NCBI GenBank assembly: GCA_018066285.1
Contig: JAGHRS010000002.1
Span: 124,001 to 188,000 of the forward strand
Length of the DNA: 64,000 nt
Source: Candidatus Treponema caballi
GTDB taxonomy: Bacteria > Spirochaetota > Spirochaetia > Treponematales > Treponemataceae
Direction: 5' to 3'
In this document: positions 1 to 64,000 of the stretch, piece by piece
Layout: every line of letters begins with the position of its first letter
Position numbering within the stretch: the first letter of the stretch is position 1
Translations under genes and position numbers: made by a program
The notes under the pieces: generated by a model
Seen by the model: the letters and a program-made list of their open reading frames with translations, nothing else
The model's database searches: none
What the model was told of the DNA's origin: nothing

Positions 1-1
1 A

Positions 2-679
2 AATAACAGTCCTGAAGGCATTGAAGCAAAGAATGATCTGACCATAAACGGTGGAATAATTATGATAAGGACTGCTGACGACTGCATCAATGCAGGAAAG
101 GCGGTCATCATAAACGGAGGTGTCATAGACGTCATCAGTACAGAAAATGATGCAATTGATGCCAATGGTACGCTTACATTCAATGGTGGAAGTATTACTG
201 CAACGGGAGGAAGAGACCCTGAGTGTGCTTTTGACTGTGATTTCAATACATTCCTTATAAATGGCGGAACCGTTGTAGGAACTGGTGGTTCCAATTATAC
301 GTCACCTGCTTCATCATCAAAACAGCATGTCATTATCTGGAACGTCACTGCATCCAAAGGTGATGTCATTACGGTTGAAGACAGTACAGGTTTGTGTATC
401 CTGAAGCATACATGCAAGGCTGACAGTTCAACGATGGTGCTGTCATCTCCCTTATTTACTTCGGGTTCTTCCTATACTGTGAAGTGTGGGACAGAAGAGA
501 CTGCGGTCACGATCTCATCTGCTGTGACTGTACTGGGAAACGCACGGGGAATGTTCGGAGGACCTCAAATGAATGGTGATATTGGCCGTCCACCGGAACC
601 GCCTGAAGGATTTGATCCGTCCCGCATGGGAGATATGCCCCCAGATGGTTTTGGTGGCGGGAAAGGGATGAGGCGCTGA
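2..679 (+). CDS. Carbohydrate-binding domain protein, C-terminal part (5' end outside window)
   Basis: The reading frame is open from base 2, so this is the 3' part of a longer gene. The sequence repeats short parallel beta-helix turns of the kind INGG, FNGGS, LINGGTVVGTGG. This resembles the Cthe_2159-type carbohydrate-binding domain (DUF4353), a secreted polysaccharide-binding fold. The last 40 residues are low-complexity, rich in Gly, Pro, Met and Asp, and end in a basic GGGKGMRR tail. A role in binding plant polysaccharide at the cell surface is inferred from the family. The signal peptide would lie upstream of the window. It ends 10 bp before the convergent copper ATPase gene. Confidence 0.75.
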   Translation, partial: NNSPEGIEAKNDLTINGGIIMIRTADDCINAGKAVIINGGVIDVISTENDAIDANGTLTFNGGSITATGGRDPECAFDCDFNTFLINGGTVVGTGGSNYTSPASSSKQHVIIWNVTASKGDVITVEDSTGLCILKHTCKADSSTMVLSSPLFTSGSSYTVKCGTEETAVTISSAVTVLGNARGMFGGPQMNGDIGRPPEPPEGFDPSRMGDMPPDGFGGGKGMRR

Positions 680-688
680 CGTTTCCGC

Positions 689-3256
689 TTACTTTACGGA
701 AACGACCGTGTATCCGGCGTCGGTGACTGCCTTTGAAAGCATCTCGTCGGAGACTGCTGCGTCCGCCTTTACGAACGCGGTATTCTTTGCAAGGTCGACC
801 TTTGCCTCAACGCCTTCGAGTGTGTTCAGGGCGGCTTCAACGCGGCCTGAGCAGTGGGTGCACATCATGCCGTCAATAACGATTTCTACATCTCTCATAT
901 CATTCTCCTTGTGAGCGGTCTCTGTTTTCTCGGCGACCTCGTCACCGCGCAGCTTCATGCGGGTCAGGCGCAGCGCGTTTGTGACGACGCAGATGCTGCT
1001 TAATCCCATGGCGGCGGATCCTATCATCGGGTTCAGCTGCCAGCCGAGCGCTTTGTAAAAGACGCCTGCAGCGAGCGGGATACACGCTGCATTATAGCAC
1101 AGAGCCCAGAAAAGGTTCTGCTTTATGATGCGGATGACCTTGCGTCCGAGCGCGAACGCCGCCGCCGCATCTGAAAGACTGTTCTTCACCAGGATGATGT
1201 CGGCGCTCTCAATAGCGACATCCGTTCCGGCACCAATTGCGATACCGGCTTCTGCGCGGGTGAGGGCGGGCGCGTCGTTTATGCCGTCGCCGATCATGGC
1301 AACCTTTCTGCCTTTCTGCTGCAGGTTGCGCACAGCCGCCTCTTTCTGGTCAGGCTTTACGCCCGCAATGACTTCGCTTATGCCGCTTTCGGCCGCCACA
1401 CTCTGCGCGGTAACTTCATTGTCGCCCGTGAGCATGATGACTGAAAGCCCCATATCCTTCATCCGCGTAATGGCGGCGGGGCTTTCAGAACGCACGGTGT
1501 CTGCAACGGCTATGACACCAGCGAGCACGGCTTTTCCGCTTTCAGAAAGCGGAGCGCGCGTGAACAGAAGCGGCGTCTTGCCTGCTTTTTTGAGCGCATC
1601 GAGTGCAGTGCGCACCTCATCTGAGAACGTTACTCCCTGAGAGGTGATGTACGCTTCGTTTCCGGCGAACCAGCGCGCAGCTTCTGTGGATGGAGAACCG
1701 TCGCAGGTGAGAATCGCCGTGACGCCGCTTCCCGGAATGGAGATGAAGTCAGTTATGGTGAATGAAGGCGCGCTTTGTGCGCCTCTTTCGGCAAGAATCT
1801 TATCTGCGTATCCGGTGACTGCGGCGGCAAGCGGATGGCCGCTTTCATGTTCGAGCGTGCGCGCTGCTGAAAGGAACGAGTCGTTTCCACCGGTGAAAAG
1901 CACATCCGTGACGACGGGCTTTCCTTCCGTGATGGTGCCTGTCTTATCCAGGACTACTGTGTCGATGTGACTGAGCGTTTCAAGCACGGCGCCATCCTTG
2001 AACAGAATGCCGTTCTTAGCTCCCTGACCTGTTCCTGCCATGATGGCGACCGGCGTTGCAAGACCGAGTGCGCAGGGGCATGAGATGACGAGCACTGAGA
2101 CAGCATTGGTCAGGGCAAAAGCCACTGTTGCGCCGCTTGCAAACCACGCGATGAAGGTGATGAGTGCGATGATGAGCACTGCTGGCACGAAATAGCGGGC
2201 TGCAGTGTCGGCGGCGCGGGCGATGGGCGCTTTTCCGGCAGCCGCTTCTTCCACGAGCGCGATTATCTTTGCGAACGAAGTGTCTTTTCCGGCCGCAGTC
2301 GTCCTGATGCGGAGGCTGCCAGAGCCGTTCATGGTCGCAGCGGTGACCGCGTCTCCCTCTTTCTTGAAGACCGGGATGCTTTCTCCGGTAATGGCGCTTT
2401 CATCAACGCTGGAACTGCCTGAAATGACAATGCCGTCAACAGGAATGCGGCTTCCCGGGCGTGCGATGACGATGGTACCGGGCAAAACCTGATCAGATGG
2501 CACTTCCTTTTCTCCATCCGCTGTCTCAATGATGGCTGTGTCCGGGGCAAGCTTGATGAGCTCTTCGACAGCACGGCTTGTCTTTGCCTTGCCGCGCGCT
2601 TCAAGCCACTTGCCGAGCGTGATTATCGTCAGGATCATCGCTGAAGAGTCAAAGTAAATGTGCATGCCGGATGGTGCGCTCTGGCCCATAAAAGCAGCCT
2701 GTGCCGTCATGAAAAGTGTCGCAAGGCTGTACAGGACAGACGCCGTACATCCCGTTGCGACAAGGCTGTTCATCGTCGGGTTCCCGTGCAGCATGGCGCC
2801 GAAGCCGGATGTGAAATATTTTCTGTTGATGATGAGCACCGGAATAAGCAGGATGAGCTGAGCGAGCATGCTGACAAGCGGCTCAAAATGGCTGAACATC
2901 GCGATGTACATGAGCGGAATGAGCAGCACGAGCGATGTCAGGAACTGCTTCTTCAATGCAGACTGCGCATCCTGCGGACCAGCCGTTTGGGAAGCGCGCG
3001 TCTCGTGAGGCTTTCCGCCGGTGAAAGCAGACTTGGGACTTGCACCGTATCCTGCTTTCTTCACAGCAGCGCTGACTGCATCCGCGAGCTGGGTTTCATC
3101 CGTGTATATTTCTTCGCTGTAAAAAACGGTCATGCTGTTCGTCAGCAGATTCACCGGCGCCTTTTCCACGCCAGAAAGTGCACTGACTGCCCGTTCCACA
3201 GCCGCCGAGCACGCCGCACACGACATCCCCGTAACCTGAAAGTTCATCTGTTTCAT
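689..3256 (-). CDS. copA: Copper-translocating P1B-type ATPase with N- and C-terminal HMA domains
   Basis: An 855-residue inner-membrane pump that exports Cu(I) using ATP. An N-terminal heavy-metal-associated domain carries GMSCAAC. Then follow the membrane segments, the CPC ion-binding motif in [11 protein letters not shown], the phosphorylation loop DKTGTITEG (Asp near 437), the P1B signature SGHPLA, and [10 protein letters not shown] in the hinge. After the last membrane helices a linker leads to a second HMA domain (from about residue 787, GMMCTHCSG), a position unusual for CopA. A start two codons upstream (3262) is possible. I prefer 3256 because it lies 8 nt after a -10 box, whereas the upstream ATG lies only 2 nt from it. 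There is no Shine-Dalgarno sequence. Metal specificity is inferred from the CPC motif. Confidence 0.93.
896..910 (-). promoter_or_regulatory. Internal ribosome-binding site and ATG inside copA (predicted free CopZ-like chaperone, 689-898)
   Basis: Within the copA frame the minus strand reads AAGGAG, six bases, then ATG (start at 898). This is a near-ideal ribosome-binding site exactly at the boundary of the C-terminal HMA domain. Translation from here would release a 69-residue protein with one GMMCTHC metal site, the size of a free CopZ chaperone. Few genes in this window have a better Shine-Dalgarno sequence. That an internal product is made is an inference. Confidence 0.6.
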
Positions 3257-3264
3257 ACACATCT

Positions 3265-3294
3265 AAGATACTGCAACCATCCCCCATCCGGCAA
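3265..3294 (-). promoter_or_regulatory. Candidate copA promoter (TTGCCG-18-TATCTT)
   Basis: On the minus strand TTGCCG (3294-3289) and TATCTT (3270-3265) are separated by 18 nt. The -10 box ends 8 nt before the ATG at 3256, so the transcript would have almost no leader. Confidence 0.4.
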
Positions 3295-3395
3295 CCAGCC
3301 CAGAGAGCCCGCCCATCATTTTTTGCTCCGACAATCCTTGGAAAACCCATTTCTTTGGTAAAAGCCTGCTAGAAATTACGCATAAAAAAGGCGGG

Positions 3396-3572
3396 TGAGT
3401 GAGAAGGGGGCGTAAGGGTACCACGAGACGGCCGGAGGGGGAATACCTGACCGCGAAGCCTCGGCCCCGAGTCCGCTTGCGGGCGAGTGAGATACCATAG
3501 CGCCGCCAGCGAGCGGGCAGGTGTTTCCCCGTAAGGACGTATCGGGGTACCGTGAAGCCCCCTTCTCACTTA
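3396..3572 (+). repeat. Structured intergenic hairpin element, copy A
   Basis: The stretch 3263-3659 between the divergent copA and ldhA genes contains no convincing gene. It holds a long imperfect palindrome. The outer arms AGTGAGAAGGGGGC (3398-3411) and its exact reverse complement (3557-3570) enclose a second stem built on GGTACC, a third (GGGGAATACCTG with a partner at 3519-3531), and a core. The core contains GCCTCGGCCCCGAG (3458-3471), a small hairpin (CCGC-TT-GCGG) and GAGTGAGATACCATAGCGCC (from 3485). The core recurs in copies B and D, while the outer arms are unrelated in sequence. Confidence 0.8.
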
Positions 3573-3659
3573 CATTTCTTTTTTTTGTTGCCGTTTTTTT
3601 CTGCGCGTGCGTATTCTTGTGGCAGGGGATGTGACTCATCCGCATTCCCTGGGGGAAAT

Positions 3660-4730
3660 ATGAAAATCGCTTTTTTTGATGCAAAGGAATATGACAGGGC
3701 TTCATTTCATCCGTATGAGGATGAGGCGCTTGAGTTCAGGTATCTTGAGGACAGGCTTTCTGAAAACACTGCAGACCTGGCTGCCGGATGTGAGGGAATC
3801 TGCGTTTTTGTGAACGACGTCATGAGCGCATCCGTCATCGACCGGCTGTACGCAGAAGGTGTGCGCTTTATCCTGCTTCGCTGTGCGGGGTATAACAACG
3901 TTGACCTGGCGTACTGCAAGGGAAAGATGCCTGTGTTCCGTGTTCCCGCCTATTCGCCGTTCGCAGTTGCAGAGCATGCCATGGCGATGCTGCTTACATC
4001 CATCAGGCGCATCCACAAGGCGTATAACAGGACGCGCGAGTTCAACTTCTCTCTTTCAGGTCTGACAGGCTTTGACCTTCACGGAAAGACGGCGGGCGTC
4101 ATCGGGACTGGAAAGATTGGAAGGGCGTTCATCAACATCTGCCGTGGCTTCGGGATGAACGTGCTCGCCTACGACAAGTTCCCGTCGCCTGATCTGGAGA
4201 CCGTGCCCCGCGCCTTGAAAGCGGATGATGCCTTATCTGCCGGTGCTGGTCCAAAAGCGAAGATTGGTTGTGGCGGCATGGACTGCGGCTCGGTGTGCTA
4301 CGTGCCGCTCGGCGAGTTGTTTGAGAAGAGTGACATCATCTCGCTGCACTGTCCGCTGACGGAAGAGACGCACCATATCATTGACGCGGCGTCAATCACT
4401 GCCATGAAAAAAGGCGTCGTCATCGTCAACACGTCACGCGGCGCGCTCATTGATGCAGAGGCGTTGCTTGAGGGAATCAAGAGCCGGAAAATCGGCGCTG
4501 TCTGTCTTGATGTGTACGAAGAGGAAGCCGGCCTTTTCTTCAACGATTTTTCAGGCCACATCGTTCCTGATGACCTCATCGCGCGCCTCATCAGCATGCC
4601 GAACGTGCTCGTCACGTCTCATCAGGCGTTCCTCACTAAAGAAGCGCTCGCGGGCATTGCGGAGACGACGGTGGACAACATCTACGACTATGTGGAAAAA
4701 GGCGGCGGAGAAAACGAAGTCGCCGCGTAA
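3660..4730 (+). CDS. ldhA: D-lactate dehydrogenase (NAD-dependent, LdhA type)
   Basis: A 356-residue cytosolic enzyme of the D-isomer 2-hydroxyacid dehydrogenase family that reduces pyruvate to D-lactate to regenerate NAD+ during fermentation. It follows E. coli LdhA closely: LRCAGYNNVDL, FAVAEHAMAMLLT, the nucleotide-binding GVIGTGKIGRA, and the catalytic trio Arg260 (NTSRGAL), Glu287 (VYEEEAG) and His321 (SHQAFLT). The catalytic residues sit about 25 positions later than in E. coli because of an insertion around residues 180-215, between the dinucleotide-binding core and FEKSDIISLHCPLT. The start at 3660 is fixed by GGGGGAAAT just before the ATG; upstream codons run into repeat A. Confidence 0.92.
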   Translation: MKIAFFDAKEYDRASFHPYEDEALEFRYLEDRLSENTADLAAGCEGICVFVNDVMSASVIDRLYAEGVRFILLRCAGYNNVDLAYCKGKMPVFRVPAYSPFAVAEHAMAMLLTSIRRIHKAYNRTREFNFSLSGLTGFDLHGKTAGVIGTGKIGRAFINICRGFGMNVLAYDKFPSPDLETVPRALKADDALSAGAGPKAKIGCGGMDCGSVCYVPLGELFEKSDIISLHCPLTEETHHIIDAASITAMKKGVVIVNTSRGALIDAEALLEGIKSRKIGAVCLDVYEEEAGLFFNDFSGHIVPDDLIARLISMPNVLVTSHQAFLTKEALAGIAETTVDNIYDYVEKGGGENEVAA

Positions 4731-4766
4731 CGCTCTCTCTCATGCATATTTCTATGCATAAAATCC

Positions 4767-4795
4767 TTGTCATTACTGCGTATTTTCACTATGCT
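4767..4795 (+). promoter_or_regulatory. Promoter TTGTCA-17-TATGCT for a leaderless amidohydrolase mRNA
   Basis: TTGTCA (4767-4772) and TATGCT (4790-4795) are 17 nt apart. The -10 box ends 7 nt before the ATG at 4803, which places the transcription start at or next to the start codon. No Shine-Dalgarno sequence fits in that gap. Confidence 0.5.
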
Positions 4796-4802
4796 TTGAG
4801 TA

Positions 4803-5591
4803 ATGATCATCGATTTTCACGCACACATATATCCGGAGAAGATTGCCGCAAAAGCATCCCGCGCCATCGGCGAATTTTACAATGCGCCAATGGCCTGGAG
4901 CGGCAGCGTTGACCAGCTTCTTGCAAGCGGCGCAAAGATCGGCGTCGACAGATACGTCGTCCATTCAGCAGCTACAAACGCCATTCAGGTTGAGGCGGTC
5001 AACAACTTCATCATCAGTGCCTGCCGCGCTGCCCCTGAGGGTAAGTTCACCGGCTTCGGCACCATGCATCCTGACTTTGAGGATTTTGAGGCTGAGCTCA
5101 AGCGCATCGAGTTCGCAGGCCTTAAGGGCATAAAGCTGCATCCTGATTTCCAGAAATTCCAGATTGACGCTCCTGAAATGGACCCGGTTTATGAAGTACT
5201 GACAGAACTTGACATGCCCGTTCTCGTGCATGCAGGTGACGCCCGCTTTGACTTCTCGGGCCCTAAACGCATTGCGCACGTCCTCGACAAGCATCCTGAC
5301 CTGAAGCTCATCGCGGCTCACATGGGCGGCTACACTGAGTGGCAGGCTGCATCTGAATATCTCGTCAACCGGAAAGTATGGTTCGACACATCAAGCACCC
5401 TCTGGAAGCTGCCCGTTCCGGACGCGCAGAAACTTATCCGCGAGCACGGCATTGAGTGGATCCTCTTCGGTTCAGACTATCCGATGTGGGACCATGAGGA
5501 TGAGTGGAAGCGATTTGAGCAGCTGGGACTATCCGGTTCCGACAAAGATGCTGTATTATATAAAAATGCATCCCTTTTACTGGGGTTGTAA
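4803..5591 (+). CDS. Amidohydrolase family 2 (metal-dependent TIM-barrel hydrolase)
   Basis: A 262-residue cytosolic protein of the amidohydrolase superfamily. It starts with the metal-binding strand MIIDFHAHIYPE. Further family hallmarks are a central histidine strand (DMPVLVHAGDARFD), a second histidine strand (LKLIAAHMGGY) and the terminal catalytic aspartate strand (WILFGSDYPMWDH). It resembles the small amidohydrolase-2 members related to decarboxylases and lactonases. The substrate cannot be read from sequence. It stands alone between ldhA and the GH94 gene, with its own predicted leaderless promoter. Confidence 0.85.
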   Translation: MIIDFHAHIYPEKIAAKASRAIGEFYNAPMAWSGSVDQLLASGAKIGVDRYVVHSAATNAIQVEAVNNFIISACRAAPEGKFTGFGTMHPDFEDFEAELKRIEFAGLKGIKLHPDFQKFQIDAPEMDPVYEVLTELDMPVLVHAGDARFDFSGPKRIAHVLDKHPDLKLIAAHMGGYTEWQAASEYLVNRKVWFDTSSTLWKLPVPDAQKLIREHGIEWILFGSDYPMWDHEDEWKRFEQLGLSGSDKDAVLYKNASLLLGL

Positions 5592-5632
5592 TAGATTGCA
5601 AGGGAAAGAAAAAAACGTTTTAAGGAGTATGC

Positions 5633-8083
5633 ATGCAGTACGGATATTTTGACGATGAAGCCAAAGAGTATGTCATCACCAAGCCCGACACACCACAGTC
5701 ATGGAGCAACTATCTTGGCTCAACTGAGTACGGAGCTGTCATTACGAATAATGCCGGCGGATATGGCTTTTACAAGTCAGGAGCCCAGGGTCGTTTCCTG
5801 CGCCTGCGTTTCAATGCTGTCCCGATGGATCAGCCTGGACGTTATTTCTACCTGCGTGACCAGGAATCAGGCGACTACTGGTCTGCTTCATGGCAGCCGG
5901 TCGGAAAGCCTCTTGATGCTTATAAGAGCGAGTGCCGCCACGGTACTGCATACACGGTCATCTCATCAGAATATGCCGGCATTGCAACAAAGACTACGTA
6001 TTTCGTCCCGCTCGGACAGACGTTCGAGTACTGGCACCTTCAGGTCACCAATAAATCAGACAGACCACGCAAGATAAGCGCTTTCAGTTACTGTGAGTTT
6101 ACCAACCAGTGGAATACCACCCAGGACCAGGTAAACCTGCAGTATTCACTTTTCATCACCCAGGGACGCGCCCTTGCTTCAAACAAAGACGGAAAGAACG
6201 ATATGCTCCGCATCAGCATTCATGACCACATGGCAGAGCAGCTGCGTGCCGCCGCTATCAAGGAAGGCCGTGATCCTGATGCAATTGCACTGCACGGGGA
6301 TGTAAGCATGCAGACATGGATGGCACTCGTCGGCACTCCGATGACCGCGTTCGATACAAACCGCGAGGCTTTCATCGGTAACTACGGCGGCTATCATGCA
6401 CCACAGGCTGTCATCAACGGAAAGTGCAGCAACTCAGAAGCATACGGCGACAACAGCTGCGGCTCAATGCAGGCTGATCTTGAACTGAAGCCCGGTGAGA
6501 CACGCGATGTGCTCGTCATGCTCGGTATCGGCGAGGCAGAGACACGCGGCCGCAACACTGTAAAAGAGTTCGGTTCCGTAGAACGCTGCGAAAAGGAACT
6601 TGCCGCCCTTAAGGCAGAGTGGCACAACAAGCTCAACAGCCTATCAGTCAACACACCTGATGAAGACATCAACCACACCGTAAACATGTGGGGCCTTTAT
6701 AACTGCCTCATCACGTTTGCCTGGAGCCGCGCCGCAAGTCTCGTCTATAACGGAGAGCGCGACGGCTTCGGATACCGCGACTCAGTGCAGGATATCCTTG
6801 GTGTTTCAGCTGCAATTCCTGAAACTGCAGAGAAGCGCCTGGAACTCATGCTTTCAGCACAGGTCGCTTCCGGCGGCGCTATTCCTGTCGTAAACCCGAT
6901 TAACCACGTGCCTGGCAAGGAGAAGTCGCCTGCTGAGGAAGAGTTCCGTTCAGACGACTGCCTCTGGTTCTTCAACTCAGTGCCTGTATACGTTGCAGAA
7001 ACAGGCGACTTTGATTTCTACAAGAAAGTGATTCCATACGCTGACAAGGGAGAAGCGACAGTCTTCGGCCATTTGAAGCAGGCTCTGCTTTTCAACCTGA
7101 ACCGCATGGGCGCGCACGATCTTCCGTGCGGACTGCTTGCTGACTGGAACGACTGCCTTAAGCTCGGTTACCACGGCGAGTCGCTTTTCGTCGCCTTCCA
7201 GATGCGCCTTGGCTTCACGGTCTACGCTGATGTTGCAACGCGCCTTGGCGAGAAGGCAGAAGCAGAGTGGGCACTCAAAAACCGCGACGCCCTGGATGCT
7301 GCCATCCAGAAGACATGCTGGGACGGCAACTGGTTCATCTGGGCAATCGCAGAAGATGGAACTGTTTACGGTACAAAGGATTACGAAGAAGGCCAGGTCT
7401 ACTTCAACACGCAGGTATGGGCTGTCCTTTCGGGCGCCGCAACTGCTGAGCAGGCTCAGAAGGCTATGCAGACCGTCAAGGAAAAACTTGCCACCCCATA
7501 CGGCCTTATGCTGTGTGCACCGCCATTTGCAAAGACTACAGTCGATGTCATGCGCTCCGTTGTCTTCCTGAAAGGCATCAAGGAAAACGCAGGTATCTTC
7601 AACCATACACAGGGATGGGGCATCATTGCCGAGACAATGCTTGGTAACGGTGACCGCGCCTACGAGTACTGCAAGGCAGCGCTTCCTGCCGCTTACAATA
7701 CGAAAGCGGAAATCCGCCAGGCTGAGCCGTACGTCCAGTGCCAGACAACATACTCAACGCCGTCTCCAAGAGCTGGTAACGCACGCGTCTCCTGGCTTTC
7801 AGGCGCCGCAACATGGTCTTACTACAGCCTGACGCAGTACATCCTGGGTATCCGCCCGGTTTACGAAGGCCTTATGATGGATCCGTGCATCCCGCATGAC
7901 TGGGACGGATTCACTGCAAAGCGCCGTTTCCGGGGCTGCAACATCGACATTGAGGTCAAGAATCCTAAACATGTTTCAAAAGGTGTAACAAAAATAGTAT
8001 TGAACGGTGAAGAACTGTCAGATAATATAGTAAGGGCAGAAATGCTCAAAACCTCCAATACTGTTACTGTAACACTGGGATAA
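5633..8083 (+). CDS. GH94 family glycoside phosphorylase (cellobiose/chitobiose phosphorylase-like)
   Basis: An 816-residue cytosolic enzyme without a signal peptide. The opening YGYFDDEAKEYVITKPDTP and SWSNYLGSTEYGAVITNNAGGY, the middle WSRAASLVYNGERDGFGYRD, and the active-site segment LADWNDCLKLG are typical of GH94. Asp507 in this segment is the probable general acid. Such enzymes cleave beta-linked disaccharides with phosphate, yielding a sugar 1-phosphate and saving ATP. N-terminal and mid-protein features look closest to chitobiose and cellobiose phosphorylases, but I cannot decide the substrate. AAGGAG precedes the ATG. Its stop codon abuts the next gene with no gap, so it probably heads a three-gene transcript. 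Confidence 0.88.
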   Translation: MQYGYFDDEAKEYVITKPDTPQSWSNYLGSTEYGAVITNNAGGYGFYKSGAQGRFLRLRFNAVPMDQPGRYFYLRDQESGDYWSASWQPVGKPLDAYKSECRHGTAYTVISSEYAGIATKTTYFVPLGQTFEYWHLQVTNKSDRPRKISAFSYCEFTNQWNTTQDQVNLQYSLFITQGRALASNKDGKNDMLRISIHDHMAEQLRAAAIKEGRDPDAIALHGDVSMQTWMALVGTPMTAFDTNREAFIGNYGGYHAPQAVINGKCSNSEAYGDNSCGSMQADLELKPGETRDVLVMLGIGEAETRGRNTVKEFGSVERCEKELAALKAEWHNKLNSLSVNTPDEDINHTVNMWGLYNCLITFAWSRAASLVYNGERDGFGYRDSVQDILGVSAAIPETAEKRLELMLSAQVASGGAIPVVNPINHVPGKEKSPAEEEFRSDDCLWFFNSVPVYVAETGDFDFYKKVIPYADKGEATVFGHLKQALLFNLNRMGAHDLPCGLLADWNDCLKLGYHGESLFVAFQMRLGFTVYADVATRLGEKAEAEWALKNRDALDAAIQKTCWDGNWFIWAIAEDGTVYGTKDYEEGQVYFNTQVWAVLSGAATAEQAQKAMQTVKEKLATPYGLMLCAPPFAKTTVDVMRSVVFLKGIKENAGIFNHTQGWGIIAETMLGNGDRAYEYCKAALPAAYNTKAEIRQAEPYVQCQTTYSTPSPRAGNARVSWLSGAATWSYYSLTQYILGIRPVYEGLMMDPCIPHDWDGFTAKRRFRGCNIDIEVKNPKHVSKGVTKIVLNGEELSDNIVRAEMLKTSNTVTVTLG

Positions 8084-8596
8084 ATGAAACTTGTCATTCA
8101 TGATTTGACTGAAAAAGAATTCAAACGTCTCTTTCCGGATGTGCCGAAAAACGTGACTGTCCTGTCACGGGAAAAGTCGGTGCATCCGTGTATTGGCTGT
8201 CTGTGCTGTTTTACACGTACTCCTGGCTATTGCATACTTCGCGATGATTACCAGCAGATGGGTGAAGTTATGTCTAAAATCTCTGAAATGGTAATAATCT
8301 CTAAAAATTGCTATGGCAGTTTCAGTCCTTATGTGAAAAACGTTCTGGACCGATGTCTGCCATATCTGCTGCCGTTCTTCGAAATCCGTCAGGGAAAGAT
8401 GTTTCAGAAAATCCGGTATGACAACCGCATTTCCATAGCAGTGCACATGTATTCAGGTGCAATCCGCACCATGTCAACGGAAGAGCAGACGCTTGCCCAG
8501 AAGTATACGGAAAGTTTCTGCGATGCCCTTAAAGGCACTTGCTCTACAATAGCTTTTTATGGTGATGCTCCTTCAATGAAGGGGGTAATGCTGTGA
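8084..8596 (+). CDS. Flavodoxin-like NAD(P)H-dependent oxidoreductase with Cys cluster
   Basis: A 170-residue protein of the flavodoxin-like FMN reductase superfamily. Residues 25-50 read HPCIGCLCCFTRTPGYCILRD, a C-x2-C-x2-C...C-x3-D pattern usual in iron-sulfur flavoproteins and FMN-dependent reductases. ISKNCYGSFSPYVKNVLDR matches the segment that contacts the flavin. The ATG follows the GH94 stop codon directly and its own stop overlaps the next start as GTGA, so the three genes are translationally coupled. It could be a subunit or sister of the following gene. The substrate is unknown. Confidence 0.7.
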   Translation: MKLVIHDLTEKEFKRLFPDVPKNVTVLSREKSVHPCIGCLCCFTRTPGYCILRDDYQQMGEVMSKISEMVIISKNCYGSFSPYVKNVLDRCLPYLLPFFEIRQGKMFQKIRYDNRISIAVHMYSGAIRTMSTEEQTLAQKYTESFCDALKGTCSTIAFYGDAPSMKGVML

Positions 8597-9261
8597 ATGT
8601 AATCATACTGAATGGCAGCCCCAAGCCCTCAGGCGGCAATTCTGCGTATCTCATTGAATGTCTTAAGCGCATGATGGAGCTCTCAAATCAGGACTTGCGC
8701 TTTACCATGCTCAATATCAGAAACAACATGATATCTGAGCCGGATTATCAGCTTTTTGAAAGCTGCGATGCTTTCGTCATTGCGTCTCCGGTATATTTTA
8801 ATGGACTTCCGTCTCATCTGCTTGAACAGCTGGTCCGCCTGGATGACTATTTCAACGGTCATAAAGGAATCAAATCACATGCGCGTGGCAGAATGAATGT
8901 CTATGGCCTCATGAATTGCGGCTATTTTGATGGGAACGGCTGCGCGCTTGCTCTTGAAATGATTGAGCAGTGGGCTGTTTGCTGCGGGTTAAACTATTCT
9001 GGCGGGTCTGGATTTGGCGGCGGTGAAATGCTTGGCATGATTACTGCAGTTCCTTTTGGAAAGGGCCCACTCAAGACTCCCGGAAAGGTGATGCAGAAAC
9101 TCAGTGATGCCATCGTGACAAAGACTGCATTCGAAAATGCATTTGCAACACCGGATTATCCGCGCTTCATATTCATGAACAACGCAAACATGCTGATGTG
9201 GGAAAAGCGCGCTAAAGAAAACGGAATCACTAAGAAGCAGCTGTACTACCGCATACCGTAA
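8593..9261 (+). CDS. NAD(P)H-dependent FMN reductase / flavodoxin-fold protein
   Basis: A 222-residue flavodoxin-fold protein opening with VIILNGSPKPSGGNSAYL, the phosphate loop of NADPH-dependent FMN reductases, followed by ASPVYFNGLPSHLLEQLVRL, the second flavin contact. The start is a GTG overlapping the previous stop (GTGA), preceded by AAGGGGG. Unlike its upstream partner it lacks the cysteine cluster. The pair probably arose by duplication and divergence. A redox role is clear from the fold; the substrate and the link to disaccharide phosphorolysis are not. Confidence 0.75.
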   Translation: MNVIILNGSPKPSGGNSAYLIECLKRMMELSNQDLRFTMLNIRNNMISEPDYQLFESCDAFVIASPVYFNGLPSHLLEQLVRLDDYFNGHKGIKSHARGRMNVYGLMNCGYFDGNGCALALEMIEQWAVCCGLNYSGGSGFGGGEMLGMITAVPFGKGPLKTPGKVMQKLSDAIVTKTAFENAFATPDYPRFIFMNNANMLMWEKRAKENGITKKQLYYRIP

Positions 9262-9288
9262 AAAAGGTTGGCAATGCCAACCTTTTTT
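9261..9288 (+). terminator. Rho-independent terminator of the GH94 operon
   Basis: Immediately after the stop codon, AAAAAGGTTGGC, a three-base loop (AAT) and GCCAACCTTTTTT form a 7-bp GC-containing stem extended by A/T pairs and ending in a T run. Confidence 0.85.
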
Positions 9289-9290
9289 AC

Positions 9291-9326
9291 TTTAGTTTTC
9301 AATTGCCAGGGCAATTGAAAACTAAA
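9291..9326 (+). repeat. Perfect 16-bp inverted repeat after the terminator
   Basis: TTTAGTTTTCAATTGC (9291-9306) and its exact reverse complement (9311-9326) surround the loop CAGG. No T run follows. It could be a backup transcription stop, an operator or an RNA-stabilising hairpin. Confidence 0.6.
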
Positions 9327-9388
9327 CGGGAATAACCTGCTTTACATGAGATTCATCCTCCCGGCTGAAGCTTTCTTTGTTGTAAGTA

Positions 9389-9706
9389 CAGCGAAATGTG
9401 GGGGAAAGCGCAGATTTCGCGGACACTCGAGGATGGGCGTTCCGCGAAAAAAGACAAAACCGCCGGTTTCGCTGTCAAAAATGAAAGCATTTAGCAGAAA
9501 AATGGGAATCGTTTCATGATGATTGGGGATGAATCGCAGAAAATGGGGTGTTTCGACAGCGAAAACAGTGAAATCGCATCATTTCGCTGTTTCGAAACTC
9601 CGCCCTCAAAAACAAAGTGACCGCGAAAACGTGAAAAAAACGAGTTTTCGCGGACGACGCTGATGGGACCTTCCGCGAAAAAAGCAATAAAAGCGGTTCT
9701 TCGCTG
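9389..9706. repeat. Intergenic locus of alternating GCGAAA/TTTCGC words with two ~60-bp degenerate direct repeats
   Basis: The gap 9327-9774 has no plausible gene. It is filled by about ten alternating sense and antisense copies of a short word (ACAGCGAAA, TTTCGCGGA, TCCGCGAAA, TTTCGCTGT), each able to pair with a neighbour. Two longer direct repeats, 9414-9475 and 9643-9706, share TTTCGCGGAC, GATGGG, TTCCGCGAAAAAAG and a CGGTT...GCTG tail. A minus-strand reading frame across it is judged a by-product of the repeats. Confidence 0.65.
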
Positions 9707-9774
9707 CATTTTGTAATAGCATTAATCTGGTCAGTTCTTATTTGGAAAGAAAAGGTGTGGTATACTGAGTGGGT

Positions 9775-9966
9775 ATGAAGAAAAGTGTATTAATTGTTCT
9801 GGTCCTTCTAATTTCTTTTTCTAATGCTTTTTCAAATATTCAAATCATTCAAGAAGGAAGTGGTAAAGCTAATGAATGGTGTGTCCTTAAGGGGGATTTT
9901 ACGACAGCGAATTATGGGTATCATCCTAATACAAAATTTCAATTACGGAGGTTAAAAACAAATTGA
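9775..9966 (+). CDS. Small secreted protein of unknown function, partner of the first YARHG gene
   Basis: A 63-residue product starting MKKSVLIVLVLLISFSNAFS, a clear signal peptide, followed by about 40 residues that I do not recognise and the ending FQLRRLKTN. TATACT lies 8 nt before the ATG, so it may be read from a leaderless message. An in-frame GTG two codons earlier is less likely. Its stop overlaps the next start as TTGA, so the two are coupled. A decayed frame with the same QLRRL tail precedes the second YARHG paralogue, so the pairing is probably functional. It could also be the remnant of a longer gene. Confidence 0.5.
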   Translation: MKKSVLIVLVLLISFSNAFSNIQIIQEGSGKANEWCVLKGDFTTANYGYHPNTKFQLRRLKTN

Positions 9967-11159
9967 AAAAGATTCTCTTTTCTGTTTTGTTCCTTTTTTC
10001 CAGTTTGCTTATTTTTGCTCAGCAGGTTGAATTACTTCTGAAAACAGATGAAGTGTATGAAAAGCCAAGACAAAAAGAATATTGTGAAAGCTGGTGGGGA
10101 CCATCTGGACTTTATGTAGATGAAGTGAAGGATGAAATAAACATCATAAATGCGATATTAAAAAAAAGATTTGGAATTCAAAACGGTAGCATATCAGAAG
10201 TTGAACAAATTACTGATTGTTTTAACGAAGTATATTACAAGTTTGGAGAATATAGTATTGGGGCATCAAGTAACTGTTCTTTGGTTATTAGAAAAGATGA
10301 TTCTAATATAGCTTCTGTAAAAACCGGAACAGGAATCAGTTTCATCTTAAAAAAAGATAATGGGTACATTGTTTACTATGTTGATCCGAATGGTTTACCA
10401 GGTGCAGTAGACACCGATGGCCAGTTTTACACTAATAATCAGGCTATGCAATTTTTAAAAAAATATGATTCTGAAAAATACCAGGAAAGTCTTTGCCGGG
10501 CAAATGAAATAGGATTACAGAAGCCTTTTTTGAATAATGAAGTGCTTATTTGGGGACAAACGTATTATTCAACAATTCATATGATAGAAAAACTCTGGAA
10601 GCCTGGGTCGTATTTATATCCTGGATATATTCAGGTTCAATATGATTTACAAGGTAATGGATATCAAATTAGATTTTCAAATAATAATTCAAAACTCGTA
10701 GCTGTATCACAAAATGGAAAATGGATTTTTGAACCTTTTCTTCTTGATTCTTATTCGATACAGTTATTATCCGAAGATTTTCCTTCTACACTCTGGTACG
10801 TCGGCTTCGGTGGCAACATCTACTACTACGTAGCCGGCTCAGACTATACCGAAGTCTTCCGCATCCGCCGCACCTGGGGCGAGCCCGACTTCTATGCGAT
10901 GGCCATCAACGGCTACACAGACGATGACTACGGCGCATACGTAAACGAAGTGCTCGCCGGGCTCAGCAAGGCAGACTTACGACTGTTACGGAACACGGTG
11001 TTCGCCCTGTACGGCTACCACTTCAACAGCGCAGACCTTGCTTCTTATTTTGACAGGCAGGTCTGGTACAATGATGAAGGCAGGACGACAGCCGACATCA
11101 CGCTGCCAGAACACCGTGCAAAGCTCGTCGAGATGATACAGGCATTGGAAGCGGAGTAA
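9963..11159 (+). CDS. Secreted YARHG-domain protein, paralogue 1
   Basis: A 398-residue protein with a TTG start overlapping the previous stop; GGAGG lies 11 nt upstream. A signal peptide (MKKILFSVLFLFSSLLIFAQ) leads to an AT-rich coded domain containing TGISFILKKDNGYIVYYVD and FLNNEVLIWGQTYYST. From about residue 280 the DNA becomes GC-rich and encodes VGFGGNIYYYVAG, FRIRRTWGEPDFYAMAINGY and a C-terminal YARHG-like domain (LSKADLRLLRNTVFALYGYHF...WYNDEGR). In that domain the signature reads FALYGY instead of YARHGY. YARHG domains are extracellular modules of unknown role. It is homologous throughout to the gene at 12003, but the last ~360 bp are nearly identical, far above the rest. Confidence 0.7.
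   Translation: MKKILFSVLFLFSSLLIFAQQVELLLKTDEVYEKPRQKEYCESWWGPSGLYVDEVKDEINIINAILKKRFGIQNGSISEVEQITDCFNEVYYKFGEYSIGASSNCSLVIRKDDSNIASVKTGTGISFILKKDNGYIVYYVDPNGLPGAVDTDGQFYTNNQAMQFLKKYDSEKYQESLCRANEIGLQKPFLNNEVLIWGQTYYSTIHMIEKLWKPGSYLYPGYIQVQYDLQGNGYQIRFSNNNSKLVAVSQNGKWIFEPFLLDSYSIQLLSEDFPSTLWYVGFGGNIYYYVAGSDYTEVFRIRRTWGEPDFYAMAINGYTDDDYGAYVNEVLAGLSKADLRLLRNTVFALYGYHFNSADLASYFDRQVWYNDEGRTTADITLPEHRAKLVEMIQALEAE
10797..11150 (+). repeat. Conserved 3' cassette, copy 1 (matches 12830-13184)
   Basis: By eye about 94% of bases match the second copy over ~355 bp, with differences mostly at third codon positions. The preceding 5' halves of the two genes are strongly diverged and AT-rich. The identity boundary coincides with a sharp rise in GC content. 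Confidence 0.8.
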
Positions 11160-11223
11160 GTAACTTGTTTTAATGTTGTTACCTACCTGAAAGAATGATA
11201 TAGTATTATCAAGGAGGAAGCCT

Positions 11224-11526
11224 ATGTATATTAAAGACGGTATATGTTATGCCAGCGAATTACAGCCATCAATAAAGGTTTCTTCTATAAAGGTTCTTGA
11301 AACCGGAATGATGCTTGTTACTTTTTCAACTGGAGAAACACGGCTTTTTGATGTTAATGCTCTCATAAAAACAGGTCCTGCATTTGCGAAACTATCTAAG
11401 TTAGAAAATCAGAAAACAGCAAAAGTCACTTATGGCTTTGTGTCCTGGCTTGATGGTGAAATTGATATTGCTCCAGAAACAATGTACCGTGAAAGTTATG
11501 AATATCCTGAGAACATAATTGCTTGA
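11224..11526 (+). CDS. DUF2442 domain-containing protein
   Basis: A 100-residue protein with the DUF2442 pattern: LETGMMLVTFSTGETRLFDVNALI, then VSWLDGEIDIAPETMYRESYEY. GGAGG sits 6 nt before the ATG. It overlaps the start region of the following DUF4160 gene, and these two families are very often adjacent in bacteria. They have been suspected of being a toxin-antitoxin-like pair, but their activity is not established as far as I know. The pair lies between the two YARHG paralogues. Confidence 0.8.
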   Translation: MYIKDGICYASELQPSIKVSSIKVLETGMMLVTFSTGETRLFDVNALIKTGPAFAKLSKLENQKTAKVTYGFVSWLDGEIDIAPETMYRESYEYPENIIA

Positions 11527-11540
11527 AAGGAGAGTCAAAA

Positions 11541-11804
11541 ATGCCTGAATTAAGCAGATTTGAGGGAATGGTTATATATATGCTGTTCCGTGACAATCAG
11601 GAACATAACAAACCGCATGTCCATGTCTATTATGGAGAATATGAAGCTTCCATTGGAATTGATGGGGAACTGCTATCAGGAAGACTGCCTCAGCGACAGA
11701 TGAAAATGATTGTCGGATGGCTTGCTCTTCATGAAGAAGAAGCGTATGCTGCGTGGAACCTTGCTGTTTCTGGTGAACACTTCCAAAAGATCGCTCCGAT
11801 GTAA
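11541..11804 (+). CDS. DUF4160 domain-containing protein
   Basis: An 87-residue protein with the DUF4160 signature: GMVIYMLFRDNQEHNKPHVHVYYGEYEASIGIDGELLSG, then LHEEEAYAAWNLAVSGE. GGAGAG lies 8 nt before the ATG. A TTG further upstream is also open but has no ribosome-binding site. Its likely partner is the DUF2442 protein just upstream, whose stop lies within 15 bp of this start. Function unknown; the pair is a candidate two-gene module of accessory DNA. Confidence 0.8.
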   Translation: MPELSRFEGMVIYMLFRDNQEHNKPHVHVYYGEYEASIGIDGELLSGRLPQRQMKMIVGWLALHEEEAYAAWNLAVSGEHFQKIAPM

Positions 11805-11998
11805 TCCAGAACCTGAACTATCCTGATGACACCATGCAGATAACGGATTACTCGCAGGTGGATGTGATACATAGTACTCCTGGAATAAACAACGTTGATG
11901 ACGTGGATTCTGTGTATAAAGTATTAACATCTTCTGCTTTTAATGTAAGTACGGAAATTAACCAATATCAATTAAGGCGACTTTCAATAAAGGAATAA
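11777..11998 (+). pseudogene. 3' relic of a gene like the small secreted protein at 9775
   Basis: A frame without a plausible start runs out of the 3' end of the DUF4160 gene and ends at TAA 11996-11998. It encodes DVIHSTPGINNVDDVDS and finishes NQYQLRRLSIKE. The small protein before the first YARHG gene finishes FQLRRLKTN in the same place relative to its neighbour. The 5' part, including any signal peptide, is missing. An ATG at 11834 is in frame but has no ribosome-binding site. I read it as the surviving tail of the second copy's partner gene. Confidence 0.5.
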
Positions 11999-12002
11999 AT
12001 AT

Positions 12003-13193
12003 ATGAAGAAAAGAGTGATTTTAAGTTTATCATTATTTTTAGTGTTATCCTTTAGTTATCCTCAAGTAATTGAAAGATTGGGAGAAACAGATTTAATAAC
12101 ATATTCTTCAAGCATTGTTACTTCATACCCTTCTGACACATATGTAGATGAAGTTAATGATGTGATTTATTGCAAGGCTTCAAAGCGATTAGAAACAGGA
12201 ATAATTGACTTCTCTAACGAAATTGAAGTTGCAATACTCGGAAAAGAAAATGCCAGAACAGCAACAAGTGCTTATTATAAAATAGGGGATTTTGCTATTC
12301 ATTATTCTGATATAGCTATTGAAATAATAAAAGATGATGTCGTTATTAAGAATTTGGCTATTTCTACCGGCATCAGTTTCATACTGAAGAAAGGGGGGGG
12401 GTACATAGTCTATTATGTAGATAAGAACGGAGTTCCTGGAGCAGTAGACACGGAAGGGGTAATATATACATCCGCAGAAGCCATGGAGTATCTGAAGGCG
12501 TATGACAGTGAGAAGTATGCCGAGAGTCTTGAGCGGGCAGAAGAGCTGGGATTGAAGACGCAGTTTCTGAACAATGAAGTGCTTGTGTGGGGAAAGACGT
12601 ATTATTCAACTACACAGATATTGGGAAAACAATATGAAAAAAACGATCCATATATCAGAAACGGATTAATACAATATGATCAGAATGGGTATGGATATCA
12701 GATGGCTTTTGATCCTGATAAAATTCTGTTTTGTGTAGTAAATCCTAATGGTTTAAATGAGATGGTTAAAGTCTTTACTGGTGCAGAATTATTACTTATT
12801 GTTTCAAGAGAGTATTCTTCCAGCTGGTATGTAGGCTTCGGCGGCAATATCTACTACTACGTAGCCGGTGAAGACTACACCGAAGTCTTCCGCATCAGGC
12901 GCACCTGGGGCGAGCCCGACTTCTACGCGATGGCCATCAACGGCTACACAGACGATGACTACGGCGCATACGTGAATGAAGTGCTCGCCGGGCTCAGCAA
13001 GGCAGACTTACGACTGTTACGGAACACAGTGTTTGCGCTGTACGGCTACCACTTCAACAGCGCAGACCTTGCTTCTTATTTTGACAGGCAGGTCTGGTAC
13101 AATGATGAAGGCAGGACGACAGCCGACATCACGCTGCCAGAGCACCGTGCCCGGCTTGTCGAGATGATACAGGAGAAGGAAGCGGAACTGTAG
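12003..13193 (+). CDS. Secreted YARHG-domain protein, paralogue 2
   Basis: A 396-residue protein with signal peptide MKKRVILSLSLFLVLSFSYPQ. AAGGA precedes the ATG. The N-terminal two thirds correspond to paralogue 1 only at protein level (TGISFILKKGGGYIVYYVD, FLNNEVLVWGKTYYST) and are AT-rich. Codons from about 277 onward are nearly identical in DNA to paralogue 1 and include the YARHG-like domain. A run of nine G at 12393 lies in the N-terminal half and could be prone to slippage. It is followed by a GC-rich hairpin region. Function unknown; exposure outside the cell is inferred from the signal peptide. Confidence 0.7.
   Translation: MKKRVILSLSLFLVLSFSYPQVIERLGETDLITYSSSIVTSYPSDTYVDEVNDVIYCKASKRLETGIIDFSNEIEVAILGKENARTATSAYYKIGDFAIHYSDIAIEIIKDDVVIKNLAISTGISFILKKGGGYIVYYVDKNGVPGAVDTEGVIYTSAEAMEYLKAYDSEKYAESLERAEELGLKTQFLNNEVLVWGKTYYSTTQILGKQYEKNDPYIRNGLIQYDQNGYGYQMAFDPDKILFCVVNPNGLNEMVKVFTGAELLLIVSREYSSSWYVGFGGNIYYYVAGEDYTEVFRIRRTWGEPDFYAMAINGYTDDDYGAYVNEVLAGLSKADLRLLRNTVFALYGYHFNSADLASYFDRQVWYNDEGRTTADITLPEHRARLVEMIQEKEAEL
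12830..13184 (+). repeat. Conserved 3' cassette, copy 2 (matches 10797-11150)
   Basis: Partner of the first cassette. Both encode the YARHG-like C-terminal domain. The pattern fits gene conversion or cassette exchange acting only on the 3' third of the two genes. Confidence 0.8.
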
Positions 13194-13199
13194 CAGGCG

Positions 13200-13305
13200 T
13201 TGCGGGCGGCGTTTGAGCCCGCTGGGTGGGGTAGCGTATGACGCGGACGAACAGTGCGTAAGCGCTGTGACCCGTGGCAGGAGCGAGGGGCGGGGCTCCG
13301 CCCCA
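13200..13305. repeat. GC-rich hairpin region between convergent genes
   Basis: Between the YARHG gene and the antiporter gene lie two hairpins: ACAGTGCG-TAA-(G)CGCTGT near 13250, and GGGGCGG-GGCT-CCGCCCC at 13287-13304. No T run follows either. It probably separates the two convergent transcripts and looks like part of a wider intergenic repeat class. Confidence 0.45.
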
Positions 13306-13311
13306 CATGCT

Positions 13312-15036
13312 TCAGCCCAGGCTTGCTATCTTTTTGTGGAGTTCGACGACGCGGGTGTGCAGGTAGTGGTCGATGGCGGGGCGCTCTAAGACGCCGAGCA
13401 ATTTGCCATCCGCGTCTACGATTGGCAGCGCTTCAGTGTCGTTTGTGTCGAGCAGTTTCAGTGCATCCGGGATCAGCATATCCGGCGGGCAGCTTGCTGT
13501 GCATGGCTCGAGGATATCCATCGCCATAAGGCCGTCAGTCATATCCATAATCAGAAGGCTTTCTTTCAGGTGGTCGAGCGTGATGATGCCGGCTGTCTTT
13601 CCTGCCTCATCGCGTACGACATAGTTCAGGTTGTGCTGGTGGCCGAAACTGTCCAGAATATCAGAAACTTTTGTATTTTCAGTAACGACGGCAGGTGAGT
13701 CTGGTCCGCAGATAGGCTTTCCGCCAGAGGTGACGTCGCTTACCTTGCATGTCTTCATGATGTCTTCTTCGTTAATGTCAAGTCCGCATTCTCCTGCCCC
13801 GTCAACGGCATATTTGACGCATACAGGACCTAAAAGCTGGACGACGAAGGTCGTCGCCGTGATTATCAGGATGATTGTCGGGCCAATTGTGTCAAAGTAA
13901 GTGTTTCCCGCTGCAATGGAAAGACCGATGGCGACGCCCGCCTGGCTTAACAGGCACCACGGCAGGAACTTACGTACAGTTTCAGGCGCTTTTGTAATGC
14001 GTGCGCCGAGCCTTGAGCCGAATGACTTGCCGATTGTTCTGCAGGCAATGTAGATGAGTGCGATTATGCCGACGTATGCAGTTACGTTCCAGATGTTGAG
14101 CTTTGCGCCGACGAGTACGAAGAACAGCACGTAGATTGGCGGCGTGAACTTTTCAACGAGCGCGAACGTCGGCCGAGTCTTGATTGGCGCGAAGTTTACC
14201 ATGAAGAAGCCGACGCTCATTGCCGCGAGGATGTTATCCAGGTTGAGCATGGTGCACAGTCCCGTTGAAAGGAAGATGGCGCCGAGAGAGAAGGCGAGGA
14301 TGCGGCCTTCATCGGTCATGATGTTGCGGATGAAGCGGCTCAGGAAAAAGCCGATGACAGAGCCGAGTATCATTGAAACGAAGACGTCGTAGGCAAGCTG
14401 CAAGAGCTGGGTGCCGAGCGATCCGCCCGTGTAGCCGAGCAGAGAAGACGCAATGGAAGAAGCGAACGCGTACAGGATGAGCGCGACGGCGTCATCCATG
14501 GCGACAATGCCTAAAACCGTCGTCGTAAGCGGGCCTCGTGTCCTGTTCTCGCGGAGAACGTCTGTGGTTGCGGCAGGTGCTGTGGCGGAAGAAATGGCTC
14601 CGAGAATAAGGCCGATGGCGAGCGATGTGCTCAGGTCTTTTGTAAGCAGGTACGAGATGACGGTTACAAGCGTACCGACCACGAAGAACGGCACGATTGC
14701 CTCAAAAAGCAGAATGCCTATAAACTGCTTTCCGTACTTTTTGAGCACGTTCAGTTTGAGTTCGCCGCCAATCAGAAAGCCGATGAGTGAAAGCGCCATC
14801 TGGCTGACCGGGTCGAGCGAGGCGATGACGTCTGCACGCAGCAGCTGGAAGCCCGACTGGCCGATCAGGATGCCGATGACGATATAGCCGACAACCTGCG
14901 GAATGCGCAGTTTCTGGAAAAGCCTGCCGCCCATGGCGCCAAGCAGAAGGATAATGCCTGTAAGAAGGATTAAGTTTGCACCGTTTAATGCGTTGAAGTG
15001 CATGAACTCAGGAAGGAATTCTGCAAAGATATTCAT
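13312..15036 (-). CDS. Cation:proton antiporter (CPA2/Kef type) with C-terminal CBS pair
   Basis: A 574-residue inner-membrane protein. The N-terminal ~400 residues form about a dozen hydrophobic helices typical of the monovalent cation:proton antiporter-2 family (VGYIVIGILIGQSGF, IGFLIGGELKLNVL, SSATAPAATTDVLRE). Residues from about 440 form a cytosolic CBS-like pair (TKVSDILDSFGHQHNLNYVV...AMDILEPCTASCPPDMLIPDALKLL), which usually senses adenine nucleotides. It would exchange Na+ or K+ for protons; the ion is not decided by sequence. It has a strong predicted leaderless promoter. Confidence 0.85.
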   Translation of the reverse strand: MNIFAEFLPEFMHFNALNGANLILLTGIILLLGAMGGRLFQKLRIPQVVGYIVIGILIGQSGFQLLRADVIASLDPVSQMALSLIGFLIGGELKLNVLKKYGKQFIGILLFEAIVPFFVVGTLVTVISYLLTKDLSTSLAIGLILGAISSATAPAATTDVLRENRTRGPLTTTVLGIVAMDDAVALILYAFASSIASSLLGYTGGSLGTQLLQLAYDVFVSMILGSVIGFFLSRFIRNIMTDEGRILAFSLGAIFLSTGLCTMLNLDNILAAMSVGFFMVNFAPIKTRPTFALVEKFTPPIYVLFFVLVGAKLNIWNVTAYVGIIALIYIACRTIGKSFGSRLGARITKAPETVRKFLPWCLLSQAGVAIGLSIAAGNTYFDTIGPTIILIITATTFVVQLLGPVCVKYAVDGAGECGLDINEEDIMKTCKVSDVTSGGKPICGPDSPAVVTENTKVSDILDSFGHQHNLNYVVRDEAGKTAGIITLDHLKESLLIMDMTDGLMAMDILEPCTASCPPDMLIPDALKLLDTNDTEALPIVDADGKLLGVLERPAIDHYLHTRVVELHKKIASLG

Positions 15037-15042
15037 GCGCTC

Positions 15043-15071
15043 ATTGTAGCGATTTGAGATTTTTAGCGCAA
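15043..15071 (-). promoter_or_regulatory. Promoter TTGCGC-17-TACAAT for a leaderless antiporter mRNA
   Basis: On the minus strand TTGCGC (15071-15066) and TACAAT (15048-15043) are 17 nt apart. Six bases (GAGCGC) separate the -10 box from the ATG at 15036. Confidence 0.55.
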
Positions 15072-15085
15072 CAACCCTGTTTTTT

Positions 15086-15817
15086 TTATCCGATCAGGTC
15101 CTGAAAATCCGGATTGTCCATTATTTTAGGCCTGAACCGCCTGCCTGGATTCCATTTTTCAACAAGAACATTGCAGATGATCGATATCGAAATACCGCCA
15201 ATCATATCCATGAAGAAGTGCTGCTTTGTGAACAGTGTGGACATGAAAATCAGTACGATTTCAACAAGCGTATAGATGCGCTGCCACTTGGGAACTTTGT
15301 CCTTCCGTCTGACTCCCATGTAGCATGACATACTGAACATGCAGTGATATGACGGGAACAGATTGTGTCCGAAAGCTCCTCCGTCGTGCTGATACGTGAA
15401 CCAGAGCAGTCTGCTTGCAAGATCTTTCCTGTCTGCAAGAACATACAGTCCTTCCTGAACTCTGTCTATGGTTGTCGGGTAAAAACAGAAGATAAGGAAT
15501 CCGATGAACTCGGAAATCGTGAACGCGATTACCCAGTTGGTGAAATGCTGTTTGGACGTTTTGGCAATCCGCAGCGTAGCTCCAATCCAGAAAACGTACG
15601 AGTACCAGTAGACGAACACAAACACAGGGATGAGCGGGATATGGTCATCAATAGCCGGAATTTTCGGTATATACGTCTGAATGGCACCATTTGACTTATC
15701 AATGACAAATGACGTCACAAAATAAAAACCGCACTGCACGAGAAAGCAGTAAACGGATAAAACCCAAGCCCAGATAGGAAAATGGTCAATTTCCAGAGAT
15801 GTGATTTTCTGTTTCAC
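15086..15817 (-). CDS. PAP2-superfamily membrane phosphatase
   Basis: A 243-residue protein with about five hydrophobic segments. The PAP2 motifs are NLFPSYHCMFS (central histidine) and KQHFFMDMIGG (final His/Asp); the first basic motif is weak. The start is GTG at 15817, preceded by GAGG 7 nt upstream. Relatives dephosphorylate lipid phosphates or transfer inositol phosphates in the membrane. The substrate here is unknown. It is isolated, with a terminator directly upstream that ends the preceding minus-strand gene. Confidence 0.75.
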   Translation of the reverse strand: MKQKITSLEIDHFPIWAWVLSVYCFLVQCGFYFVTSFVIDKSNGAIQTYIPKIPAIDDHIPLIPVFVFVYWYSYVFWIGATLRIAKTSKQHFTNWVIAFTISEFIGFLIFCFYPTTIDRVQEGLYVLADRKDLASRLLWFTYQHDGGAFGHNLFPSYHCMFSMSCYMGVRRKDKVPKWQRIYTLVEIVLIFMSTLFTKQHFFMDMIGGISISIICNVLVEKWNPGRRFRPKIMDNPDFQDLIG

Positions 15818-15832
15818 AACGATGCCTCAAAC

Positions 15833-15885
15833 AAAAAAAAGCGTATGTGATTACTTCACACGAAGATACTCACACGCGCTTTTTT
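15833..15885 (-). terminator. Terminator of the beta-helix gene
   Basis: Arms AAAAAAGCGCGTGTGA and TCACATACGCTTTTTTTT on the minus strand pair with one or two non-Watson-Crick positions and end in eight T. The A/T flanks make it potentially bidirectional. Confidence 0.7.
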
Positions 15886-15922
15886 CGTCAAGGAAAAACT
15901 GATTTATTCTGTAGTCCGTTGC

Positions 15923-17947
15923 TTAAAAAAGCTGGATGTCCTTCACCGGCTTTGAGAACGGACCTGCCGGGAACGCCTCTCCGCGCTTTGTTCCGCACAG
16001 GTCAGTGTCGAACGTAATCGGCGTGCCGTCCGGGTTCTCGTACTTTTCCTCCGGCTCGAATGCGGGGTGCAGGTCATCCGTCCTGATGAGCCGGGCACCC
16101 GTCTTTGGCAGGTAGTCGAACAGGTTCGTGCTGATGCTGACCTTGCCGCCCTCATTCTTCCAGTTGATGAACACCTTGCTCTTTTTGTCGACCACCGCAT
16201 CCTTCTCGCGACTCATCGGAACGGCGCCGTTGAAGTACGCGTTGCCTTCCGCCCAGACAGGAAGCGGGTTGTAGTAGCGGTCAGTTCCCACGCTGCCCAT
16301 GCCGCAGTAGCCGTCAAACTCGTGCACCCACTCATCGTAGGTCGGATACTTCTCGTATGGCCAGGTTCCTGCTTTGATGTTGCCGTCATCCCAGTCGTTC
16401 TTGTTGCGTGTGCTCTCCTTCCATCCCTTCTTCATGGCAGGGCGCATTTCCCTCTGGATGAACACGTTGTTGTAGAACTTACAGTCGCCGTGCAGAATCG
16501 TCATGAAGCCGGCAACTTCCGTGCGGTGAATCTGATGGTATGGCGTGTAGCGCGGACATGCTTTTGTGGCAGCTCCGTTGTTAACGCCGCGGCCGACAGC
16601 GACAAGACCGCCCGCCACAATGTTGTGGACGAACGCGACACCCTGCGTGCAGAGCTTTACCGCGCGGTCGGAAAGGAAGATGTTGTTGTCGAGCAGCGTC
16701 GGGCCGTGTGAAACTTCAATGAACACATCTTCAGCGCAGCCGCCCATGCTTTCCTTGTTCTGGTTGTATTCCTCAGGCAGACAGTTGTCGTGGAAGAAGT
16801 TCTGTGTGACGCGTGTGCCCTGTGCCTGCCAGTCGAGCCAGAGACCGCGCGTGCAGTGGTGGATGTGGTTCCGCCTGTAGATGCAGTCAATCGCCGCATG
16901 CATCTTGATTCCTCCGATTTCAGCACCGGCCAGGTTCTGCTTGTTGTTTATGTGGTGGATGTGGTTGTCCTCAATGACAGAGAAAACGCCGCCCAAGTGG
17001 CCGACAATGCCTGTCTGACCGCAGTCGTGGATGTTGCAGCGGCGGACCGTGTGTGAGCCGATCCGCTCCTTCGTCCAGCCTTCAGCCTGTGCCTGGCAGA
17101 TGCAGTCGCGCTCAGTCTGCGTGCCGTCCTTGAACTTTTCCTTGAGCCACTTGTTGTCGTTGCTCGGCTGGCAGTACTTGCCGAGCGAGATGCCCGAGCA
17201 CTTTGACTCGAACACTTCGCAGTCCTCAATGACCCAGCCCTTTGACCAGTGCGGGCCGATCATGCCTTCCTGATACGCGGTAGGCGGCGCCCACTGGGTT
17301 GCAGCCTTAGAGACGGTGAAGCCTGAAAGCGTAATGAAGCCGACGCCTTCCTTATCCGGGTAGAAGCAGTTTCTGCGGACTGAAATCTCAACATCCTCCG
17401 CATTCGGGTCCTTGCCCTGGAAGTTTGCGTAGATGACCGTCTCATCCGTTTTCTCATCCTGCTCTGCGTACCACGTGTGCTTGGTCCACGGCTGGTCCCA
17501 AGACGGAATGTACAGTTTCGGGTTCTTCACATCCTCAAGCTTCTGTACCTCGTACATCGACTTGCCGTTCAGGTAGACATCGCCCGTGTGCGCAATGAAG
17601 AACTTGATGAACCAGTCGCCCTCAACGAGCGTCGTGTATGGATTATATCCGCTGAAAATCTTATTTGAAACGCGCGTCACGTAGACGTCACCTTCTACCT
17701 TCTGCCAGTCCTTGACTGACTCAGCGCCCGTAATGTGCGCGGCAAGCGGCTTTTCTGAGCGGTATACGATTGGCTTTCCTTCCTCGCCCGCGTTCTTAGG
17801 GTTTACGTACTCCCTGTATACGCCCGGTGCAACGATAACCTCATCGCCCGCCACCGCAATGTCTGCCGCACTCTGGATACGGTTGAACGGCTTTTCCCTG
17901 CTGCCGTCCCCGCCAGCCGCCGCCTTGATGTCTACGAAATATGTCAT
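15923..17947 (-). CDS. Right-handed parallel beta-helix protein, possible polysaccharide-active enzyme
   Basis: A 674-residue protein. The N-terminus (VDIKAAAGGDGSREKPFNRIQSAADIAVAGDEVIVAPGVYREYV) is the DUF1565-type entry into a pectate-lyase-like beta-helix. Helix turns follow with NIHDCGQTGIVGH, NHIHHINNKQNLAGAEIGGI and RRNHIHHCTRGLWLDWQ. The His/Asp-rich centre recalls glycoside hydrolase families built on beta-helices, such as GH141, but I cannot place it securely. There is no signal peptide, so it should act in the cytosol on an imported glycan. AGGAG lies 7 nt upstream of the ATG. Confidence 0.7.
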   Translation of the reverse strand: MTYFVDIKAAAGGDGSREKPFNRIQSAADIAVAGDEVIVAPGVYREYVNPKNAGEEGKPIVYRSEKPLAAHITGAESVKDWQKVEGDVYVTRVSNKIFSGYNPYTTLVEGDWFIKFFIAHTGDVYLNGKSMYEVQKLEDVKNPKLYIPSWDQPWTKHTWYAEQDEKTDETVIYANFQGKDPNAEDVEISVRRNCFYPDKEGVGFITLSGFTVSKAATQWAPPTAYQEGMIGPHWSKGWVIEDCEVFESKCSGISLGKYCQPSNDNKWLKEKFKDGTQTERDCICQAQAEGWTKERIGSHTVRRCNIHDCGQTGIVGHLGGVFSVIEDNHIHHINNKQNLAGAEIGGIKMHAAIDCIYRRNHIHHCTRGLWLDWQAQGTRVTQNFFHDNCLPEEYNQNKESMGGCAEDVFIEVSHGPTLLDNNIFLSDRAVKLCTQGVAFVHNIVAGGLVAVGRGVNNGAATKACPRYTPYHQIHRTEVAGFMTILHGDCKFYNNVFIQREMRPAMKKGWKESTRNKNDWDDGNIKAGTWPYEKYPTYDEWVHEFDGYCGMGSVGTDRYYNPLPVWAEGNAYFNGAVPMSREKDAVVDKKSKVFINWKNEGGKVSISTNLFDYLPKTGARLIRTDDLHPAFEPEEKYENPDGTPITFDTDLCGTKRGEAFPAGPFSKPVKDIQLF

Positions 17948-18051
17948 AAAAAAACTCCTGAAGTCTGTCTTACCATTGTACTACGATTTTGCTGAAAGTG
18001 GGGGAGAATTCGCAGGGCGTCCCCGGCTCGCGCCTTCAATCCTCGACGCAG

Positions 18052-18111
18052 TTGACATAGTCATCATGTAGTCATATACTGTAAATATAGTCATATTGTG
18101 ACTATATTTAC
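18052..18111 (+). promoter_or_regulatory. Promoter and perfect palindromic operator of the Phd/PIN toxin-antitoxin pair
   Basis: TTGACA (18052-18057), 17 nt and TATACT (18075-18080) make a near-consensus sigma70 promoter. Directly downstream, GTAAATATAGTCA (18081-18093) and its exact reverse complement (18099-18111) flank TATTG, covering the expected transcription start. Two further TAGTCAT half-sites lie in the -35/-10 spacer. Autorepression by the antitoxin is inferred. Confidence 0.8.
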
Positions 18112-18161
18112 AAGACGCGCATCTGCTTTTGAGAGCAGGCTGCGTTTTCAGGGAGGCTTAC

Positions 18162-18473
18162 ATGACAGCACCGCTATATGATGTAAAATCCCGTTTCAGC
18201 GAATATGTAACCATGGCTGAAGACGGCGAGGTTATTGAAGTAACAAAACATGGTGTTCCGACAGTCGTTATCGTAAGCAGGCGTGCCTGGGATGAAGCGA
18301 ATGAAGACTATACCAGACGGCACAGACCAAGTTTCATGGAATCATTACGGAAATGGCGTGAGGAAACGGGCGGTCTTACACAGGAGGATGCAGAAGAGTT
18401 CTGTGATCTTCTTGAAAGGCTTCATGAAGAAGAAAAGAACGAAGTATGGCCGGAGAAAAACCCATGGGAGTAA
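18162..18473 (+). CDS. Phd/YefM-type antitoxin
   Basis: A 103-residue protein. The N-terminal half (DVKSRFSEYVTMAEDGEVIEVTKHGVPTVVIVSRRAWDE) is the Phd/YefM DNA-binding fold. The acidic C-terminus (residues 60-103, EENGG..EDAEEFCDLLERLHEEEKNEV type) would wrap the toxin. The start at 18162 has GGGAGG upstream; an ATG 11 codons earlier lacks this. It overlaps the toxin gene by 10 bp. It is expected to neutralise the PIN toxin and repress its own promoter through the palindrome at 18081-18111. Confidence 0.85.
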   Translation: MTAPLYDVKSRFSEYVTMAEDGEVIEVTKHGVPTVVIVSRRAWDEANEDYTRRHRPSFMESLRKWREETGGLTQEDAEEFCDLLERLHEEEKNEVWPEKNPWE

Positions 18474-18898
18474 AACTGCTTTACCTGCTTGATACGAATA
18501 TCGTTTCTGAACCGCCGAAACCAATGCCAGATAGGAAGACGGTAACGAATATTGAAACCTATTCTGATTTCAGTGCGATATCATCTGTCGTCTGGTATGA
18601 ATTGCTGAAAGGCATATACACGCTGCCGGAAGGGTCTCGAAAGGATAAACTTATGCGATATGCTTGTGATACGGTTAAATATGTATATCCCATCATCCCG
18701 TATGATGACCACTGTGCTGCCCTTCATGCCGACATTTACGCACGCATGATGAAAAACGGAACGCCGGTTTCTCCTTTTGACATGCAGATTGCGGCAACGG
18801 CGCTTGCCAACAACATGATTCTGGTAACACGGAACGTCAAAGACTTTGCACCCATTCAGGCAGAATATTCACTGTGCGTTGAAAACTGGTTTGAGTAA
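18464..18898 (+). CDS. VapC-like PIN-domain ribonuclease toxin
   Basis: A 144-residue PIN-domain protein. The four acidic residues of the Mg-dependent RNase site are visible: Asp10 (LLDTNIVSE), Glu46 (WYELLKG), Asp106 (SPFDMQIAATA) and Asp127 (NVKDF). GGAG lies 8 nt before the ATG at 18464. A start six codons earlier is possible but less well placed. Such toxins cleave tRNA or rRNA when the antitoxin is degraded. No disruption is visible, so the module should be active. Confidence 0.87.
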   Translation: MGVKLLYLLDTNIVSEPPKPMPDRKTVTNIETYSDFSAISSVVWYELLKGIYTLPEGSRKDKLMRYACDTVKYVYPIIPYDDHCAALHADIYARMMKNGTPVSPFDMQIAATALANNMILVTRNVKDFAPIQAEYSLCVENWFE

Positions 18899-18909
18899 CA
18901 GGGGCAGGC

Positions 18910-18954
18910 AAAAAAAAAGCTGCCACCTGCCTGCAGATGCAGGCAAATGACAGC
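18910..18954 (-). terminator. Terminator of the TRAP transporter operon
   Basis: On the minus strand GCTGTCA and GCCTGC pair with GCAGGC and TGGCAGC around a short loop, followed by nine T. Confidence 0.8.
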
Positions 18955-18974
18955 GTAGATAAAAGGAGGGCTGG

Positions 18975-20264
18975 TTAAGCGCCGAAGATCATGTTCGGTA
19001 TGAACAGGACCACATCCGGCAAGAATACGAGAATTGCCAGCTCAAGCAGGATTGCGAGCAGGAACGGCAGACTCTCTTTTGTATATTCCTCTGGTGGACA
19101 CCCGATAATACCGCAGACTGTATACAGTGCGGAACCAATAGGCGGTGTCATGACACCCAGAGTAACGATTGTTGCCATCAGAACACCAAAGTGGACAGGA
19201 TCCATACCTGCCTGTGTTACCATTGGCAGGAAGATAGGTGTGAGCAGCAGGAAGTTGACGTTACTGTCAACGAACATTCCGGAAATGAACAGGAAGCCGA
19301 GCATGATCAGAGTGAGCAGATGTGGGTTTTCTGTAATTCCGAAGATGAAAGAGCTGAGCATGCTTGGAAGCTTTACCCAGGTAATCGCGTAACTGAAAGG
19401 ACCTGACATTGCAATGATGAGCATGATTGCGCCGTTGTCCTTGAGTGTTGTGATAAGTGATTCCTTGAAGTTTTCCCAGGTCAGTTTCTTGTAGATGAAC
19501 TTACCTACGAACAGCGCATAAAGAACTGCAAATGCGCCAGATTCTGACGGTGTGAAAAGACCAAAGCGGATTCCAACGATAAGGATGATTGGGAAAAGCA
19601 GTGCCCAGCCTGAAACTTTCAGGTTCTCAATGAGTTCCTTGAACGTCAGCTTCGGAGCTTCCCTGTTCGGCGGATCAAACTTGCGGATGCGGCAAGTGAT
19701 TGATGTTGTTGCCATAAGGAAAATCATCATCAGGATACCAGGAACAATACCTGCCGCAAACAGACGGCCGATTGAAACCTCACCGACGAAGCCGAAGATG
19801 ATTAGACCAAGGCTCGGTGGAATGGTAGCTGTAATCAGAGCTGTAAGACAGTTTACCGAGCAGATGTATCCTTTTGGATATCCCAGTTTCATCATTTCAG
19901 GTGCCAGAATGCGTGTTTCCATTGCGGCGTCTGCTGTTGCGGAACCTGAAACTCCACCCATAAGGGTAGACATGACGACTGAAATCTGAGCTGTACCGCC
20001 GAACATACGCCGTGTCAGAAGACGGGCAAGGCTGAGCAGCTGCTCTGTAATACCGGAAACGTTCATCAGGTTTCCAGCGAATATGAAGAATGGAACTGCA
20101 AGGAATGCAAATGACTGACTCTGAAGGACAATCATCTGAACTGCAGCTTCAATTGGTAATGCCGGTTGAGTAAGGAAGAAGGCAAAGCCTGCGATTCCTA
20201 TGACAAAGGCGATTGGCATACCCATTATTAAGAAAGCGACGAAACAAACAAGTAAAAGTGTCAT
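18975..20264 (-). CDS. dctM: TRAP transporter large permease subunit DctM
   Basis: A 429-residue inner-membrane protein made almost entirely of hydrophobic helices. It carries DctM landmarks FLAVPFFIFAGNLMN, GGVSGSATADAAMETRILAPEM and GVLMATIVTLGVMTPPIGSALY. It forms the ion-coupled transport channel of a tripartite ATP-independent periplasmic transporter together with the small subunit upstream. It is the last gene of the dctP-dctQ-dctM operon, 14 bp after dctQ, and is followed by a strong terminator. The carried organic acid cannot be read from the permease. Confidence 0.92.
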   Translation of the reverse strand: MTLLLVCFVAFLIMGMPIAFVIGIAGFAFFLTQPALPIEAAVQMIVLQSQSFAFLAVPFFIFAGNLMNVSGITEQLLSLARLLTRRMFGGTAQISVVMSTLMGGVSGSATADAAMETRILAPEMMKLGYPKGYICSVNCLTALITATIPPSLGLIIFGFVGEVSIGRLFAAGIVPGILMMIFLMATTSITCRIRKFDPPNREAPKLTFKELIENLKVSGWALLFPIILIVGIRFGLFTPSESGAFAVLYALFVGKFIYKKLTWENFKESLITTLKDNGAIMLIIAMSGPFSYAITWVKLPSMLSSFIFGITENPHLLTLIMLGFLFISGMFVDSNVNFLLLTPIFLPMVTQAGMDPVHFGVLMATIVTLGVMTPPIGSALYTVCGIIGCPPEEYTKESLPFLLAILLELAILVFLPDVVLFIPNMIFGA

Positions 20265-20278
20265 AATGCCTCCCGCCC

Positions 20279-20752
20279 TTAATTGTCTTTATTGAATCCG
20301 ACAATAACATCCTTGATTTTGACGATTGTCGAAAAAGACATGGAAATTGTTGTAACGACAAGACTTAATGTGACTATTGAATAAGGAATAGGCATTGACT
20401 GGTATGTTCTGAGCCTTTCTGTCCACATAAGCTTGATTCCATAGTATGAAATGTAAATGGTTGTGAAGAAGATGATTGCATATACCAGAATGGTAATGCA
20501 TTTCTGCACTTTTTTAGGAAAGTATCGTGTAACGATATCGATACCGATAAGCTGACCTTCCCTCCATGCAATGTCTGCACCTAAGAATGCAGTCCAGGCA
20601 AGAAGGAGCATGGAAAAATCAATATTCCATGACATTGATATTCTTAAAAAACGGAAAATAGCAGAAGCGAAAACGAATAATACGAGAAAGACAAATCCTA
20701 TCCCGCAGAATACCGTTTCGACTTTGCAGAATTTTTCATATAGTTTTTTCAT
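20279..20752 (-). CDS. dctQ: TRAP transporter small permease subunit DctQ
   Basis: A protein of 157 residues from the preferred start MKKLYEKFCKVE at 20752. A start 22 codons further upstream is open but adds a charged, unconserved stretch. Four membrane helices are visible, with the family's MLLLAWTAFLGADIAWREGQLIGID segment between helices 2 and 3. It joins DctM in the membrane and helps dock the solute-binding protein. It is the middle gene of the operon. Confidence 0.85.
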   Translation of the reverse strand: MKKLYEKFCKVETVFCGIGFVFLVLFVFASAIFRFLRISMSWNIDFSMLLLAWTAFLGADIAWREGQLIGIDIVTRYFPKKVQKCITILVYAIIFFTTIYISYYGIKLMWTERLRTYQSMPIPYSIVTLSLVVTTISMSFSTIVKIKDVIVGFNKDN

Positions 20753-20849
20753 AACGCGCCCTACAATGTAAAAAAACTCAGCAGGCTTGTGCCTGAAGAG
20801 GGTGACTGGCGGCTGCAAAAGTTACAGCCGCCTTAGTGATTACAACAGA

Positions 20850-21848
20850 TTAGTTGCCAAGTTCTTTAAACAGTCTGTCCTTGAGGCCTGCTGAGAAGCC
20901 AAGGTCATTGTTTGTATAAAGAGGTTCAATAGCATCCTGGAATTCTTTGATATCAACTTCAGTAATGGTTACGCCGTTTTTCTTCATGTTCGCGTAGTAG
21001 CCATCTTCTTCGTTCTTGATGATTTCTCCGTATTCCTTTGCTGTTTCACGCATAATCTTTGTGAACAGTGCGCGGTCTGCTTCTGGCATACTGTAGTAGA
21101 ATGATGATGAGCAGACAAATGCTGACTGGAGCATGTAGTGCTTTGTCATAGCAAGGTACTTTGTAACTTCATAGAGGCGTGAACCATCTGCTGTTGCAAC
21201 CTGAACTTCGCATCCATCGAGAGTCTTCTGCTGGATTCCTGGGAATACTTCACCCCATGAAATACCGATGTTAGCAAATCCGAGGTACTTAGCCAGGTTG
21301 TTACCGATTGCGTTACCGAAACCGCGGATGCGGAGTCCTGAAAGGTCAGCAACGTTTTTTACCGGTGTTGTTGTGTAGAAGCTGCGGAAACCGTTGTACA
21401 TGTTTGTAATGTAGATAATTCCCTGCTTCTCAAGTTCAGCCTGCCATTCCTTGAACAGTGCTGTGTCTGGGAGCTTATCCAGAGCTGCAGGATCTGTAAG
21501 AATGTAAGGTGCCATCAGAATGTTGAGGTCAGAAATCTGGAACTGGCTTGCGAGACGTCCCGGGTCACTTGGAACAACAAGGCTGACGCCCAGTTTTGCC
21601 TGTGTAACGAGTGCATCAGTATCACCAGAAAGTGCACCTGCAACCTGTACTGTTGCATTGAAACGACCTGTTGCATTGAGCTTGTCTGCAACAGCCTGCA
21701 TCATGCGGCTCTGTCCTGTTGTAGCTGCTTCTGTACCTGCGAAGGTAACCGGAATCTTAGCTCCGTCAGCGCCGTCTTTCTTTCCGCCTGCGAATACTAA
21801 AGTGCAAGCAAGTAACAAAACTGTTAAAATAAGAATAACTCTTTTCAT
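20850..21848 (-). CDS. dctP: TRAP transporter solute-binding lipoprotein DctP
   Basis: A 332-residue protein with a lipoprotein signal (MKRVILILTVLLLAC, Cys15), so probably tethered to a membrane rather than freely periplasmic, as is common in spirochaetes. The DctP family signatures are the arginine strand SGLRIRGFGNAIGN and GISWGEVFPGIQQKTLDGCEVQ. It captures a carboxylate ligand and delivers it to DctQM. First gene of the operon; GGGGGAAACTC precedes the ATG. Ligand identity is not predictable here. Confidence 0.9.
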   Translation of the reverse strand: MKRVILILTVLLLACTLVFAGGKKDGADGAKIPVTFAGTEAATTGQSRMMQAVADKLNATGRFNATVQVAGALSGDTDALVTQAKLGVSLVVPSDPGRLASQFQISDLNILMAPYILTDPAALDKLPDTALFKEWQAELEKQGIIYITNMYNGFRSFYTTTPVKNVADLSGLRIRGFGNAIGNNLAKYLGFANIGISWGEVFPGIQQKTLDGCEVQVATADGSRLYEVTKYLAMTKHYMLQSAFVCSSSFYYSMPEADRALFTKIMRETAKEYGEIIKNEEDGYYANMKKNGVTITEVDIKEFQDAIEPLYTNNDLGFSAGLKDRLFKELGN

Positions 21849-21905
21849 GAGTTTCCCCCTTTGTTATTTGTTATTACCAAACATTCAAAGATGTATTGGC
21901 CTAAA

Positions 21906-21944
21906 ACATACTAACATACTAACATACTAGTAGAATGGTGTCAA
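21906..21944 (-). promoter_or_regulatory. dctPQM promoter (TTGACA-17-TAGTAT) with three 8-bp tandem repeats
   Basis: On the minus strand TTGACA (21944-21939) and TAGTAT (21921-21916) are 17 nt apart. Three perfect tandem copies of TAGTATGT (21929-21906) start inside the spacer and run through the -10 box. They could be regulator iterons, or a copy-number-variable tract that changes the promoter. Confidence 0.65.
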
Positions 21945-21981
21945 ATTTTTTTTCTTGATTTTTTTATAGAATTCTTTTTTT

Positions 21982-23038
21982 TTGTGGATAACTGATTATA
22001 TCATCGCCGCTTTCCTGGGATGTTCATACTCAGTGAAAGTCTTTAAGCAGACAATTCCTGCTGATCCGTTCAGAATTGTCCAGGTTTTCGTCCATTGTCT
22101 TTCATGCGGTCTTCTTATGGCAATGTATACGTTCTTCGTCAAGAACTTCATTTTCATTGAAAGTATGGACCTTGTCCTGATCATTCCTGCAGTGGTCATC
22201 ATCATAAAGGTACTTGCGAAACGCATCAATTACAGTTCAGAAGTCATTTCCATGATTAGTGGAGAAGGTGACATATCAAAACGTATTGATGTCACCATGA
22301 CAGATGACCTTGGTCTTATGACGGGAAATACGAATGCCCTTATGGATAAGCTTTCTTTGTTGCTCAGAGAGTTGAAAAAGCAGTCGGACAATCTGACGCT
22401 TTCTGCAGAAAAGCTTACCCAGAATGCTGATAATTCCTCAGATGCTCTTTCAAAGATGACCGGAACACTTGAGAAAATCTCTTCAGAAGGTGATTCCCAG
22501 CAGGAAATGATTATAAGCGTCAATAATGCCGTCGGTAATCTAAAGAAAGGTTTAAAAAACTCTCGAGCAGTTCGTTATTGAACAGACTGCCGCCATGCAG
22601 GAGAACTCTGCTTCCACAAGTGAGAATGGTGCCAAGGTCCTTAAGATGGCTAAAAAGGCAATAGAGGAAATGGTTGGCAAGATTGATGCTGGTACTGCAT
22701 CAATCAAGGAAGCTGATGTTTCATTCAATAATATCAACAAGTATGTTGATGAAAACCAGAAGCTCATGAACACTATTGCTCAGGCAATGGATGAGCAGAA
22801 ACACAGTGCCAATGACAACATGATCATCACCAACAAAGTCCGTGATGCTCTGGTAAAGACAAATGACCTGGCAAAAGAACAGACCACATATTCAGAAAGC
22901 GTTGCCGACACTATGAACAAGCTTGTTTCAAGTTCTGATAACGTAAAGCAGGCTGTTTCTGAGGTTGTTGAGACGGCGGATACAAACAAGAACTCTGTTG
23001 TTGAGATGGAAAAACAGATTTCCGTCTTCAAATACTAG
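21982..23038 (+). pseudogene. Methyl-accepting chemotaxis-like protein, frameshifted and lacking the signalling tip
   Basis: Two frames encode one coiled-coil protein. The first (21982-22581) has three hydrophobic helices, a HAMP-like stretch (DISKRIDVTMTDDLGLMTGNTNALMDKL) and coiled coil. It goes out of frame at an A6 run in GGTTTAAAAAACTC near 22555. Removing one A restores LKTLEQFVIEQTAAMQENSAS, continuous with the second frame (to 23038). The frame is closed by a stop at 21967, so the usual N-terminal sensor is absent. The conserved kinase-contact tip (EAARAGE-like) is also missing. It is therefore an inactive receptor relic or a divergent non-signalling protein. The A6 run could also be read through by slippage. 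Confidence 0.65.
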
Positions 23039-23075
23039 CCAGAGTTGAAAATCTGGAGACAATAATTCAGAAAGT

Positions 23076-23114
23076 AAAAAAGGCCGGCATCGTGAAGTTG
23101 CCGGCCTTTTTTTT
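23076..23114. terminator. Bidirectional terminator between the MCP-like gene and pgi
   Basis: AAAAAGGCCGGCA and TGCCGGCCTTTTTTTT form a strong GC stem with A and T runs on the two sides. A second hairpin (GAACGATGTG, loop TGTGT, CACATCGTTC; 23120-23144) follows without a T run. Confidence 0.85.
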
Positions 23115-23169
23115 GCTTTGAACGATGTGTGTGTCACATCGTTCTTACTGCGGGAAGTTTCAGATCTGA

Positions 23170-24741
23170 TTATATCTCGAAAATCTTTGCATACTCAGCG
23201 AGAGCGTCGTCCATGTCGTGGGCGAGCACCTTCTTGGTAAGCTTCTTTCCAAGCTGAACGCCTTCCTGGTCAAAGCTGTTCAGGTTCCAGATAAAGCCCT
23301 GGAACATAATCTTGTTTTCATAGTGGGCGAGCAGTGCGCCGAGACTTGATGGAGTCAGCTGCTTGCCGTAAATCAGGCTTGAAGGGCGTTCTCCGTCAAA
23401 GTTCTTGTTCGGGTTCTCATCCTCTTTTCCGCAAGCGAAAGCAACAATCTGGGCTGAAAGGTTTGCGCAAAGCTTCTTCTGGCTTACAGAGCCGTCAACT
23501 TCAACGTCTTCACCAGACTGGTTGTCAAGGAAGCCGATGAACTGCAGCGGGATGATGTCAGTTCCCTGATGCAGCAGCTGATAGAAAGAGTGCTGTCCGT
23601 TTGTGCCCGGCTCACCGAAGATGACCGGACCTGTTACGTAATGAACTGGAGCGCCGTAGCGGTTAACGTGCTTTCCGTTAGATTCCATGTCAGCCTGCTG
23701 CAGGTGTGCCGGGAAGCGGCTCAGTGCCTGGCTGTATGGCAGGATTGCTGTTGAAGGATATCCCTGTGCGTTGCGTTCGTATACGCCGATGAGTGCGTCG
23801 AGCAGAGCCGGGTTCTTGCGGATGTCCTTGTTCTTGCAGAGCTTGTCTTCTTCATGAGCGCCCTTAAGGAAATCAGCGAAGACTTTGCCGCCGAATGCGA
23901 GTGAAAGGACGGCGCCGCCAACAGCTGACGTTGATGAGAAACGTCCGCCGATGTAGTCATCAATATAGAAAGATGCGAGATATGCCGGGTTATTTGCGAG
24001 CGGGCTTGTCTCAGATGTGACGGCGATCATGTGCTTTGACGGGTCAAGTCCTGCCTTCTGGATGAATGACTTTACGAACAGCTCGTTTGCGAGCGTTTCC
24101 TGTGTGGTACCTGACTTTGAAACCAGAATGAACAGTGTGTGTGCAAGGTCGCATGAACCGACAACTGCGGCGCCGTCATCAGGGTCGACGTTTGAAATGA
24201 ACTTGGCGTTCATCTTGAGGCAGCCGTTCTTCTTTGCCCAGTTTTCAAGGGCTATATACATGGCGCGCGGACCGAGGTCTGAACCGCCGATACCAATCTG
24301 GACGACAGTGGTGAACTTCTCGCCCTGAGCGTTTGTAATCTTTCCTGAGTGAACCTTGTCAGCAAAATCTGCAATGTTCTTCTGCTGTGCAACGTAGAAG
24401 TCGCGGGCTTTCTTGCCGTTGTATTCAACATCCTTGTCAAGCTGTCCGCGAAGCAGATGATGCAGTACCTTGCGGTTCTCTCCCGTGTTGATGACGTCAC
24501 CGTTATACAGGGCTTCGAACTTCTCTGTGAGCTGGCTTTCATCAGAAAGCTGCTGAAGAACAGTAAGAATCTGCTCGTTGACCTGTTTTGCAGCATAGTT
24601 ATAGACAAGACCTTCTGCATCCTTCACAGCATATTTCTTTACTCTGTCTGCAGTAAGTTCTTTTTTAAGTGATACCTGACCTTTAAGGGAAAGAAGTTTT
24701 TTCCAGGATTCGTGCTGATCTGCGTTTTCCCAATTAAGCAT
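23170..24741 (-). CDS. pgi: Glucose-6-phosphate isomerase
   Basis: A 523-residue glycolytic enzyme interconverting glucose 6-phosphate and fructose 6-phosphate. The signatures are VVQIGIGGSDLGPRAMYIAL, VSKSGTTQETLAN, DDYIGGRFSSTSAVGG and GEPGTNGQHSFYQLLHQGT; the C-terminal GVQLGKKL segment carries the catalytic lysine. The length fits the longer bacterial class. GGAGG precedes the ATG at 24741; an in-frame TTG five codons upstream overlaps that ribosome-binding site and is unlikely. A terminator hairpin ends immediately before the GGAGG, leaving no space for a separate promoter. Confidence 0.95.
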   Translation of the reverse strand: MLNWENADQHESWKKLLSLKGQVSLKKELTADRVKKYAVKDAEGLVYNYAAKQVNEQILTVLQQLSDESQLTEKFEALYNGDVINTGENRKVLHHLLRGQLDKDVEYNGKKARDFYVAQQKNIADFADKVHSGKITNAQGEKFTTVVQIGIGGSDLGPRAMYIALENWAKKNGCLKMNAKFISNVDPDDGAAVVGSCDLAHTLFILVSKSGTTQETLANELFVKSFIQKAGLDPSKHMIAVTSETSPLANNPAYLASFYIDDYIGGRFSSTSAVGGAVLSLAFGGKVFADFLKGAHEEDKLCKNKDIRKNPALLDALIGVYERNAQGYPSTAILPYSQALSRFPAHLQQADMESNGKHVNRYGAPVHYVTGPVIFGEPGTNGQHSFYQLLHQGTDIIPLQFIGFLDNQSGEDVEVDGSVSQKKLCANLSAQIVAFACGKEDENPNKNFDGERPSSLIYGKQLTPSSLGALLAHYENKIMFQGFIWNLNSFDQEGVQLGKKLTKKVLAHDMDDALAEYAKIFEI

Positions 24742-24754
24742 TATATTTTCCTCC

Positions 24755-24780
24755 AAAAAAAAGCTGCCAATTACGGCAGC
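24755..24780 (-). terminator. Terminator/attenuator between argR and pgi
   Basis: On the minus strand GCTGCC-GTAATT-GGCAGC is followed by eight T, and the last T abuts the GGAGG of pgi. It should stop most argR transcripts. Pgi messages reading through would carry this hairpin right beside the ribosome-binding site. Confidence 0.75.
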
Positions 24781-24796
24781 GTGATTAGTTACCGTT

Positions 24797-25270
24797 TTAT
24801 TCGTCTATTTCAGGCACTTTGAGTTTCAGGGCGTCCAGGAACTGGTCTCCGGTTACGCCTTCACGGAGGCATGCGAAAACGCAGTTGTCTCCACCGGCGA
24901 TGGTGCCGAGTACTTCATCCATTCCCATTGAGTCAATAGACTGGGCAACGACATCGGCGTAGCCTGAATATGTCTTGATGACAGCAATGTTGTTGGAGCA
25001 CTCTATAGAAATATAGCCACGCATGAAGTCCTGGGCAAGTGAAATCTCAGATTCCTGTCTGTCTTCTTCTCCCGGAAGTGTGTAGACGTATCCGTTGTGG
25101 CCGTCAGAAACCTTGCCGACTTTCAGCAGCTTAAGGTCACGTGAAAGGGTGGCCTGGGTTACTTCAAAGCCCTCTTTTGTAAGGTAACCGAGAAGCGCTT
25201 CCTGGCTTTCAATACGGTATGTCTTGATCAGTTTGCGGATAATTTTAAGTCGGGTAAGTCGCTCTTTCAT
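24797..25270 (-). CDS. argR: Arginine repressor ArgR
   Basis: A 157-residue regulator. The N-terminal winged helix (RLKIIRKLIKTYRIESQEALLGYLTKEGFEVTQATLSRDLKLLKV) includes the DNA-contacting SRDL motif. The C-terminal oligomerisation domain contains GTIAGGDNCVFACLRE, the GxxAGDDT-like arginine-binding loop. It would form hexamers that bind ARG boxes when arginine is present. GGAG lies 6 nt before the chosen ATG; upstream codons encode a hydrophobic stretch foreign to the family. It shares a 212-bp divergent region with galT, where AT-rich palindromes may be its own sites. Confidence 0.9.
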   Translation of the reverse strand: MKERLTRLKIIRKLIKTYRIESQEALLGYLTKEGFEVTQATLSRDLKLLKVGKVSDGHNGYVYTLPGEEDRQESEISLAQDFMRGYISIECSNNIAVIKTYSGYADVVAQSIDSMGMDEVLGTIAGGDNCVFACLREGVTGDQFLDALKLKVPEIDE

Positions 25271-25287
25271 AAATGCTCCAGAAATGG

Positions 25288-25370
25288 TGTATATCGAATA
25301 TCTATACAAAATTATGAATAAACCAGGCGAAAAAGTCAAGGATAAAGCCTTGTTTTTGTATCTTTATACA
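25288..25370. promoter_or_regulatory. Two AT-rich palindromes upstream of argR (candidate ArgR sites)
   Basis: TGTATA and TATACA flank TCGAATATC at 25288-25308. TGTATCTTTATACA at 25357-25370 is an imperfect 14-bp palindrome with the same TGTAT/ATACA ends. Location and composition suit autoregulation by ArgR, but the match to known ARG boxes is loose. Confidence 0.4.
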
Positions 25371-25433
25371 GAATTGCAATCAGAGAGGATGGAACGCGAG
25401 CGCTGCTTAATGTAAAGGGCATGGTATTGTAAT

Positions 25434-25476
25434 TTAAGCGCTTAACTTGACGTGAATAGGAGAAAGTTCTTATAAT
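25434..25476 (+). promoter_or_regulatory. galT promoter with LacI-type palindrome and no 5' leader
   Basis: The perfect palindrome TTAAGCGCTTAA (25434-25445) abuts TTGACG (25447-25452). After 18 nt comes TATAAT (25471-25476), only 6 nt before the ATG at 25483. The AGCGCT centre is typical of LacI/GalR operators; no such regulator is encoded nearby. Confidence 0.65.
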
Positions 25477-25482
25477 AGCGCC

Positions 25483-26997
25483 ATGACGATTTACGAGAAT
25501 ATCAATGCCCTCGTGGGTTACGGCCTCACCACGGGACTTATTGAGAAAGCCGATGTGATATATACCCAGAACAAGCTGCTTGAGCTTTTCAAGCTGGACG
25601 GCTTTGAGTCCTATGAGCAGGCAGCCGCAGTGCCAAAGACGCCGGTTGCCGATCTTGAGAAAATTCTTGGCGAGCTTATGGACTGGGCCGGAAAAAACGG
25701 CATTTTCGCCGATGACGGCATTGCATACCGCGACCTGTTTGATACGAAAATCATGGGCTGTCTCGTAGCGCCGCCGTCCGTCATCCGGAAGAAGTTCTGC
25801 GAGCTCTACGCCAGGAGTCCGAAAGAAGCGACTGACTGGTACTACGACTTCAGCCAGAACACTGATTACATCCGCCGTTACAGAATCTGCAAGGACCTTA
25901 AGTGGAAGAGCGGAACTGAGTACGGCGACATTGACATAACGATAAACCTTTCAAAGCCGGAGAAGGACCCGAAAGCGATTGCTGCAGCGCGCAATCAGAA
26001 GCAGGGCGGTTATCCTGCATGCCTGCTCTGCCTTCAGAACGAAGGATATGCAGGCCGCCTCAATCACGCTGCCCGCCAGACGCACCGTACGATTCCGGTA
26101 ACGCTTAATGGAAAAACGTGGGGACTGCAGTATTCGCCGTACGTGTACTATAACGAGCACTGTATCGTGTTCAGCTACGAGCACACACCAATGGTCATCA
26201 ACGGCGACACGTTCCGCTGTCTGTTTGATTTCATAAAGCAGTTCCCGCACTACACTGTGGGAAGCAACGCTGACCTGCCTATTGTCGGTGGCTCAATCCT
26301 TACACACAACCACTTTCAGGGCGGCAACTACACGTTCCCGATGGCCCGTGCAAAAGTCGAGAACGCGTTCACCGTTCCAGGCTTTGAGGATGTGCGTGCC
26401 GGCATCATCAAGTGGCCGATGAGCGTCATCCGCCTTGATGGAAAGGACAGTGACCGCGTCGTCGCCCTTGCAGAGAAGATTCTCGCCGCCTGGCGTGGAT
26501 ACACTGATGAGGACGCGTTCATCTTCGCTGAGACTGACGGGGAAAAGCACAACACCATTACGCCTATTGCACGTATGAGGGACGGTGAGTTTGAGCTTGA
26601 TCTGGTGCTCAGGAACAACATTACAACTGAAGAGCATCCGCTTGGCGTGTACCATCCGCATGCTGACCTGCATCATATAAAGAAGGAAAATATCGGCCTG
26701 ATTGAGGTCATGGGCCTTGCCGTCTTACCGGCACGCCTTAAAAAAGAGCTTGCAGACCTTGCTGACGCCATCGTCGCAGGCCGTGACCTCCGCGCTGATG
26801 AGACGCTCGCCAAGCACGCTGATTGGGTGGACGCGTTCATGCCGAATTACGAGGGCGGTGTGAATAAGCTCAATATTGACCAGATCCTTAAAAACGAAGT
26901 CGGCCTTGTGTTCAGCCGCGTCCTTGAAGACGCCGGCGTCTACAAGCGCACTCCCGCTGGACGCGCCGCATTCACCCGCTTCATCGAAAGCCTTTAA
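25483..26997 (+). CDS. galT: UDP-glucose:hexose-1-phosphate uridylyltransferase, class II GalT
   Basis: A 504-residue Leloir-pathway enzyme of the GalT class II type, moving UMP from UDP-glucose to galactose 1-phosphate. It carries the class II N-terminus (YENINALVGYGLTTGLIEKAD), NEHCIVFSYEHTPM and the active-site histidine pair in GGSILTHNHFQGGNYTFPM. It stands alone rather than in a gal operon. The start is fixed by family alignment, and the -10 box 6 nt upstream predicts a leaderless mRNA. An AGGAG 20 nt upstream is too distant to serve. It would feed galactose to glycolysis alongside pgi. Confidence 0.92.
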   Translation: MTIYENINALVGYGLTTGLIEKADVIYTQNKLLELFKLDGFESYEQAAAVPKTPVADLEKILGELMDWAGKNGIFADDGIAYRDLFDTKIMGCLVAPPSVIRKKFCELYARSPKEATDWYYDFSQNTDYIRRYRICKDLKWKSGTEYGDIDITINLSKPEKDPKAIAAARNQKQGGYPACLLCLQNEGYAGRLNHAARQTHRTIPVTLNGKTWGLQYSPYVYYNEHCIVFSYEHTPMVINGDTFRCLFDFIKQFPHYTVGSNADLPIVGGSILTHNHFQGGNYTFPMARAKVENAFTVPGFEDVRAGIIKWPMSVIRLDGKDSDRVVALAEKILAAWRGYTDEDAFIFAETDGEKHNTITPIARMRDGEFELDLVLRNNITTEEHPLGVYHPHADLHHIKKENIGLIEVMGLAVLPARLKKELADLADAIVAGRDLRADETLAKHADWVDAFMPNYEGGVNKLNIDQILKNEVGLVFSRVLEDAGVYKRTPAGRAAFTRFIESL

Positions 26998-27004
26998 ATG
27001 TGTA

Positions 27005-27421
27005 TCAGAGTCTGCTGCTGAGCGCATCGAAGAGTGCGGCGGTAGCGCCGTCCGTTTCATCGTTAAGTGCGAGGATGGAGTTGTCTTTCATGTGCAGGAC
27101 AACAAGTTTAGTGCAGCTGGTGGAAGCGTACAGTGTGTAGTCGCCGAATGCACTGTTGCTGAAGCTGCCGAACTTGAACTTAGCTGAACCGAAGCCCATT
27201 GTCCGCCTGCCTGAATCAACATCATCCTGCAGTTCAATGCTTTCAATATCCGCATAGGAGACGGTCAGATCCTTCCAGCTTTTCGCATTTATGGTAAACG
27301 ACGTTTCATCAAACTGATATTCCATTCCTCCGCCATTAGATGCAAACAAAAGCGAAATTGCCAGAATGACCAACGTAATAATAATAACAGGGACAGTATT
27401 AATTTCCTGATTCTTACTCAT
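27005..27421 (-). CDS. Small membrane protein with bacterial PH-like domain
   Basis: A 138-residue protein. One N-terminal membrane helix (VPVIIITLVILAISLLFAS) is followed by a pleckstrin-homology-like domain of the bPH type: FDETSFTINAKSWKDLTVSYADIESIELQDDVDSG, then FGDYTLYASTSCTKLVVLHM. Such proteins are membrane-anchored and of unknown function. The ATG at 27421 lies 7 nt after TAGAAT, so the message is probably leaderless. Longer in-frame versions run into repeat B. The stop lies 7 bp after galT on the opposite strand. Confidence 0.7.
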   Translation of the reverse strand: MSKNQEINTVPVIIITLVILAISLLFASNGGGMEYQFDETSFTINAKSWKDLTVSYADIESIELQDDVDSGRRTMGFGSAKFKFGSFSNSAFGDYTLYASTSCTKLVVLHMKDNSILALNDETDGATAALFDALSSRL

Positions 27422-27428
27422 AAATGCT

Positions 27429-27457
27429 ATTCTAGCATAACTCAACTCAACGTGAAA
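27429..27457 (-). promoter_or_regulatory. Promoter TTTCAC-17-TAGAAT (leaderless PH-like gene)
   Basis: On the minus strand TTTCAC (27457-27452) and TAGAAT (27434-27429) are 17 nt apart. Seven bases separate the -10 box from the ATG at 27421. Confidence 0.4.
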
Positions 27458-27516
27458 GCACGCATGGAGCGCGCATAAGCATGCCCGAAAAAAAACGCAC
27501 CCTGCACTTATTGTAA

Positions 27517-27704
27517 GAAAGGGAGTGGGAGTGCCGGACGGGGAGTGACTGCCGGGGCCGTAGGCGGGACCGCCACGGCGAAGCCTCGGCCCCGAGCACT
27601 TCGAAGAAGTGCGAGTGAGATACCATAGCGCCGCCAGCGAGCCGTGGAGGGCACGCCGAGAGGTCACGGCAGGCACGCACCGGTAGGCACTTCCACTCCC
27701 GTTC
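27517..27704 (+). repeat. Structured intergenic hairpin element, copy B
   Basis: The gap 27435-27727 holds this element and no gene. Outer arms GGGAGTGGGAGTGCC (27521-27535) and GGCACTTCCACTCCC (27686-27700) pair over 15 positions with one G-T wobble. CCACGGC pairs with GCCGTGG inside. The core GCCTCGGCCCCGAG (27583-27596) and GAGTGAGATACCATAGCGCC (from 27613) is identical to copy A. The hairpin between them is a different sequence, CACTTC-GAA-GAAGTG. It lies directly after the stop codon of the minus-strand M3 gene. Confidence 0.82.
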
Positions 27705-27727
27705 TCATGTATGCATATGCGCGCTTA

Positions 27728-29177
27728 TTACAGCTCTTGTGCGAGGCGCGCGAGTTCTTTTCTGGCGAATGCGACGAGCTCCTGCAGTGCTCCTTTTTCG
27801 AACGGCGACTTAAGCCCGGCAGCTTTGAGCAGTTCCGGATACGACAGGCTTCCGCCAAAGCGGCAGAGTTTGTTGTAGGCGGCGAGTGCCTGCTCCCTGT
27901 CCTCACAGAAGCGCTGATAGAACTGCATCGCGCATATCCATGAAAGAGAGTAGCCGATGCCGTAGCAGGGCACCATATACAGCGGCATGCTCTGAAGGAT
28001 GCTGACGCCTTCCTGATAGAAATGCTCAAGCTCACCGCCATCGACATCGGGATTGTAGGCGCGTTCAATTTCACGTGCTTTTGCAGTGTGCGCCTCAAAG
28101 GAAATATCCGGATGTGTCTACATCGGAAGCGGTTCCCGTGCAGTTTGCAAACACAAACGGCAGATAATTGCTGTTCAGTTCCGTCTGAAAGCCCATGCCG
28201 GACACCTTTTCATTTGATGGGGCAACATCAAGGCTTTCTGTTTTCACCATATTGCGGAAAAAAGTTCCGAGTTCGGGCGAAAGCGAATCGTACATCTTTA
28301 TGGCGGCTTTTGTGAGTTCTTCCGGGCTGTCGATGGGAACGGGATTTCCATCAAGGAAGGAAAGGCCTGCGTCATAGCGCATGATTTTATCAAGGCCTAA
28401 CTGTTCTGCTTTTTTTCTCCTAATTTCCGTAAGCAACGGTACGAGCTGTTCCTTTACTTCCGTACAGAACGCTTCAATTTCTTTCTTTCCGTAGCCGTTA
28501 CGGTCGTATGAGACATCCATGTAAGAAGCGAAGTCAGAAAATCCATTTGCCTTTGCAAGTGCATCCCGCGTTTTCACTGTCTTTTGGAGGAAGGAAATGA
28601 ACTCATCCTTTTTATCATGATATGCTTCAAGAACGGCTTTTTTTGCTTCTTTTCGAGTTTCTCTGTCAGGAGATTCAAGGAACGCATTCATTTGTCCGGT
28701 AGAATACATTTTTCCCCGGAATGAGACGCGCAGTGCAGCCTTTTTCTGCTGATACATCGCCATGAACTGCTCTTCTTCAGCCAGCAGCTCAAGACCGGCT
28801 TTCTTAAGTCTGAAATCTTTTTCAATGCGCGGACGGTATTTCTTTCCGAACCTTTTTTCAAGTTCCGGCAGAAAGGGACTTTCCAGTAAGGCTTGAGAAA
28901 ACTCTGCATCAGGAAGCTGCGCTGCGTTTCCAAATTCGTACTCGACAGCTTCAGCCAGTTTTTCATCAAGTGAATGCTGACTCATGCGGATGTAGCAGAG
29001 TGCGCTTGCATAACTGACTTCATCGTTTATTCCATCATGTTCCTTAATGGCAACAAGAACGTCTTCAACAGATGAAGCATCCCTGATCTGCCGGATAACC
29101 TCATTAAAAGCGGAACGGACAGCATCAAAATCAGTAGGCGTATACACAAGTTCAGAAAAACGGTAGTCAGTATTCAT
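27728..29177 (-). pseudogene. M3-family oligoendopeptidase, inactivated by deletion of the HExxH region
   Basis: The 5' part (29177 to ~28120) encodes a normal M3 metallopeptidase N-terminus up to YLPFVFANCTGTASDVDT, which in intact enzymes runs directly into the zinc motif HExGH. Here the frame instead ends in SGYFL and a stop (28095). The C-terminal part continues in another frame from HPDISFEAHTAKAREIE to SLSWICAMQFYQRFCED and the stop at 27728. The HExxH helix and its surroundings, perhaps 80-100 residues, are missing at the junction. The result cannot be a zinc peptidase. The original gene had GGAG 12 nt before its ATG. Confidence 0.8.
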
Positions 29178-29222
29178 TTTTTTAAGTATCTCCAGCGAGT
29201 ATTATATCATATAAAAACGCAC

Positions 29223-29708
29223 TTAATGGAGTTCATCGATGAACTGCTGCATGCGGTGAGTAACAAGCTCGCTTTTGGACATGGATTTGATGTACTCCGC
29301 TGAAACCCATCGGTACGCGATGGTTTCACCTTCCTGAAAGACAATGCCGTCTTTCGTTCCGTCAATGATGCAGAGCCAGCATACATACAGGGAATGGTTT
29401 TCATCAGTTACGGTACGGCCTATTTCAATCAGATTGTCAGCGCGGATACCTGTCTCTTCGAAAAGTTCGCGTTTTGCAGCCGTACGGGCATCCTCTCCTT
29501 TGAGTGCGGAGCCACCCGCTGACGCTTCCCACATGCCGCCGAAAGCTTTCCGTGGATCACGCTGCATCAGAAGATAAGAGCCATCCGTGTGGCGGACAAT
29601 GATGTCGCACACAAGATGATACATGCCCTCCGGTATGCTCTCCCTGCGGATAAGCGTCGCGCCTTCAATCAGAGAAAAGTCTTTAGAGTAAGCGTCCCAA
29701 AGTTCCAT
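29223..29708 (-). CDS. Nudix hydrolase
   Basis: A 161-residue enzyme with an intact Nudix box: GGSALKGEDARTAAKREL followed by FEETGI, supplying the Mg-binding glutamates. The N-terminus MELWDAYSKDFSLIEGATLIRRESIPEGMYHL and DGSYLLMQRDPRKAFGGMWE resemble the subgroup near isopentenyl-diphosphate isomerase and YfcD. It hydrolyses a nucleoside or other diphosphate; the substrate is open. AAGGAG precedes the ATG. Longer frames upstream are repeat-derived and rejected. Confidence 0.82.
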   Translation of the reverse strand: MELWDAYSKDFSLIEGATLIRRESIPEGMYHLVCDIIVRHTDGSYLLMQRDPRKAFGGMWEASAGGSALKGEDARTAAKRELFEETGIRADNLIEIGRTVTDENHSLYVCWLCIIDGTKDGIVFQEGETIAYRWVSAEYIKSMSKSELVTHRMQQFIDELH

Positions 29709-29750
29709 AAAAAGCTCCTTGTCTTTCCATCCCGGGCAAAGCCCGTGAAA

Positions 29751-29969
29751 AAGCGCATTTTCACGCGGAAGTACGCATGCTGAAATAAGCGCCCCCCCCC
29801 AGCTTTGAATATGTGCGAAAGGGAGTGGGAGTGCCGCAAGGGAGTGACTGCCGGGGCCGTAGGCGAGGCTGGCACGACGAAGCCTCTGCTCCGAGCTTAT
29901 ACATAAGCGCATTTTCACGCGGAAGTATGCATGCTGAAATAAGCGCCTCCAGCTTTGAATATGTGTGAA
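29751..29969 (+). repeat. Direct repeat of a ~65-bp unit (29751-29819 and 29905-29969)
   Basis: Both units read AAGCGCATTTTCACGCGGAA, GCATGCTGAAATAAGCGCC and AGCTTTGAATATGTG, with few differences. Unit 1 contains a run of nine C (29792-29800) where unit 2 has CCTCC. Each unit is followed by a hairpin element: truncated copy C, then copy D. The segment GCTTATTTCAGC (minus strand) also matches the 3' end of mutS2 at 30112-30124, so the unit may derive from it. Confidence 0.75.
29817..29903 (+). repeat. Hairpin element, truncated copy C (left half only)
   Basis: Bases from 29817 match the left half of copy B: GAAAGGGAGTGGGAGTGCC, GGGAGTGACTGCCGGGGCCG, TAGGCG, then GAAGCCTC...CCGAGC. After the short hairpin GCTTAT-AC-ATAAGC the sequence runs into the second direct-repeat unit. 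The right half, including GAGTGAGATACC and the closing arm, is absent. Confidence 0.75.
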
Positions 29970-30094
29970 CGGGGATGACATAGCCGTACGGCGGGCCACA
30001 CACGCATCGGCCCCGAGTCCCGCTTGCGGGACGAGTGAGATACCATAGCGCCGCAGCGTGTGGGGACCGCCGGTAGGCTGTGGCATCCCCGTTC
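29967..30094 (+). repeat. Structured intergenic hairpin element, copy D (short form)
   Basis: Outer arms GAACGGGGATG (29967-29977) and CATCCCCGTTC (30084-30094) are exact complements and continue inward as ACATAGCC/GGCTGTGG. Inner stems CGGCGG/CCGCCG and CACACGC/GCGTGTG enclose TCGGCCCCGAG (30007-30017), the hairpin TCCCGC-TT-GCGGGA and GAGTGAGATACCATAGCGCC (from 30033). It ends 20 bp from the mutS2 stop codon. The gap 29709-30114 has no gene. Confidence 0.82.
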
Positions 30095-30114
30095 TCATGT
30101 AAGCAGATGCCCGC

Positions 30115-32796
30115 TTATTTCAGCGTGACGTACGTCTTTCCGCTGCCTCCGTCTTCCGGCTTTGCGAAGTGGAACTCCTTGACGGCGTCGAGTTCCTTCA
30201 GGTGATTGTGCACCATCTGTTGCAGGATGCCGTTTCCTTTTCCGTGGATGACGCTGAACTCCTTGAAGTTGTGGATTACGCACAAGTCAAGCTGTCGTTG
30301 CAGGGCTTTCTCAGCTTCCTCATAGCGCATGCCAAGGAGCCGGAGCTCGAACTGCGGCCTGTCTGCGGCGCGCGTACCGAACGTGACGCGGCCATCCGCG
30401 CTTGTTTCAACGCCACCGCGTGAGGTGCTGCCTGCGCGGAAATCGTCGGAATCGCTTGCCACCTCAACGGAGACGGTCGGGCGCGACTGCTGCTTTGCGA
30501 TGACGAGCTCGCTTTCCTTACAGGTGAGTTTCATGCTGCCGACCTGCACGAACCAGCTGCCTTTCTTAGCTGGCCCGACGATGGTGCCGCGCATCTCGTT
30601 CTTGCCGACAAGGACGTCGACGCCTTCTGAAAGTTCAGTTGGCTGTGCGCCGCTGTCAGTGCCTGATGCGCCGGAGCGGCTGTCTGCACCCGCGAGTCCT
30701 GCTCCTGAAAGCGAACCTGCGCGGCCGGAAGCACGACCTGCTTTTCCAGCCTTTCCGGCCTTATCGGCAGAGCGAGCGGCGGCTTCTGCCCGCTCGTACG
30801 CTTTTCTGTCGGTGGCGAGAGCGTCCAAATCTTGATCCATAGAGGCTTTCTCAGCCTCTACAGCGTCTGTCAGGTTCTTTATGACTTCCTTTACCTTGAG
30901 CGTCTTTTCGCGCGTTATTTCGCCTTCACGAAGCTCACGGACAAGGTTTTCAAGCATCTTCCGGTTTTCATCCAGGAAGTCGCGGCTTTTGCGCCATCCC
31001 TGTTCGCGAAGTTCCATCTCATGCTGGCGGAGCTTCAGATCCTTCAAGTCAACCTTGCGCCACTTCTCGCTGATGTGGCGTTCTTTCTGCTTTGCCTCAG
31101 CTTCAAGCCGCGCAAGTTCCTCGTGCTTTTTGTTAAGGCCGTCTATGAGCGCGGAAATGTCTGCCTGATTGTTGCTGATGTAACTGCGTGCAGCTTTGAC
31201 AGCATCTTCCGGAAGCCCGTTCCGCTCAGCAATGTCGAGCGCATGGCTCTCACCGGGAACGCCCATCAGGATGCGGTATGTCGGCGAAAGCGTATCCGCG
31301 TCAAACTCAACGGATGCATTAATGCACGACGGATGCGTGTAGCCGTAGTTTTTGAGGATGCCGTGATGCGTGGTGACGAGCACGAACGAATCGCGGCGGA
31401 TAAGCTCATCGAGTGTGGCCATGGCGATGGCGCCGCCTTCCTGCGGATCAGTGCCCGAGCCAAGCTCATCGAGCAGCACGAGCGAGTCGCCGTCTGCTTC
31501 GCGGAGGATTCGCGCAATGTTCTTCATGTGACCGCCGAAGGTTGAGAGCGATTCATCGAGAGACTGCTCGTCGCCTATGTCAGCGTACACTGATTTGAAA
31601 AACGGCAGGCTTGTGCCTTCGGCTGCCGGAATGGGGAAGCCGCTCTGGTTCAGCATGGAAAGAAGGGCGACCGTCTTCAGCGTGACGGTCTTTCCGCCTG
31701 TGTTAGGTCCGGTGATGATGAGGATGCGGTGGCCGCGGCCGTCGTTTGCGGTGCGCTGGAACTGCACGTCAATCGGGACTGCGCGCGTGCCCAAAAGCGG
31801 GTGGCGCGCTTTTATGAGAACGGGGGAGGCGAACTGCGATGCGCCCCTGAAAGCGTTTTCAGCTTGTGTTGTGTCTGTTCCGTTTTCGAGACTGTCCGGA
31901 TCAGCAGGCAGGTCGAACGCGTACGTGCCGTTTATTTCGCGGCCCCAGCGCGCGCTTGCGTATGCGCAGTCGAGTCTGAGCATGAGAGCGTGCGCTTTTT
32001 CAAAGTCAGTGCGGAACTGGCCGAGCTCTGCCGTCAGCTCCCGCAGGATGCGGCGTACTTCCTGTGAAAGGCGGAACTCTTCCTGTACGAGCTCATTGTT
32101 TTTCTGGACGACCTCATCCGGCTCGATGAAGACGGTCTGGCCTGACTGCGAGACTTCGTGCACGATGCCTTTTATGCGGCCGCGGTAGTTTGCTTTCACA
32201 GCAAGCACCTGCCTGTCAGAGCGGAGTGCGGGCACATCCGACTGGAGCATGTCGCGCATCGAGTTGTCCGACGTATATGAGCGGATAAGCGAGTCGATGT
32301 CGTTCCTGAGATGCAGGATGCTCTTCCTGATTGCCTTGAGCTCGGGCAGGTCGCGTATCTGGCTACCTGTGTCGATGATGCGGAAAATGGCGTTCTCAGG
32401 CTGGTTCAGAAGCGGAAGCTCATCCGCCAGCTGTGCGAGATGCGGCAGCTTGAGTTTGCTGTCCTCGCGGGGAGTGAGCACATCCTTTGCCTGCGCCGTG
32501 CTCTTGCAGAACATGCCAAGCGCGTAGGCGTCCTCAACTTCGAGCGCGTATCCTTCAATACCGAGTTTCTTGAAAAGGTGGCCGCACGGAGCCCATCCGG
32601 TGATTGGCTGGCCGCCGATGACGTCGAGATAGCGCCTGAACTCGCGGCTTTCTTCCTTGCTGTCCTGAATGTCTTTTTTTTCTGTGTACGGAAGGCGCGT
32701 CTTAAGGAGCGCAGTGCCTTCCTCGCTCATGCAGAAGCCTGCGATGGTGTCGCGGACTCTGAAATAATCAAGGTTTTCTAATGTATTTGTGTCCAT
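30115..32796 (-). CDS. mutS2: Endonuclease/recombination suppressor MutS2
   Basis: An 893-residue MutS-family ATPase lacking the mismatch-recognition domain. The N-terminal core is LENLDYFRVRDTIAGFCMSEEG. The ATPase carries Walker A ITGPNTGGKTVTLKT (Gly363 region), LDELGSGTDPQEGGAIA (Walker B) and FVLVTTHHGILKNYGY. A long charged coiled coil follows, then the C-terminal Smr nuclease domain (FELRLLGMRYEEAEKALQRQLD...FSVIHGKGNGILQQMV). Between coiled coil and Smr lies a ~45-residue low-complexity Ala/Gly/Ser tract (ADKAGKAGKAGRASGRAGSL), unusual for the family. MutS2 acts on stalled ribosomes or recombination intermediates. It starts 9 bp after rsgA and shares its transcript. Confidence 0.94.
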   Translation of the reverse strand: MDTNTLENLDYFRVRDTIAGFCMSEEGTALLKTRLPYTEKKDIQDSKEESREFRRYLDVIGGQPITGWAPCGHLFKKLGIEGYALEVEDAYALGMFCKSTAQAKDVLTPREDSKLKLPHLAQLADELPLLNQPENAIFRIIDTGSQIRDLPELKAIRKSILHLRNDIDSLIRSYTSDNSMRDMLQSDVPALRSDRQVLAVKANYRGRIKGIVHEVSQSGQTVFIEPDEVVQKNNELVQEEFRLSQEVRRILRELTAELGQFRTDFEKAHALMLRLDCAYASARWGREINGTYAFDLPADPDSLENGTDTTQAENAFRGASQFASPVLIKARHPLLGTRAVPIDVQFQRTANDGRGHRILIITGPNTGGKTVTLKTVALLSMLNQSGFPIPAAEGTSLPFFKSVYADIGDEQSLDESLSTFGGHMKNIARILREADGDSLVLLDELGSGTDPQEGGAIAMATLDELIRRDSFVLVTTHHGILKNYGYTHPSCINASVEFDADTLSPTYRILMGVPGESHALDIAERNGLPEDAVKAARSYISNNQADISALIDGLNKKHEELARLEAEAKQKERHISEKWRKVDLKDLKLRQHEMELREQGWRKSRDFLDENRKMLENLVRELREGEITREKTLKVKEVIKNLTDAVEAEKASMDQDLDALATDRKAYERAEAAARSADKAGKAGKAGRASGRAGSLSGAGLAGADSRSGASGTDSGAQPTELSEGVDVLVGKNEMRGTIVGPAKKGSWFVQVGSMKLTCKESELVIAKQQSRPTVSVEVASDSDDFRAGSTSRGGVETSADGRVTFGTRAADRPQFELRLLGMRYEEAEKALQRQLDLCVIHNFKEFSVIHGKGNGILQQMVHNHLKELDAVKEFHFAKPEDGGSGKTYVTLK

Positions 32797-32805
32797 AAAA
32801 GTGGG

Positions 32806-33768
32806 TTAGTCTTCCCAGCTGCCGGTGCGGATTTCGTCACAAATGCGCAGCCAGCTTTCAAAGCGTTCTTCGCTTATGGCGCCTGCGTATACTCCTTCCT
32901 GAATCTTGCAGCCGGGCTCCCTGTCGTGAGTGCAGGACATGCCGAAGCTGCATTTGCCGACGAACGGCTTCATTTCGCGGAAGTACAGCGCCAGGTCTTC
33001 TGCTGCAATGTCGTGCAGAACGAACCGGCGGACTCCGGGAGTATCTATGATGGAAGCAACTGCGTTCTGGCGCCCGCCCAGCAGAGCTTCGTTCAGTTTC
33101 AAATGGATGAGGGTGCCGCGCGTTGTCGTATGCGTTCCCCGTCCGTATTTTTCAGAAAGGCTGCCTGTCTTAAGGACGCACGTTGAATCGAGCACGTTCA
33201 CGATGCTTGATTTTCCGACGCCAGACTGGCCGGTCAGGACGCTGAGCTTATCCTCCAGCAGTTCTGCCAGCTGCGGCATGCCTTCGCCCGACTTTGCGGA
33301 TATGCGGATGACCTTGTAGCCGATCCGTTCCCAGTCGGTGAGCCGGTACTCAAAATCAGGGTCTTCGGCGTCATCAAGATCGCACTTGTTCGCCACGATG
33401 ACCGGCTCAATTCCTGCATACTCAGCCTGTGCAAGCACGCGGTCCACAAAGCGGGGCCGGAAGGGAGGCTCATCCGGGGTGGTGATGCAGATTATCTGGT
33501 CGACGTTTGCGGCAAGCAGCTGCGGCTGCCGGCCCTTCACGTTCCAGCGGACATACTCGTTTCTGCGGGGCACAAGGCCGGTAATCTGGCCTTCGTCTTC
33601 AGTCTGCTCATCCGGTTCAAGCTCAACCCGGTCACCGGGAGCGAGGGGATTGTAGTAACCTTCTACATCCTTGAGCTTCTTGCCTTTGATGGTGCACTGG
33701 CGCGTTATGCCGTCTTCGCATTCGACTGAGAAAATGTTGTTGCTGCCGCCAAGAACGAGTCCTGTCAT
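32806..33768 (-). CDS. rsgA: Ribosome small subunit-dependent GTPase A
   Basis: A 320-residue circularly permuted GTPase that helps the 30S subunit mature. The OB-fold N-terminus ends near LVPRRNEYVRWNVKGR. The G motifs appear in the permuted order: NKCD (G4), GQSGVGKSS (G1), TTTRG and DTPGVRRF (G3). A C-terminal zinc knuckle (CSFGMSCTHDREPGC) is intact. The start sits 6 nt after TAGAAT with TTGTCT 17 nt further up, so the message is predicted leaderless, ironic for a 30S assembly factor. It heads the rsgA-mutS2 operon. Confidence 0.94.
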   Translation of the reverse strand: MTGLVLGGSNNIFSVECEDGITRQCTIKGKKLKDVEGYYNPLAPGDRVELEPDEQTEDEGQITGLVPRRNEYVRWNVKGRQPQLLAANVDQIICITTPDEPPFRPRFVDRVLAQAEYAGIEPVIVANKCDLDDAEDPDFEYRLTDWERIGYKVIRISAKSGEGMPQLAELLEDKLSVLTGQSGVGKSSIVNVLDSTCVLKTGSLSEKYGRGTHTTTRGTLIHLKLNEALLGGRQNAVASIIDTPGVRRFVLHDIAAEDLALYFREMKPFVGKCSFGMSCTHDREPGCKIQEGVYAGAISEERFESWLRICDEIRTGSWED

Positions 33769-33774
33769 ACGATT

Positions 33775-33803
33775 ATTCTACAGGGGATAAGGAAAAAAGA
33801 CAA
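33775..33803 (-). promoter_or_regulatory. Promoter TTGTCT-17-TAGAAT for leaderless rsgA-mutS2
   Basis: On the minus strand TTGTCT (33803-33798) and TAGAAT (33780-33775) are 17 nt apart. AATCGT separates the -10 box from the ATG at 33768. Confidence 0.55.
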
Positions 33804-33855
33804 CTGAGCGACGCTGCGGGTGCCCGCTTTCCTGAAACTTTCATCTGGCTGCCGC

Positions 33856-34572
33856 TTAATCAAACTCATAGCCGATGAACAGTGCCTTCAAATCCGCCTT
33901 TCCCGTGATGCCGAGCACCTTGTAGACAGTCGCAAGGTCTTTCTTGATGGCGCTTTCGCTCACGTTGTGGGTGATGGCGAGCGCCTTGATCGTCGTGTTG
34001 TTGACGACCACTTCCTTGATGCAATCCTTTTGGCGGTCAGTCAGCTTGTAGTCTTCCAGGTTGAAGGATGAACTTGCGGCGCCTGTGTTTACGGCGTGCC
34101 TGAAAAGCAGGTTGATGCAGCCGATGGCGCAGAGTGCGAAAAGCGTGAGCCCCACGTAGCGGAAGAACTCGAGTGCGCCATACGGAATGACGAGCGCGAG
34201 TTTTGCGACCTCAACGGCAGAGTAGATGATGATGGCTTTTCCCTTCGCCTTCACGCCGCTTGCAAGCAGCAGGACGAGCAGAATGGATGAGAGGAAGAGC
34301 GCGATGTAGATATCCGCGGTGTACAGGCTTCCAAGAACGAGCAGCTCAATGCCCGCGTAGCAGAGAAGATGCTTTGTGTCGAAGATTGCGGCCAGAACAA
34401 GCAAAATGAGCGCGGCGCCTTCAGTCGAGAAGGTGACTGCTTCTGCGGCCGGGAAAATGCAGCCCTGATAGAGGAAACCCGTGAGCGCGTTCATGACGGC
34501 AACAATGACGATGTACGCACAACCGGCAAGTGAAATCAGACGAAACGGACGGGCCGCAGCTTTCTCAAACAC
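33856..34572 (-). CDS. Membrane-bound LuxR-type transcriptional regulator
   Basis: A 238-residue protein. Residues 1-165 form about six hydrophobic helices with no recognised sensor domain. The C-terminal ~70 residues form a LuxR/NarL helix-turn-helix (YKLTDRQKDCIKEVVVNNTTIKALAITHNVSESAIKKDLATVYKVLGI). It would bind DNA while anchored in the membrane, a layout seen repeatedly in treponemes. No receiver domain or partner kinase is adjacent. AAGGAG lies 8 nt from the ATG. It is divergent from the CAT-like gene, a candidate target. Confidence 0.78.
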   Translation of the reverse strand: MFEKAAARPFRLISLAGCAYIVIVAVMNALTGFLYQGCIFPAAEAVTFSTEGAALILLVLAAIFDTKHLLCYAGIELLVLGSLYTADIYIALFLSSILLVLLLASGVKAKGKAIIIYSAVEVAKLALVIPYGALEFFRYVGLTLFALCAIGCINLLFRHAVNTGAASSSFNLEDYKLTDRQKDCIKEVVVNNTTIKALAITHNVSESAIKKDLATVYKVLGITGKADLKALFIGYEFD

Positions 34573-34646
34573 GTGAACTTCTCCTTTCCTTTATTGTAAG
34601 CGGATGCGCCGCTTTCTGCAAGAACAGCACGTGAACTTGCAGTTTA

Positions 34647-34675
34647 TTTACCTCATGCGCATCCTCGTGTACAAT
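34647..34675 (+). promoter_or_regulatory. Promoter TTTACC-17-TACAAT of the CAT-like gene
   Basis: TTTACC (34647-34652) and TACAAT (34670-34675) are 17 nt apart. A normal 5' leader follows, with GGAGG before the ATG at 34708. Confidence 0.5.
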
Positions 34676-34707
34676 AGCGGAAAGACATATATCCAGGAGG
34701 CCCGCGC

Positions 34708-35355
34708 ATGAACTACCGCAAAATCGACAAAGACACATACTACAGAAAAGGCGTATACCGCCACTTCACCGAAGACTGCAAGTGCTCCATGTCCATGACC
34801 GCGCGTGTTGATGTGACTGAGCTTGCCGCCTGGTCAAAGAAGAACGGGTCGAAGTTTCACATCAACTTCCTGTACCTGCTTTCAAAGGTGCTGAACTCGC
34901 GCGACGACTACAAGATGGTCTACTTCTGGAAGACTGATGAGCTTGTCTGTTACGACCAGATAAATCCTGTGCAGTATGTGTTCCACGAAGAGACCGAAAC
35001 GTGCTCTCCCGTGTACTCGGTGTACTATCCCGATTACAAAACGTTCTACGATGCCGCGCTCAAAGACCTTGAAAATGCGAAAAAACAAACCGGATACAAT
35101 CTGGATGCCGAAAATCACCCGAACTGGTTTGACGCGTCGTACATCTCGTGGCTTTCATACGACTCGTTCAACATCGAGCTTCCCGACGGCTACCTGCACT
35201 TTCCGCCAATCATCAACTGGGGACGCTACCGCGAAGAAAACGGCCGCCTCATGCTGCCCCTGAGCATCCGCATGAACCACGCCATAGCCGACGGTTTCCT
35301 GGTCGCCAACGTGTACCGCCTGCTCCAGAAAGAAATCGATGCGTTCGTACAATAA
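34708..35355 (+). CDS. Chloramphenicol acetyltransferase-family protein
   Basis: A 215-residue protein of the CAT fold. The N-terminus HFTEDCKCSMSMTARVDVTELAAWSKKNGSKFHINFLYLLSKVLN and PPIINWGRY are family features. The catalytic histidine motif appears as MNHAIADGFLVANVY; the usual HHxxxDGFH has N-H at the start and loses the last His. Trimeric CAT enzymes acetylate chloramphenicol. Many chromosomal relatives act on unknown substrates, so resistance should not be assumed. GGAGG precedes the ATG. Confidence 0.8.
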   Translation: MNYRKIDKDTYYRKGVYRHFTEDCKCSMSMTARVDVTELAAWSKKNGSKFHINFLYLLSKVLNSRDDYKMVYFWKTDELVCYDQINPVQYVFHEETETCSPVYSVYYPDYKTFYDAALKDLENAKKQTGYNLDAENHPNWFDASYISWLSYDSFNIELPDGYLHFPPIINWGRYREENGRLMLPLSIRMNHAIADGFLVANVYRLLQKEIDAFVQ

Positions 35356-35387
35356 GGCCGCCGCGCGCTTTCAAGGCTTGCTGCTAC

Positions 35388-36179
35388 TCAGATGAAACCG
35401 AAGTGCTCGAGCGCGTCCCGGATGCCGGTCGCGCTCGCGTTTCCCGTGCGGTAACTGACCTTGTCGAAAAGCGATGCCGGCGCCGCGTTCCCCATGGCAA
35501 TGCTGTTAGGCACATACGTCAGCATGGCAAGGTCATTGTTGCTGTCACCGAACGCATACGCTGCCTCAAGCGGAAGACCGTAATAATCAAGCACCGCCTG
35601 AAGTCCCGTCGCCTTTGAAAAGCCAAGCGGCACAAACTCCTTGAAGTCCCTGTCGCGGTCAATGTATTGAAAATACTTGTCAGAAGTCTTACGGAACAGC
35701 TCCAGGTCAGAATCCTCAGAAAGCCAGATGACGAACTTATCCGCGGAAAAACCTGGCTCATATATGCTCTCTGGCATCCTGTACGTTTTCTGAAGATACT
35801 CATAATACTGTTTCGCCCAGTCATGGCGGAGCGTTTCAGGCGAGGTAAAGCACATACAGTCCCGCGCCTCAAAATGAAGGTCTATCCTGCTTTCGCGGGC
35901 TGCGTCAGCAATCTCATCAATCACGGTGCGGGGTAGCGTCCTGTACAGGATATCCTTCCCGTCGCAGATAATATGCGTCCCGCAGCCCAGAACGAGCCCG
36001 TCCCATCCGATATCCCGGAACCGCTTCTCAATGATAGACAGACAGCGCCCCGAATTGATGAACATCAGGTTCCCGTTTTCCCGCGCCGCCCGGATAGCGT
36101 CAACCGCACTCCGCTGGATGGACCCGTCAATTTCCGACGTCAGCGTCCCGTCAATATCAAAGAAAGCAATCTTCCTCAT
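35388..36179 (-). CDS. HAD-superfamily (Cof type) phosphatase
   Basis: A 263-residue HAD IIB hydrolase. Motif I is FFDIDGTLTSEIDG with the nucleophile Asp, motif II INSGR, motif III a lysine in GFSKATGLQAVLDYYGL, and motif IV FGDSNNDLAML. The alpha/beta cap lies between residues 85 and 190. Such enzymes hydrolyse sugar phosphates or nucleotides in the cytosol. The start MRKIAFFD is set by motif I spacing. A longer upstream reading passes through repeat DNA. The -10 box TATAAT ends 7 nt before the ATG. Confidence 0.87.
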   Translation of the reverse strand: MRKIAFFDIDGTLTSEIDGSIQRSAVDAIRAARENGNLMFINSGRCLSIIEKRFRDIGWDGLVLGCGTHIICDGKDILYRTLPRTVIDEIADAARESRIDLHFEARDCMCFTSPETLRHDWAKQYYEYLQKTYRMPESIYEPGFSADKFVIWLSEDSDLELFRKTSDKYFQYIDRDRDFKEFVPLGFSKATGLQAVLDYYGLPLEAAYAFGDSNNDLAMLTYVPNSIAMGNAAPASLFDKVSYRTGNASATGIRDALEHFGFI

Positions 36180-36186
36180 ACGCGCG

Positions 36187-36215
36187 ATTATACAGAAAAG
36201 GGGAGACTGATGCAA
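36187..36215 (-). promoter_or_regulatory. Promoter TTGCAT-17-TATAAT for a leaderless HAD gene
   Basis: On the minus strand TTGCAT (36215-36210) and a perfect TATAAT (36192-36187) are 17 nt apart. CGCGCGT separates the -10 box from the ATG at 36179. Confidence 0.6.
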
Positions 36216-36221
36216 AGAATG

Positions 36222-36360
36222 ATGGGGCATTTTTACTTCGCTCCGCTCAGCAAAAACCGGGGTGTTCCGCGGCTTGCCTACGGCCGGCCTCTTCCCTCGT
36301 CGGCAGTGCCTCCTCAGTCCAGTGGCTGCTCCGCACCGCTCCATACCCCTTGCCTGATTT
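36222..36360. repeat. GC-rich intergenic segment related to the one at 63365-63480
   Basis: First part of the gene-free stretch 36216-36755. It contains GCTTGCCTACGGCCGGCC and, on the minus strand, GGAGCGGTGCGGAGCAGCC. The segment at 63365-63480 has the similar GGAGTGGTGGCGGAGCC on the same strand. Local stems are possible. The likeness is suggestive only. Confidence 0.35.
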
Positions 36361-36425
36361 TTAAACAAAAGATAAGACACTTCCCCCTCATTTTTCGTGT
36401 AAATTGAGTACGGAAACGCGAAACC

Positions 36426-36645
36426 GGTCCCTTTTCGTGGGAAAATGGCTGAACGGGGGACCTGTCCTTTTCAGAGAAATGCGTCAAAATTGCAGATTTC
36501 TCCGCACCCGCGGACTCGCGACGTGCCCGCATTGCATGATTTTGATGGAAAAACAGTAAAATCAGCGCGTTTTTACCTGAATAATCAAAAAAGCATGGTC
36601 CCCAAAAGCAAGATTTCCCCGCTTTCAGGGACCATTTCCCCCAAA
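36426..36645. repeat. Intergenic locus with paired degenerate repeats based on GGTCCC/GGGACC
   Basis: Two units start GGTCCC at 36426 and 36597, 171 bp apart. In each the word returns about 30-35 nt later as GGGACC (GGGGGACCTGTCC and CAGGGACCATTTCC), giving hairpins. Between them lies an inverted pair (TCAAAATTGCA with TGCATGATTTTGA). The layout parallels 63693-63905, where two GGTCAC units are 167 bp apart. No gene is credible here. Confidence 0.5.
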
Positions 36646-36755
36646 ATTAAAGCTTTTTTTGCTGTGAGCTCGCTTCCCTCCCGGCTCGCGCCCTCGCCGG
36701 AACCGCCGACAGATCCGCTTTTCTCCGGCTGGCGCCGTAAAAAGGAAGAAGCATA

Positions 36756-36789
36756 AAAAAAAACGGATGGTTGTCCATCCGTTTTTTTA
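36756..36789 (-). terminator. Terminator of the nfeD-SPFH operon
   Basis: ACGGATGG and CCATCCGT flank a four-base loop, with nine A on one side and seven T on the other, so it can stop transcription in both directions. It lies 14 bp from the SPFH stop codon. Confidence 0.88.
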
Positions 36790-36802
36790 GCTTCGTGTGC
36801 GT

Positions 36803-37684
36803 TTACTTCTTTGTGATCTCAGAAATTGCGGTTACTACGCCAGCGAGGTTCTGGAAATCAGCCGGCACGATGATCTTTGTTGCCTGACCATCGGCTGCCT
36901 TCTCCATTGTCTCAAGGCTTCTGAGCTTGATGACAGCATCATCAAGACCGACTTCCTTAATCATCTTAAGACCGTCTGCGGTTGCCTTCTGGACTTCAAG
37001 AATAGCCTGAGCCTCACCTTCAGCCTTGCGTACGGCAGCTTCCTTCTCAGCTTCAGCCTGCAGGATCATTGACTGCTTCTTTCCTTCTGCAACCAGAATC
37101 TGTGACTGCTTCTCACCTTCAGCAACGAGAATCTTCTCACGGCGTTCGCGCTCAGCCCTCATCTGCTTTTCCATTGCTTCCTGAATTGCTGCAGGCGGCA
37201 TGATGTTCTTAACCTCAACGCGGTTTACCTTGATGCCCCACGGGTCTGTTGCCTCATCAAGAATCTGGCGCATCTTTGTGTTGATGACGTCGCGGCTTGT
37301 CAACGTCTGGTCAAGGTCCAGCTCACCGATGATGTTGCGGAGCGTTGTTGCTGTCAGTGTCTCAATGGCGAAGTTAGGGTTTTCAACACCATAGGTATAC
37401 ATTTTCGGATCAGTAATCTGCATGTAGACGACGGTGTCAATCTCCATGGTTACGTTATCCTTGGTGATGACTGGCTGTGGCGGAAAGTCCAGGACCTTCT
37501 CCTTAAGGCTTACCTTCTTTGCCATTCTGTCGATGAACGGGAACTTAACGTGAAGACCCGTCTGCCAGGTTGTGTTGTATGAACCGAGACGCTCAATGAC
37601 GACAGCGTCTGACTGCGGAACGATCCTGATGTTTGTGATGATGAGGATCATCACGATGACAATCAATGCAATAATTACGTACAT
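36803..37684 (-). CDS. SPFH/band 7 membrane protein (QmcA/slipin-like)
   Basis: A 293-residue protein with one N-terminal membrane helix (MYVIIALIVIVMILIITNI) and an SPFH domain: IVPQSDAVVIERLGSYNTTWQTGLHVKFPFIDRM, then VYMQITDPKMYTYGVENP. A long charged coiled coil follows (EKQMRAERERREKILVAEGEK with repeated AEGKKQS units). Such proteins assemble into large rings that organise membrane microdomains and protease complexes. The NfeD gene directly upstream is the classical partner. No strong Shine-Dalgarno beyond AGGAG about 6 nt before the ATG. Confidence 0.92.
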   Translation of the reverse strand: MYVIIALIVIVMILIITNIRIVPQSDAVVIERLGSYNTTWQTGLHVKFPFIDRMAKKVSLKEKVLDFPPQPVITKDNVTMEIDTVVYMQITDPKMYTYGVENPNFAIETLTATTLRNIIGELDLDQTLTSRDVINTKMRQILDEATDPWGIKVNRVEVKNIMPPAAIQEAMEKQMRAERERREKILVAEGEKQSQILVAEGKKQSMILQAEAEKEAAVRKAEGEAQAILEVQKATADGLKMIKEVGLDDAVIKLRSLETMEKAADGQATKIIVPADFQNLAGVVTAISEITKK

Positions 37685-37766
37685 GACTTTCTCCTTTTTG
37701 CAACTGGCAGATGAATGCCAGCCGCTATGTTAATTTGATAAACTCTCCAGATCCGGCTTGCTCTGC

Positions 37767-38219
37767 TCAGATCTGCTTTACACAGGCTGTAACGCCTGTG
37801 ATTTCTTCAATAATACACTTGGTGCCTTCCTCTAAGACGATGTCGTCTTTGACGGTGGCAGTCCACTCCATTCCGTTAAGCTTAACGGTTCCCTTTTCGA
37901 GTGCGGTAATCTTTCTGGTGACTACCGCAATCTGACCGATTGTCCGCTCATAGTTCGTTGCGATTTTCTTCTGATTAAGCTTCTTTTTCAGCAACGGACG
38001 TGTGAAAATAAGCAGAATCAGCGAAAGCACGACGAAGATGGACAACTGGGCTGCAAACGGCAGTGGCGTAAAGGCAAGGAATACCATTACGAACGCGCTT
38101 ATTGCAAACCAGATGGTCGTCAGGGAGAGGGTGAACGTTTCAATTACGATGCAGAGAATCGTAACTGCAACCCAGAACCATGGAAGAAAATCACGGATGA
38201 TTTCAATGATTTGTTCCAT
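37767..38219 (-). CDS. NfeD-family membrane protein
   Basis: A 150-residue short NfeD. Two or three hydrophobic helices at residues 10-75 are followed by a C-terminal OB-fold (IGQIAVVTRKITALEKGTVKLNGMEWTATVKDDIVLEEGTKCIIEEITG). NfeD proteins work with SPFH partners, and here the gene sits 82 bp upstream of one in the same direction. The protease domain found in long NfeD forms is absent, which is normal for the short class. AGGAGG precedes the ATG. Confidence 0.88.
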   Translation of the reverse strand: MEQIIEIIRDFLPWFWVAVTILCIVIETFTLSLTTIWFAISAFVMVFLAFTPLPFAAQLSIFVVLSLILLIFTRPLLKKKLNQKKIATNYERTIGQIAVVTRKITALEKGTVKLNGMEWTATVKDDIVLEEGTKCIIEEITGVTACVKQI

Positions 38220-38377
38220 AAACCTGACCTCCTTTGCGTTTCGTTACCCCGAATATACGGCCAGAAGGATGAGAATGCAATACTTTTCCGGGGTGACCTT
38301 TGTTACTTTTGGGGTAACGTTGGTTACTCAACTGTCTTTCTATACATTCTGTGTTGAATTATGGTAAAATCCGCGTG

Positions 38378-40174
38378 ATGAGTATTTTTGACGTAATTAC
38401 ATTGTTCGGTGGACTTGCCATGTTCCTGTACGGCATGCGCCTGATGGGAGACAGCCTTAAGGAAAGCTCTTCCGGTACACTGAAAATCATCATGGAAAAA
38501 ATTACCAATAATGCCATAAAGGCTTTTTTCCTTGGCGTTGTGGTAACTGCCATAATCCAGTCATCAACGGCGACTATTGTCATTACCGCAGGCCTTGTCG
38601 GAGCCGGCATCCTGACGCTCAGACAGTCACTCGGCATTATTGTGGGTGCGAACGTCGGTACTACGGTTACCGGCCAGATTATCCGCCTTCTTGATATTGA
38701 CTCATCAGGTGCTGCCGGCGTGTTGCAGTTCTTCAAGCCTTCAACCCTGGCGCCTGTTGCCCTGATAATCGGCATTATCTGCATCATGGCGTCAAGAACG
38801 AAGCGTGCTGAAAACGGCGGAAAGATTGCCATGGGCTTCGGAATTCTTTTCTCAGGCCTTCTCAACATGACGGGCGCCGTTTCCAACCTTAACGATTCAG
38901 GCGTTTTCAACACCCTTTTCAGCACATTGGGTGACAATCCGTTCATCGGATACCTGACCGGCGCCGGTGTCGCGTTCGTGCTTCAGAGTTCAAGTGCAAC
39001 AATCGGTATTCTTCAGGCGTTCAGTACCACGGGGCTTCTTGCATTCAAGTCCATTTATTCCGTAATTGTCGGTATTTACCTTGGAGATTGCATAACTACG
39101 GCTATCGTGTGCTCAATCGGCGCAAAAGAAGATGCCCGCCGTGTCGGAATCGTCAACATCCTGTTCAACCTGAGTGAAACCGTCGTCGTTCTTGTTGTGG
39201 TAACTGTGCTGCATCAGATGGGGCTTCTTGAAGGCCTTTGGGATATGACGGTGCGCTCCGGTGACATTGCGAATACAAACACCATCTTCAATCTGGGCTG
39301 TTCAGTCGTTCTTTTCCCGCTGCTGCCGGTATATGAGAAACTTTCAATGAAGATTATCCGTTCAGCTCCGGTAAAAGCAGGTCCCTATGACGACAAAATT
39401 CAGGCCCTTAACCCTGCGTTCTTCAACACGCCGGCCCTTACACTCCGCAGCTGCTACAACCTTCTGCAGGTGACACTCCGCCTGGCTGTTGAAAACTTCA
39501 GCAAGGCACTCAGCCTGCTTGCCACGTACGATAGCGCCCTTTTTACCGAGATTGATGAACAGGAAGAACAGCTTGACGTGCTCACCGATAACGTCAGCCG
39601 GTACCTGGGCCAGTTCAGCCCGTATGTGCATGAAGAAGAGCATGTGCGCATCTTTAACGAATACTTTAAGTGCGCCGACCTTTTTGAGCGCATCGGCGAC
39701 CATGCCATGAACATTGCAAAAGAAGCCCGTGCCCTGAATGAAAGCGGCGGTACGCTTTCTGAAAGTGCGCTCAGGGAACTTGATGTAACGGGCAGCATAA
39801 TCCGCCAGATATTCGACAACATACAGCAGGCATTCCGTTCCCGCGACCTTAAGGCAGCGCGCCACGTTGAGCCGCTTGAAGAAGTGGTGGATGACATGGT
39901 GAACATGCTGCATGACAACCACCTGACACGCCTTCGCGACGGTACGTGCGACACCATTACCGGTACGTCGTTCCTCAACATTCTTACGAATATAGAACGG
40001 ATTTCTGACCTGTGCTCAAGTGTAGGCCTTGCCGTCTTAAGCCGTGTCGAATCGGATGCCAACTTTGCCCACTCGTACTTAAGCAAACTGCACCGTGGCA
40101 ACAACGAAGAATACAACACCGAATACGCCGCCGCCCGAAAGGAATTCTTTGACCAGCTGGAAAGTGTAAAGTAA
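38378..40174 (+). CDS. Na/Pi cotransporter family protein with PhoU-like C-terminal domain
   Basis: A 598-residue protein. The membrane half carries the duplicated family motif, GVVVTAIIQSSTATIVITAGLV and GAGVAFVLQSSSATIGILQAFS, whose QSSS/QSSTA repeats form the Na+/phosphate path. The C-terminal ~200 residues are PhoU-like helices with EEVVDDMVNM and the metal-binding pattern ADLFERIGDHAMNIAKEA. It would import phosphate with sodium at the inner membrane. The start MSIFDVITLFGG at 38378 lies 7 nt after TAAAAT; no clear -35 is seen. Nine codons upstream are open but lack family similarity. Confidence 0.92.
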   Translation: MSIFDVITLFGGLAMFLYGMRLMGDSLKESSSGTLKIIMEKITNNAIKAFFLGVVVTAIIQSSTATIVITAGLVGAGILTLRQSLGIIVGANVGTTVTGQIIRLLDIDSSGAAGVLQFFKPSTLAPVALIIGIICIMASRTKRAENGGKIAMGFGILFSGLLNMTGAVSNLNDSGVFNTLFSTLGDNPFIGYLTGAGVAFVLQSSSATIGILQAFSTTGLLAFKSIYSVIVGIYLGDCITTAIVCSIGAKEDARRVGIVNILFNLSETVVVLVVVTVLHQMGLLEGLWDMTVRSGDIANTNTIFNLGCSVVLFPLLPVYEKLSMKIIRSAPVKAGPYDDKIQALNPAFFNTPALTLRSCYNLLQVTLRLAVENFSKALSLLATYDSALFTEIDEQEEQLDVLTDNVSRYLGQFSPYVHEEEHVRIFNEYFKCADLFERIGDHAMNIAKEARALNESGGTLSESALRELDVTGSIIRQIFDNIQQAFRSRDLKAARHVEPLEEVVDDMVNMLHDNHLTRLRDGTCDTITGTSFLNILTNIERISDLCSSVGLAVLSRVESDANFAHSYLSKLHRGNNEEYNTEYAAARKEFFDQLESVK

Positions 40175-40217
40175 AATTCTGATTGACTTAAAACCTTTAT
40201 TTTATGATATTTAATTC

Positions 40218-41975
40218 ATGTCGACAGTAAAGAAACTCATGACCGGCCTTGAAAGAAAGTACAGGGTAGCTACGGTACTTGCCCCGGTCACAATCATGGG
40301 AGAGGTTTTCCTTGAAGTCCTCATCCCGCTCATCATGGCCCGCATTATCGATGTGGGCATTCCAAATCACGATGCAAAGTATGTAACGCTCGTCGGTCTT
40401 CTGATGATCGGCGCGTCGCTTCTCTCTCTCTCCTGCGGTGTCGTCTCCGGATGTCTTGCGGCAACGGCTTCACAGGGCTTTTCACACAACCTGCGCCGCC
40501 GCCTTTTCAGCAAGGTGCAGGACTTTTCGTTCTTCAACGTGGATAAGTTCAGCACCGCTTCTCTGGTGACGCGCCTTACCACAGACGTCACCAATGCCCA
40601 GAACACGTACGCAATGATTATCCGCATGTGTTTCAGGGCTCCGTTCATGTTCATAAGCGCCATCGTCATGGCAGTCTATATGAACGCACGGCTTTCACTC
40701 ATTTTCCTTGTAGCCATTCCGTGTGTCGCAATTCCTGCGGCGCTCATCATGACAAAAGCTCATCCGCGCTTTGAAGCGATGATGAAGAAGTTTGACAAAC
40801 TCAACGCATCCGTGCAGGAAAACCTGATCGGCATCCGTGCAGTGAAGGCGTTCGTCCGCGAAGACCACGAAAGCGAAAAGTTCCGCCAGGCAGCGGATGA
40901 TGTGCGCAGCGCCCAGGTAAAGGCAGAAAAGCTCGTCATTCTGAACATGCCGATCCTCATGCTCGTCATGTATATGAGCATCATCGTCATGATGTGGTTC
41001 GGCGGTAACCAGATTATCGCGGGCGACATGCAGACCGGTGAGCTCATCAGTTTCATCACCTATCTGACACAGATTCTTTCATCACTCATGATGATTTCAA
41101 TGATATTTGTCATGCTCGTCATTTCACGAGCCTCTATACAGCGTATCTGCGAAGTGCTTGATGAGCCGCTCGACCTGACTGACTCAGGTGACAGCGCGCT
41201 CAAGCCATCAGATGGCTCAGTTGTCTTCAAGAACGTGTCGTTCAGCTATGACAAGCGGATGGAGACTGCCGTGCTCCGTGACGTGTCGCTTTCAATAAAA
41301 AGCGGCCAGGTAGTCGGCATTATCGGAGGAACGGGCTCATCAAAGACGACGCTCGTTTCCATGATTCCGCGCCTGTACGACGTGCTTTCAGGAAGCGTTG
41401 AGGTCGGCGGCCACGATGTCCGCGACTACGGCCTGAAACCGCTTCGTGAAGACGTCGCCATGGTTCTGCAGAAGAACGTGCTTTTCTCAGGCACCATCCG
41501 CGAAAACCTGCGCTGGGGTGATGTAAACGCCTCTGACGCTGAGATTGAGGCAGCGTGCCGCGCCGCCTGTGCCCATGACTTCATCATGAGCTTCCCTGAA
41601 GGTTATGACACTGAACTCGGACAGGGTGGTGTAAACGTGTCAGGCGGCCAGAAGCAGCGCCTGTGTATTGCACGCGCTCTTTTGAAGAAGCCTAAGATCA
41701 TCATCTTTGACGACAGTACGAGCGCTGTTGATACGGCGACTGACGCAAAGATCCGCGAGGCACTGCGTACGTCGCTTCCTGAAACGACAAAGATCATCAT
41801 TGCGCAGAGAATTGCATCCGTTAAGGACGCAGACGTCATTTTCGTCATGGACGAGGGCCGAGTCGTAGATTCCGGAACGCATGACCAGCTTATTGAAACA
41901 AGCGCGATTTACCGCGAAGTTTATGAATCACAGCTTAAGGGCTCGGGCGATATGGATCGCCCTGAAAGCGACTGA
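40218..41975 (+). CDS. ABC exporter half-transporter with degenerate ATP site
   Basis: A 585-residue type IV ABC exporter: six membrane helices then a nucleotide-binding domain. Walker A reads GGTGSSKTT, with Ser replacing the Gly before Lys. Walker B is IIIFDDSTSAVD, with Asp where the catalytic Glu should be. The signature is VSGGQKQRLCIARAL. A non-catalytic site in one half is typical of heterodimeric exporters (LmrCD, TM287/288 type). The next gene, 14 bp downstream, has the canonical partner site. TTGACT lies so that the expected transcription start falls at the ATG. The substrate is unknown, probably a drug or lipid-like compound. Confidence 0.92.
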   Translation: MSTVKKLMTGLERKYRVATVLAPVTIMGEVFLEVLIPLIMARIIDVGIPNHDAKYVTLVGLLMIGASLLSLSCGVVSGCLAATASQGFSHNLRRRLFSKVQDFSFFNVDKFSTASLVTRLTTDVTNAQNTYAMIIRMCFRAPFMFISAIVMAVYMNARLSLIFLVAIPCVAIPAALIMTKAHPRFEAMMKKFDKLNASVQENLIGIRAVKAFVREDHESEKFRQAADDVRSAQVKAEKLVILNMPILMLVMYMSIIVMMWFGGNQIIAGDMQTGELISFITYLTQILSSLMMISMIFVMLVISRASIQRICEVLDEPLDLTDSGDSALKPSDGSVVFKNVSFSYDKRMETAVLRDVSLSIKSGQVVGIIGGTGSSKTTLVSMIPRLYDVLSGSVEVGGHDVRDYGLKPLREDVAMVLQKNVLFSGTIRENLRWGDVNASDAEIEAACRAACAHDFIMSFPEGYDTELGQGGVNVSGGQKQRLCIARALLKKPKIIIFDDSTSAVDTATDAKIREALRTSLPETTKIIIAQRIASVKDADVIFVMDEGRVVDSGTHDQLIETSAIYREVYESQLKGSGDMDRPESD

Positions 41976-41989
41976 GGGAGGAACTGAAA

Positions 41990-43960
41990 ATGGCAGAAAA
42001 TAAAGAAAATAAGTTCCCTCAGGGAAACGGACCAAAAGGAAAGGGTGGACCAGGAGGAAGAGGCCGTGGCCGTCCGATGGAAAAACCGAAGAACGCCGGA
42101 AAGACGCTCAAACGCCTGATTAAGTACATGGCTGAGTACAAATTCCAGTTTGCGATTGTCGTACTCTGCATCATCATAAACTCAGCGGCAACGGCTGTCG
42201 GTATGTATATGCTGAAGCCGGTGCTCAACGACTACATCATTCCGCTCATCGGCCAGCAGAATCCTGACCTGACTGAGTTCCTGAGACTGCTCATTCTGGG
42301 TGTTTTTGTATTTACCGCAGCTTCTCTTGCTTCCTGGCTCAACAGCCGCATCATGCTCGTAATCTGTTCAAGCACGCTGTTCCGCATCAGGACTGAGCTG
42401 TTCGACCACCTGGAAAAGCTTCCTATTAAATACTTCGACAAATACACGCACGGTGAGCTCATGAGCCGCTTCACCAACGACTGTGATACGCTTCGTGATA
42501 TGCTGAGCCAGGTTGTTCCGCGCTTCCTTTCAACGGTGCTTTCAGTTACGACCACGTTCATCATGATGCTCATCCTGAGCCCGATCCTGACGCTGCTCGT
42601 CATTGTCTGCATCATCGTCATGGTTGCGGCTACCGGCATTGTCGGCAAGTACTCTGGCGCGGCCTTCCGCGAACAGCAGAAGAACATGGGCCGTGTAAAC
42701 GGCTATATCGAAGAGTTCATTGAAGGTCAGAAAGTTGTCAAGGTATTCAACCGCGAAGAAGCTTCAAAAGAGGAGTTTGCCGCACTCAACGACGCGCTGT
42801 GTGCATCCGGAACGCGTGCAAACAAACTCGTAAACATTCTCGGCCCGCTTATGAACAACATGGGCCACATCAACTACGCGCTCACCGCCATTGCAGGCTG
42901 TCTGCTGATTATCGCGGGTAGGCTTGATATCGGTACTATCGCATCATTCCTTCAGTACTCACAGGGCTTTACCCGCCCGGTAACTGAGGTTGCACAGCTC
43001 TTTAACAGCGTACTGAACGCACTCGCCGGTTCTGAGCGCATCTTCAACGTTATTGATGAGACACCTGAAAGCGACGAAGGCTACGTAACGCTCGTAAATG
43101 CAAACATCCTCCCGGATGGCACCATCACCGAGGCGTTCCTGCCGACAGGCAAGTGGGCATGGAAGCATCCGCACGGAGACGGCACGCTGACCTACCAGCC
43201 GCTTAAGGGCGAGGTTCAGTTCGACGAGGTTACGTTCGGCTATGTGCCTGAAAAGACTGTCCTGCACGACATCGTCATGACAGCCAAGCCCGGCGAGAAG
43301 ATAGCGCTCGTCGGCTCAACAGGCTCTGGAAAGACTACAATCACCAATCTGATAAACCGCTTCTATGATGTGCCGGCAGGCGCTGACGGAAGTGGAGCAA
43401 GCAAGATCCGCTACGACGGCATCAACATCGGCAAGATCAAGAAGGCTGACCTGCGCCGCTCACTCGGCATGGTTCTGCAGGATACGCACCTGTTCACCGG
43501 CACGATTGCCGACAACATCCGCTTCGGAAAGCTCGACGCGGGCCAGACGGAGATTGAGAACGCTGCAAAGCTTGCAAACGCTGACTACTTCATCCGCCAC
43601 CTGCCGCAGGGCTATGACACGGTCATCACCGGCGACGGCGGAAACTTAAGTCAGGGCCAGAGACAGCTGCTCGCCATTGCGCGCGCCGCAGTTGCTGACC
43701 CGCCGGTCCTCATCCTTGATGAGGCAACGAGCTCCATCGATACGCGCACTGAGGCGCTCATCGAGAAGGGAATGGACAGCCTGATGCAGGGCCGCACCGT
43801 TTTCGTCATCGCGCACCGCCTGTCCACTGTCAGAAACGCGGACCAGATTCTCGTTCTTGAAGAAGGACGCGTCATCGAGCGCGGAAACCACGACGAGCTC
43901 ATCGCGCAGAAAGGAAAGTACTACCAGCTGTACACCGGAAGCTTCGCCGAAAACAGCTGA
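41990..43960 (+). CDS. ABC exporter half-transporter, catalytic partner
   Basis: A 656-residue partner of the preceding gene. The first 40 residues are Gly/Pro/Lys-rich and cytosolic (GPKGKGGPGGRGRGRP). Six membrane helices follow. The nucleotide-binding domain has canonical GSTGSGKTT, signature LSQGQRQLLAIARA (Gln in place of the first Gly) and Walker B VLILDEATSSID with the catalytic Glu. A ~40-residue insert before the domain (LPDGTITEAFLPTGKWAWKHPHGD) is commonly seen in this subfamily. GGAGG precedes the ATG. The hairpin element E begins 15 bp after its stop codon. Confidence 0.93.
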   Translation: MAENKENKFPQGNGPKGKGGPGGRGRGRPMEKPKNAGKTLKRLIKYMAEYKFQFAIVVLCIIINSAATAVGMYMLKPVLNDYIIPLIGQQNPDLTEFLRLLILGVFVFTAASLASWLNSRIMLVICSSTLFRIRTELFDHLEKLPIKYFDKYTHGELMSRFTNDCDTLRDMLSQVVPRFLSTVLSVTTTFIMMLILSPILTLLVIVCIIVMVAATGIVGKYSGAAFREQQKNMGRVNGYIEEFIEGQKVVKVFNREEASKEEFAALNDALCASGTRANKLVNILGPLMNNMGHINYALTAIAGCLLIIAGRLDIGTIASFLQYSQGFTRPVTEVAQLFNSVLNALAGSERIFNVIDETPESDEGYVTLVNANILPDGTITEAFLPTGKWAWKHPHGDGTLTYQPLKGEVQFDEVTFGYVPEKTVLHDIVMTAKPGEKIALVGSTGSGKTTITNLINRFYDVPAGADGSGASKIRYDGINIGKIKKADLRRSLGMVLQDTHLFTGTIADNIRFGKLDAGQTEIENAAKLANADYFIRHLPQGYDTVITGDGGNLSQGQRQLLAIARAAVADPPVLILDEATSSIDTRTEALIEKGMDSLMQGRTVFVIAHRLSTVRNADQILVLEEGRVIERGNHDELIAQKGKYYQLYTGSFAENS

Positions 43961-43974
43961 TTAAGACATATGCG

Positions 43975-44138
43975 TGCGGGAGGGACGGGCCTCCTGTGCG
44001 TGCCTGCCGCGGCCTCTCGGCGTGACTGTCCCGGCGCAGTCGGCGGCAGGGTGGCGGGCAAAGCCCTGCCGATACTGCACCGTGCCAGTCCCGCCTACGG
44101 CCGCGTCAGTCACTCCCATGCGGCCCGTCCCTCCCGCA
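43975..44138 (-). repeat. Structured intergenic hairpin element, copy E (inverted, divergent core)
   Basis: Outer arms TGCGGGAGGGACGGGCC (43975-43991) and its exact 17-nt reverse complement (44122-44138). Read on the minus strand, it matches copy B on both flanks of the core: AGTGACTGACGCGGCCGTAG / GCGGGAC on one side, and CACGCCGAGAGG...GGCAGGCACGCAC on the other. The central core with GAGTGAGATACC is replaced by another hairpin (CGGCAGGG...CCCTGCCG). It lies just after the ABC gene. A plus-strand reading frame across it is dismissed. Confidence 0.75.
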
Positions 44139-44273
44139 TAGATTTTTCTTTAATGGCAGCTGTTTTCGCTTCGCCGCCAAACGCAGCACTCGCGGGCGAT
44201 GCGTGTACTGTTGATTGCTTTTCGGGGGCAATGCGCATTCTCTTTCTGTACCTTCTTGTGCTACACTGATTTC

Positions 44274-44981
44274 ATGGATTTCAGTTACATCTTCCGTTCG
44301 GCAGTTCCGCTTTATGAACGCTTTGCAGGGTTCGGCTTTGAGAAGTGCGGGGGCTCGTATGTCCTGAAGCGTGATCTTACGGGTACTGACTTCTATGCGT
44401 TGCTTACCGTGACTGGCGAATCCCGGCAAGACGGCTCGCTTTCAGCAGACACACTCACTGCAGAAGTGTTTGAGCGCGAGACGGATGAGCGGTATGTACT
44501 TTTTGATGTGAAGCAGTCTGTCGGCTCGTTTGTGGCTGAACTCCGTGAGCAGGTGCGTTCTCTCGTTGATGAGTTCCGCGCGACCTGCTTTGAATCGTGC
44601 AATATCCGCGAGAAGTTTGAGGCGTACCTGCCAAAGGCGTTTGAATGCGCGGTCGACTATCCGTGGCCTGATTACGAGGGCGACGTTTCGACGGCGGTCT
44701 GGCGCTGCCCCAACAACAAGATGTTCGCGCTTGTCATGGACATTACATACCGCAGATTTGGCTTTGAAAGCGACGAACCCGTGTCTGCCGTGAACCTGAA
44801 AGTAGACCCTGAAAAGCGTGATCAGCTGATTGACGGAAAGTCATTTTTTCCCGCTTATCATATGAACAAGAAGCACTGGGTGAGTGTTCTGCTGACAAGC
44901 GTCACTGACTGGGATATGCTTGCTGAAATGACGAAACGCAGCTATGAACTTGTCGCCGGAAAGACGCGTACTTCAATTTAG
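44274..44981 (+). CDS. MmcQ/YjbR-family protein
   Basis: A 235-residue protein. The C-terminal half has the YjbR fold: CPNNKMFALVMDITYRRFG, AVNLKVDPEKRDQLIDG and PAYHMNKKHWVSVLLTSV. The N-terminal half (DFSYIFRSAVPLYERFAGFGFEKC) is an extra domain found in some members. YjbR proteins adopt a double-wing DNA-binding-like fold but their function is unclear. TACACT ends 6 nt before the ATG, so the mRNA is probably leaderless, though I see no good -35. A start 25 codons upstream is open but not supported. Confidence 0.82.
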   Translation: MDFSYIFRSAVPLYERFAGFGFEKCGGSYVLKRDLTGTDFYALLTVTGESRQDGSLSADTLTAEVFERETDERYVLFDVKQSVGSFVAELREQVRSLVDEFRATCFESCNIREKFEAYLPKAFECAVDYPWPDYEGDVSTAVWRCPNNKMFALVMDITYRRFGFESDEPVSAVNLKVDPEKRDQLIDGKSFFPAYHMNKKHWVSVLLTSVTDWDMLAEMTKRSYELVAGKTRTSI

Positions 44982-44987
44982 AGGGAA

Positions 44988-45857
44988 TTAAAACTCAAAT
45001 TCCTGTTGCCCGTCTCCACCGCCTTCCGGAAATTCGCGCATATATTCAAAACACTCTCCGTCCACCTTCATATTGTTTTCCTTGCAAAACTGACGGAATA
45101 TTTTCATCAATTTTGAGTTATTCGGGCTGAGTACATTGTAGGCATTTCCATAAAACTGTTGATAACGCTGCTTCATTCCGGGGAAAGATTTATCCAGACA
45201 TTCATAAAAATATTCACGGTCGCCTTCACGGAGCGTTACTCCAAAATCAAACTTGATGATTCCTTTTACTCCGGCTTTTTTGCAGTAATCCAAAATGCCA
45301 AAGAGGTTTTCTTCGGTGTCATTTATAAACGGCAGAACTGGAGTAAACCAGACGATTGTAGGAACTCCTGCTTCCTTAAACTTCATGAGCGTTTCAAAAC
45401 GTTCGCGTGTAGTGCTGACGGCTGGTTCTACAAGGCGACATACGTTTTCGTCAAAAGTGGTAAGCGTCATCTGAACTACAGCTTTTGACTTTTTGTTTAT
45501 GGCACAGATTACATCAAAATCGCGGAGAATTCTTGCAGATTTAGTTTGAATTGCAAGACCAAAACCGTTGCGTTCAATAATTTCAAGGCAACGTCGGGTA
45601 AGCAAAAGTTTTTCTTCTGCATGTAAATACGGATCACTCATGGAGCCAGTTCCAATCATGCAGCGTTTGCGTTTTTTGGCAAGGGCAGCGGCAAGAAGTT
45701 CAGGGGCATTCTGTTTTACTTCAATGTCTTCAAACGGAATTGGCGTATGATAGCAAAGTGAACGTGCATCGCAGTAAATACAGCCGTGAGTACATCCACG
45801 GAAAAGGTTCATTCCGTTTTGAGCAGATAAAATTGATTTAGCGTTTACAAAATGCAT
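44988..45857 (-). CDS. SPL-family radical SAM protein
   Basis: A 289-residue protein with the [4Fe-4S] motif FRGCTHGCIYCDA (C-x3-C-x2-C) and the flanking ILSAQNGMNLF and GTGSMSDPYLHAEE typical of the spore-photoproduct-lyase-like (Rv2578c) group. These generate a 5'-deoxyadenosyl radical; true DNA photoproduct repair is proven only for a few. Its base composition is clearly more AT-rich than the genes to the left, marking the start of an accessory island. It starts 8 bp after the GyrI-like gene ends. Confidence 0.87.
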   Translation of the reverse strand: MHFVNAKSILSAQNGMNLFRGCTHGCIYCDARSLCYHTPIPFEDIEVKQNAPELLAAALAKKRKRCMIGTGSMSDPYLHAEEKLLLTRRCLEIIERNGFGLAIQTKSARILRDFDVICAINKKSKAVVQMTLTTFDENVCRLVEPAVSTTRERFETLMKFKEAGVPTIVWFTPVLPFINDTEENLFGILDYCKKAGVKGIIKFDFGVTLREGDREYFYECLDKSFPGMKQRYQQFYGNAYNVLSPNNSKLMKIFRQFCKENNMKVDGECFEYMREFPEGGGDGQQEFEF

Positions 45858-45864
45858 AAGTTTA

Positions 45865-46533
45865 CTATTTATTTTTAATCGGATGCCTGATTACCGTCTT
45901 CAACTTTTCTACCGCGCATTTTCTTGGATCAGAAAGATAAACCTCGTGATGCAAACGGTTTTTCAAAATTCCACCAAAAGTATCTATCTTGTCCGTATCA
46001 GAAAAATCATTTTCACAGCCGTTTTCTGCAATAAAACTATTCATCAATTCAATGGAAGCAGGCTCATCGTCATACGAACCGTTGTGCATTATCTGAACAC
46101 ACAATCCTTCCTCAATAGTCAAAAACTCTGCGCGCGAACAGTCAATCTTTTTCTTCTCTTCCGCAGTTTTTACCGCCCAATCAAACTCAGCTTTAGTCAC
46201 AAAATCCGGCAGACGAATCGCGCTTATCCAGCAGAAACTTTCCTTGTGTGAATAATCAACGCCATCAATTCCTTTTTGCCACCAAAAGCCTTCCAGCGGT
46301 GGAACAACGTAATCAAAATAACCGTCAATTCTGTGTTCGCCCATTTTGCTCATTTTAATAGTATACGCAATGGCATACAGAACACCAATCGCAGTTTTAT
46401 ACTCGCCGCCTTCTTCGTTAGGATTCCCTTTTCCTCGAATTGCGATGTAATTCATTTTTGGAACATTCACAATTGCCGGCTTATTTTTTGGTATGTAAAA
46501 ATCTTTGTATTCTTTCTTAAAATCAAATGCCAT
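45865..46533 (-). CDS. GyrI-like small-molecule-binding domain protein
   Basis: A 222-residue protein of the GyrI-like / SRPBCC-related group: VNVPKMNYIAIRGKGNPNEEGGEYKTAIGVLYAIAYTIKM, YFDYVVPPLEGFWWQ and EGLCVQIMHNGSYDDEPASI. Relatives bind hydrophobic small molecules and often accompany transcription factors or hydrolases. The start at 46533 is preferred; the ATG seven codons upstream overlaps the AGGAAG that would act as its ribosome-binding site. It is the first gene of a two-gene unit with the radical SAM gene, in AT-rich DNA. Confidence 0.83.
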   Translation of the reverse strand: MAFDFKKEYKDFYIPKNKPAIVNVPKMNYIAIRGKGNPNEEGGEYKTAIGVLYAIAYTIKMSKMGEHRIDGYFDYVVPPLEGFWWQKGIDGVDYSHKESFCWISAIRLPDFVTKAEFDWAVKTAEEKKKIDCSRAEFLTIEEGLCVQIMHNGSYDDEPASIELMNSFIAENGCENDFSDTDKIDTFGGILKNRLHHEVYLSDPRKCAVEKLKTVIRHPIKNK

Positions 46534-46557
46534 TTTATCACACTTCCTGTTCATAAT

Positions 46558-46881
46558 TTATTTCACCGGTAAATTTTTCCAAAGACGCGCGGCCGTTTTT
46601 AGTTTGTCTTTGCAATTTGCATTTTTCTTTTTATGTGCCGTAATAATTGTATAACTGTAAGCATTCACTGTGATAATGCCACTTCCAATATCCACATACC
46701 AGTTTTTGCCTTTGCGGGAAATATTTTTATCACAATCCGCACCGGCAATTTTTATCTGATTTTTGCACCATTCAACTACATCATCACAGGCGAGAGCAAG
46801 ATTTTTTTGGATTCGATTAATCCCCATTTCCGTGGTGTGAAGTCTGCCTAAATTTTTTATCAATTCGTTTTCTATCATCAT
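46558..46881 (-). CDS. DUF3781 domain-containing protein
   Basis: A 107-residue protein. Features are LHTTEMGINRIQKNLALACDDVVEWCKNQI, then ISRKGKNWYVDIGSGIITVNAYSYTIITAHK, matching DUF3781. Its function is not known. The start at 46881 (MMIENELIK) is chosen because earlier codons are unlike the family; no clear ribosome-binding site. It lies 24 bp upstream of the GyrI-like gene in the same direction and shares its AT-rich composition. The two families often co-occur in Firmicutes, which suggests transfer as a block. Confidence 0.75.
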   Translation of the reverse strand: MMIENELIKNLGRLHTTEMGINRIQKNLALACDDVVEWCKNQIKIAGADCDKNISRKGKNWYVDIGSGIITVNAYSYTIITAHKKKNANCKDKLKTAARLWKNLPVK

Positions 46882-47010
46882 TTCTGATTTGATTATAATA
46901 TACTTAATATGACAACTGTATGACATATTAAAAAACGATTCTAAACAAAAAAGATATTTATTGTGTGTACAATTTCCGTACGTTGTATTATACTTTATCG
47001 GAGGTAAAAT

Positions 47011-47268
47011 ATGGCTATTCCGGCTTTGAAAAATGAAAGAATAGATTTACGCATAAATGATGAAGAAAAAAAACTTCTGGAACGTGCCGCAGAATTAAAA
47101 CATCTTTCGCTTTCTTCCTACATTATTACAACATCGCTTAAACAGGCAAAAATTGATTTAGATGAAGAAGAAGTTTTATTGCTTGCCGACCAGGACAGAA
47201 ATCGCATTCTTGCTGCATTGGAAAATCCTCCTGAACCAAATGAAGCACTCAAGAGGTTGTTTCGTTGA
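47011..47268 (+). CDS. DUF1778 antitoxin (TacA type)
   Basis: An 85-residue ribbon-helix-helix antitoxin: NERIDLRINDEEKKLLERAAELKHLSLSSYIITTSLKQA. The acidic C-terminal tail would neutralise the acetyltransferase toxin. CGGAGG lies 6 nt before the ATG. Upstream, GTAC and GTAC flank AATTTCC near 46967-46982, next to a TATTAT box, and may be the autoregulatory operator. Its stop overlaps the toxin's TTG start. It lies inside the AT-rich accessory island. Confidence 0.87.
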   Translation: MAIPALKNERIDLRINDEEKKLLERAAELKHLSLSSYIITTSLKQAKIDLDEEEVLLLADQDRNRILAALENPPEPNEALKRLFR

Positions 47269-47774
47269 TTCATGTTTTATACCTTATCTCTATAAGTGAA
47301 CTTCCTCAAAAAAATCTTCTAAAAACTTTTGATTGCGGTATTGAAGAAGTAAACATTTATCTTTCTCGTTATGCAGAAAAAAACGATAAACTTGGAATTG
47401 GAAAGACATTTATTGCACTCACTCAAACAAAAGAAATAGCAGGATATTTTACCATTGCTACTGCTCAAGTTAAATTCGAAGATTTACCGGAAAATGCAAA
47501 AAATCATCTTCCTAAATATCCAATACCAGCATTACGCGTTGCAAGACTAGCTGTAAATAAATCATTTCAAAAAAAAGGGATTGGAAAATACCTTCTGACA
47601 CAGGCGTTTATAAAAACAGTCCACGTTGCAGATATTACAGGTCTTTATTTTATTATTGTTGATGCAAAAGAATCGTCTGCTTCATTTTATGAACAGTTTG
47701 GATTTCAATCCTTTACGGATAAAGCCTTAACATATTTTTTACCTGTCGAAACAATTCGTAAAGCGATGCGTTGA
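47265..47774 (+). CDS. GNAT-family acetyltransferase toxin (TacT type)
   Basis: A 169-residue GNAT enzyme. It has the TacT hallmarks FDCGIEEVNIYLSRYAEKNDKLGIGKTFIAL, the acetyl-CoA loop ARLAVNKSFQKKGIGKYLL and ASFYEQFGFQ. TacT toxins acetylate the amino group of aminoacyl-tRNA and halt translation. The start is TTG at 47265 overlapping the antitoxin stop (TTGA); no in-frame ATG exists near. The catalytic tyrosine region is intact, so the toxin should be active. Confidence 0.85.
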   Translation: MIHVLYLISISELPQKNLLKTFDCGIEEVNIYLSRYAEKNDKLGIGKTFIALTQTKEIAGYFTIATAQVKFEDLPENAKNHLPKYPIPALRVARLAVNKSFQKKGIGKYLLTQAFIKTVHVADITGLYFIIVDAKESSASFYEQFGFQSFTDKALTYFLPVETIRKAMR

Positions 47775-47849
47775 AGACAGAATTAACCTAATATCTGATT
47801 TTTTCCCGATAATATCAGTATACTTCCCTCCAGTCACCATATTTCTCCT

Positions 47850-48272
47850 TTATTCTTCGTAGTCAGGATTTGGACAGGTGAAGATCCACTGATATCCATA
47901 GGCATCCTTTACGACAGCACCCATACCACTGTCATCGGGCTTGGGGTGAGGTGAAAGTGGAGCAATGACAGTTCCGCCTTCCGATAGGGTCTCAACGGCC
48001 CTCAATGCATCCTCTTTATGATCCATATGAATCATCAGCCTTACGGTACTGCTATTGACAACCTTGAACGGCGGATCGCTTGCGCTCATCTGTGTGTTGC
48101 CGAGATCGAACTCCACATGCATGACCTTTCCCCATCGGAAAGGGTCGTCACAGTTTTCCTTTCCCCAATACGAAATATACTTCACCTGTCCACCGAACAC
48201 ACGGATATATCTGTCAACTGCTTCTTTACAGTTGCCGTTGAAGGCGAGATATGGGATAACAGAAACATTCAT
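47850..48272 (-). CDS. VOC-family protein (PhnB-like)
   Basis: A 140-residue vicinal-oxygen-chelate protein of the PhnB/YjdN group: VIPYLAFNGNCKEAVDRYIRVFGGQ, MHVEFDLGNTQMSASD and DAYGYQWIFTCP. It has no obvious catalytic metal set. The ATG at 48272 is preferred over a TTG three codons earlier. It is the last gene of the sdpR-sdpI-VOC-VOC operon. PhnB-like proteins are poorly characterised; a role in binding or resisting a small molecule is only a guess. Confidence 0.8.
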   Translation of the reverse strand: MNVSVIPYLAFNGNCKEAVDRYIRVFGGQVKYISYWGKENCDDPFRWGKVMHVEFDLGNTQMSASDPPFKVVNSSTVRLMIHMDHKEDALRAVETLSEGGTVIAPLSPHPKPDDSGMGAVVKDAYGYQWIFTCPNPDYEE

Positions 48273-48277
48273 AAGCC

Positions 48278-48763
48278 TCAATTCCCCTTCTTCGTCAAGT
48301 AATGCTCATACCATTTTTCTACAAGCTCTGTCGGGTGCTGAATCAACTCTGCAGTCTCCTGTACGGAATAACCTTTCGAAAATTCCCGAAAAGCAACACT
48401 CTCCATACTTTCTCCAACCTCGATAATGTGCCCATCCGGGTCATAAATGCGAACGACCCGCTGCTTCCATTCATATTTTTTTACGTCATGAAGGCGTTTC
48501 ACTTCCGGATGCGCAGCCAAAAGCTCAAGAAAAGCATCCAGTCCTTCTGTTTCAAAATACAGTTCCATATTATGTGTGCCAAATTGCATTTTATCTTCGG
48601 AGAAACCGCATAGTTTATCAAAATGCAATTGAAGAGCAAGACCGCAGGTTAATGTCTTGTTCCATCCCAGATCACACACAACGTCCTGATCAAAGAAGGT
48701 TTTATAAAACGCAAGAGAACGATTCATGTCCCGAACAGCAAGCAATGTTGTTGAAAATCTCAT
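48278..48763 (-). CDS. VOC-family (glyoxalase/bleomycin-resistance-like) protein
   Basis: A 161-residue VOC protein: FSTTLLAVRDMNRSLAFYKTFFDQDVVCDLG, MELYFETEGLDAFLELL, and the terminal VRIYDPDGHIIEVGESM strand with its glutamate. A C-terminal 40-residue helical tail (ETAELIQHPTELVEKWYEHYLTK) extends the fold. The start overlaps the sdpI stop by four bases (ATGA), so it is translationally coupled. VOC proteins bind or modify small molecules and include antibiotic-binding members. Its coupling to an SdpI homologue is unusual. Confidence 0.82.
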   Translation of the reverse strand: MRFSTTLLAVRDMNRSLAFYKTFFDQDVVCDLGWNKTLTCGLALQLHFDKLCGFSEDKMQFGTHNMELYFETEGLDAFLELLAAHPEVKRLHDVKKYEWKQRVVRIYDPDGHIIEVGESMESVAFREFSKGYSVQETAELIQHPTELVEKWYEHYLTKKGN

Positions 48764-49413
48764 TTTGTACCTCCTTCATTCTTCTTGTAATAAAAACAGG
48801 AGTAAACCGTCGGAATCAGAACCATACACGCAACAAGGACAGGGAATGTAATACGACGATATGGCAATAGGCTGGCGATGATCATACCAAAGCCGCAAAT
48901 CACCCATACATAGCTTGCCATACGGTGGGTCTTGTTCCAGTTGTCCTCACTGTGGAGGGTCCATGGAAGCTTGATGCCCAGAGTGTAGCTTTGCTGTGTC
49001 TTTGGAAGATAATTACCGACCACGATAAAAATCAAACCGCATAACATGGGAGCAATCATCTGTACCGGAACAGCAATGCCAAGCGCATGGGAAAGTGTTG
49101 TTCCCGAGCATACGATGGAGACTATCGGGATGATCCACTGTACACACAGTTTCATCTTTTCCCCCATATTTGCGTATTTCGGATCCATCCGCATAATGGG
49201 CTGCATGAGCAGATTGACTGCAAGTAAGATTCCCGGAAAAACGATACTGCCGACAAACTTGGAACTGGTTCCATTCACGGCGCCCGTCGAGTCCCAATGC
49301 GTTGCTATGGTGTCCGGCAGTTTAGCATACAGAATGATACCGGCAAGCACCGGGATCAGACACACCATACTGCTAAGAATGAGCGCTTTTTTATCAATCT
49401 TCTTCTCGTTCAT
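48760..49413 (-). CDS. sdpI: SdpI-family membrane immunity-type protein
   Basis: A 217-residue membrane protein with about six helices. The N-terminal DUF1648 motif is AKLPDTIATHWDSTGAVNGTSSKFVG, and the SdpI motif QSYTLGIKLPWTLHSEDNWNKTHRMASYVW follows. In Bacillus, SdpI gives immunity to the SdpC toxin and also captures the repressor SdpR at the membrane. Here it overlaps an sdpR-like gene by 20 bp. No SdpC-like toxin was found in the window, so immunity to foreign toxin or a sensor role is inferred. Confidence 0.88.
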   Translation of the reverse strand: MNEKKIDKKALILSSMVCLIPVLAGIILYAKLPDTIATHWDSTGAVNGTSSKFVGSIVFPGILLAVNLLMQPIMRMDPKYANMGEKMKLCVQWIIPIVSIVCSGTTLSHALGIAVPVQMIAPMLCGLIFIVVGNYLPKTQQSYTLGIKLPWTLHSEDNWNKTHRMASYVWVICGFGMIIASLLPYRRITFPVLVACMVLIPTVYSCFYYKKNEGGTK

Positions 49414-49681
49414 GATTCTGACCTCCTTTCAGATCTGTGATCCATAATAAAACTTCCTCCAGAACGGAAGCATTCAATGAGTAATAAATGTAGTTTTTCT
49501 GCTTATCCTCTAAGATCAATTTCGCTTTCTTCAAAATTGACAGATGATGCGAGATCGTAGCACCTGTCATATCAAATTGCGAAGCAATATCTCCCGCGGC
49601 CATTGTCCGGTTCTTCAGCATATTCAGGATGGCTCGTCGGGTAGGATCTGACAGAGCTTTCATCGTTTCGTTAAAACTCAT
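49394..49681 (-). CDS. sdpR: ArsR-type autorepressor (SdpR-like)
   Basis: A 95-residue winged-helix repressor: LSDPTRRAILNMLKNRTMAAGDIASQFDMTGATISHHLSILKKAKLILEDKQKNYIYYSLN, without the metal-binding cysteines of metal sensors. It matches SdpR in size and sequence type. It heads the four-gene operon and faces two palindromes upstream that share CTATTTAGA...TCTAAATAG, the probable autoregulatory sites. Release from DNA through sequestration by SdpI is known in Bacillus and is inferred here. Confidence 0.88.
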   Translation of the reverse strand: MSFNETMKALSDPTRRAILNMLKNRTMAAGDIASQFDMTGATISHHLSILKKAKLILEDKQKNYIYYSLNASVLEEVLLWITDLKGGQNHEREED

Positions 49682-49719
49682 GAAAACAATTTCTTTCGCA
49701 AATAATGCACAAATCGCTA

Positions 49720-49805
49720 CTATTTAGACTATCGTCTAAATAGAGAATACACCAATCATGATAAAAAGTCTATAACTATTTAGAATATTTTCTAAATAGT
49801 TATAG
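49720..49805. promoter_or_regulatory. Two SdpR-type operators
   Basis: CTATTTAGAC-TATC-GTCTAAATAG (49720-49743) and CTATAACTATTTAGAA-TATT with its exact complement (49770-49805, 16-bp arms) are perfect palindromes with a common CTATTTAGA-N6-TCTAAATAG core. They lie 39 and 89 bp upstream of the sdpR ATG. This is strong sequence support for dimer binding sites. Confidence 0.8.
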
Positions 49806-49877
49806 TTTGCAAAGCAGTGCAGCCGACGCGCAGAAAGAAAGCAGGCGAAGAACGTTTCTGCCTGCCTCTCACCTTGT

Positions 49878-50345
49878 TTACTTGACCCGCCTTATAAGCA
49901 TAGCCGGTTCTGATGTTAAGGCCGGAAGAGTTTCAGTATCAAAAATTCCTGGGGCTTCACGCATAAGCGAACTTAATCCCAAAGTATCAGTCCATTCAGA
50001 AAAATAAACATCATCCTTCTGTCCACATTGACGGCAACTTGAGTCTCGGATCGAAGGAGATGTCCTCCACATGTATGAACCAACCGTAATAGTTCTGATC
50101 CCCGACAGGTACTTCGCATTGCACCCAGACCGTGTCCTCTGTCAGATACTGTCCCCAGCCTGTTGAATTGCCATCCTGATCAAAACTTGTCAATATCCGT
50201 ATCTCAGTTCCTTCCGGAACGAGGGGAAGATCCTCGTCCGGGACGATCTGCCGGTCTTAATTGAAATGATTGATCCCGCAAACTTTGTTTGTCCGGGCTT
50301 TCGTCGAAACACTGCCCTTCCCGCTCACCTTCACATACGCCTGCT
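49878..50345 (-). pseudogene. Decayed SH3-domain protein
   Basis: Reading on the minus strand, coding similarity begins with AYVKVSGKGSVSTKARTNKV, a bacterial SH3 repeat opening. It passes an in-frame TAA near 50260 and continues in frame as DRQIVPDEDLPLVPEGTEIRIL and TVWVQCEVPVGDQNYYGWFIHVEDI to a stop. It resumes in another frame as DDVYFSEWTDTLGLSSLMREAPGIFD and ends IRRVK at 49878. One nonsense codon and one frameshift make it non-functional; the N-terminus is missing. The remainder of 49806-50681 shows no gene, only a small hairpin (CCTTCCG-TTTT-CGGAAGG, 50591-50608). Confidence 0.6.
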
Positions 50346-50681
50346 GAATGAAAAAATTAATTTTCTTATAGGTGACACATAAAAGATAAAAATACCTGTT
50401 ACTATAAAACATATCATCAACTTTAGATTTGCGCTCTCATCAAGCAAGCCAGTTATACCACTGAACACACAGTTTTCAACATTTTACCTTTGCATATTAT
50501 ACTGTTTCATTTGCACTCTTTTTAGTTCTCTGTATTTATCATTCAGTTTCCTCGGCTTACGATAACTAACGCATGATTTCGCTGTCTAGACCTTCCGTTT
50601 TCGGAAGGTGATACACCGAACCAACAAAAACAATCCCCATCAGTTATTAATTCGTTCTGCTTTTTATAATGTTTATATTTA

Positions 50682-50719
50682 TTGACATATACCAACCATA
50701 CGTTTATAATTATAAACGT
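50682..50719 (+). promoter_or_regulatory. Consensus promoter and 20-bp palindromic operator of the hipB gene
   Basis: TTGACA (50682-50687), 17 nt and TATAAT (50705-50710) form a fully consensus promoter. The -10 box lies inside the perfect palindrome ACGTTTATAATTATAAACGT (50700-50719), which ends one base before the ATG. Repressor binding would directly cover the -10 box, and the transcript would have almost no leader. Confidence 0.82.
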
Positions 50720-50720
50720 T

Positions 50721-51032
50721 ATGGGGAAGAGCGCAGTCGTATTATTACCAAATCTTCAGAATATCCTTACAGAAATGGGCGAAAATATCCGGCTGGCACG
50801 TTTGCGCCGTGGCTTTTCAGTAGAACTTGTTGCGGAATGTGCAGGAATAAGCCGGGCAACGCTGTGGGCTGTTGAAAAAGGTTCCCCTTCTGTTGCAATG
50901 GGCATTTACGTTTCGGTTTTGAATGCACTTAAACTTGAAAAAGACATTCTTCTTGTTGCAAAAGATGATGAACTTGGCCGTAAATTACAGGATTTGAATT
51001 TACCGGTCAGGATGAGGGCTCCTAAAAAATAA
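50721..51032 (+). CDS. HipB-like XRE-family antitoxin/repressor
   Basis: A 103-residue helix-turn-helix protein: MGENIRLARLRRGFSVELVAECAGISRATLWAVEKGSPSVAMGIYVSVLNALKL. The short tail KLQDLNLPVRMRAPKK follows. The start at 50721 lies just after the palindromic operator; an earlier in-frame ATG lies within the promoter and would not be transcribed. Two bases separate it from the HipA-type gene. It appears intact although its partner kinase is broken. Confidence 0.85.
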   Translation: MGKSAVVLLPNLQNILTEMGENIRLARLRRGFSVELVAECAGISRATLWAVEKGSPSVAMGIYVSVLNALKLEKDILLVAKDDELGRKLQDLNLPVRMRAPKK

Positions 51033-51034
51033 TT

Positions 51035-52114
51035 ATGGCAGAACAAACTAAATCCATATTTGTTTATGGTGACTGGGAAAATTTACATGGTCCAAAATTG
51101 ATTGGCACCTTGTTTTCTCAGAATCTTAAAAATAAAGAAATCTTCTCTTTTGAATACAATCCTGCATGGCTTAAAGAAAATCCTATTTCATTTTTTGATC
51201 CTGATTTGCAGTTTTATTCTGGCCGTCAGTTTCTGGAACAGGATAAAACTCTTTTTGGTGTTTTTACAGATTCATGTCCTGACCGCTGGGGCCGTGTTTT
51301 AATGACAAGACGAGAAGCAGTTCTTGCAAAGGAAGAAGGCCGTGAAAAGAAAAAGCTTACAGAAAGCGATTATCTTCTTGGTATTCAGGATGAACTGCGT
51401 ACTGGTGCATTAAGATTTAAAACTTCGGAAGATGGATATTTTCTTGCTGACGACAAAGAGCACATCATTCCTGTCTGGACAAGTATCCGCGAACTTGAAG
51501 ATGCTGCTTTCCGTTTTGATGCAGGGGATGGAACTGATGAAGAAATTAAACAGTGGCTTTAATTGTTGTTACAGTCAGGTTCATCACTTGGTGGAGCGCG
51601 ACCAAAAGCAACTGTCCGTGCTCCAGACGGAAGTTTATGGATTGCAAAGTTTCCGTCAAAACATGATTCAATAGACACGGGCGCTTGGGAAATGGTGATT
51701 CATGAACTTGCTGTTATGTGTGGATTAAATGTTCCCGAGGCTAAATGTGAACGCTTTTCTAAAAACGGTCATACATTCCTTGTAAAAAGATTTGACCGCG
51801 TTGGTAAAGACAGTACAGATGCAACTCCAGCCAGAATCCATTTTGTTTCGGCAATGACAGTTTTAGGCAAAAAAGATGGTTATGGTGCTGATTCAGGTGT
51901 AAGTTATTTAGATATAGCTCAGGCTATCAGACAGAACAGCGTTACTCCAAAAAAAGATTTGCAGGAAATGTGGAAGCGTATAGTTTTCAGTATTGCTGTT
52001 ACAAACACAGATGACCATTTGAAACTCTACGCAATCTCTACGCTTCTCAACTGTGCGTTACGTGACATGTCGCGCATAAAGTCAGATAATGCAATATATC
52101 AGCAGAAAAACTGA
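51035..52114 (+). pseudogene. HipA-family toxin kinase, interrupted by a stop and 3'-truncated
   Basis: Codons 1-175 match the HipA N-terminal region (IFVYGDWENLHGPKLIGTLF, TDSCPDRWGRVLM). A TAA at 51560-51562 interrupts the frame just before LLQSGSSLGGARPKATVRAP, the Ser-containing Gly-rich loop, which continues in the same frame. The kinase core then runs through LVKRFDRVG to NTDDHL. After that the HipA sequence is lost, with no Mg-binding aspartate segment and an unrelated tail. Nonsense mutation plus C-terminal loss make an active Ser/Thr kinase unlikely. A split like HipS/HipT was considered but the break lies inside the kinase domain. Confidence 0.75.
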
Positions 52115-52148
52115 TAAACGTGTATGATGGATGTAGGGGAGGCCGCTT

Positions 52149-52871
52149 ATGGCAGACGAACAGCTTTTGACAAAGGATGAACTTAAGACACAGCTCGAGG
52201 TGATTGGCGTTACGCCGGGGATGAAGCTTCTTGTTCACGTTGCGCTTTCAAAAGTGGGGCGCCTTGAAAACGGGCCTGATGACCTTATCTGCGCGCTGGA
52301 GGAAGCAGTTTCTGAAAGCGGCATCGTCGCCATGCCTGCGTATAACTGCTACGGCGATTACAAGCCGAACCTGAGCATTGTGAACGACGCGTTCAAAAAG
52401 CAGGGCGACGTCGTCAAGACCAACCAGCTGATTGCTGCGTTTGCCGTCTGGGGGCGCGCAAAAGCGGACATCGCTGCGAGCGTTCCATACACAGAGGAAG
52501 GCCTTTCATTTGAGAACGGCGAGAAAAGCACGCTCGCGCGGCTCTACGAAAACGACGGCTGGTCGCTTATGATAGGCACCGATTACAGCACGTGCACCAT
52601 GCTGCATCTGGCTGAAAACCGCGCGTCCTGGCCCGGCAAGTTCATCTACACAGAGGAAGTCACGCTTCCGGATGGCACAAAATGCCCGTATCACGACGTC
52701 GCGTATCAGGATGAGGACTTCAACATGATTGGAAAAGCGTTTGAGTCCCGTTTCTGGGGCGATGAGTCTGTCATCCGCTTCGGAAAGATTGGAAACGCCG
52801 AGTGCCGTCTCGTAAATCAGCGCCTCCTTGTGGACTACGCAGTCGACTGGATGCAGCGGAACCGGAAGTAG
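52149..52871 (+). CDS. AAC(3)-family N-acetyltransferase
   Basis: A 240-residue protein of the aminoglycoside 3-N-acetyltransferase family (YokD type): LLVHVALSKVGRLENGPDDLICALEEAVSESGIVAMPAY, RAKADIAASVPYTEEGLSFEN, GTDYSTCTMLHLAE and the final LVDYAVDWMQRN helix. Family members N-acetylate aminoglycosides, but chromosomal relatives often serve unknown amines, so resistance is uncertain. GGGGAGG precedes the ATG. Composition returns to the GC-rich core type here, marking the end of the accessory island. Confidence 0.85.
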   Translation: MADEQLLTKDELKTQLEVIGVTPGMKLLVHVALSKVGRLENGPDDLICALEEAVSESGIVAMPAYNCYGDYKPNLSIVNDAFKKQGDVVKTNQLIAAFAVWGRAKADIAASVPYTEEGLSFENGEKSTLARLYENDGWSLMIGTDYSTCTMLHLAENRASWPGKFIYTEEVTLPDGTKCPYHDVAYQDEDFNMIGKAFESRFWGDESVIRFGKIGNAECRLVNQRLLVDYAVDWMQRNRK

Positions 52872-52877
52872 ACGGTT

Positions 52878-52909
52878 TGTGTGCGGGAGGGACAGCCCTC
52901 CCGCACACA
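52878..52909 (+). terminator. 14-bp GC-rich hairpin after the AAC(3)-like gene
   Basis: TGTGTGCGGGAGGG (52878-52891) and its exact complement (52896-52909) flank ACAG. No T run follows. The arm GTGCGGGAGGGAC also begins the outer stem of element E at 43974, so this may be a minimal relative of that element acting as a 3' end. Confidence 0.55.
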
Positions 52910-52915
52910 GCCGTG

Positions 52916-52944
52916 TTGCTATTTTAGTGTAAGCTGAATACACT
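52916..52944 (+). promoter_or_regulatory. Promoter TTGCTA-17-TACACT for a leaderless GtrA gene
   Basis: TTGCTA (52916-52921) and TACACT (52939-52944) are 17 nt apart. GTAGGT separates the -10 box from the ATG at 52951. Confidence 0.5.
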
Positions 52945-52950
52945 GTAGGT

Positions 52951-53388
52951 ATGAAAACAAAAAGTACAAAAAACGGCGAGTTGAAGAGGATGATTCTCTT
53001 TACGCTCTTTTCAGCATCTGCGGGGCTCATTGAAATAGGTTCGTTTACGCTTTTCGAGCTGGCTTTCAAAATGCCTTACTGGCCATCCTACCTGATTGCG
53101 CTTATCCTTTCGGTTATCTGGAATTTTACGCTCAACAGGAACTTTACGTTCCAATCCGCAAGCAACGTTCCTGTCGCCATGCTGAAAGTGGCTGGTTTTT
53201 ACGCAGTCTTTACTCCGGTTTCAACATGGCTTGGTAACTATCTGGTTGAAACGCTTCTGTGGAACGACTTCCTCGTGACCGCCATCAATATGGTTGCGAA
53301 CTTTGTTTTGGAGTATCTTTACGACCGCTTTTTCGTTTTCGGAAAATCAATTGATACAAACGATCGTGCATCCCGGAAAGCAGAATAA
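52951..53388 (+). CDS. GtrA-family membrane protein
   Basis: A 145-residue protein with four membrane helices and GtrA landmarks: FTLFSASAGLIEIGSFTLF, LIALILSVIWNFTLNRNFTFQSA and the closing NMVANFVLEYLYDRFFVFGKS. GtrA proteins are thought to move lipid-linked sugars across the membrane for glycan decoration. No glycosyltransferase lies beside it. It is convergent with the envelope protein operon and has its own predicted leaderless promoter. Confidence 0.88.
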   Translation: MKTKSTKNGELKRMILFTLFSASAGLIEIGSFTLFELAFKMPYWPSYLIALILSVIWNFTLNRNFTFQSASNVPVAMLKVAGFYAVFTPVSTWLGNYLVETLLWNDFLVTAINMVANFVLEYLYDRFFVFGKSIDTNDRASRKAE

Positions 53389-53398
53389 ACAAGTTTGC

Positions 53399-54067
53399 TT
53401 ATTCCGTTTTTCCCGGAAGTGTCATTCTGAACGCGATGCCCGCCATTCCGCCATCAAGACCGCGGTCTTCCATGAGAGAGGCAAGCGGAATAAAAGCTTT
53501 CAGAACGACGCCCGCCTTCATGCCGCTTTCTGTCTTGAAGTCGTAAGTGAACTGAACTGACGGATAGAGGAAGCGGAGATTACTGTAGAAAAAACTGTTT
53601 ATTTTTTTGATGTCACCTGCTTCTGTCTTTGGAACACTGTCTGCAAGAAAAGCATAGCAGGCGAAGAAAGCAGCCCCCAGCCCGAGAGCGAATGAGTTGT
53701 TGCCTGCATGCAGTGAAAAAACTGCCGGAACGTCAATGATGGCAGAAGGCGCAAGAGCCGTCCTGTTTTCAACTTCTGCTGGATATGCTCTGGCACCGGT
53801 TGCATCATCGCGCCAGAGATAATAGGTAGTGAAAATGCTCATGGACGGCGAGACAGCGAACCAGTTTGTTACGGGAATGTCTGCGCCGAAGCCGCAGGAA
53901 AACTGGATGGGAGAAGGCGCACTCAGCGTATCAGTGTTGAGCATGCCGACCGGTCCCAGCGTGAAAAAAAACTGAGTGGATTCGGAATTGGCATTTTCAC
54001 CTGCAAAAAGCACAGCAGGGAACAAAAGGATGAGTGCAGTTACCAGTATGCAGAATACTTTCTTCAT
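53399..54067 (-). CDS. Putative outer-membrane beta-barrel protein
   Basis: A 222-residue protein with signal peptide MKKVFCILVTALILLFPAVLFAG. Alternating hydrophobic strands follow, with aromatic belts (FGADIPVTNWFAVSPSMSIFTTYYLW, FALGLGAAFFACYAFL) and a C-terminal strand ending MAGIAFRMTLPGKTE. This fits a small 8-10-stranded barrel, but no family is recognised. The start at 54067 overlaps the previous stop as TAATG. Third gene of an envelope operon with two lipoproteins. Confidence 0.6.
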   Translation of the reverse strand: MKKVFCILVTALILLFPAVLFAGENANSESTQFFFTLGPVGMLNTDTLSAPSPIQFSCGFGADIPVTNWFAVSPSMSIFTTYYLWRDDATGARAYPAEVENRTALAPSAIIDVPAVFSLHAGNNSFALGLGAAFFACYAFLADSVPKTEAGDIKKINSFFYSNLRFLYPSVQFTYDFKTESGMKAGVVLKAFIPLASLMEDRGLDGGMAGIAFRMTLPGKTE

Positions 54068-55239
54068 TAATAAAGCACCTTCGACAAATCTACAGTGATG
54101 AAGCCTGCCGCTCCCGTCTTGTATAAGCCTGATTCTTCCCATCCGGCAGTCATGATGTTTCCTGTAATGGCAAAAACAGTCCAGATGTATCCTTTGGGAA
54201 GATCCGGCATTGAGAAACAGACGGGTTTTCCTTTCGCAACCATGTACATATCCGGCAGAGCTCCCTGGAAGTAAACGGTTCCATCAGGGAACAGTGCGGC
54301 AATCCAGCTGCTTCCTGACATTGCGTATGCATCTGTTATGATGGAATCAACCGCATCCGCCGTGAAGCCGTGAAGATATGTTTTTGGTGTGCTTTCATTG
54401 CCCGTTGTCTGATAGGTTATGCTGTATTTCACAGAAGAAGGAATGGCTGTCAGCAGTTCCTTGAGTCGTGCAGGAGATGCAGAAAACTGTTCCGGATTTG
54501 CAGTTGCCTGAAACTCAGACTGCTCAATCAATGTGCTGTCGATGGTTCTTGAGTGAGCGACTGATGCTGTATCCGTAAAGGTTGATGGAATAACGACCCT
54601 GTAATAATCGAATGTTGTTTTCTTTCCCATATCCTTGATGGAAAGATAAAGCTGTTCATTACGGACGGTGATGGAACTGACTTCCTGCGTTTCTGTCATG
54701 TTGAAATCGTCGCGGTACAGAACAGGATAGAAAATATCCATATCCAGGTTGTATTCAGCTATGAACGGCATTGCAACTTCATGAGCGTCATCATTTGTAT
54801 TGAACACCGCGTTTCTGTAGACGTGGAAGACAGGATTTCCTTCATCAAGGAAAAGTGAGCCGACTGTCTGTTCAGGAAAGAAACGCACATCAGTTTTAAG
54901 CGTAAGGGAACCATTTCCGTCCACCATGAGAATACCGCGTCTGTTTGCGGTGAAAAAAGCAAGTGATTCCGTTGCCACTGATGAAGAAATGCGTGCAGCT
55001 TCTGTCCATGGTTTTCCCGTTGGCTTTTGTGCAAGCCGTGGAAGCTGGATTTCCTCAAAGCCATCACGGGTGAAGCTGTACCAGTGATGCGTTCCCTGTG
55101 CAGCTGGAACAAGGTCGTCATTTTCAAGCAGAACGGCATCTTCTGTTTTTTTTGAGCAGGAAGACAGGCATACTGCGGTAATAATTACAAAAAAGGCTGA
55201 AAAAGCGCGGAGGCCTTGTTTTACACGGGTACTCTTCAT
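54067..55239 (-). CDS. Lipoprotein of unknown function
   Basis: A 390-residue protein with a lipoprotein signal (AFFVIITAVCLSSCSKK; Cys29). Repeated beta-rich segments such as LAFFTANRRGILMVDGNGSLTL and SWIAALFPDGTVYFQGALPD look like irregular beta-propeller blades, with no recognised domain. The -10 box TAAACT ends 7 nt before the ATG and TTGAAA lies 17 nt further, so it probably starts its own leaderless message. It overlaps the following barrel protein's start. A surface or periplasmic role together with that protein is inferred. Confidence 0.6.
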   Translation of the reverse strand: MKSTRVKQGLRAFSAFFVIITAVCLSSCSKKTEDAVLLENDDLVPAAQGTHHWYSFTRDGFEEIQLPRLAQKPTGKPWTEAARISSSVATESLAFFTANRRGILMVDGNGSLTLKTDVRFFPEQTVGSLFLDEGNPVFHVYRNAVFNTNDDAHEVAMPFIAEYNLDMDIFYPVLYRDDFNMTETQEVSSITVRNEQLYLSIKDMGKKTTFDYYRVVIPSTFTDTASVAHSRTIDSTLIEQSEFQATANPEQFSASPARLKELLTAIPSSVKYSITYQTTGNESTPKTYLHGFTADAVDSIITDAYAMSGSSWIAALFPDGTVYFQGALPDMYMVAKGKPVCFSMPDLPKGYIWTVFAITGNIMTAGWEESGLYKTGAAGFITVDLSKVLY

Positions 55240-55246
55240 TACTTTC

Positions 55247-55275
55247 AGTTTACCGCGGCTTTCTCCTTATTTCAA
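55247..55275 (-). promoter_or_regulatory. Promoter TTGAAA-17-TAAACT for the lipoprotein-barrel operon
   Basis: On the minus strand TTGAAA (55275-55270) and TAAACT (55252-55247) are 17 nt apart. GAAAGTA separates the -10 box from the ATG at 55239. Confidence 0.5.
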
Positions 55276-55295
55276 GCAAATTAGTTTACAGCTTT

Positions 55296-55853
55296 TCAGC
55301 GTAAATCCCGCAAGGTAAAGGTTCCGTCTGCTATAGCCCTGAGAATTGCAGTCTGATCAAGGCTCCAGGGATCTTCAATGGAAGCAGCTTTCTCACAGAA
55401 ACGTTTCCAGTTGAATCGTGCACAGAATGCGCGGACAGCTTCCGGCGGGCCCGACTCGGGGCTTGTTTCGGTGAGAAGCCGCCAGAGCATGCGGGAACAG
55501 AAACCGCCGGCTCCGTCCATTTCTTCCGACACCGGCCAGATGCAGCCTTCCGGTTCCAGAGTGCCGGTTCTGTAGAAGAGCACCGGCGTGACGCTTCCTT
55601 TAAGGACGGTGAGTGTGACAAAGCCTGATGCGGCCTCGTCGTCGGTAAGCATGCGGCTTTCACTTGTGTTGTCAGGCGTCCACCAGGAGATTGAGCCCGG
55701 GCCCGCCTCAAACTGGAAGGTCACCTCTTTTGTGGACCACGCTTCTGGAAGCGAATCGTGGGAACATCCGCCCATGAAAGGCAGGATGCATACCAAAAGC
55801 AGCAGGAGCACCGGGAAATGCGCTTTGATTGTATCCGTTGAGTAATTGTTCAT
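55296..55853 (-). CDS. Lipoprotein of unknown function
   Basis: A protein of 185 residues from the ATG at 55853. An in-frame TTG 12 codons upstream is less likely. The lipoprotein signal VLLLLLVCILPFMGGCSHD places the Cys near residue 30. The mature part holds TKEVTFQFEAGPGSISWWTPDN and a tryptophan- and cysteine-bearing C-terminal half; no family recognised. It precedes the 390-residue lipoprotein in the same direction, separated by 56 bp containing that gene's promoter. Confidence 0.6.
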   Translation of the reverse strand: MNNYSTDTIKAHFPVLLLLLVCILPFMGGCSHDSLPEAWSTKEVTFQFEAGPGSISWWTPDNTSESRMLTDDEAASGFVTLTVLKGSVTPVLFYRTGTLEPEGCIWPVSEEMDGAGGFCSRMLWRLLTETSPESGPPEAVRAFCARFNWKRFCEKAASIEDPWSLDQTAILRAIADGTFTLRDLR

Positions 55854-55944
55854 ACTCTTTTTTAGGCGCTCACTGCACGTTTTTTTCAAAAAAAGTGTGC
55901 GAAATGGCCATCCTTTACGTATAATATAAAGAGAGAGGTAGTTA

Positions 55945-56931
55945 GTGAGTCTTTACATTCTGCGCTGGAATCCGCTTACAGGCAATTACAAGCCGGCTGA
56001 CCACAAAAAACTTATCAATCACATGAAGAAAGGGGAACGGCCGCTCTGCTTCAACTGGAGCGTACACGACTGGCAGTCTCTTGAAGCGGAAGACATGTTC
56101 ATCCTGCAGCAGGTTGGCACTGACGCAGACGGCATCGTCATGATCGGCAGCTTCCGCGGCAACTGTTTCGAGGAAGAAAGCTGGCGGCGGGACGGGAAGC
56201 GCCTTCATTACGCGGACATGTTCATCTGGGATGCTTTTTCCTGCGGCAAGAAGAAAGCTCTGTCTGCCTCTCACTTTGAAAAGCTCTTTCCCGAGATTGA
56301 CTGGCATGGCGGTCATTCAGGCGTCAAGATTGATGAAGATACTGAGGAACGCCTTATTGATGAGATTCAGAAAGTGCTTATCAGGAAAGGGCTCTGGAAC
56401 GCAGACACGTATATGGATTTCCTCATGGCGGACCATGCTGCCGAAGTTTCTGGAAAGGAAGAGCTCAAGTCGTTCATGAAGGATGGACTCATCCTGCTTC
56501 AGTTAAAGCATGAATACCGGGAAGCTCCCGATACCGACAAACTGATGAAACTGCTCTGGTTCCTCAAGGACAGCGAAATAATCGTGCCCATGAACATTGT
56601 TTTGAGCGAAAATGACCAGAAGTGGCTCGACAGGCATTCGAGCGCGCTTTTTGCTCCCCGTGGCTGGAAACTGGGGGATGAGATGACGCTTGAGCCGGAT
56701 ATAGTTGAAGACAATGAAGGGGGCAGGGCGTATCCCATGTTCACTAACATGGCGCAGCTTCCTGATGACTACGGAGAAGATTTTTCCTACGTGAAAAAAA
56801 GCGTCGTTGCCTGCGTTGAAGAAGCGAAGAAGATGAAACTTGAAAAACTCGTGCTCGACCCGTTCACGGCACCGCTTTCGCTTCCCATGGAAGTTGCCGA
56901 CATCATCCTCGACATGGCTGCTAACAGCTGA
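55945..56931 (+). CDS. Two-domain protein: EVE/PUA-like N-terminus fused to SseB-like domain
   Basis: A 328-residue cytosolic protein with a GTG start (AGAGAGG upstream). Residues 1-150 (LYILRWNPLTGNYKP...FNWSVHDWQSLEAEDMFILQQVGTDADGIVMIGSFRG) resemble small EVE/PUA-like nucleic-acid-binding proteins. The loop WHGGHSGVKI ends this part. Residues 215-328 (IVPMNIVLSENDQ...RAYPMFTNMAQLPDDYG...LEKLVLDPFTAPLSLPMEV) match the SseB N-terminal domain. The combination is uncommon. Function unknown. Confidence 0.65.
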   Translation: MSLYILRWNPLTGNYKPADHKKLINHMKKGERPLCFNWSVHDWQSLEAEDMFILQQVGTDADGIVMIGSFRGNCFEEESWRRDGKRLHYADMFIWDAFSCGKKKALSASHFEKLFPEIDWHGGHSGVKIDEDTEERLIDEIQKVLIRKGLWNADTYMDFLMADHAAEVSGKEELKSFMKDGLILLQLKHEYREAPDTDKLMKLLWFLKDSEIIVPMNIVLSENDQKWLDRHSSALFAPRGWKLGDEMTLEPDIVEDNEGGRAYPMFTNMAQLPDDYGEDFSYVKKSVVACVEEAKKMKLEKLVLDPFTAPLSLPMEVADIILDMAANS

Positions 56932-56943
56932 GTACTCTTAAAC

Positions 56944-58107
56944 TCAGTCGAGTGCGCCGTACACTGCGGCACGGTAACGGCGGCGCAGGCTCAAATCCTT
57001 TCCTTCTGCAATCTGCTGCATGAAAATGAGGAACAGGTCTTCCTCCGGGTCAATCATGAAATAGTTGCCGGTAAGGCCGTCCCAACCGTATTCGCCTTTA
57101 GAGCCGTTGCTTTTCTGTTTGACCGGGTCTTCAAGAACGCGGAGCAGATTGCCGTAACTGTAACCGGCGAGCTCATCCGACAGCCACTCTGAGGCGGCAC
57201 GCATGGCGTCTGTTGTAGCTCCGTGTACGAAAAGCTCAATCGTCTTTCTTCCGACGATGTGCGTGCCGTCCGGGGACTTGCCGCCTGCGAGCATCATGCG
57301 GCAGAACGCTGCGTAATCTTTGATTGTTGAAAAAAGACCGCCTCCACCAGACTCTATTTCAGGCTCAACGGTCGGGTTTGCAAGGCTGAGCCACTTAATC
57401 TGCTCTTTTGAAGGCTCCACGCAGATGCCTTTTTCATTCCAGTGGTACATCTTTGCAAGACGCGGCATTTTTTCTTCTGGAACAAAGAAGAACGTGTCGC
57501 ACATGCCAAGCGGGTCAAAAATCTCTTTTTTAAGGAAGTCGCCGAACTTCATGCCCGTCACTATTTCGACAATGGCACCCAGTAAATCGGCTGATGCGCC
57601 GTATCTGAAGCCTTCGCCCGGCTGGAACTCGAGCGGGCATGATGCAAGCCCCTTGCAGACGCCGACCGTGCCGAGTTTTCCGCCTTTTTCAAGATACGCA
57701 ATCATCTCTTCGCGCTTTTTCTGCATCTCTTTTTCGGGAACAGTCACATCCCCCGGATACACGATGCCGCTCTGCATGTCGAGCAGGTGCTTTATCGTCA
57801 TGGGGCGTTTCTGCGGAACAAGCTTCCCGTTTTCCCAGACTTTTGTCGCGGCAACTTCAGGGATGTACTGGTCGACCCTGTCCTGCAGCGTGAAAAGGCC
57901 GCGCTCGTAGCATATCATGACTGCCGCGAGTGTTACCGGCTTTGTCATGGAATAAATCTTGTAGATTGAATCGCTCTTGTCTGAGCCGTATGTCTTGCTG
58001 AATACACACTTGCCGTGCTGCTCAACATACATGCCGCAGCCGCCAAGCGTGCCTTTCTCAATTTCCTTTGCGAGGACTGCATCAAGTGCAGAAAAATTGC
58101 CTTTCAT
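56944..58107 (-). CDS. Serine hydrolase, beta-lactamase/esterase family (class C fold)
   Basis: A 387-residue protein of the Pfam beta-lactamase group without a signal peptide. The nucleophile motif SxxK is YSMTKPVTLAAVM, the tyrosine motif falls in GFRYGASADLLG, and the gate region is GGGGLFSTIKDYAAFCRMML. Such cytosolic members are usually esterases or D-amino peptidases, not antibiotic-resistance enzymes. It lies 9 bp after glnA; nevertheless TAAACT ends 6 nt before its ATG, giving an internal leaderless promoter. Confidence 0.85.
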   Translation of the reverse strand: MKGNFSALDAVLAKEIEKGTLGGCGMYVEQHGKCVFSKTYGSDKSDSIYKIYSMTKPVTLAAVMICYERGLFTLQDRVDQYIPEVAATKVWENGKLVPQKRPMTIKHLLDMQSGIVYPGDVTVPEKEMQKKREEMIAYLEKGGKLGTVGVCKGLASCPLEFQPGEGFRYGASADLLGAIVEIVTGMKFGDFLKKEIFDPLGMCDTFFFVPEEKMPRLAKMYHWNEKGICVEPSKEQIKWLSLANPTVEPEIESGGGGLFSTIKDYAAFCRMMLAGGKSPDGTHIVGRKTIELFVHGATTDAMRAASEWLSDELAGYSYGNLLRVLEDPVKQKSNGSKGEYGWDGLTGNYFMIDPEEDLFLIFMQQIAEGKDLSLRRRYRAAVYGALD

Positions 58108-58113
58108 GCTTTC

Positions 58114-58142
58114 AGTTTAATACTTGCCCAGGTAGTTGTCTA
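58114..58142 (-). promoter_or_regulatory. Candidate promoter TAGACA-17-TAAACT inside the end of glnA
   Basis: On the minus strand TAGACA (58142-58137) and TAAACT (58119-58114) are 17 nt apart. GAAAGC separates the -10 box from the ATG at 58107. The -10 box includes the glnA stop codon. Confidence 0.35.
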
Positions 58143-59445
58143 CTTCCCACTGGTGGACGCGTGTCGTGTAGTCGTGCCACTCAACCTGCTTTGCCTCAAC
58201 GTACTTGTCGAGGATGTGCGGGCCAAGCGTGTCGCAGACGAGCCTGTCTTTCTGCAGCTCGATGAGCGCATCCTGCAGTGTGCGCGGAAGGTTTCCAATG
58301 TGGTGCTTCTTACGCAGTGCGGCAGTCATGGCGTAGATGTTGCCGTCAACTGCCGGTGGCGGGGTAAGGCTGCGTTTTACGCCATCCATGCCTGCTGCAA
58401 TGGCGACTGCCAGAGCGAGGTACGGGTTGGCGCTCGGGTCTGCAGAGCGGAGCTCTATGCGCGTTCCCTTTCCACGGGCTGCCGGCACGCGGATGAGCGG
58501 GCTTCTGTTCTGGGCTGACCATGCGATGTAGACAGGCGCCTCAAACTCAGGCACAAGGCGCTTGTAAGAGTTGACGAGCGGGTTTAAGACCGCGGTCATT
58601 CCCTTTACGTGTTCCATGATGCCGGCGATGAAACTGTATGCGGTCTTTGAAAGGCCGATTTTATCATCCGGGTCGTAGAAGATGTTCTGGCCGTCTTTTG
58701 ACATAGAAAGGTTAAGGTGCATGCCGCTTCCTGCAATGCCGTAAATCGGCTTTGGCATGAATGTGGCGTACAGGCCGTGGTTGTTTGCAATCGTCTTTAC
58801 GGCGAGCTTGAACGTCATGACGCGGTCTGCTGTGGTAAGCGCATCACCGTATTTGAAGTCAATTTCGTGCTGGCCGCGTGCGCATTCATGGTGCGACGCC
58901 TCAATCTCATAGCCCATCTGCTCAAGGGTAAGCACAATGTCGCGTCTGACGTTTTCACCCGGGTCAACAGGGCCCATGTCAAAGTAGCTTGCGTCATCGA
59001 CTGTTGTCGTCGTCGGGTTGCCATCTTCATCCTTCTTGAACAGGAAGAACTCGAGTTCAGGGCCGACGTTGAACGTGTAGCCCATTTCAGCGGCTTCAGC
59101 GAGCACGTTTTTCAGAATCTGGCGCGGGGAACCGTTGAACGGCGTGCCGTCCGGCTTATAGACGTCGCAGATGAGGCGGGCGACCGAGTTGTTTTCGCGC
59201 CACGGAAAGAGGGCGAAACTGTTCAGGTCCGGGTACAGTTTCATGTCAGACTCTTCAATGCGGACAAAGCCTTCAATGGATGAGCCGTCGAACATGCACT
59301 GGTTGTTCAGTGCCTTTTCAAGCTGGCTTGCTGAGATGGCAACGTTCTTGAGCGTGCCAAGATTGTCGGTGAACTGGAGGCGTACAAAGCGCACTCCCTT
59401 TTCTTTAGCGATTTTGAGGATGTCCTCTTTTGTGTATGTACCCAT
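58117..59445 (-). CDS. glnA: Glutamine synthetase, type I
   Basis: A 442-residue enzyme making glutamine from glutamate, ammonia and ATP. Family motifs: [55 protein letters not shown] and the [14 protein letters not shown] histidine loop, plus [34 protein letters not shown]. Length and lack of the adenylylation-site segment indicate the GSI-alpha class regulated by feedback and GlnR-like proteins. The ATG lies 5 nt after TATAAA, with TTGTTT 17 nt beyond, predicting a leaderless message. Confidence 0.95.
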
Positions 59446-59450
59446 ATCTT

Positions 59451-59479
59451 TTTATACTCTTTTTCATGCTATAAAACAA
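59451..59479 (-). promoter_or_regulatory. Promoter TTGTTT-17-TATAAA for leaderless glnA
   Basis: On the minus strand TTGTTT (59479-59474) and TATAAA (59456-59451) are 17 nt apart; AAGAT precedes the ATG at 59445. A 24-bp GC-rich palindrome begins two bases upstream of the -35 box. Confidence 0.5.
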
Positions 59480-59480
59480 T

Positions 59481-59504
59481 GAGGGGCGCCGGCCGGCGCC
59501 CCTC
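59481..59504 (-). terminator. 24-bp perfect palindrome, terminator of the ABC pair
   Basis: GAGGGGCGCCGG and CCGGCGCCCCTC are exact complements with no spare loop. On the minus strand ATTGTTTT follows, so it probably ends the ABC operon, 30 bp after its stop codon. It also borders the glnA -35 box. Confidence 0.65.
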
Positions 59505-59533
59505 AAAGCAACAAATCTGTAACTTTTCAGAAA

Positions 59534-61420
59534 TCATTCTGAAGCCGGTGTTTCTTCCTTCTGATAATATTGTGCCTGTGCCGTCCACATCTGGCAGTAG
59601 AGGCCGTTCGTGTCAGCGACAAGCTGGTCGTGGCTGCCTTGCTGGATGATGCGTCCCTTCTCGAATACGTAAATCGTGTCGCAGAAGCGGCAGCTCGACA
59701 TTCTGTGAGAAATGTAGATTGCTGCCTTGTTCTGGACCAGGTCGTTGAACCGGTTGTAGATGTCGAACTCTGCAATAGGGTCGAGCGCACTTGTCGGCTC
59801 ATCCATGATGACGAACGGTGCGTCTTTGTAGAGCGCACGTGCAATAGCTATCTTCTGGGCCTCACCGCCTGAAATCTCGATTCCCTTCTTCTCAAGATTG
59901 TACAGGTTTGTGTTGATGCCATCCTCAAGACGGCCAAGACGCTCTTCCATACCGGCGCGTACGAGCGCGTCCGTAATCTCATCCTCTTTGTAGTCAGTAC
60001 CGATGGCGATGTTCTCCGCGATGGTGCTTGCCATGAGCTGGAAGTCCTGGAACACGACTGAGAACATGGCCATGTACTCCTTGTAGTCGTACTCCCTGAT
60101 ATCCTTTCCGTTTAGGAAAATTGCGCCTTCGGTCGGGTCGTACAGACGGCAGAGCAGCTTGATGAACGTCGTCTTACCCGCACCGTTCTGGCCGACAAAT
60201 GCCATCTTTTCGCCCGACTTCATCGTGATGTTTACGTGGCTTAAGACCATCTCATCACTTGCCGGATATCTGAAGCTGACGTCGCGGAACTCAATCTCGT
60301 ATGCAGGAACCGCTGTCTTTGAAGCGTCATCTGCCTTATCAGCGGACCGTGCCTCAATGTGCTCCTTGCCCTCGTACTTCTTGTTGTCCAGGTCAAGGAA
60401 CTCTGCAAAGTACACGAGGTACGAGCAGACCATATCCACCTGCAGCCAGTCGTCGAACAGACGGCCGATTGCAAGACCGAGCGCAATCATCGTGTTTACA
60501 TACTTGATGAAGTTACCTGTCGAAATCATACCGAAAATGGCTTTGAGTCCGATGTACAGGTTACAGATTATCTGGAACATGAAACTTGCAGCGTTACTTA
60601 CGATGTACAGTCTGTTCGTGTCTTTTATACCCTTATGCATGTTCTTCCGTGAAATGGCAAGGTACCCGTTCACGCGCTTTTCAAGCAGATCTGCCATGCC
60701 GTAGATGCGGATGTCCTGACCGATGCTCTGTGTCTGCGTCAGACGCTCAAAGTAGTTGAACTTGCGGTTTGAGTCGACGTTTGCATTGAACCAGCTGAGC
60801 TGGATGGCGTTCATCTTTTTCTGTGTCTTCATCTGGAACAGGATGCTGAGCACGAGACATACCGGAATGACGAGGAAGCTCCAGTTGGATGCCACGAAGC
60901 TGAAAAGCCAGCCCTCGCCGGTAACCGTCGTCTTTACAAAGAGCGACGCGAGAATGATTGCAGAGAACACAATGTCCGACACATCGCGGATGACGCGTGC
61001 AACAATGCGGCAGAACGCGATAACGTCACCGTTTGCCTGACCGCCTTCCTTTGCCTTGTGGATCAGGTCGAGCGTTTCCTTCCGCTCCAGTTCCTCAAAA
61101 TCAAGCTCGAACGCCTTGTCCAGGATTGCCAGATCCATCTTCTCACGGATGATTCTTTCGTGGATGATGACGTACTTCTCAAGTCCCCAGTGCAGCAGTT
61201 CGCTTGTTGCAAGACATGCCAGGTAAATGGCCGCCGTCCTGATGATTTCGTTGAGCGCGACGTGAGCCATGACTGAGTCAATCAGATAGCTGGTGAAGAT
61301 GTACGTCATGTACTTTGGCGCAACATCAAGCACTTTTGTTATGAATGTAACCGGCATGTATCCCCTGTCAATCTTGTTGACAAGACGGAATACGCGTTTT
61401 ATGAGTGCACCGTTTTTCAT
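59534..61420 (-). CDS. ABC transporter half-molecule (permease plus ATPase), second gene
   Basis: A 628-residue protein: about six membrane helices (residues 20-330) then an ATPase domain with GQNGAGKTTFIKLLCRLYDP (Walker A), ISGGEAQKIAIARALYK (signature) and FVIMDEPTSALDP (Walker B with catalytic Glu). A ~25-residue charged linker (HIEARSADKADDASKTAVPAY) precedes the ATPase. It overlaps the preceding ABC gene by four bases (ATGA). Both halves look catalytic, so a heterodimer or two homodimers are possible. The GxNGAGKTT loop is usual for peptide or lantibiotic-type exporters. Substrate unknown. Confidence 0.9.
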   Translation of the reverse strand: MKNGALIKRVFRLVNKIDRGYMPVTFITKVLDVAPKYMTYIFTSYLIDSVMAHVALNEIIRTAAIYLACLATSELLHWGLEKYVIIHERIIREKMDLAILDKAFELDFEELERKETLDLIHKAKEGGQANGDVIAFCRIVARVIRDVSDIVFSAIILASLFVKTTVTGEGWLFSFVASNWSFLVIPVCLVLSILFQMKTQKKMNAIQLSWFNANVDSNRKFNYFERLTQTQSIGQDIRIYGMADLLEKRVNGYLAISRKNMHKGIKDTNRLYIVSNAASFMFQIICNLYIGLKAIFGMISTGNFIKYVNTMIALGLAIGRLFDDWLQVDMVCSYLVYFAEFLDLDNKKYEGKEHIEARSADKADDASKTAVPAYEIEFRDVSFRYPASDEMVLSHVNITMKSGEKMAFVGQNGAGKTTFIKLLCRLYDPTEGAIFLNGKDIREYDYKEYMAMFSVVFQDFQLMASTIAENIAIGTDYKEDEITDALVRAGMEERLGRLEDGINTNLYNLEKKGIEISGGEAQKIAIARALYKDAPFVIMDEPTSALDPIAEFDIYNRFNDLVQNKAAIYISHRMSSCRFCDTIYVFEKGRIIQQGSHDQLVADTNGLYCQMWTAQAQYYQKEETPASE

Positions 61421-63285
61421 GCTTCACCTCCTTCTTCCTGAACTGGAGCCCCTGTTTCAGCGGAATCTCCCTTGTCAGCCTCCGCGCCCTCACGGTAGTA
61501 GTGGCTCTGTATTTCAAACATATTTGCGTATTCGCCGTTCTTCGCGAGCAGCTCTTCGTGCGTTCCCTCTTCAAGGATCTGGCCCTGCTTCAGGTAGAAT
61601 ATGCGGCTGCAGAACTTTGTGCTCGCCAGTCTGTGGCTGATGAAGAGCGCCGTCTTGTTTTCAGCCATCTTGTTGTACTCGCTGTAGATGTGGCTTTCGG
61701 CGAGCGCGTCGAGTGCGCTTGTCGGCTCATCCAGCACCAGAATGCTGCCGTTCTTGTAGAGCGCGCGGGCAAGCAGCAGTTTCTGCGTTTCACCGCCAGA
61801 AAAGTTCGTGCCGTCCGGGTCAAGCTGTTCGCTTATGTAAGAGTCTTCCTTTGCCGGAAGCTTTTCAATCTTCTCCAAGATACCTGCCTCAGAAAGGCAC
61901 TTTTTCACGAGCTCAATGTCAGACTTCTCATTCTCCTTTCCGGAGACATTCTCCCGTACGGTGAACGCGAGCGGGTTCAGCTCCTGGAAGACGACGCTCA
62001 GCTGCTTCTGGTACTCGTCAATGTTGAGCGTTGAAATGTCTATGCCGTTCGCCAGAATGCGTCCTTCCGTCACCGGATACAGGCCGCAGATGAGCTTTAC
62101 GATCGTCGTCTTACCCGCGCCGTTGTTGCCGACAAGCGCGAGCTTTTCGCCCTTCTTTATGGTGAAGCTCAAATCCTTCAGAATCCACGGCATGTCGTCG
62201 GCGTAGCGGAACGAAACGTGATCAAACACGATTTCAAGACCGTTCTCCGTGTCTGGAATAGCGCCTGAACCAGTGTGCAGGAACTTGTCCTCAGAATCCA
62301 TGAACTCGCGGTAGTTTGAGACTTCTGCGCTGCAAAGGGCAGTGTCGCCGACCTTGTACGCAATAAAGCTGAACCAGTTTGTAAAGTTAGCAATGAGTGC
62401 AGTGTAGACAATCATCTCAGGAATCGTCATGGCGCCTGCGTACACGCGGGAAACCAGAATGAAGAACGCAAGCAGGTCGCGCGCAACAAGGAACAGCTGG
62501 TCAGAGATGGTCGGATAATACCAACGCACCTCGCACCTGTTGTTGAAGTGCCAGATCTTGTTGATGAGCTTTATGCCCGTATCATGCAGCCAGTCCTGCA
62601 TCTGGTAAATGCGGATATCCTTTCCGTATTCAGGCTGTGAGTGATTGCGGATGTAGCGCCATTTTGCGCGTGTATCAAGAATCGTTTCCCTTTCCTTCAT
62701 GAAGAACTTCTGCGCGTGGTCAACGAGTATGTAGTTGCTTATACCCGCCGCAATGACGACGACGAAAATCCGCCAGTCAAGCAGACAGATTGCCGCACCG
62801 TACGTGATGATGCCGACCGCGTTTCCAAGAAGATCCATCGTCAGGTCCAGAATGCCCATGGCGCCGCCCCATTCGTTGACGGCATCAAACGCCTTGTGCA
62901 GAATCCTGTGTCCCTGATGTGAATCGATGTTGCTGAAATCAGTTCTGTTCGCCTTATCCATGAGTGACGGCACAAGACCGCCTTCAAAGTTGGTTGAGGC
63001 TGTAATGCTGAAGTACAGATTGTTCTTTGATACCGCCTCAATCGTCATGAGCAGCAGGTTCGCAATGAACACAAGCATGATTACCCAGATGTACCGGACC
63101 ACATCCCCCTTCAGGATGAGGCTCAGCGCAATTGACGGGATGAGCGACGCAAGAACCGGATTCCCGATGCGTGCAAGAACGTTCAGCACGACCTGAAACC
63201 ACGAGCCCGGGCAGACCTTGAACATGCGCTTATACATGTATGCAATGTTCTGGAAAACGTTATATTTCTTCTGAGATTTCTTCAT
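61417..63285 (-). CDS. ABC transporter half-molecule (permease plus ATPase), first gene
   Basis: A 622-residue protein with membrane helices in residues 20-310 and an ATPase domain carrying GNNGAGKTTIVKLICGLYP, FSGGETQKLLLARALYK and ILVLDEPTSALDA. A 30-residue acidic C-terminal tail (EGAEADKGDSAETGAPVQEEGGEA) is unusual. The start is followed by KKSQKKYNVFQNIAYMYKRMF, typical of this paired exporter family. TAGAGT ends 6 nt before the ATG and TTGTCC is 18 nt further. It heads the operon with the gene it overlaps. Confidence 0.9.
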   Translation of the reverse strand: MKKSQKKYNVFQNIAYMYKRMFKVCPGSWFQVVLNVLARIGNPVLASLIPSIALSLILKGDVVRYIWVIMLVFIANLLLMTIEAVSKNNLYFSITASTNFEGGLVPSLMDKANRTDFSNIDSHQGHRILHKAFDAVNEWGGAMGILDLTMDLLGNAVGIITYGAAICLLDWRIFVVVIAAGISNYILVDHAQKFFMKERETILDTRAKWRYIRNHSQPEYGKDIRIYQMQDWLHDTGIKLINKIWHFNNRCEVRWYYPTISDQLFLVARDLLAFFILVSRVYAGAMTIPEMIVYTALIANFTNWFSFIAYKVGDTALCSAEVSNYREFMDSEDKFLHTGSGAIPDTENGLEIVFDHVSFRYADDMPWILKDLSFTIKKGEKLALVGNNGAGKTTIVKLICGLYPVTEGRILANGIDISTLNIDEYQKQLSVVFQELNPLAFTVRENVSGKENEKSDIELVKKCLSEAGILEKIEKLPAKEDSYISEQLDPDGTNFSGGETQKLLLARALYKNGSILVLDEPTSALDALAESHIYSEYNKMAENKTALFISHRLASTKFCSRIFYLKQGQILEEGTHEELLAKNGEYANMFEIQSHYYREGAEADKGDSAETGAPVQEEGGEA

Positions 63286-63291
63286 ACTTCG

Positions 63292-63321
63292 ACTCTACCA
63301 TGAGAAACGGGGGGAGGACAA
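63292..63321 (-). promoter_or_regulatory. Promoter TTGTCC-18-TAGAGT for a leaderless ABC operon
   Basis: On the minus strand TTGTCC (63321-63316) and TAGAGT (63297-63292) are 18 nt apart. CGAAGT separates the -10 box from the ATG at 63285. Confidence 0.5.
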
Positions 63322-63364
63322 TAAACCTGGAGTTTACACAGTATGATGAATAGTAATATGGGAC

Positions 63365-63480
63365 GCGCATGAAAACGCTTTCCGGCTTTCCGTGGCTCGC
63401 GGACTAGCCGCCGCTCGGTATGCGCGTTCCGCGCACACTGGCTCCGCCACCACTCCAATCCGGCTGGGAGCAACTACAGA
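63365..63480. repeat. GC-rich intergenic segment related to 36222-36360
   Basis: Part of the gene-free stretch 63322-64000. On the minus strand it contains GGATTGGAGTGGTGGCGGAG and GCGCGGAACGCGC. It is probably another member of the intergenic repeat class seen at 36.3 kb; only short identities support this. Confidence 0.3.
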
Positions 63481-63505
63481 CAATGCATAGTCATGCTTTC
63501 AGCGG

Positions 63506-63971
63506 GCGAGTGTAACCCCGCCTTTGTTCGCTGCCATGGCGCCTTTTCGTGAAAATTGCTGCGCACTGCTCGCATTTTTCACGCACTCACTTAGGATTGG
63601 GCTTTCCGGGATTCTGTAACTCGCAGTTGTCTGTCACGCGCAGAGAATAATAAACAGAAAAAATCGCGCTGCATGTTTTTGAGGCGAAAAGTGGTCACTT
63701 TTAATGGATTTTCACTGAGAATTAACCACTTTTTTTGGTGCAAAACAGAGATATGTGCTTTATATACAGTTTTTGCAGTAAAAAAAGGTGATTAAAAGCA
63801 TTTTGACGAAAAAAAAAGCAAATAGTAACACTTTTATAGCACATATTTCCCGTTTTCATGGTCACTTTTTGTGCATTTTTGCTGAAAAGTAACCACTTTT
63901 ATGCGATTTTTCGTGCAATGCGCGTTTCTGTGAAATAAAAGCGGGCGAGGGGAGTTGGGGGTTACACTCGC
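63506..63971. repeat. Inverted repeat GCGAGTGTAACCCC bracketing a 450-bp AT-rich block
   Basis: GCGAGTGTAACCCC (63506-63519) recurs inverted as GGGGTTACACTCGC (63958-63971). GCGGGCGAG occurs at 63502 and again at 63941 in direct orientation. The right copy itself begins a hairpin (GCACAC-GTCCAT-GTGTGC) that runs to the window edge, so it may belong to a further element beyond. Confidence 0.45.
63693..63905. repeat. Intergenic locus with paired degenerate repeats based on GGTCACTTTT/AACCACTTTT
   Basis: Two ~45-bp units start GGTCACTTTT at 63693 and 63860 (167 bp apart). Each continues with TG-ATTTT-CTGA and ends TAACCACTTTT. Between them ATATGTGCT and AGCACATAT form an inverted pair. The layout parallels the GGTCCC locus at 36426-36645. 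No gene is seen between 63286 and the window end. Confidence 0.5.
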
Positions 63972-64000
63972 ACACGTCCATGTGTGCTCGTTTCACCCCG

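Follow-up and report, generated by a model that had tools for sequence, protein, structure and literature searches.

Organization of the locus

The window analyzed here is a stretch of 64,000 nucleotides from the 2.9 Mb genome of Candidatus Treponema caballi. It harbors two paralogous genes on the plus strand, gene A (9963-11159) and gene B (12003-13193), whose proteins align over the full length with 60% identity and begin with a signal peptide, judged by eye from the hydrophobic leader. In gene A, the signal peptide and a variable AT-rich N-terminal part, the putative recognition domain (GC3 about 0.26), occupy 9963-10793, followed at 10794-11159 by a constant 3' cassette comprising the last beta-strand segment and a YARHG domain. 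Gene B has the same arrangement, with the signal peptide and variable N-terminal part at 12003-12824 and the cassette with YARHG at 12825-13193. Both cassettes were delimited by DNA search, Pfam, and a max-chi2 scan. The original prediction had described the shared domain as YARHG-like, and the Pfam family PF13308 identified it with 62.4 and 61.2 bits in the tails of A and B (cut-off of 27), the only two proteins of the genome above the cut-off.

Between the two genes lie two passengers on the plus strand that overlap each other by 4 bp, a DUF2442 protein (11224-11526; PF10387, 38.5 bits) and a DUF4160 protein (11523-11804; PF13711, 78.1 bits). The plus-strand segment at 11780-11998 encodes about 71 residues (..NLNYPDDTMQITDYSQVDVIHS...YQLRRLSIKE stop) and ends 4 bp before the start of gene B. 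It corresponds to residues 1062-1132 of a large NlpC/P60-like enzyme found in the related genome G057 (59% identity, E 6e-18), and the profile of the enzyme C-terminal domain (CTD) matched it with an E value of 4e-16. By this similarity, the segment is identified as the 3' remnant of a lost enzyme gene. Searching the genome with the enzyme retrieved no intact copy.

Upstream of gene A, a 65-aa ORF on the plus strand (9769-9966) overlaps the gene A start by 4 bp. It had been described as a small coupled secreted protein; the signal peptide was retained in our analysis, whereas the remainder is better read as the tail of a lost enzyme. This stump resembles the last ~35 residues of the CTD (tail ..FQLRRLK) with a weak profile score of 11.2 bits, which none of 1659 shuffles reached but which fell below the reporting threshold in a separate search, and the assignment as signal peptide plus enzyme stump is suggestive only. 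The second, longer stump before gene B had been missed by the original prediction.

Divergence between the two paralogs

A DNA search of the genome recovered exactly two copies of the 363-bp cassette; a third full-length copy was absent, and the cassette was present on no other N-terminus. The tails of A and B were 93% identical over 359 bp, in agreement with the predicted match of about 94% over ~355 bp, and the fronts were 51% identical. The max-chi2 scan placed the border at the W codon of WYVGFGG, at 10794 in A and 12825 in B (permutation p 0.0005), close to the sharp borders proposed earlier at 10797 and 12830. Per 20 codons, nucleotide identity was 0.37-0.78 in the front and 0.92-1.0 in the tail, and GC3 was 0.05-0.25 immediately upstream of the border and 0.6-0.95 beyond it. 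Synonymous identity, nucleotide identity, and GC3 all step at the same tryptophan, and the claim that the upstream parts are alike as proteins and differ in base composition was likewise borne out, with a GC3 step from ~0.2 to 0.8.

Synonymous divergence on either side of the border, a calculation proposed by the original prediction, was also obtained. The front had a dS of 1.87 and a dN of 0.65, and the tail a dS of 0.23 and a dN of 0.03. Such a low tail dN is what would be seen if the tail were conserved merely by strong protein-level selection on YARHG. However, the synonymous sites jump as well, so protein constraint alone cannot account for the tail, and between species the relation reverses, the C part being diverged at synonymous sites where the N part is nearly identical. 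The synonymous data refute this explanation, and we assign it a negligible probability.

GC3 in most of the window's long ORFs is 0.56-0.68, compared with 0.72 for the A and B tails and 0.26 and 0.32 for the fronts. Across 14 hosts with rpoB GC3 ranging from 0.26 to 0.63, the fronts remained within 0.15-0.36. Host rpoB GC3 correlated weakly with both tail and front GC3; tracking by the tail alone was expected, and this comparison added no support. By composition, the GC-rich tail is host-like and the AT-rich front anomalous; together with the comparison between species below, this makes the front the part that moves and the tail the recombination arm. The converse assignment, with the GC-rich tail as the foreign part, was ruled out, as host GC3 matches the tail.

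These two genes could also be an old tandem duplication, in which the fronts diverged in place and gene conversion kept the tails alike, with no incoming fronts. There are just two copies, in tandem; the closest relative of the A C part is the B C part, and vice versa; and the AU test did not reject the A and B fronts as sisters (p 0.096). However, the AT-rich composition of the fronts among more GC-rich host genes and tails is at odds with divergence in place, fronts elsewhere in the family demonstrably cross species, and an enzyme stump before each gene, albeit a weak one before A, suggests two separate modules. We therefore regard a simple duplication as rather unlikely.

Family distribution and mosaicism between species

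The family was present in 27 of the 274 genomes of the same taxonomic family, and in an order-wide sample it was confined to this taxonomic family (5 of the 92 genera sampled). Every named relative belonged to Treponema or Spirochaetaceae, with Treponema bryantii B25 foremost among them. For the mosaic comparison, we used 33 near-full-length genes. Pairs from the same genome averaged 55% identity in the N part and 84% in the C part, and one such pair (G254) reached 99% in C with 64% in N. The relatives carry the tail with other fronts; the original prediction had proposed a search for such further copies, which in the own genome yielded just the two. It had also held that uniform divergence along the other copies would overturn the cassette idea; the copies proved mosaic, and the idea was not refuted.

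One front is common to five other Treponema species (G070, G193, G093, G058, and G057) at 97-99% identity and a dS of 0.01-0.08. The tails of the same genes are 81-91% identical (dS 0.4-2.3), and the rpoB genes 73-81%, except for the sister species G057 and G058 (98.6%). The fronts of G070 and G193 have 10 differing sites, with differences beginning in earnest at +35 nt. A front alike with a tail unlike was also found between G058 and G002, which belong to different genera. For the front group of six genomes, the AU test rejected a single clade of C tails (p 4e-10), and for the five-genome group its result was borderline (p 0.055). Between the sister species, the tail dS was 0.55, compared with 0.06 for rpoB and 0.04 for the front; the tail is thus more diverged than either, which implies that tails are converted too. 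Assembly chimeras are argued against by the nature of two of the genomes, G058 being the T. bryantii isolate and G057 an assembly of only two contigs. The mosaicism and the front movement are read directly from the alignments, by which fronts demonstrably move between Treponema species.

The enzyme encoded upstream in relatives

Clustering of the neighboring ORFs in relatives revealed a recurrent large protein directly upstream of the YARHG gene, hereafter the partner. This protein has about 1,100 aa, a leader peptide, recognized as Sec-type by eye only, and a CTD with the motifs DCSG, PGDI, and HVV, which were invariant in the 10 CTD sequences. Pfam and NCBIfam placed no family on the ~1,100-aa enzyme and detected no known trafficking or pretoxin domain on it; a delivery apparatus for the enzyme was likewise not identified. 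The NLPC_P60 profile of Pfam matched 4 of the 10 CTDs weakly (best E 3.6e-5), and hhalign of the CTD against NlpC/P60 gave a P value of 1e-4 and a probability of 57% with the motifs in register. The motifs and these weak profile scores suggest that the CTD is an NlpC/P60-like peptidase domain. A model of the CTD built from three sequences had a pLDDT of 28, and a PDB sequence search with the CTD profile returned nothing useful. Neither PADLOC nor NCBIfam had a match for the enzyme, the partner, or a related protein with an SH3b tail. The partner model (pLDDT 59) was poor, and its top PDB matches were largely beta-propellers with a TM of about 0.25; on this model, the variable partner front is probably a beta-propeller.

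The strict adjacency of the two genes is a direct observation. For the YARHG-linked subtype, the partner lies directly downstream on the same strand in 12 of 12 enzyme CTDs, that is, 11 close sequences plus the divergent G030. Conversely, enzyme sequence was found upstream in 13 of the 33 partners, and for two of these, gene B and a copy in G107, it was a stump. The other 20 had no detectable enzyme upstream, including G170 with too little upstream sequence, and 22 of the 33 partners hence have no enzyme or a stump only. Partners often occur without an enzyme and none of the 12 enzyme CTDs without a partner, which is the asymmetry expected of immunity genes. In G057, the enzyme gene is preceded by an Ig-like repeat ORF that exceeds 4,700 codons.

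The same operon order, the partner's own signal peptide, and the wall-associated YARHG or SH3b tail are also what one would see if the partner assisted a cell-wall enzyme that the producer uses itself, as regulator, chaperone, or wall-targeting co-factor. Against this, orphan partners outnumber pairs and stay intact without the enzyme, a housekeeping enzyme gives little reason for the rapid exchange of a specificity domain, and CTD-only enzyme modules and other modules are arranged in tandem, a layout shared with polymorphic toxin loci. We consider a co-factor role unlikely, and the immunity role is preferred below.

Exchange unit and co-variation

Two loci of G057 (a and b) delimit what is exchanged. 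On the left, 3.9 kb covering the end of the upstream giant gene and the enzyme N-terminus aligned at 90%; on the right, 351 bp of the partner 3' end aligned at 96.9%; and between these arms, which are directly visible in the alignment, the loci differ except for short, weakly similar stretches. The right arm is the cassette of the original prediction. From this comparison, the exchange unit is taken to be the enzyme CTD together with the partner front, and the 355-bp cassette its right homology arm. The proposed cassette exchange therefore held as to the sharp border and the constant C-terminus with a variable N-terminus across species, but it is the front that moves and the GC-rich tail that serves as the arm. 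A related enzyme CTD in G145 sits on a different N-terminus.

Enzyme CTD distances co-vary with those of the partner N part (Mantel r 0.60, p 0.0002, n = 11 pairs), also when controlling for the partner C part (r 0.53, p 0.0004), and track partner-front distances better than partner-tail distances. Between G057a and G058, most enzyme differences fall in a single patch that surrounds the catalytic Cys motif and extends beyond it, and most partner differences in the ~90 aa of the N part that precede the border. The locus had been called the reverse of polymorphic toxins. It appears instead to be the immunity half of such a system, because the enzyme C-terminus and the partner N-terminus form one exchanged block, and the enzyme upstream in relatives combines a constant N-terminus with a variable C-terminus in the classical manner.

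As the borders are sharp and fall at a similar position in many pairs, the cassette might be exchanged in a site-specific manner, as in an integron, a shufflon, or phage conversion, and the border would then be the recombination site. However, the right breakpoints are spread over positions -5 to +60 nt relative to the W codon with no single fixed crossover site, and the arms themselves are mosaic. The viral contigs, queried with two peptide patterns only, contained no relative, and phage carriage is not supported. Such a mechanism is very improbable, and exchange between arms, presumably by homologous recombination, is retained. On the left side, the breakpoint coincided with the region of signal-peptide cleavage, and the genes upstream of it in T. 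bryantii were unrelated to those in the others.

Proposed function and comparison with known systems

We consider it likely that A and B belong, as orphans, to a secreted or periplasmic immunity family that is paired in other Treponema species with a large effector carrying an NlpC/P60-like domain at its end, in the manner of a polymorphic toxin-like effector-immunity system. Since the genome has lost every intact enzyme copy, we read the locus in the window as decayed, with two orphan immunity-like genes that may neutralize such effectors; the proposal of a diversifying surface or secretion system is unsupported for the window on the same ground. By analogy with Tse1/Tsi1, the variable N-terminal domain of the partner would bind and block the active site of the matching peptidase domain, and the constant YARHG domain would hold the inhibitor at the cell wall, following the hypothesis in PMC3355149. 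A new specificity would arrive as one DNA block of enzyme CTD plus partner N-terminal domain, recombining between two homology arms, of which the conserved N-terminus of the enzyme would be the left one and the ~355-bp YARHG cassette the right one. The partner would also be exchanged alone, with the signal-peptide region as left arm, and after loss of the enzyme the partner would be kept as an orphan, defence being the presumed selective reason.

The closest functional analog is Tse1/Tsi1 (Tae1 family, Pseudomonas aeruginosa T6SS), in which an NlpC/P60 peptidoglycan peptidase effector is blocked by a periplasmic inhibitor, the partial beta-propeller Tsi1 (PMC3391265). Tse1, however, is a small single-domain T6SS effector, whereas the Treponema enzyme has ~1,100 aa and is putatively Sec-exported. 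To our knowledge, Tsi1 has no arm-like constant tail. In the EsaG/TipC arrays (T7SS, Firmicutes), immunity paralogs recombine through conserved homology blocks, at both ends in TipC, and shuffle a variable middle (PMC9484751). There, the shuffling takes place among paralogs within arrays or between strains, whereas in Treponema the fronts cross species boundaries and can take the enzyme C-terminus along. The Vibrio cholerae T6SS arrays likewise retain old immunity genes downstream as orphans after effector displacement (PMC5361080), but the growth of these arrays is attributed to homology at a left anchor and illegitimate joining at the opposite end, whereas the Treponema right arm lies inside the immunity gene.

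Polymorphic toxins, which include NlpC/P60 toxin domains, share the constant N-terminus, the variable C-terminal toxin-like domain, the adjacent partner gene, and the orphan modules (Zhang et al. 2012, PMC3482391); they differ in their trafficking and pretoxin domains, none of the known ones having been found on the Treponema enzyme. The term YARHG did not appear in the portion of that survey's text consulted. YARHG proteins (PF13308, structure 4g2a) carry the domain at the C-terminus of a secreted protein, and peptidoglycan binding was proposed for it, with no mention of a toxin or immunity link (PMC3355149).

Compared with these systems, a right arm that is located within the immunity gene and also forms its putative wall domain looks different, and this position would keep the enzyme domain and the recognition domain linked. 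Whether the wall-binding tail of the immunity protein is the right homology arm, so that toxin and recognition domains cross species and genera as an in-frame cassette, with an SH3b arm for a second subtype, we judge to be evenly balanced. The constant-tail, variable-front gene would then be explained as a device linking toxin and antidote specificity during gene exchange, and the YARHG family, which has no known function, would gain a testable role. If true, rumen-type Treponema own a peptidoglycan-targeting warfare system with orphan immunity genes.

A second subtype with an SH3b tail

In a second enzyme subtype (tail W.I.R), the next gene is propeller-like, with or without an SH3b tail, and is related to the YARHG partner. 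If the proposed reading is right, the same logic applied to SH3b tails may uncover more systems. Same-genome pairs of SH3b genes had 45-47% identity in the N part and 79-88% in SH3, and G193 compared with G093 gave 74% and 98%; by these identities, the SH3b genes show the same kind of mosaic as the YARHG genes.

Sequences surrounding the paralogues

A DUF2442/DUF4160 gene pair is located at 11224-11804 of the window, between the two secreted paralogues, gene A and gene B, and in the related genome G209 the YARHG gene is likewise followed closely by an ORF from the DUF4160 cluster (locus L080, 3403-3660). Close to where the flavodoxin-like gene ends there are two perfect inverted repeats, and gene A is preceded by a TTCCGCGAAAAAAG direct repeat (window 9258-9326 and 9435-9692).

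Cassettes and enzymes in other genomes

An orphan piece of the YARHG cassette, 58 aa long, was found in the relative G093 about 1.2 kb 5' of an intact gene (locus L018, 3587-3760); this fragment is apparently the remnant of an earlier exchange. In five genomes, the SH3b/YARHG arrays were adjoined by an AlbA_2/Schlafen and HTH protein (loci L068, L069, L070, L073, and L054).

In the relative G057, the NlpC/P60-like enzyme is immediately preceded by an ORF that exceeds 4,700 codons and contains Ig-like repeats (L150 1-14139; G057:C1:1765000-1779138); this ORF may be a component of the delivery system. The same genome harbors an additional NlpC/P60 domain (L163; G057:C1:1513018-1513248) within a protein of about 2,000 aa, whose C-terminal ..EIRRLNFR is similar to the enzyme tails; this protein possibly represents a third enzyme subtype.
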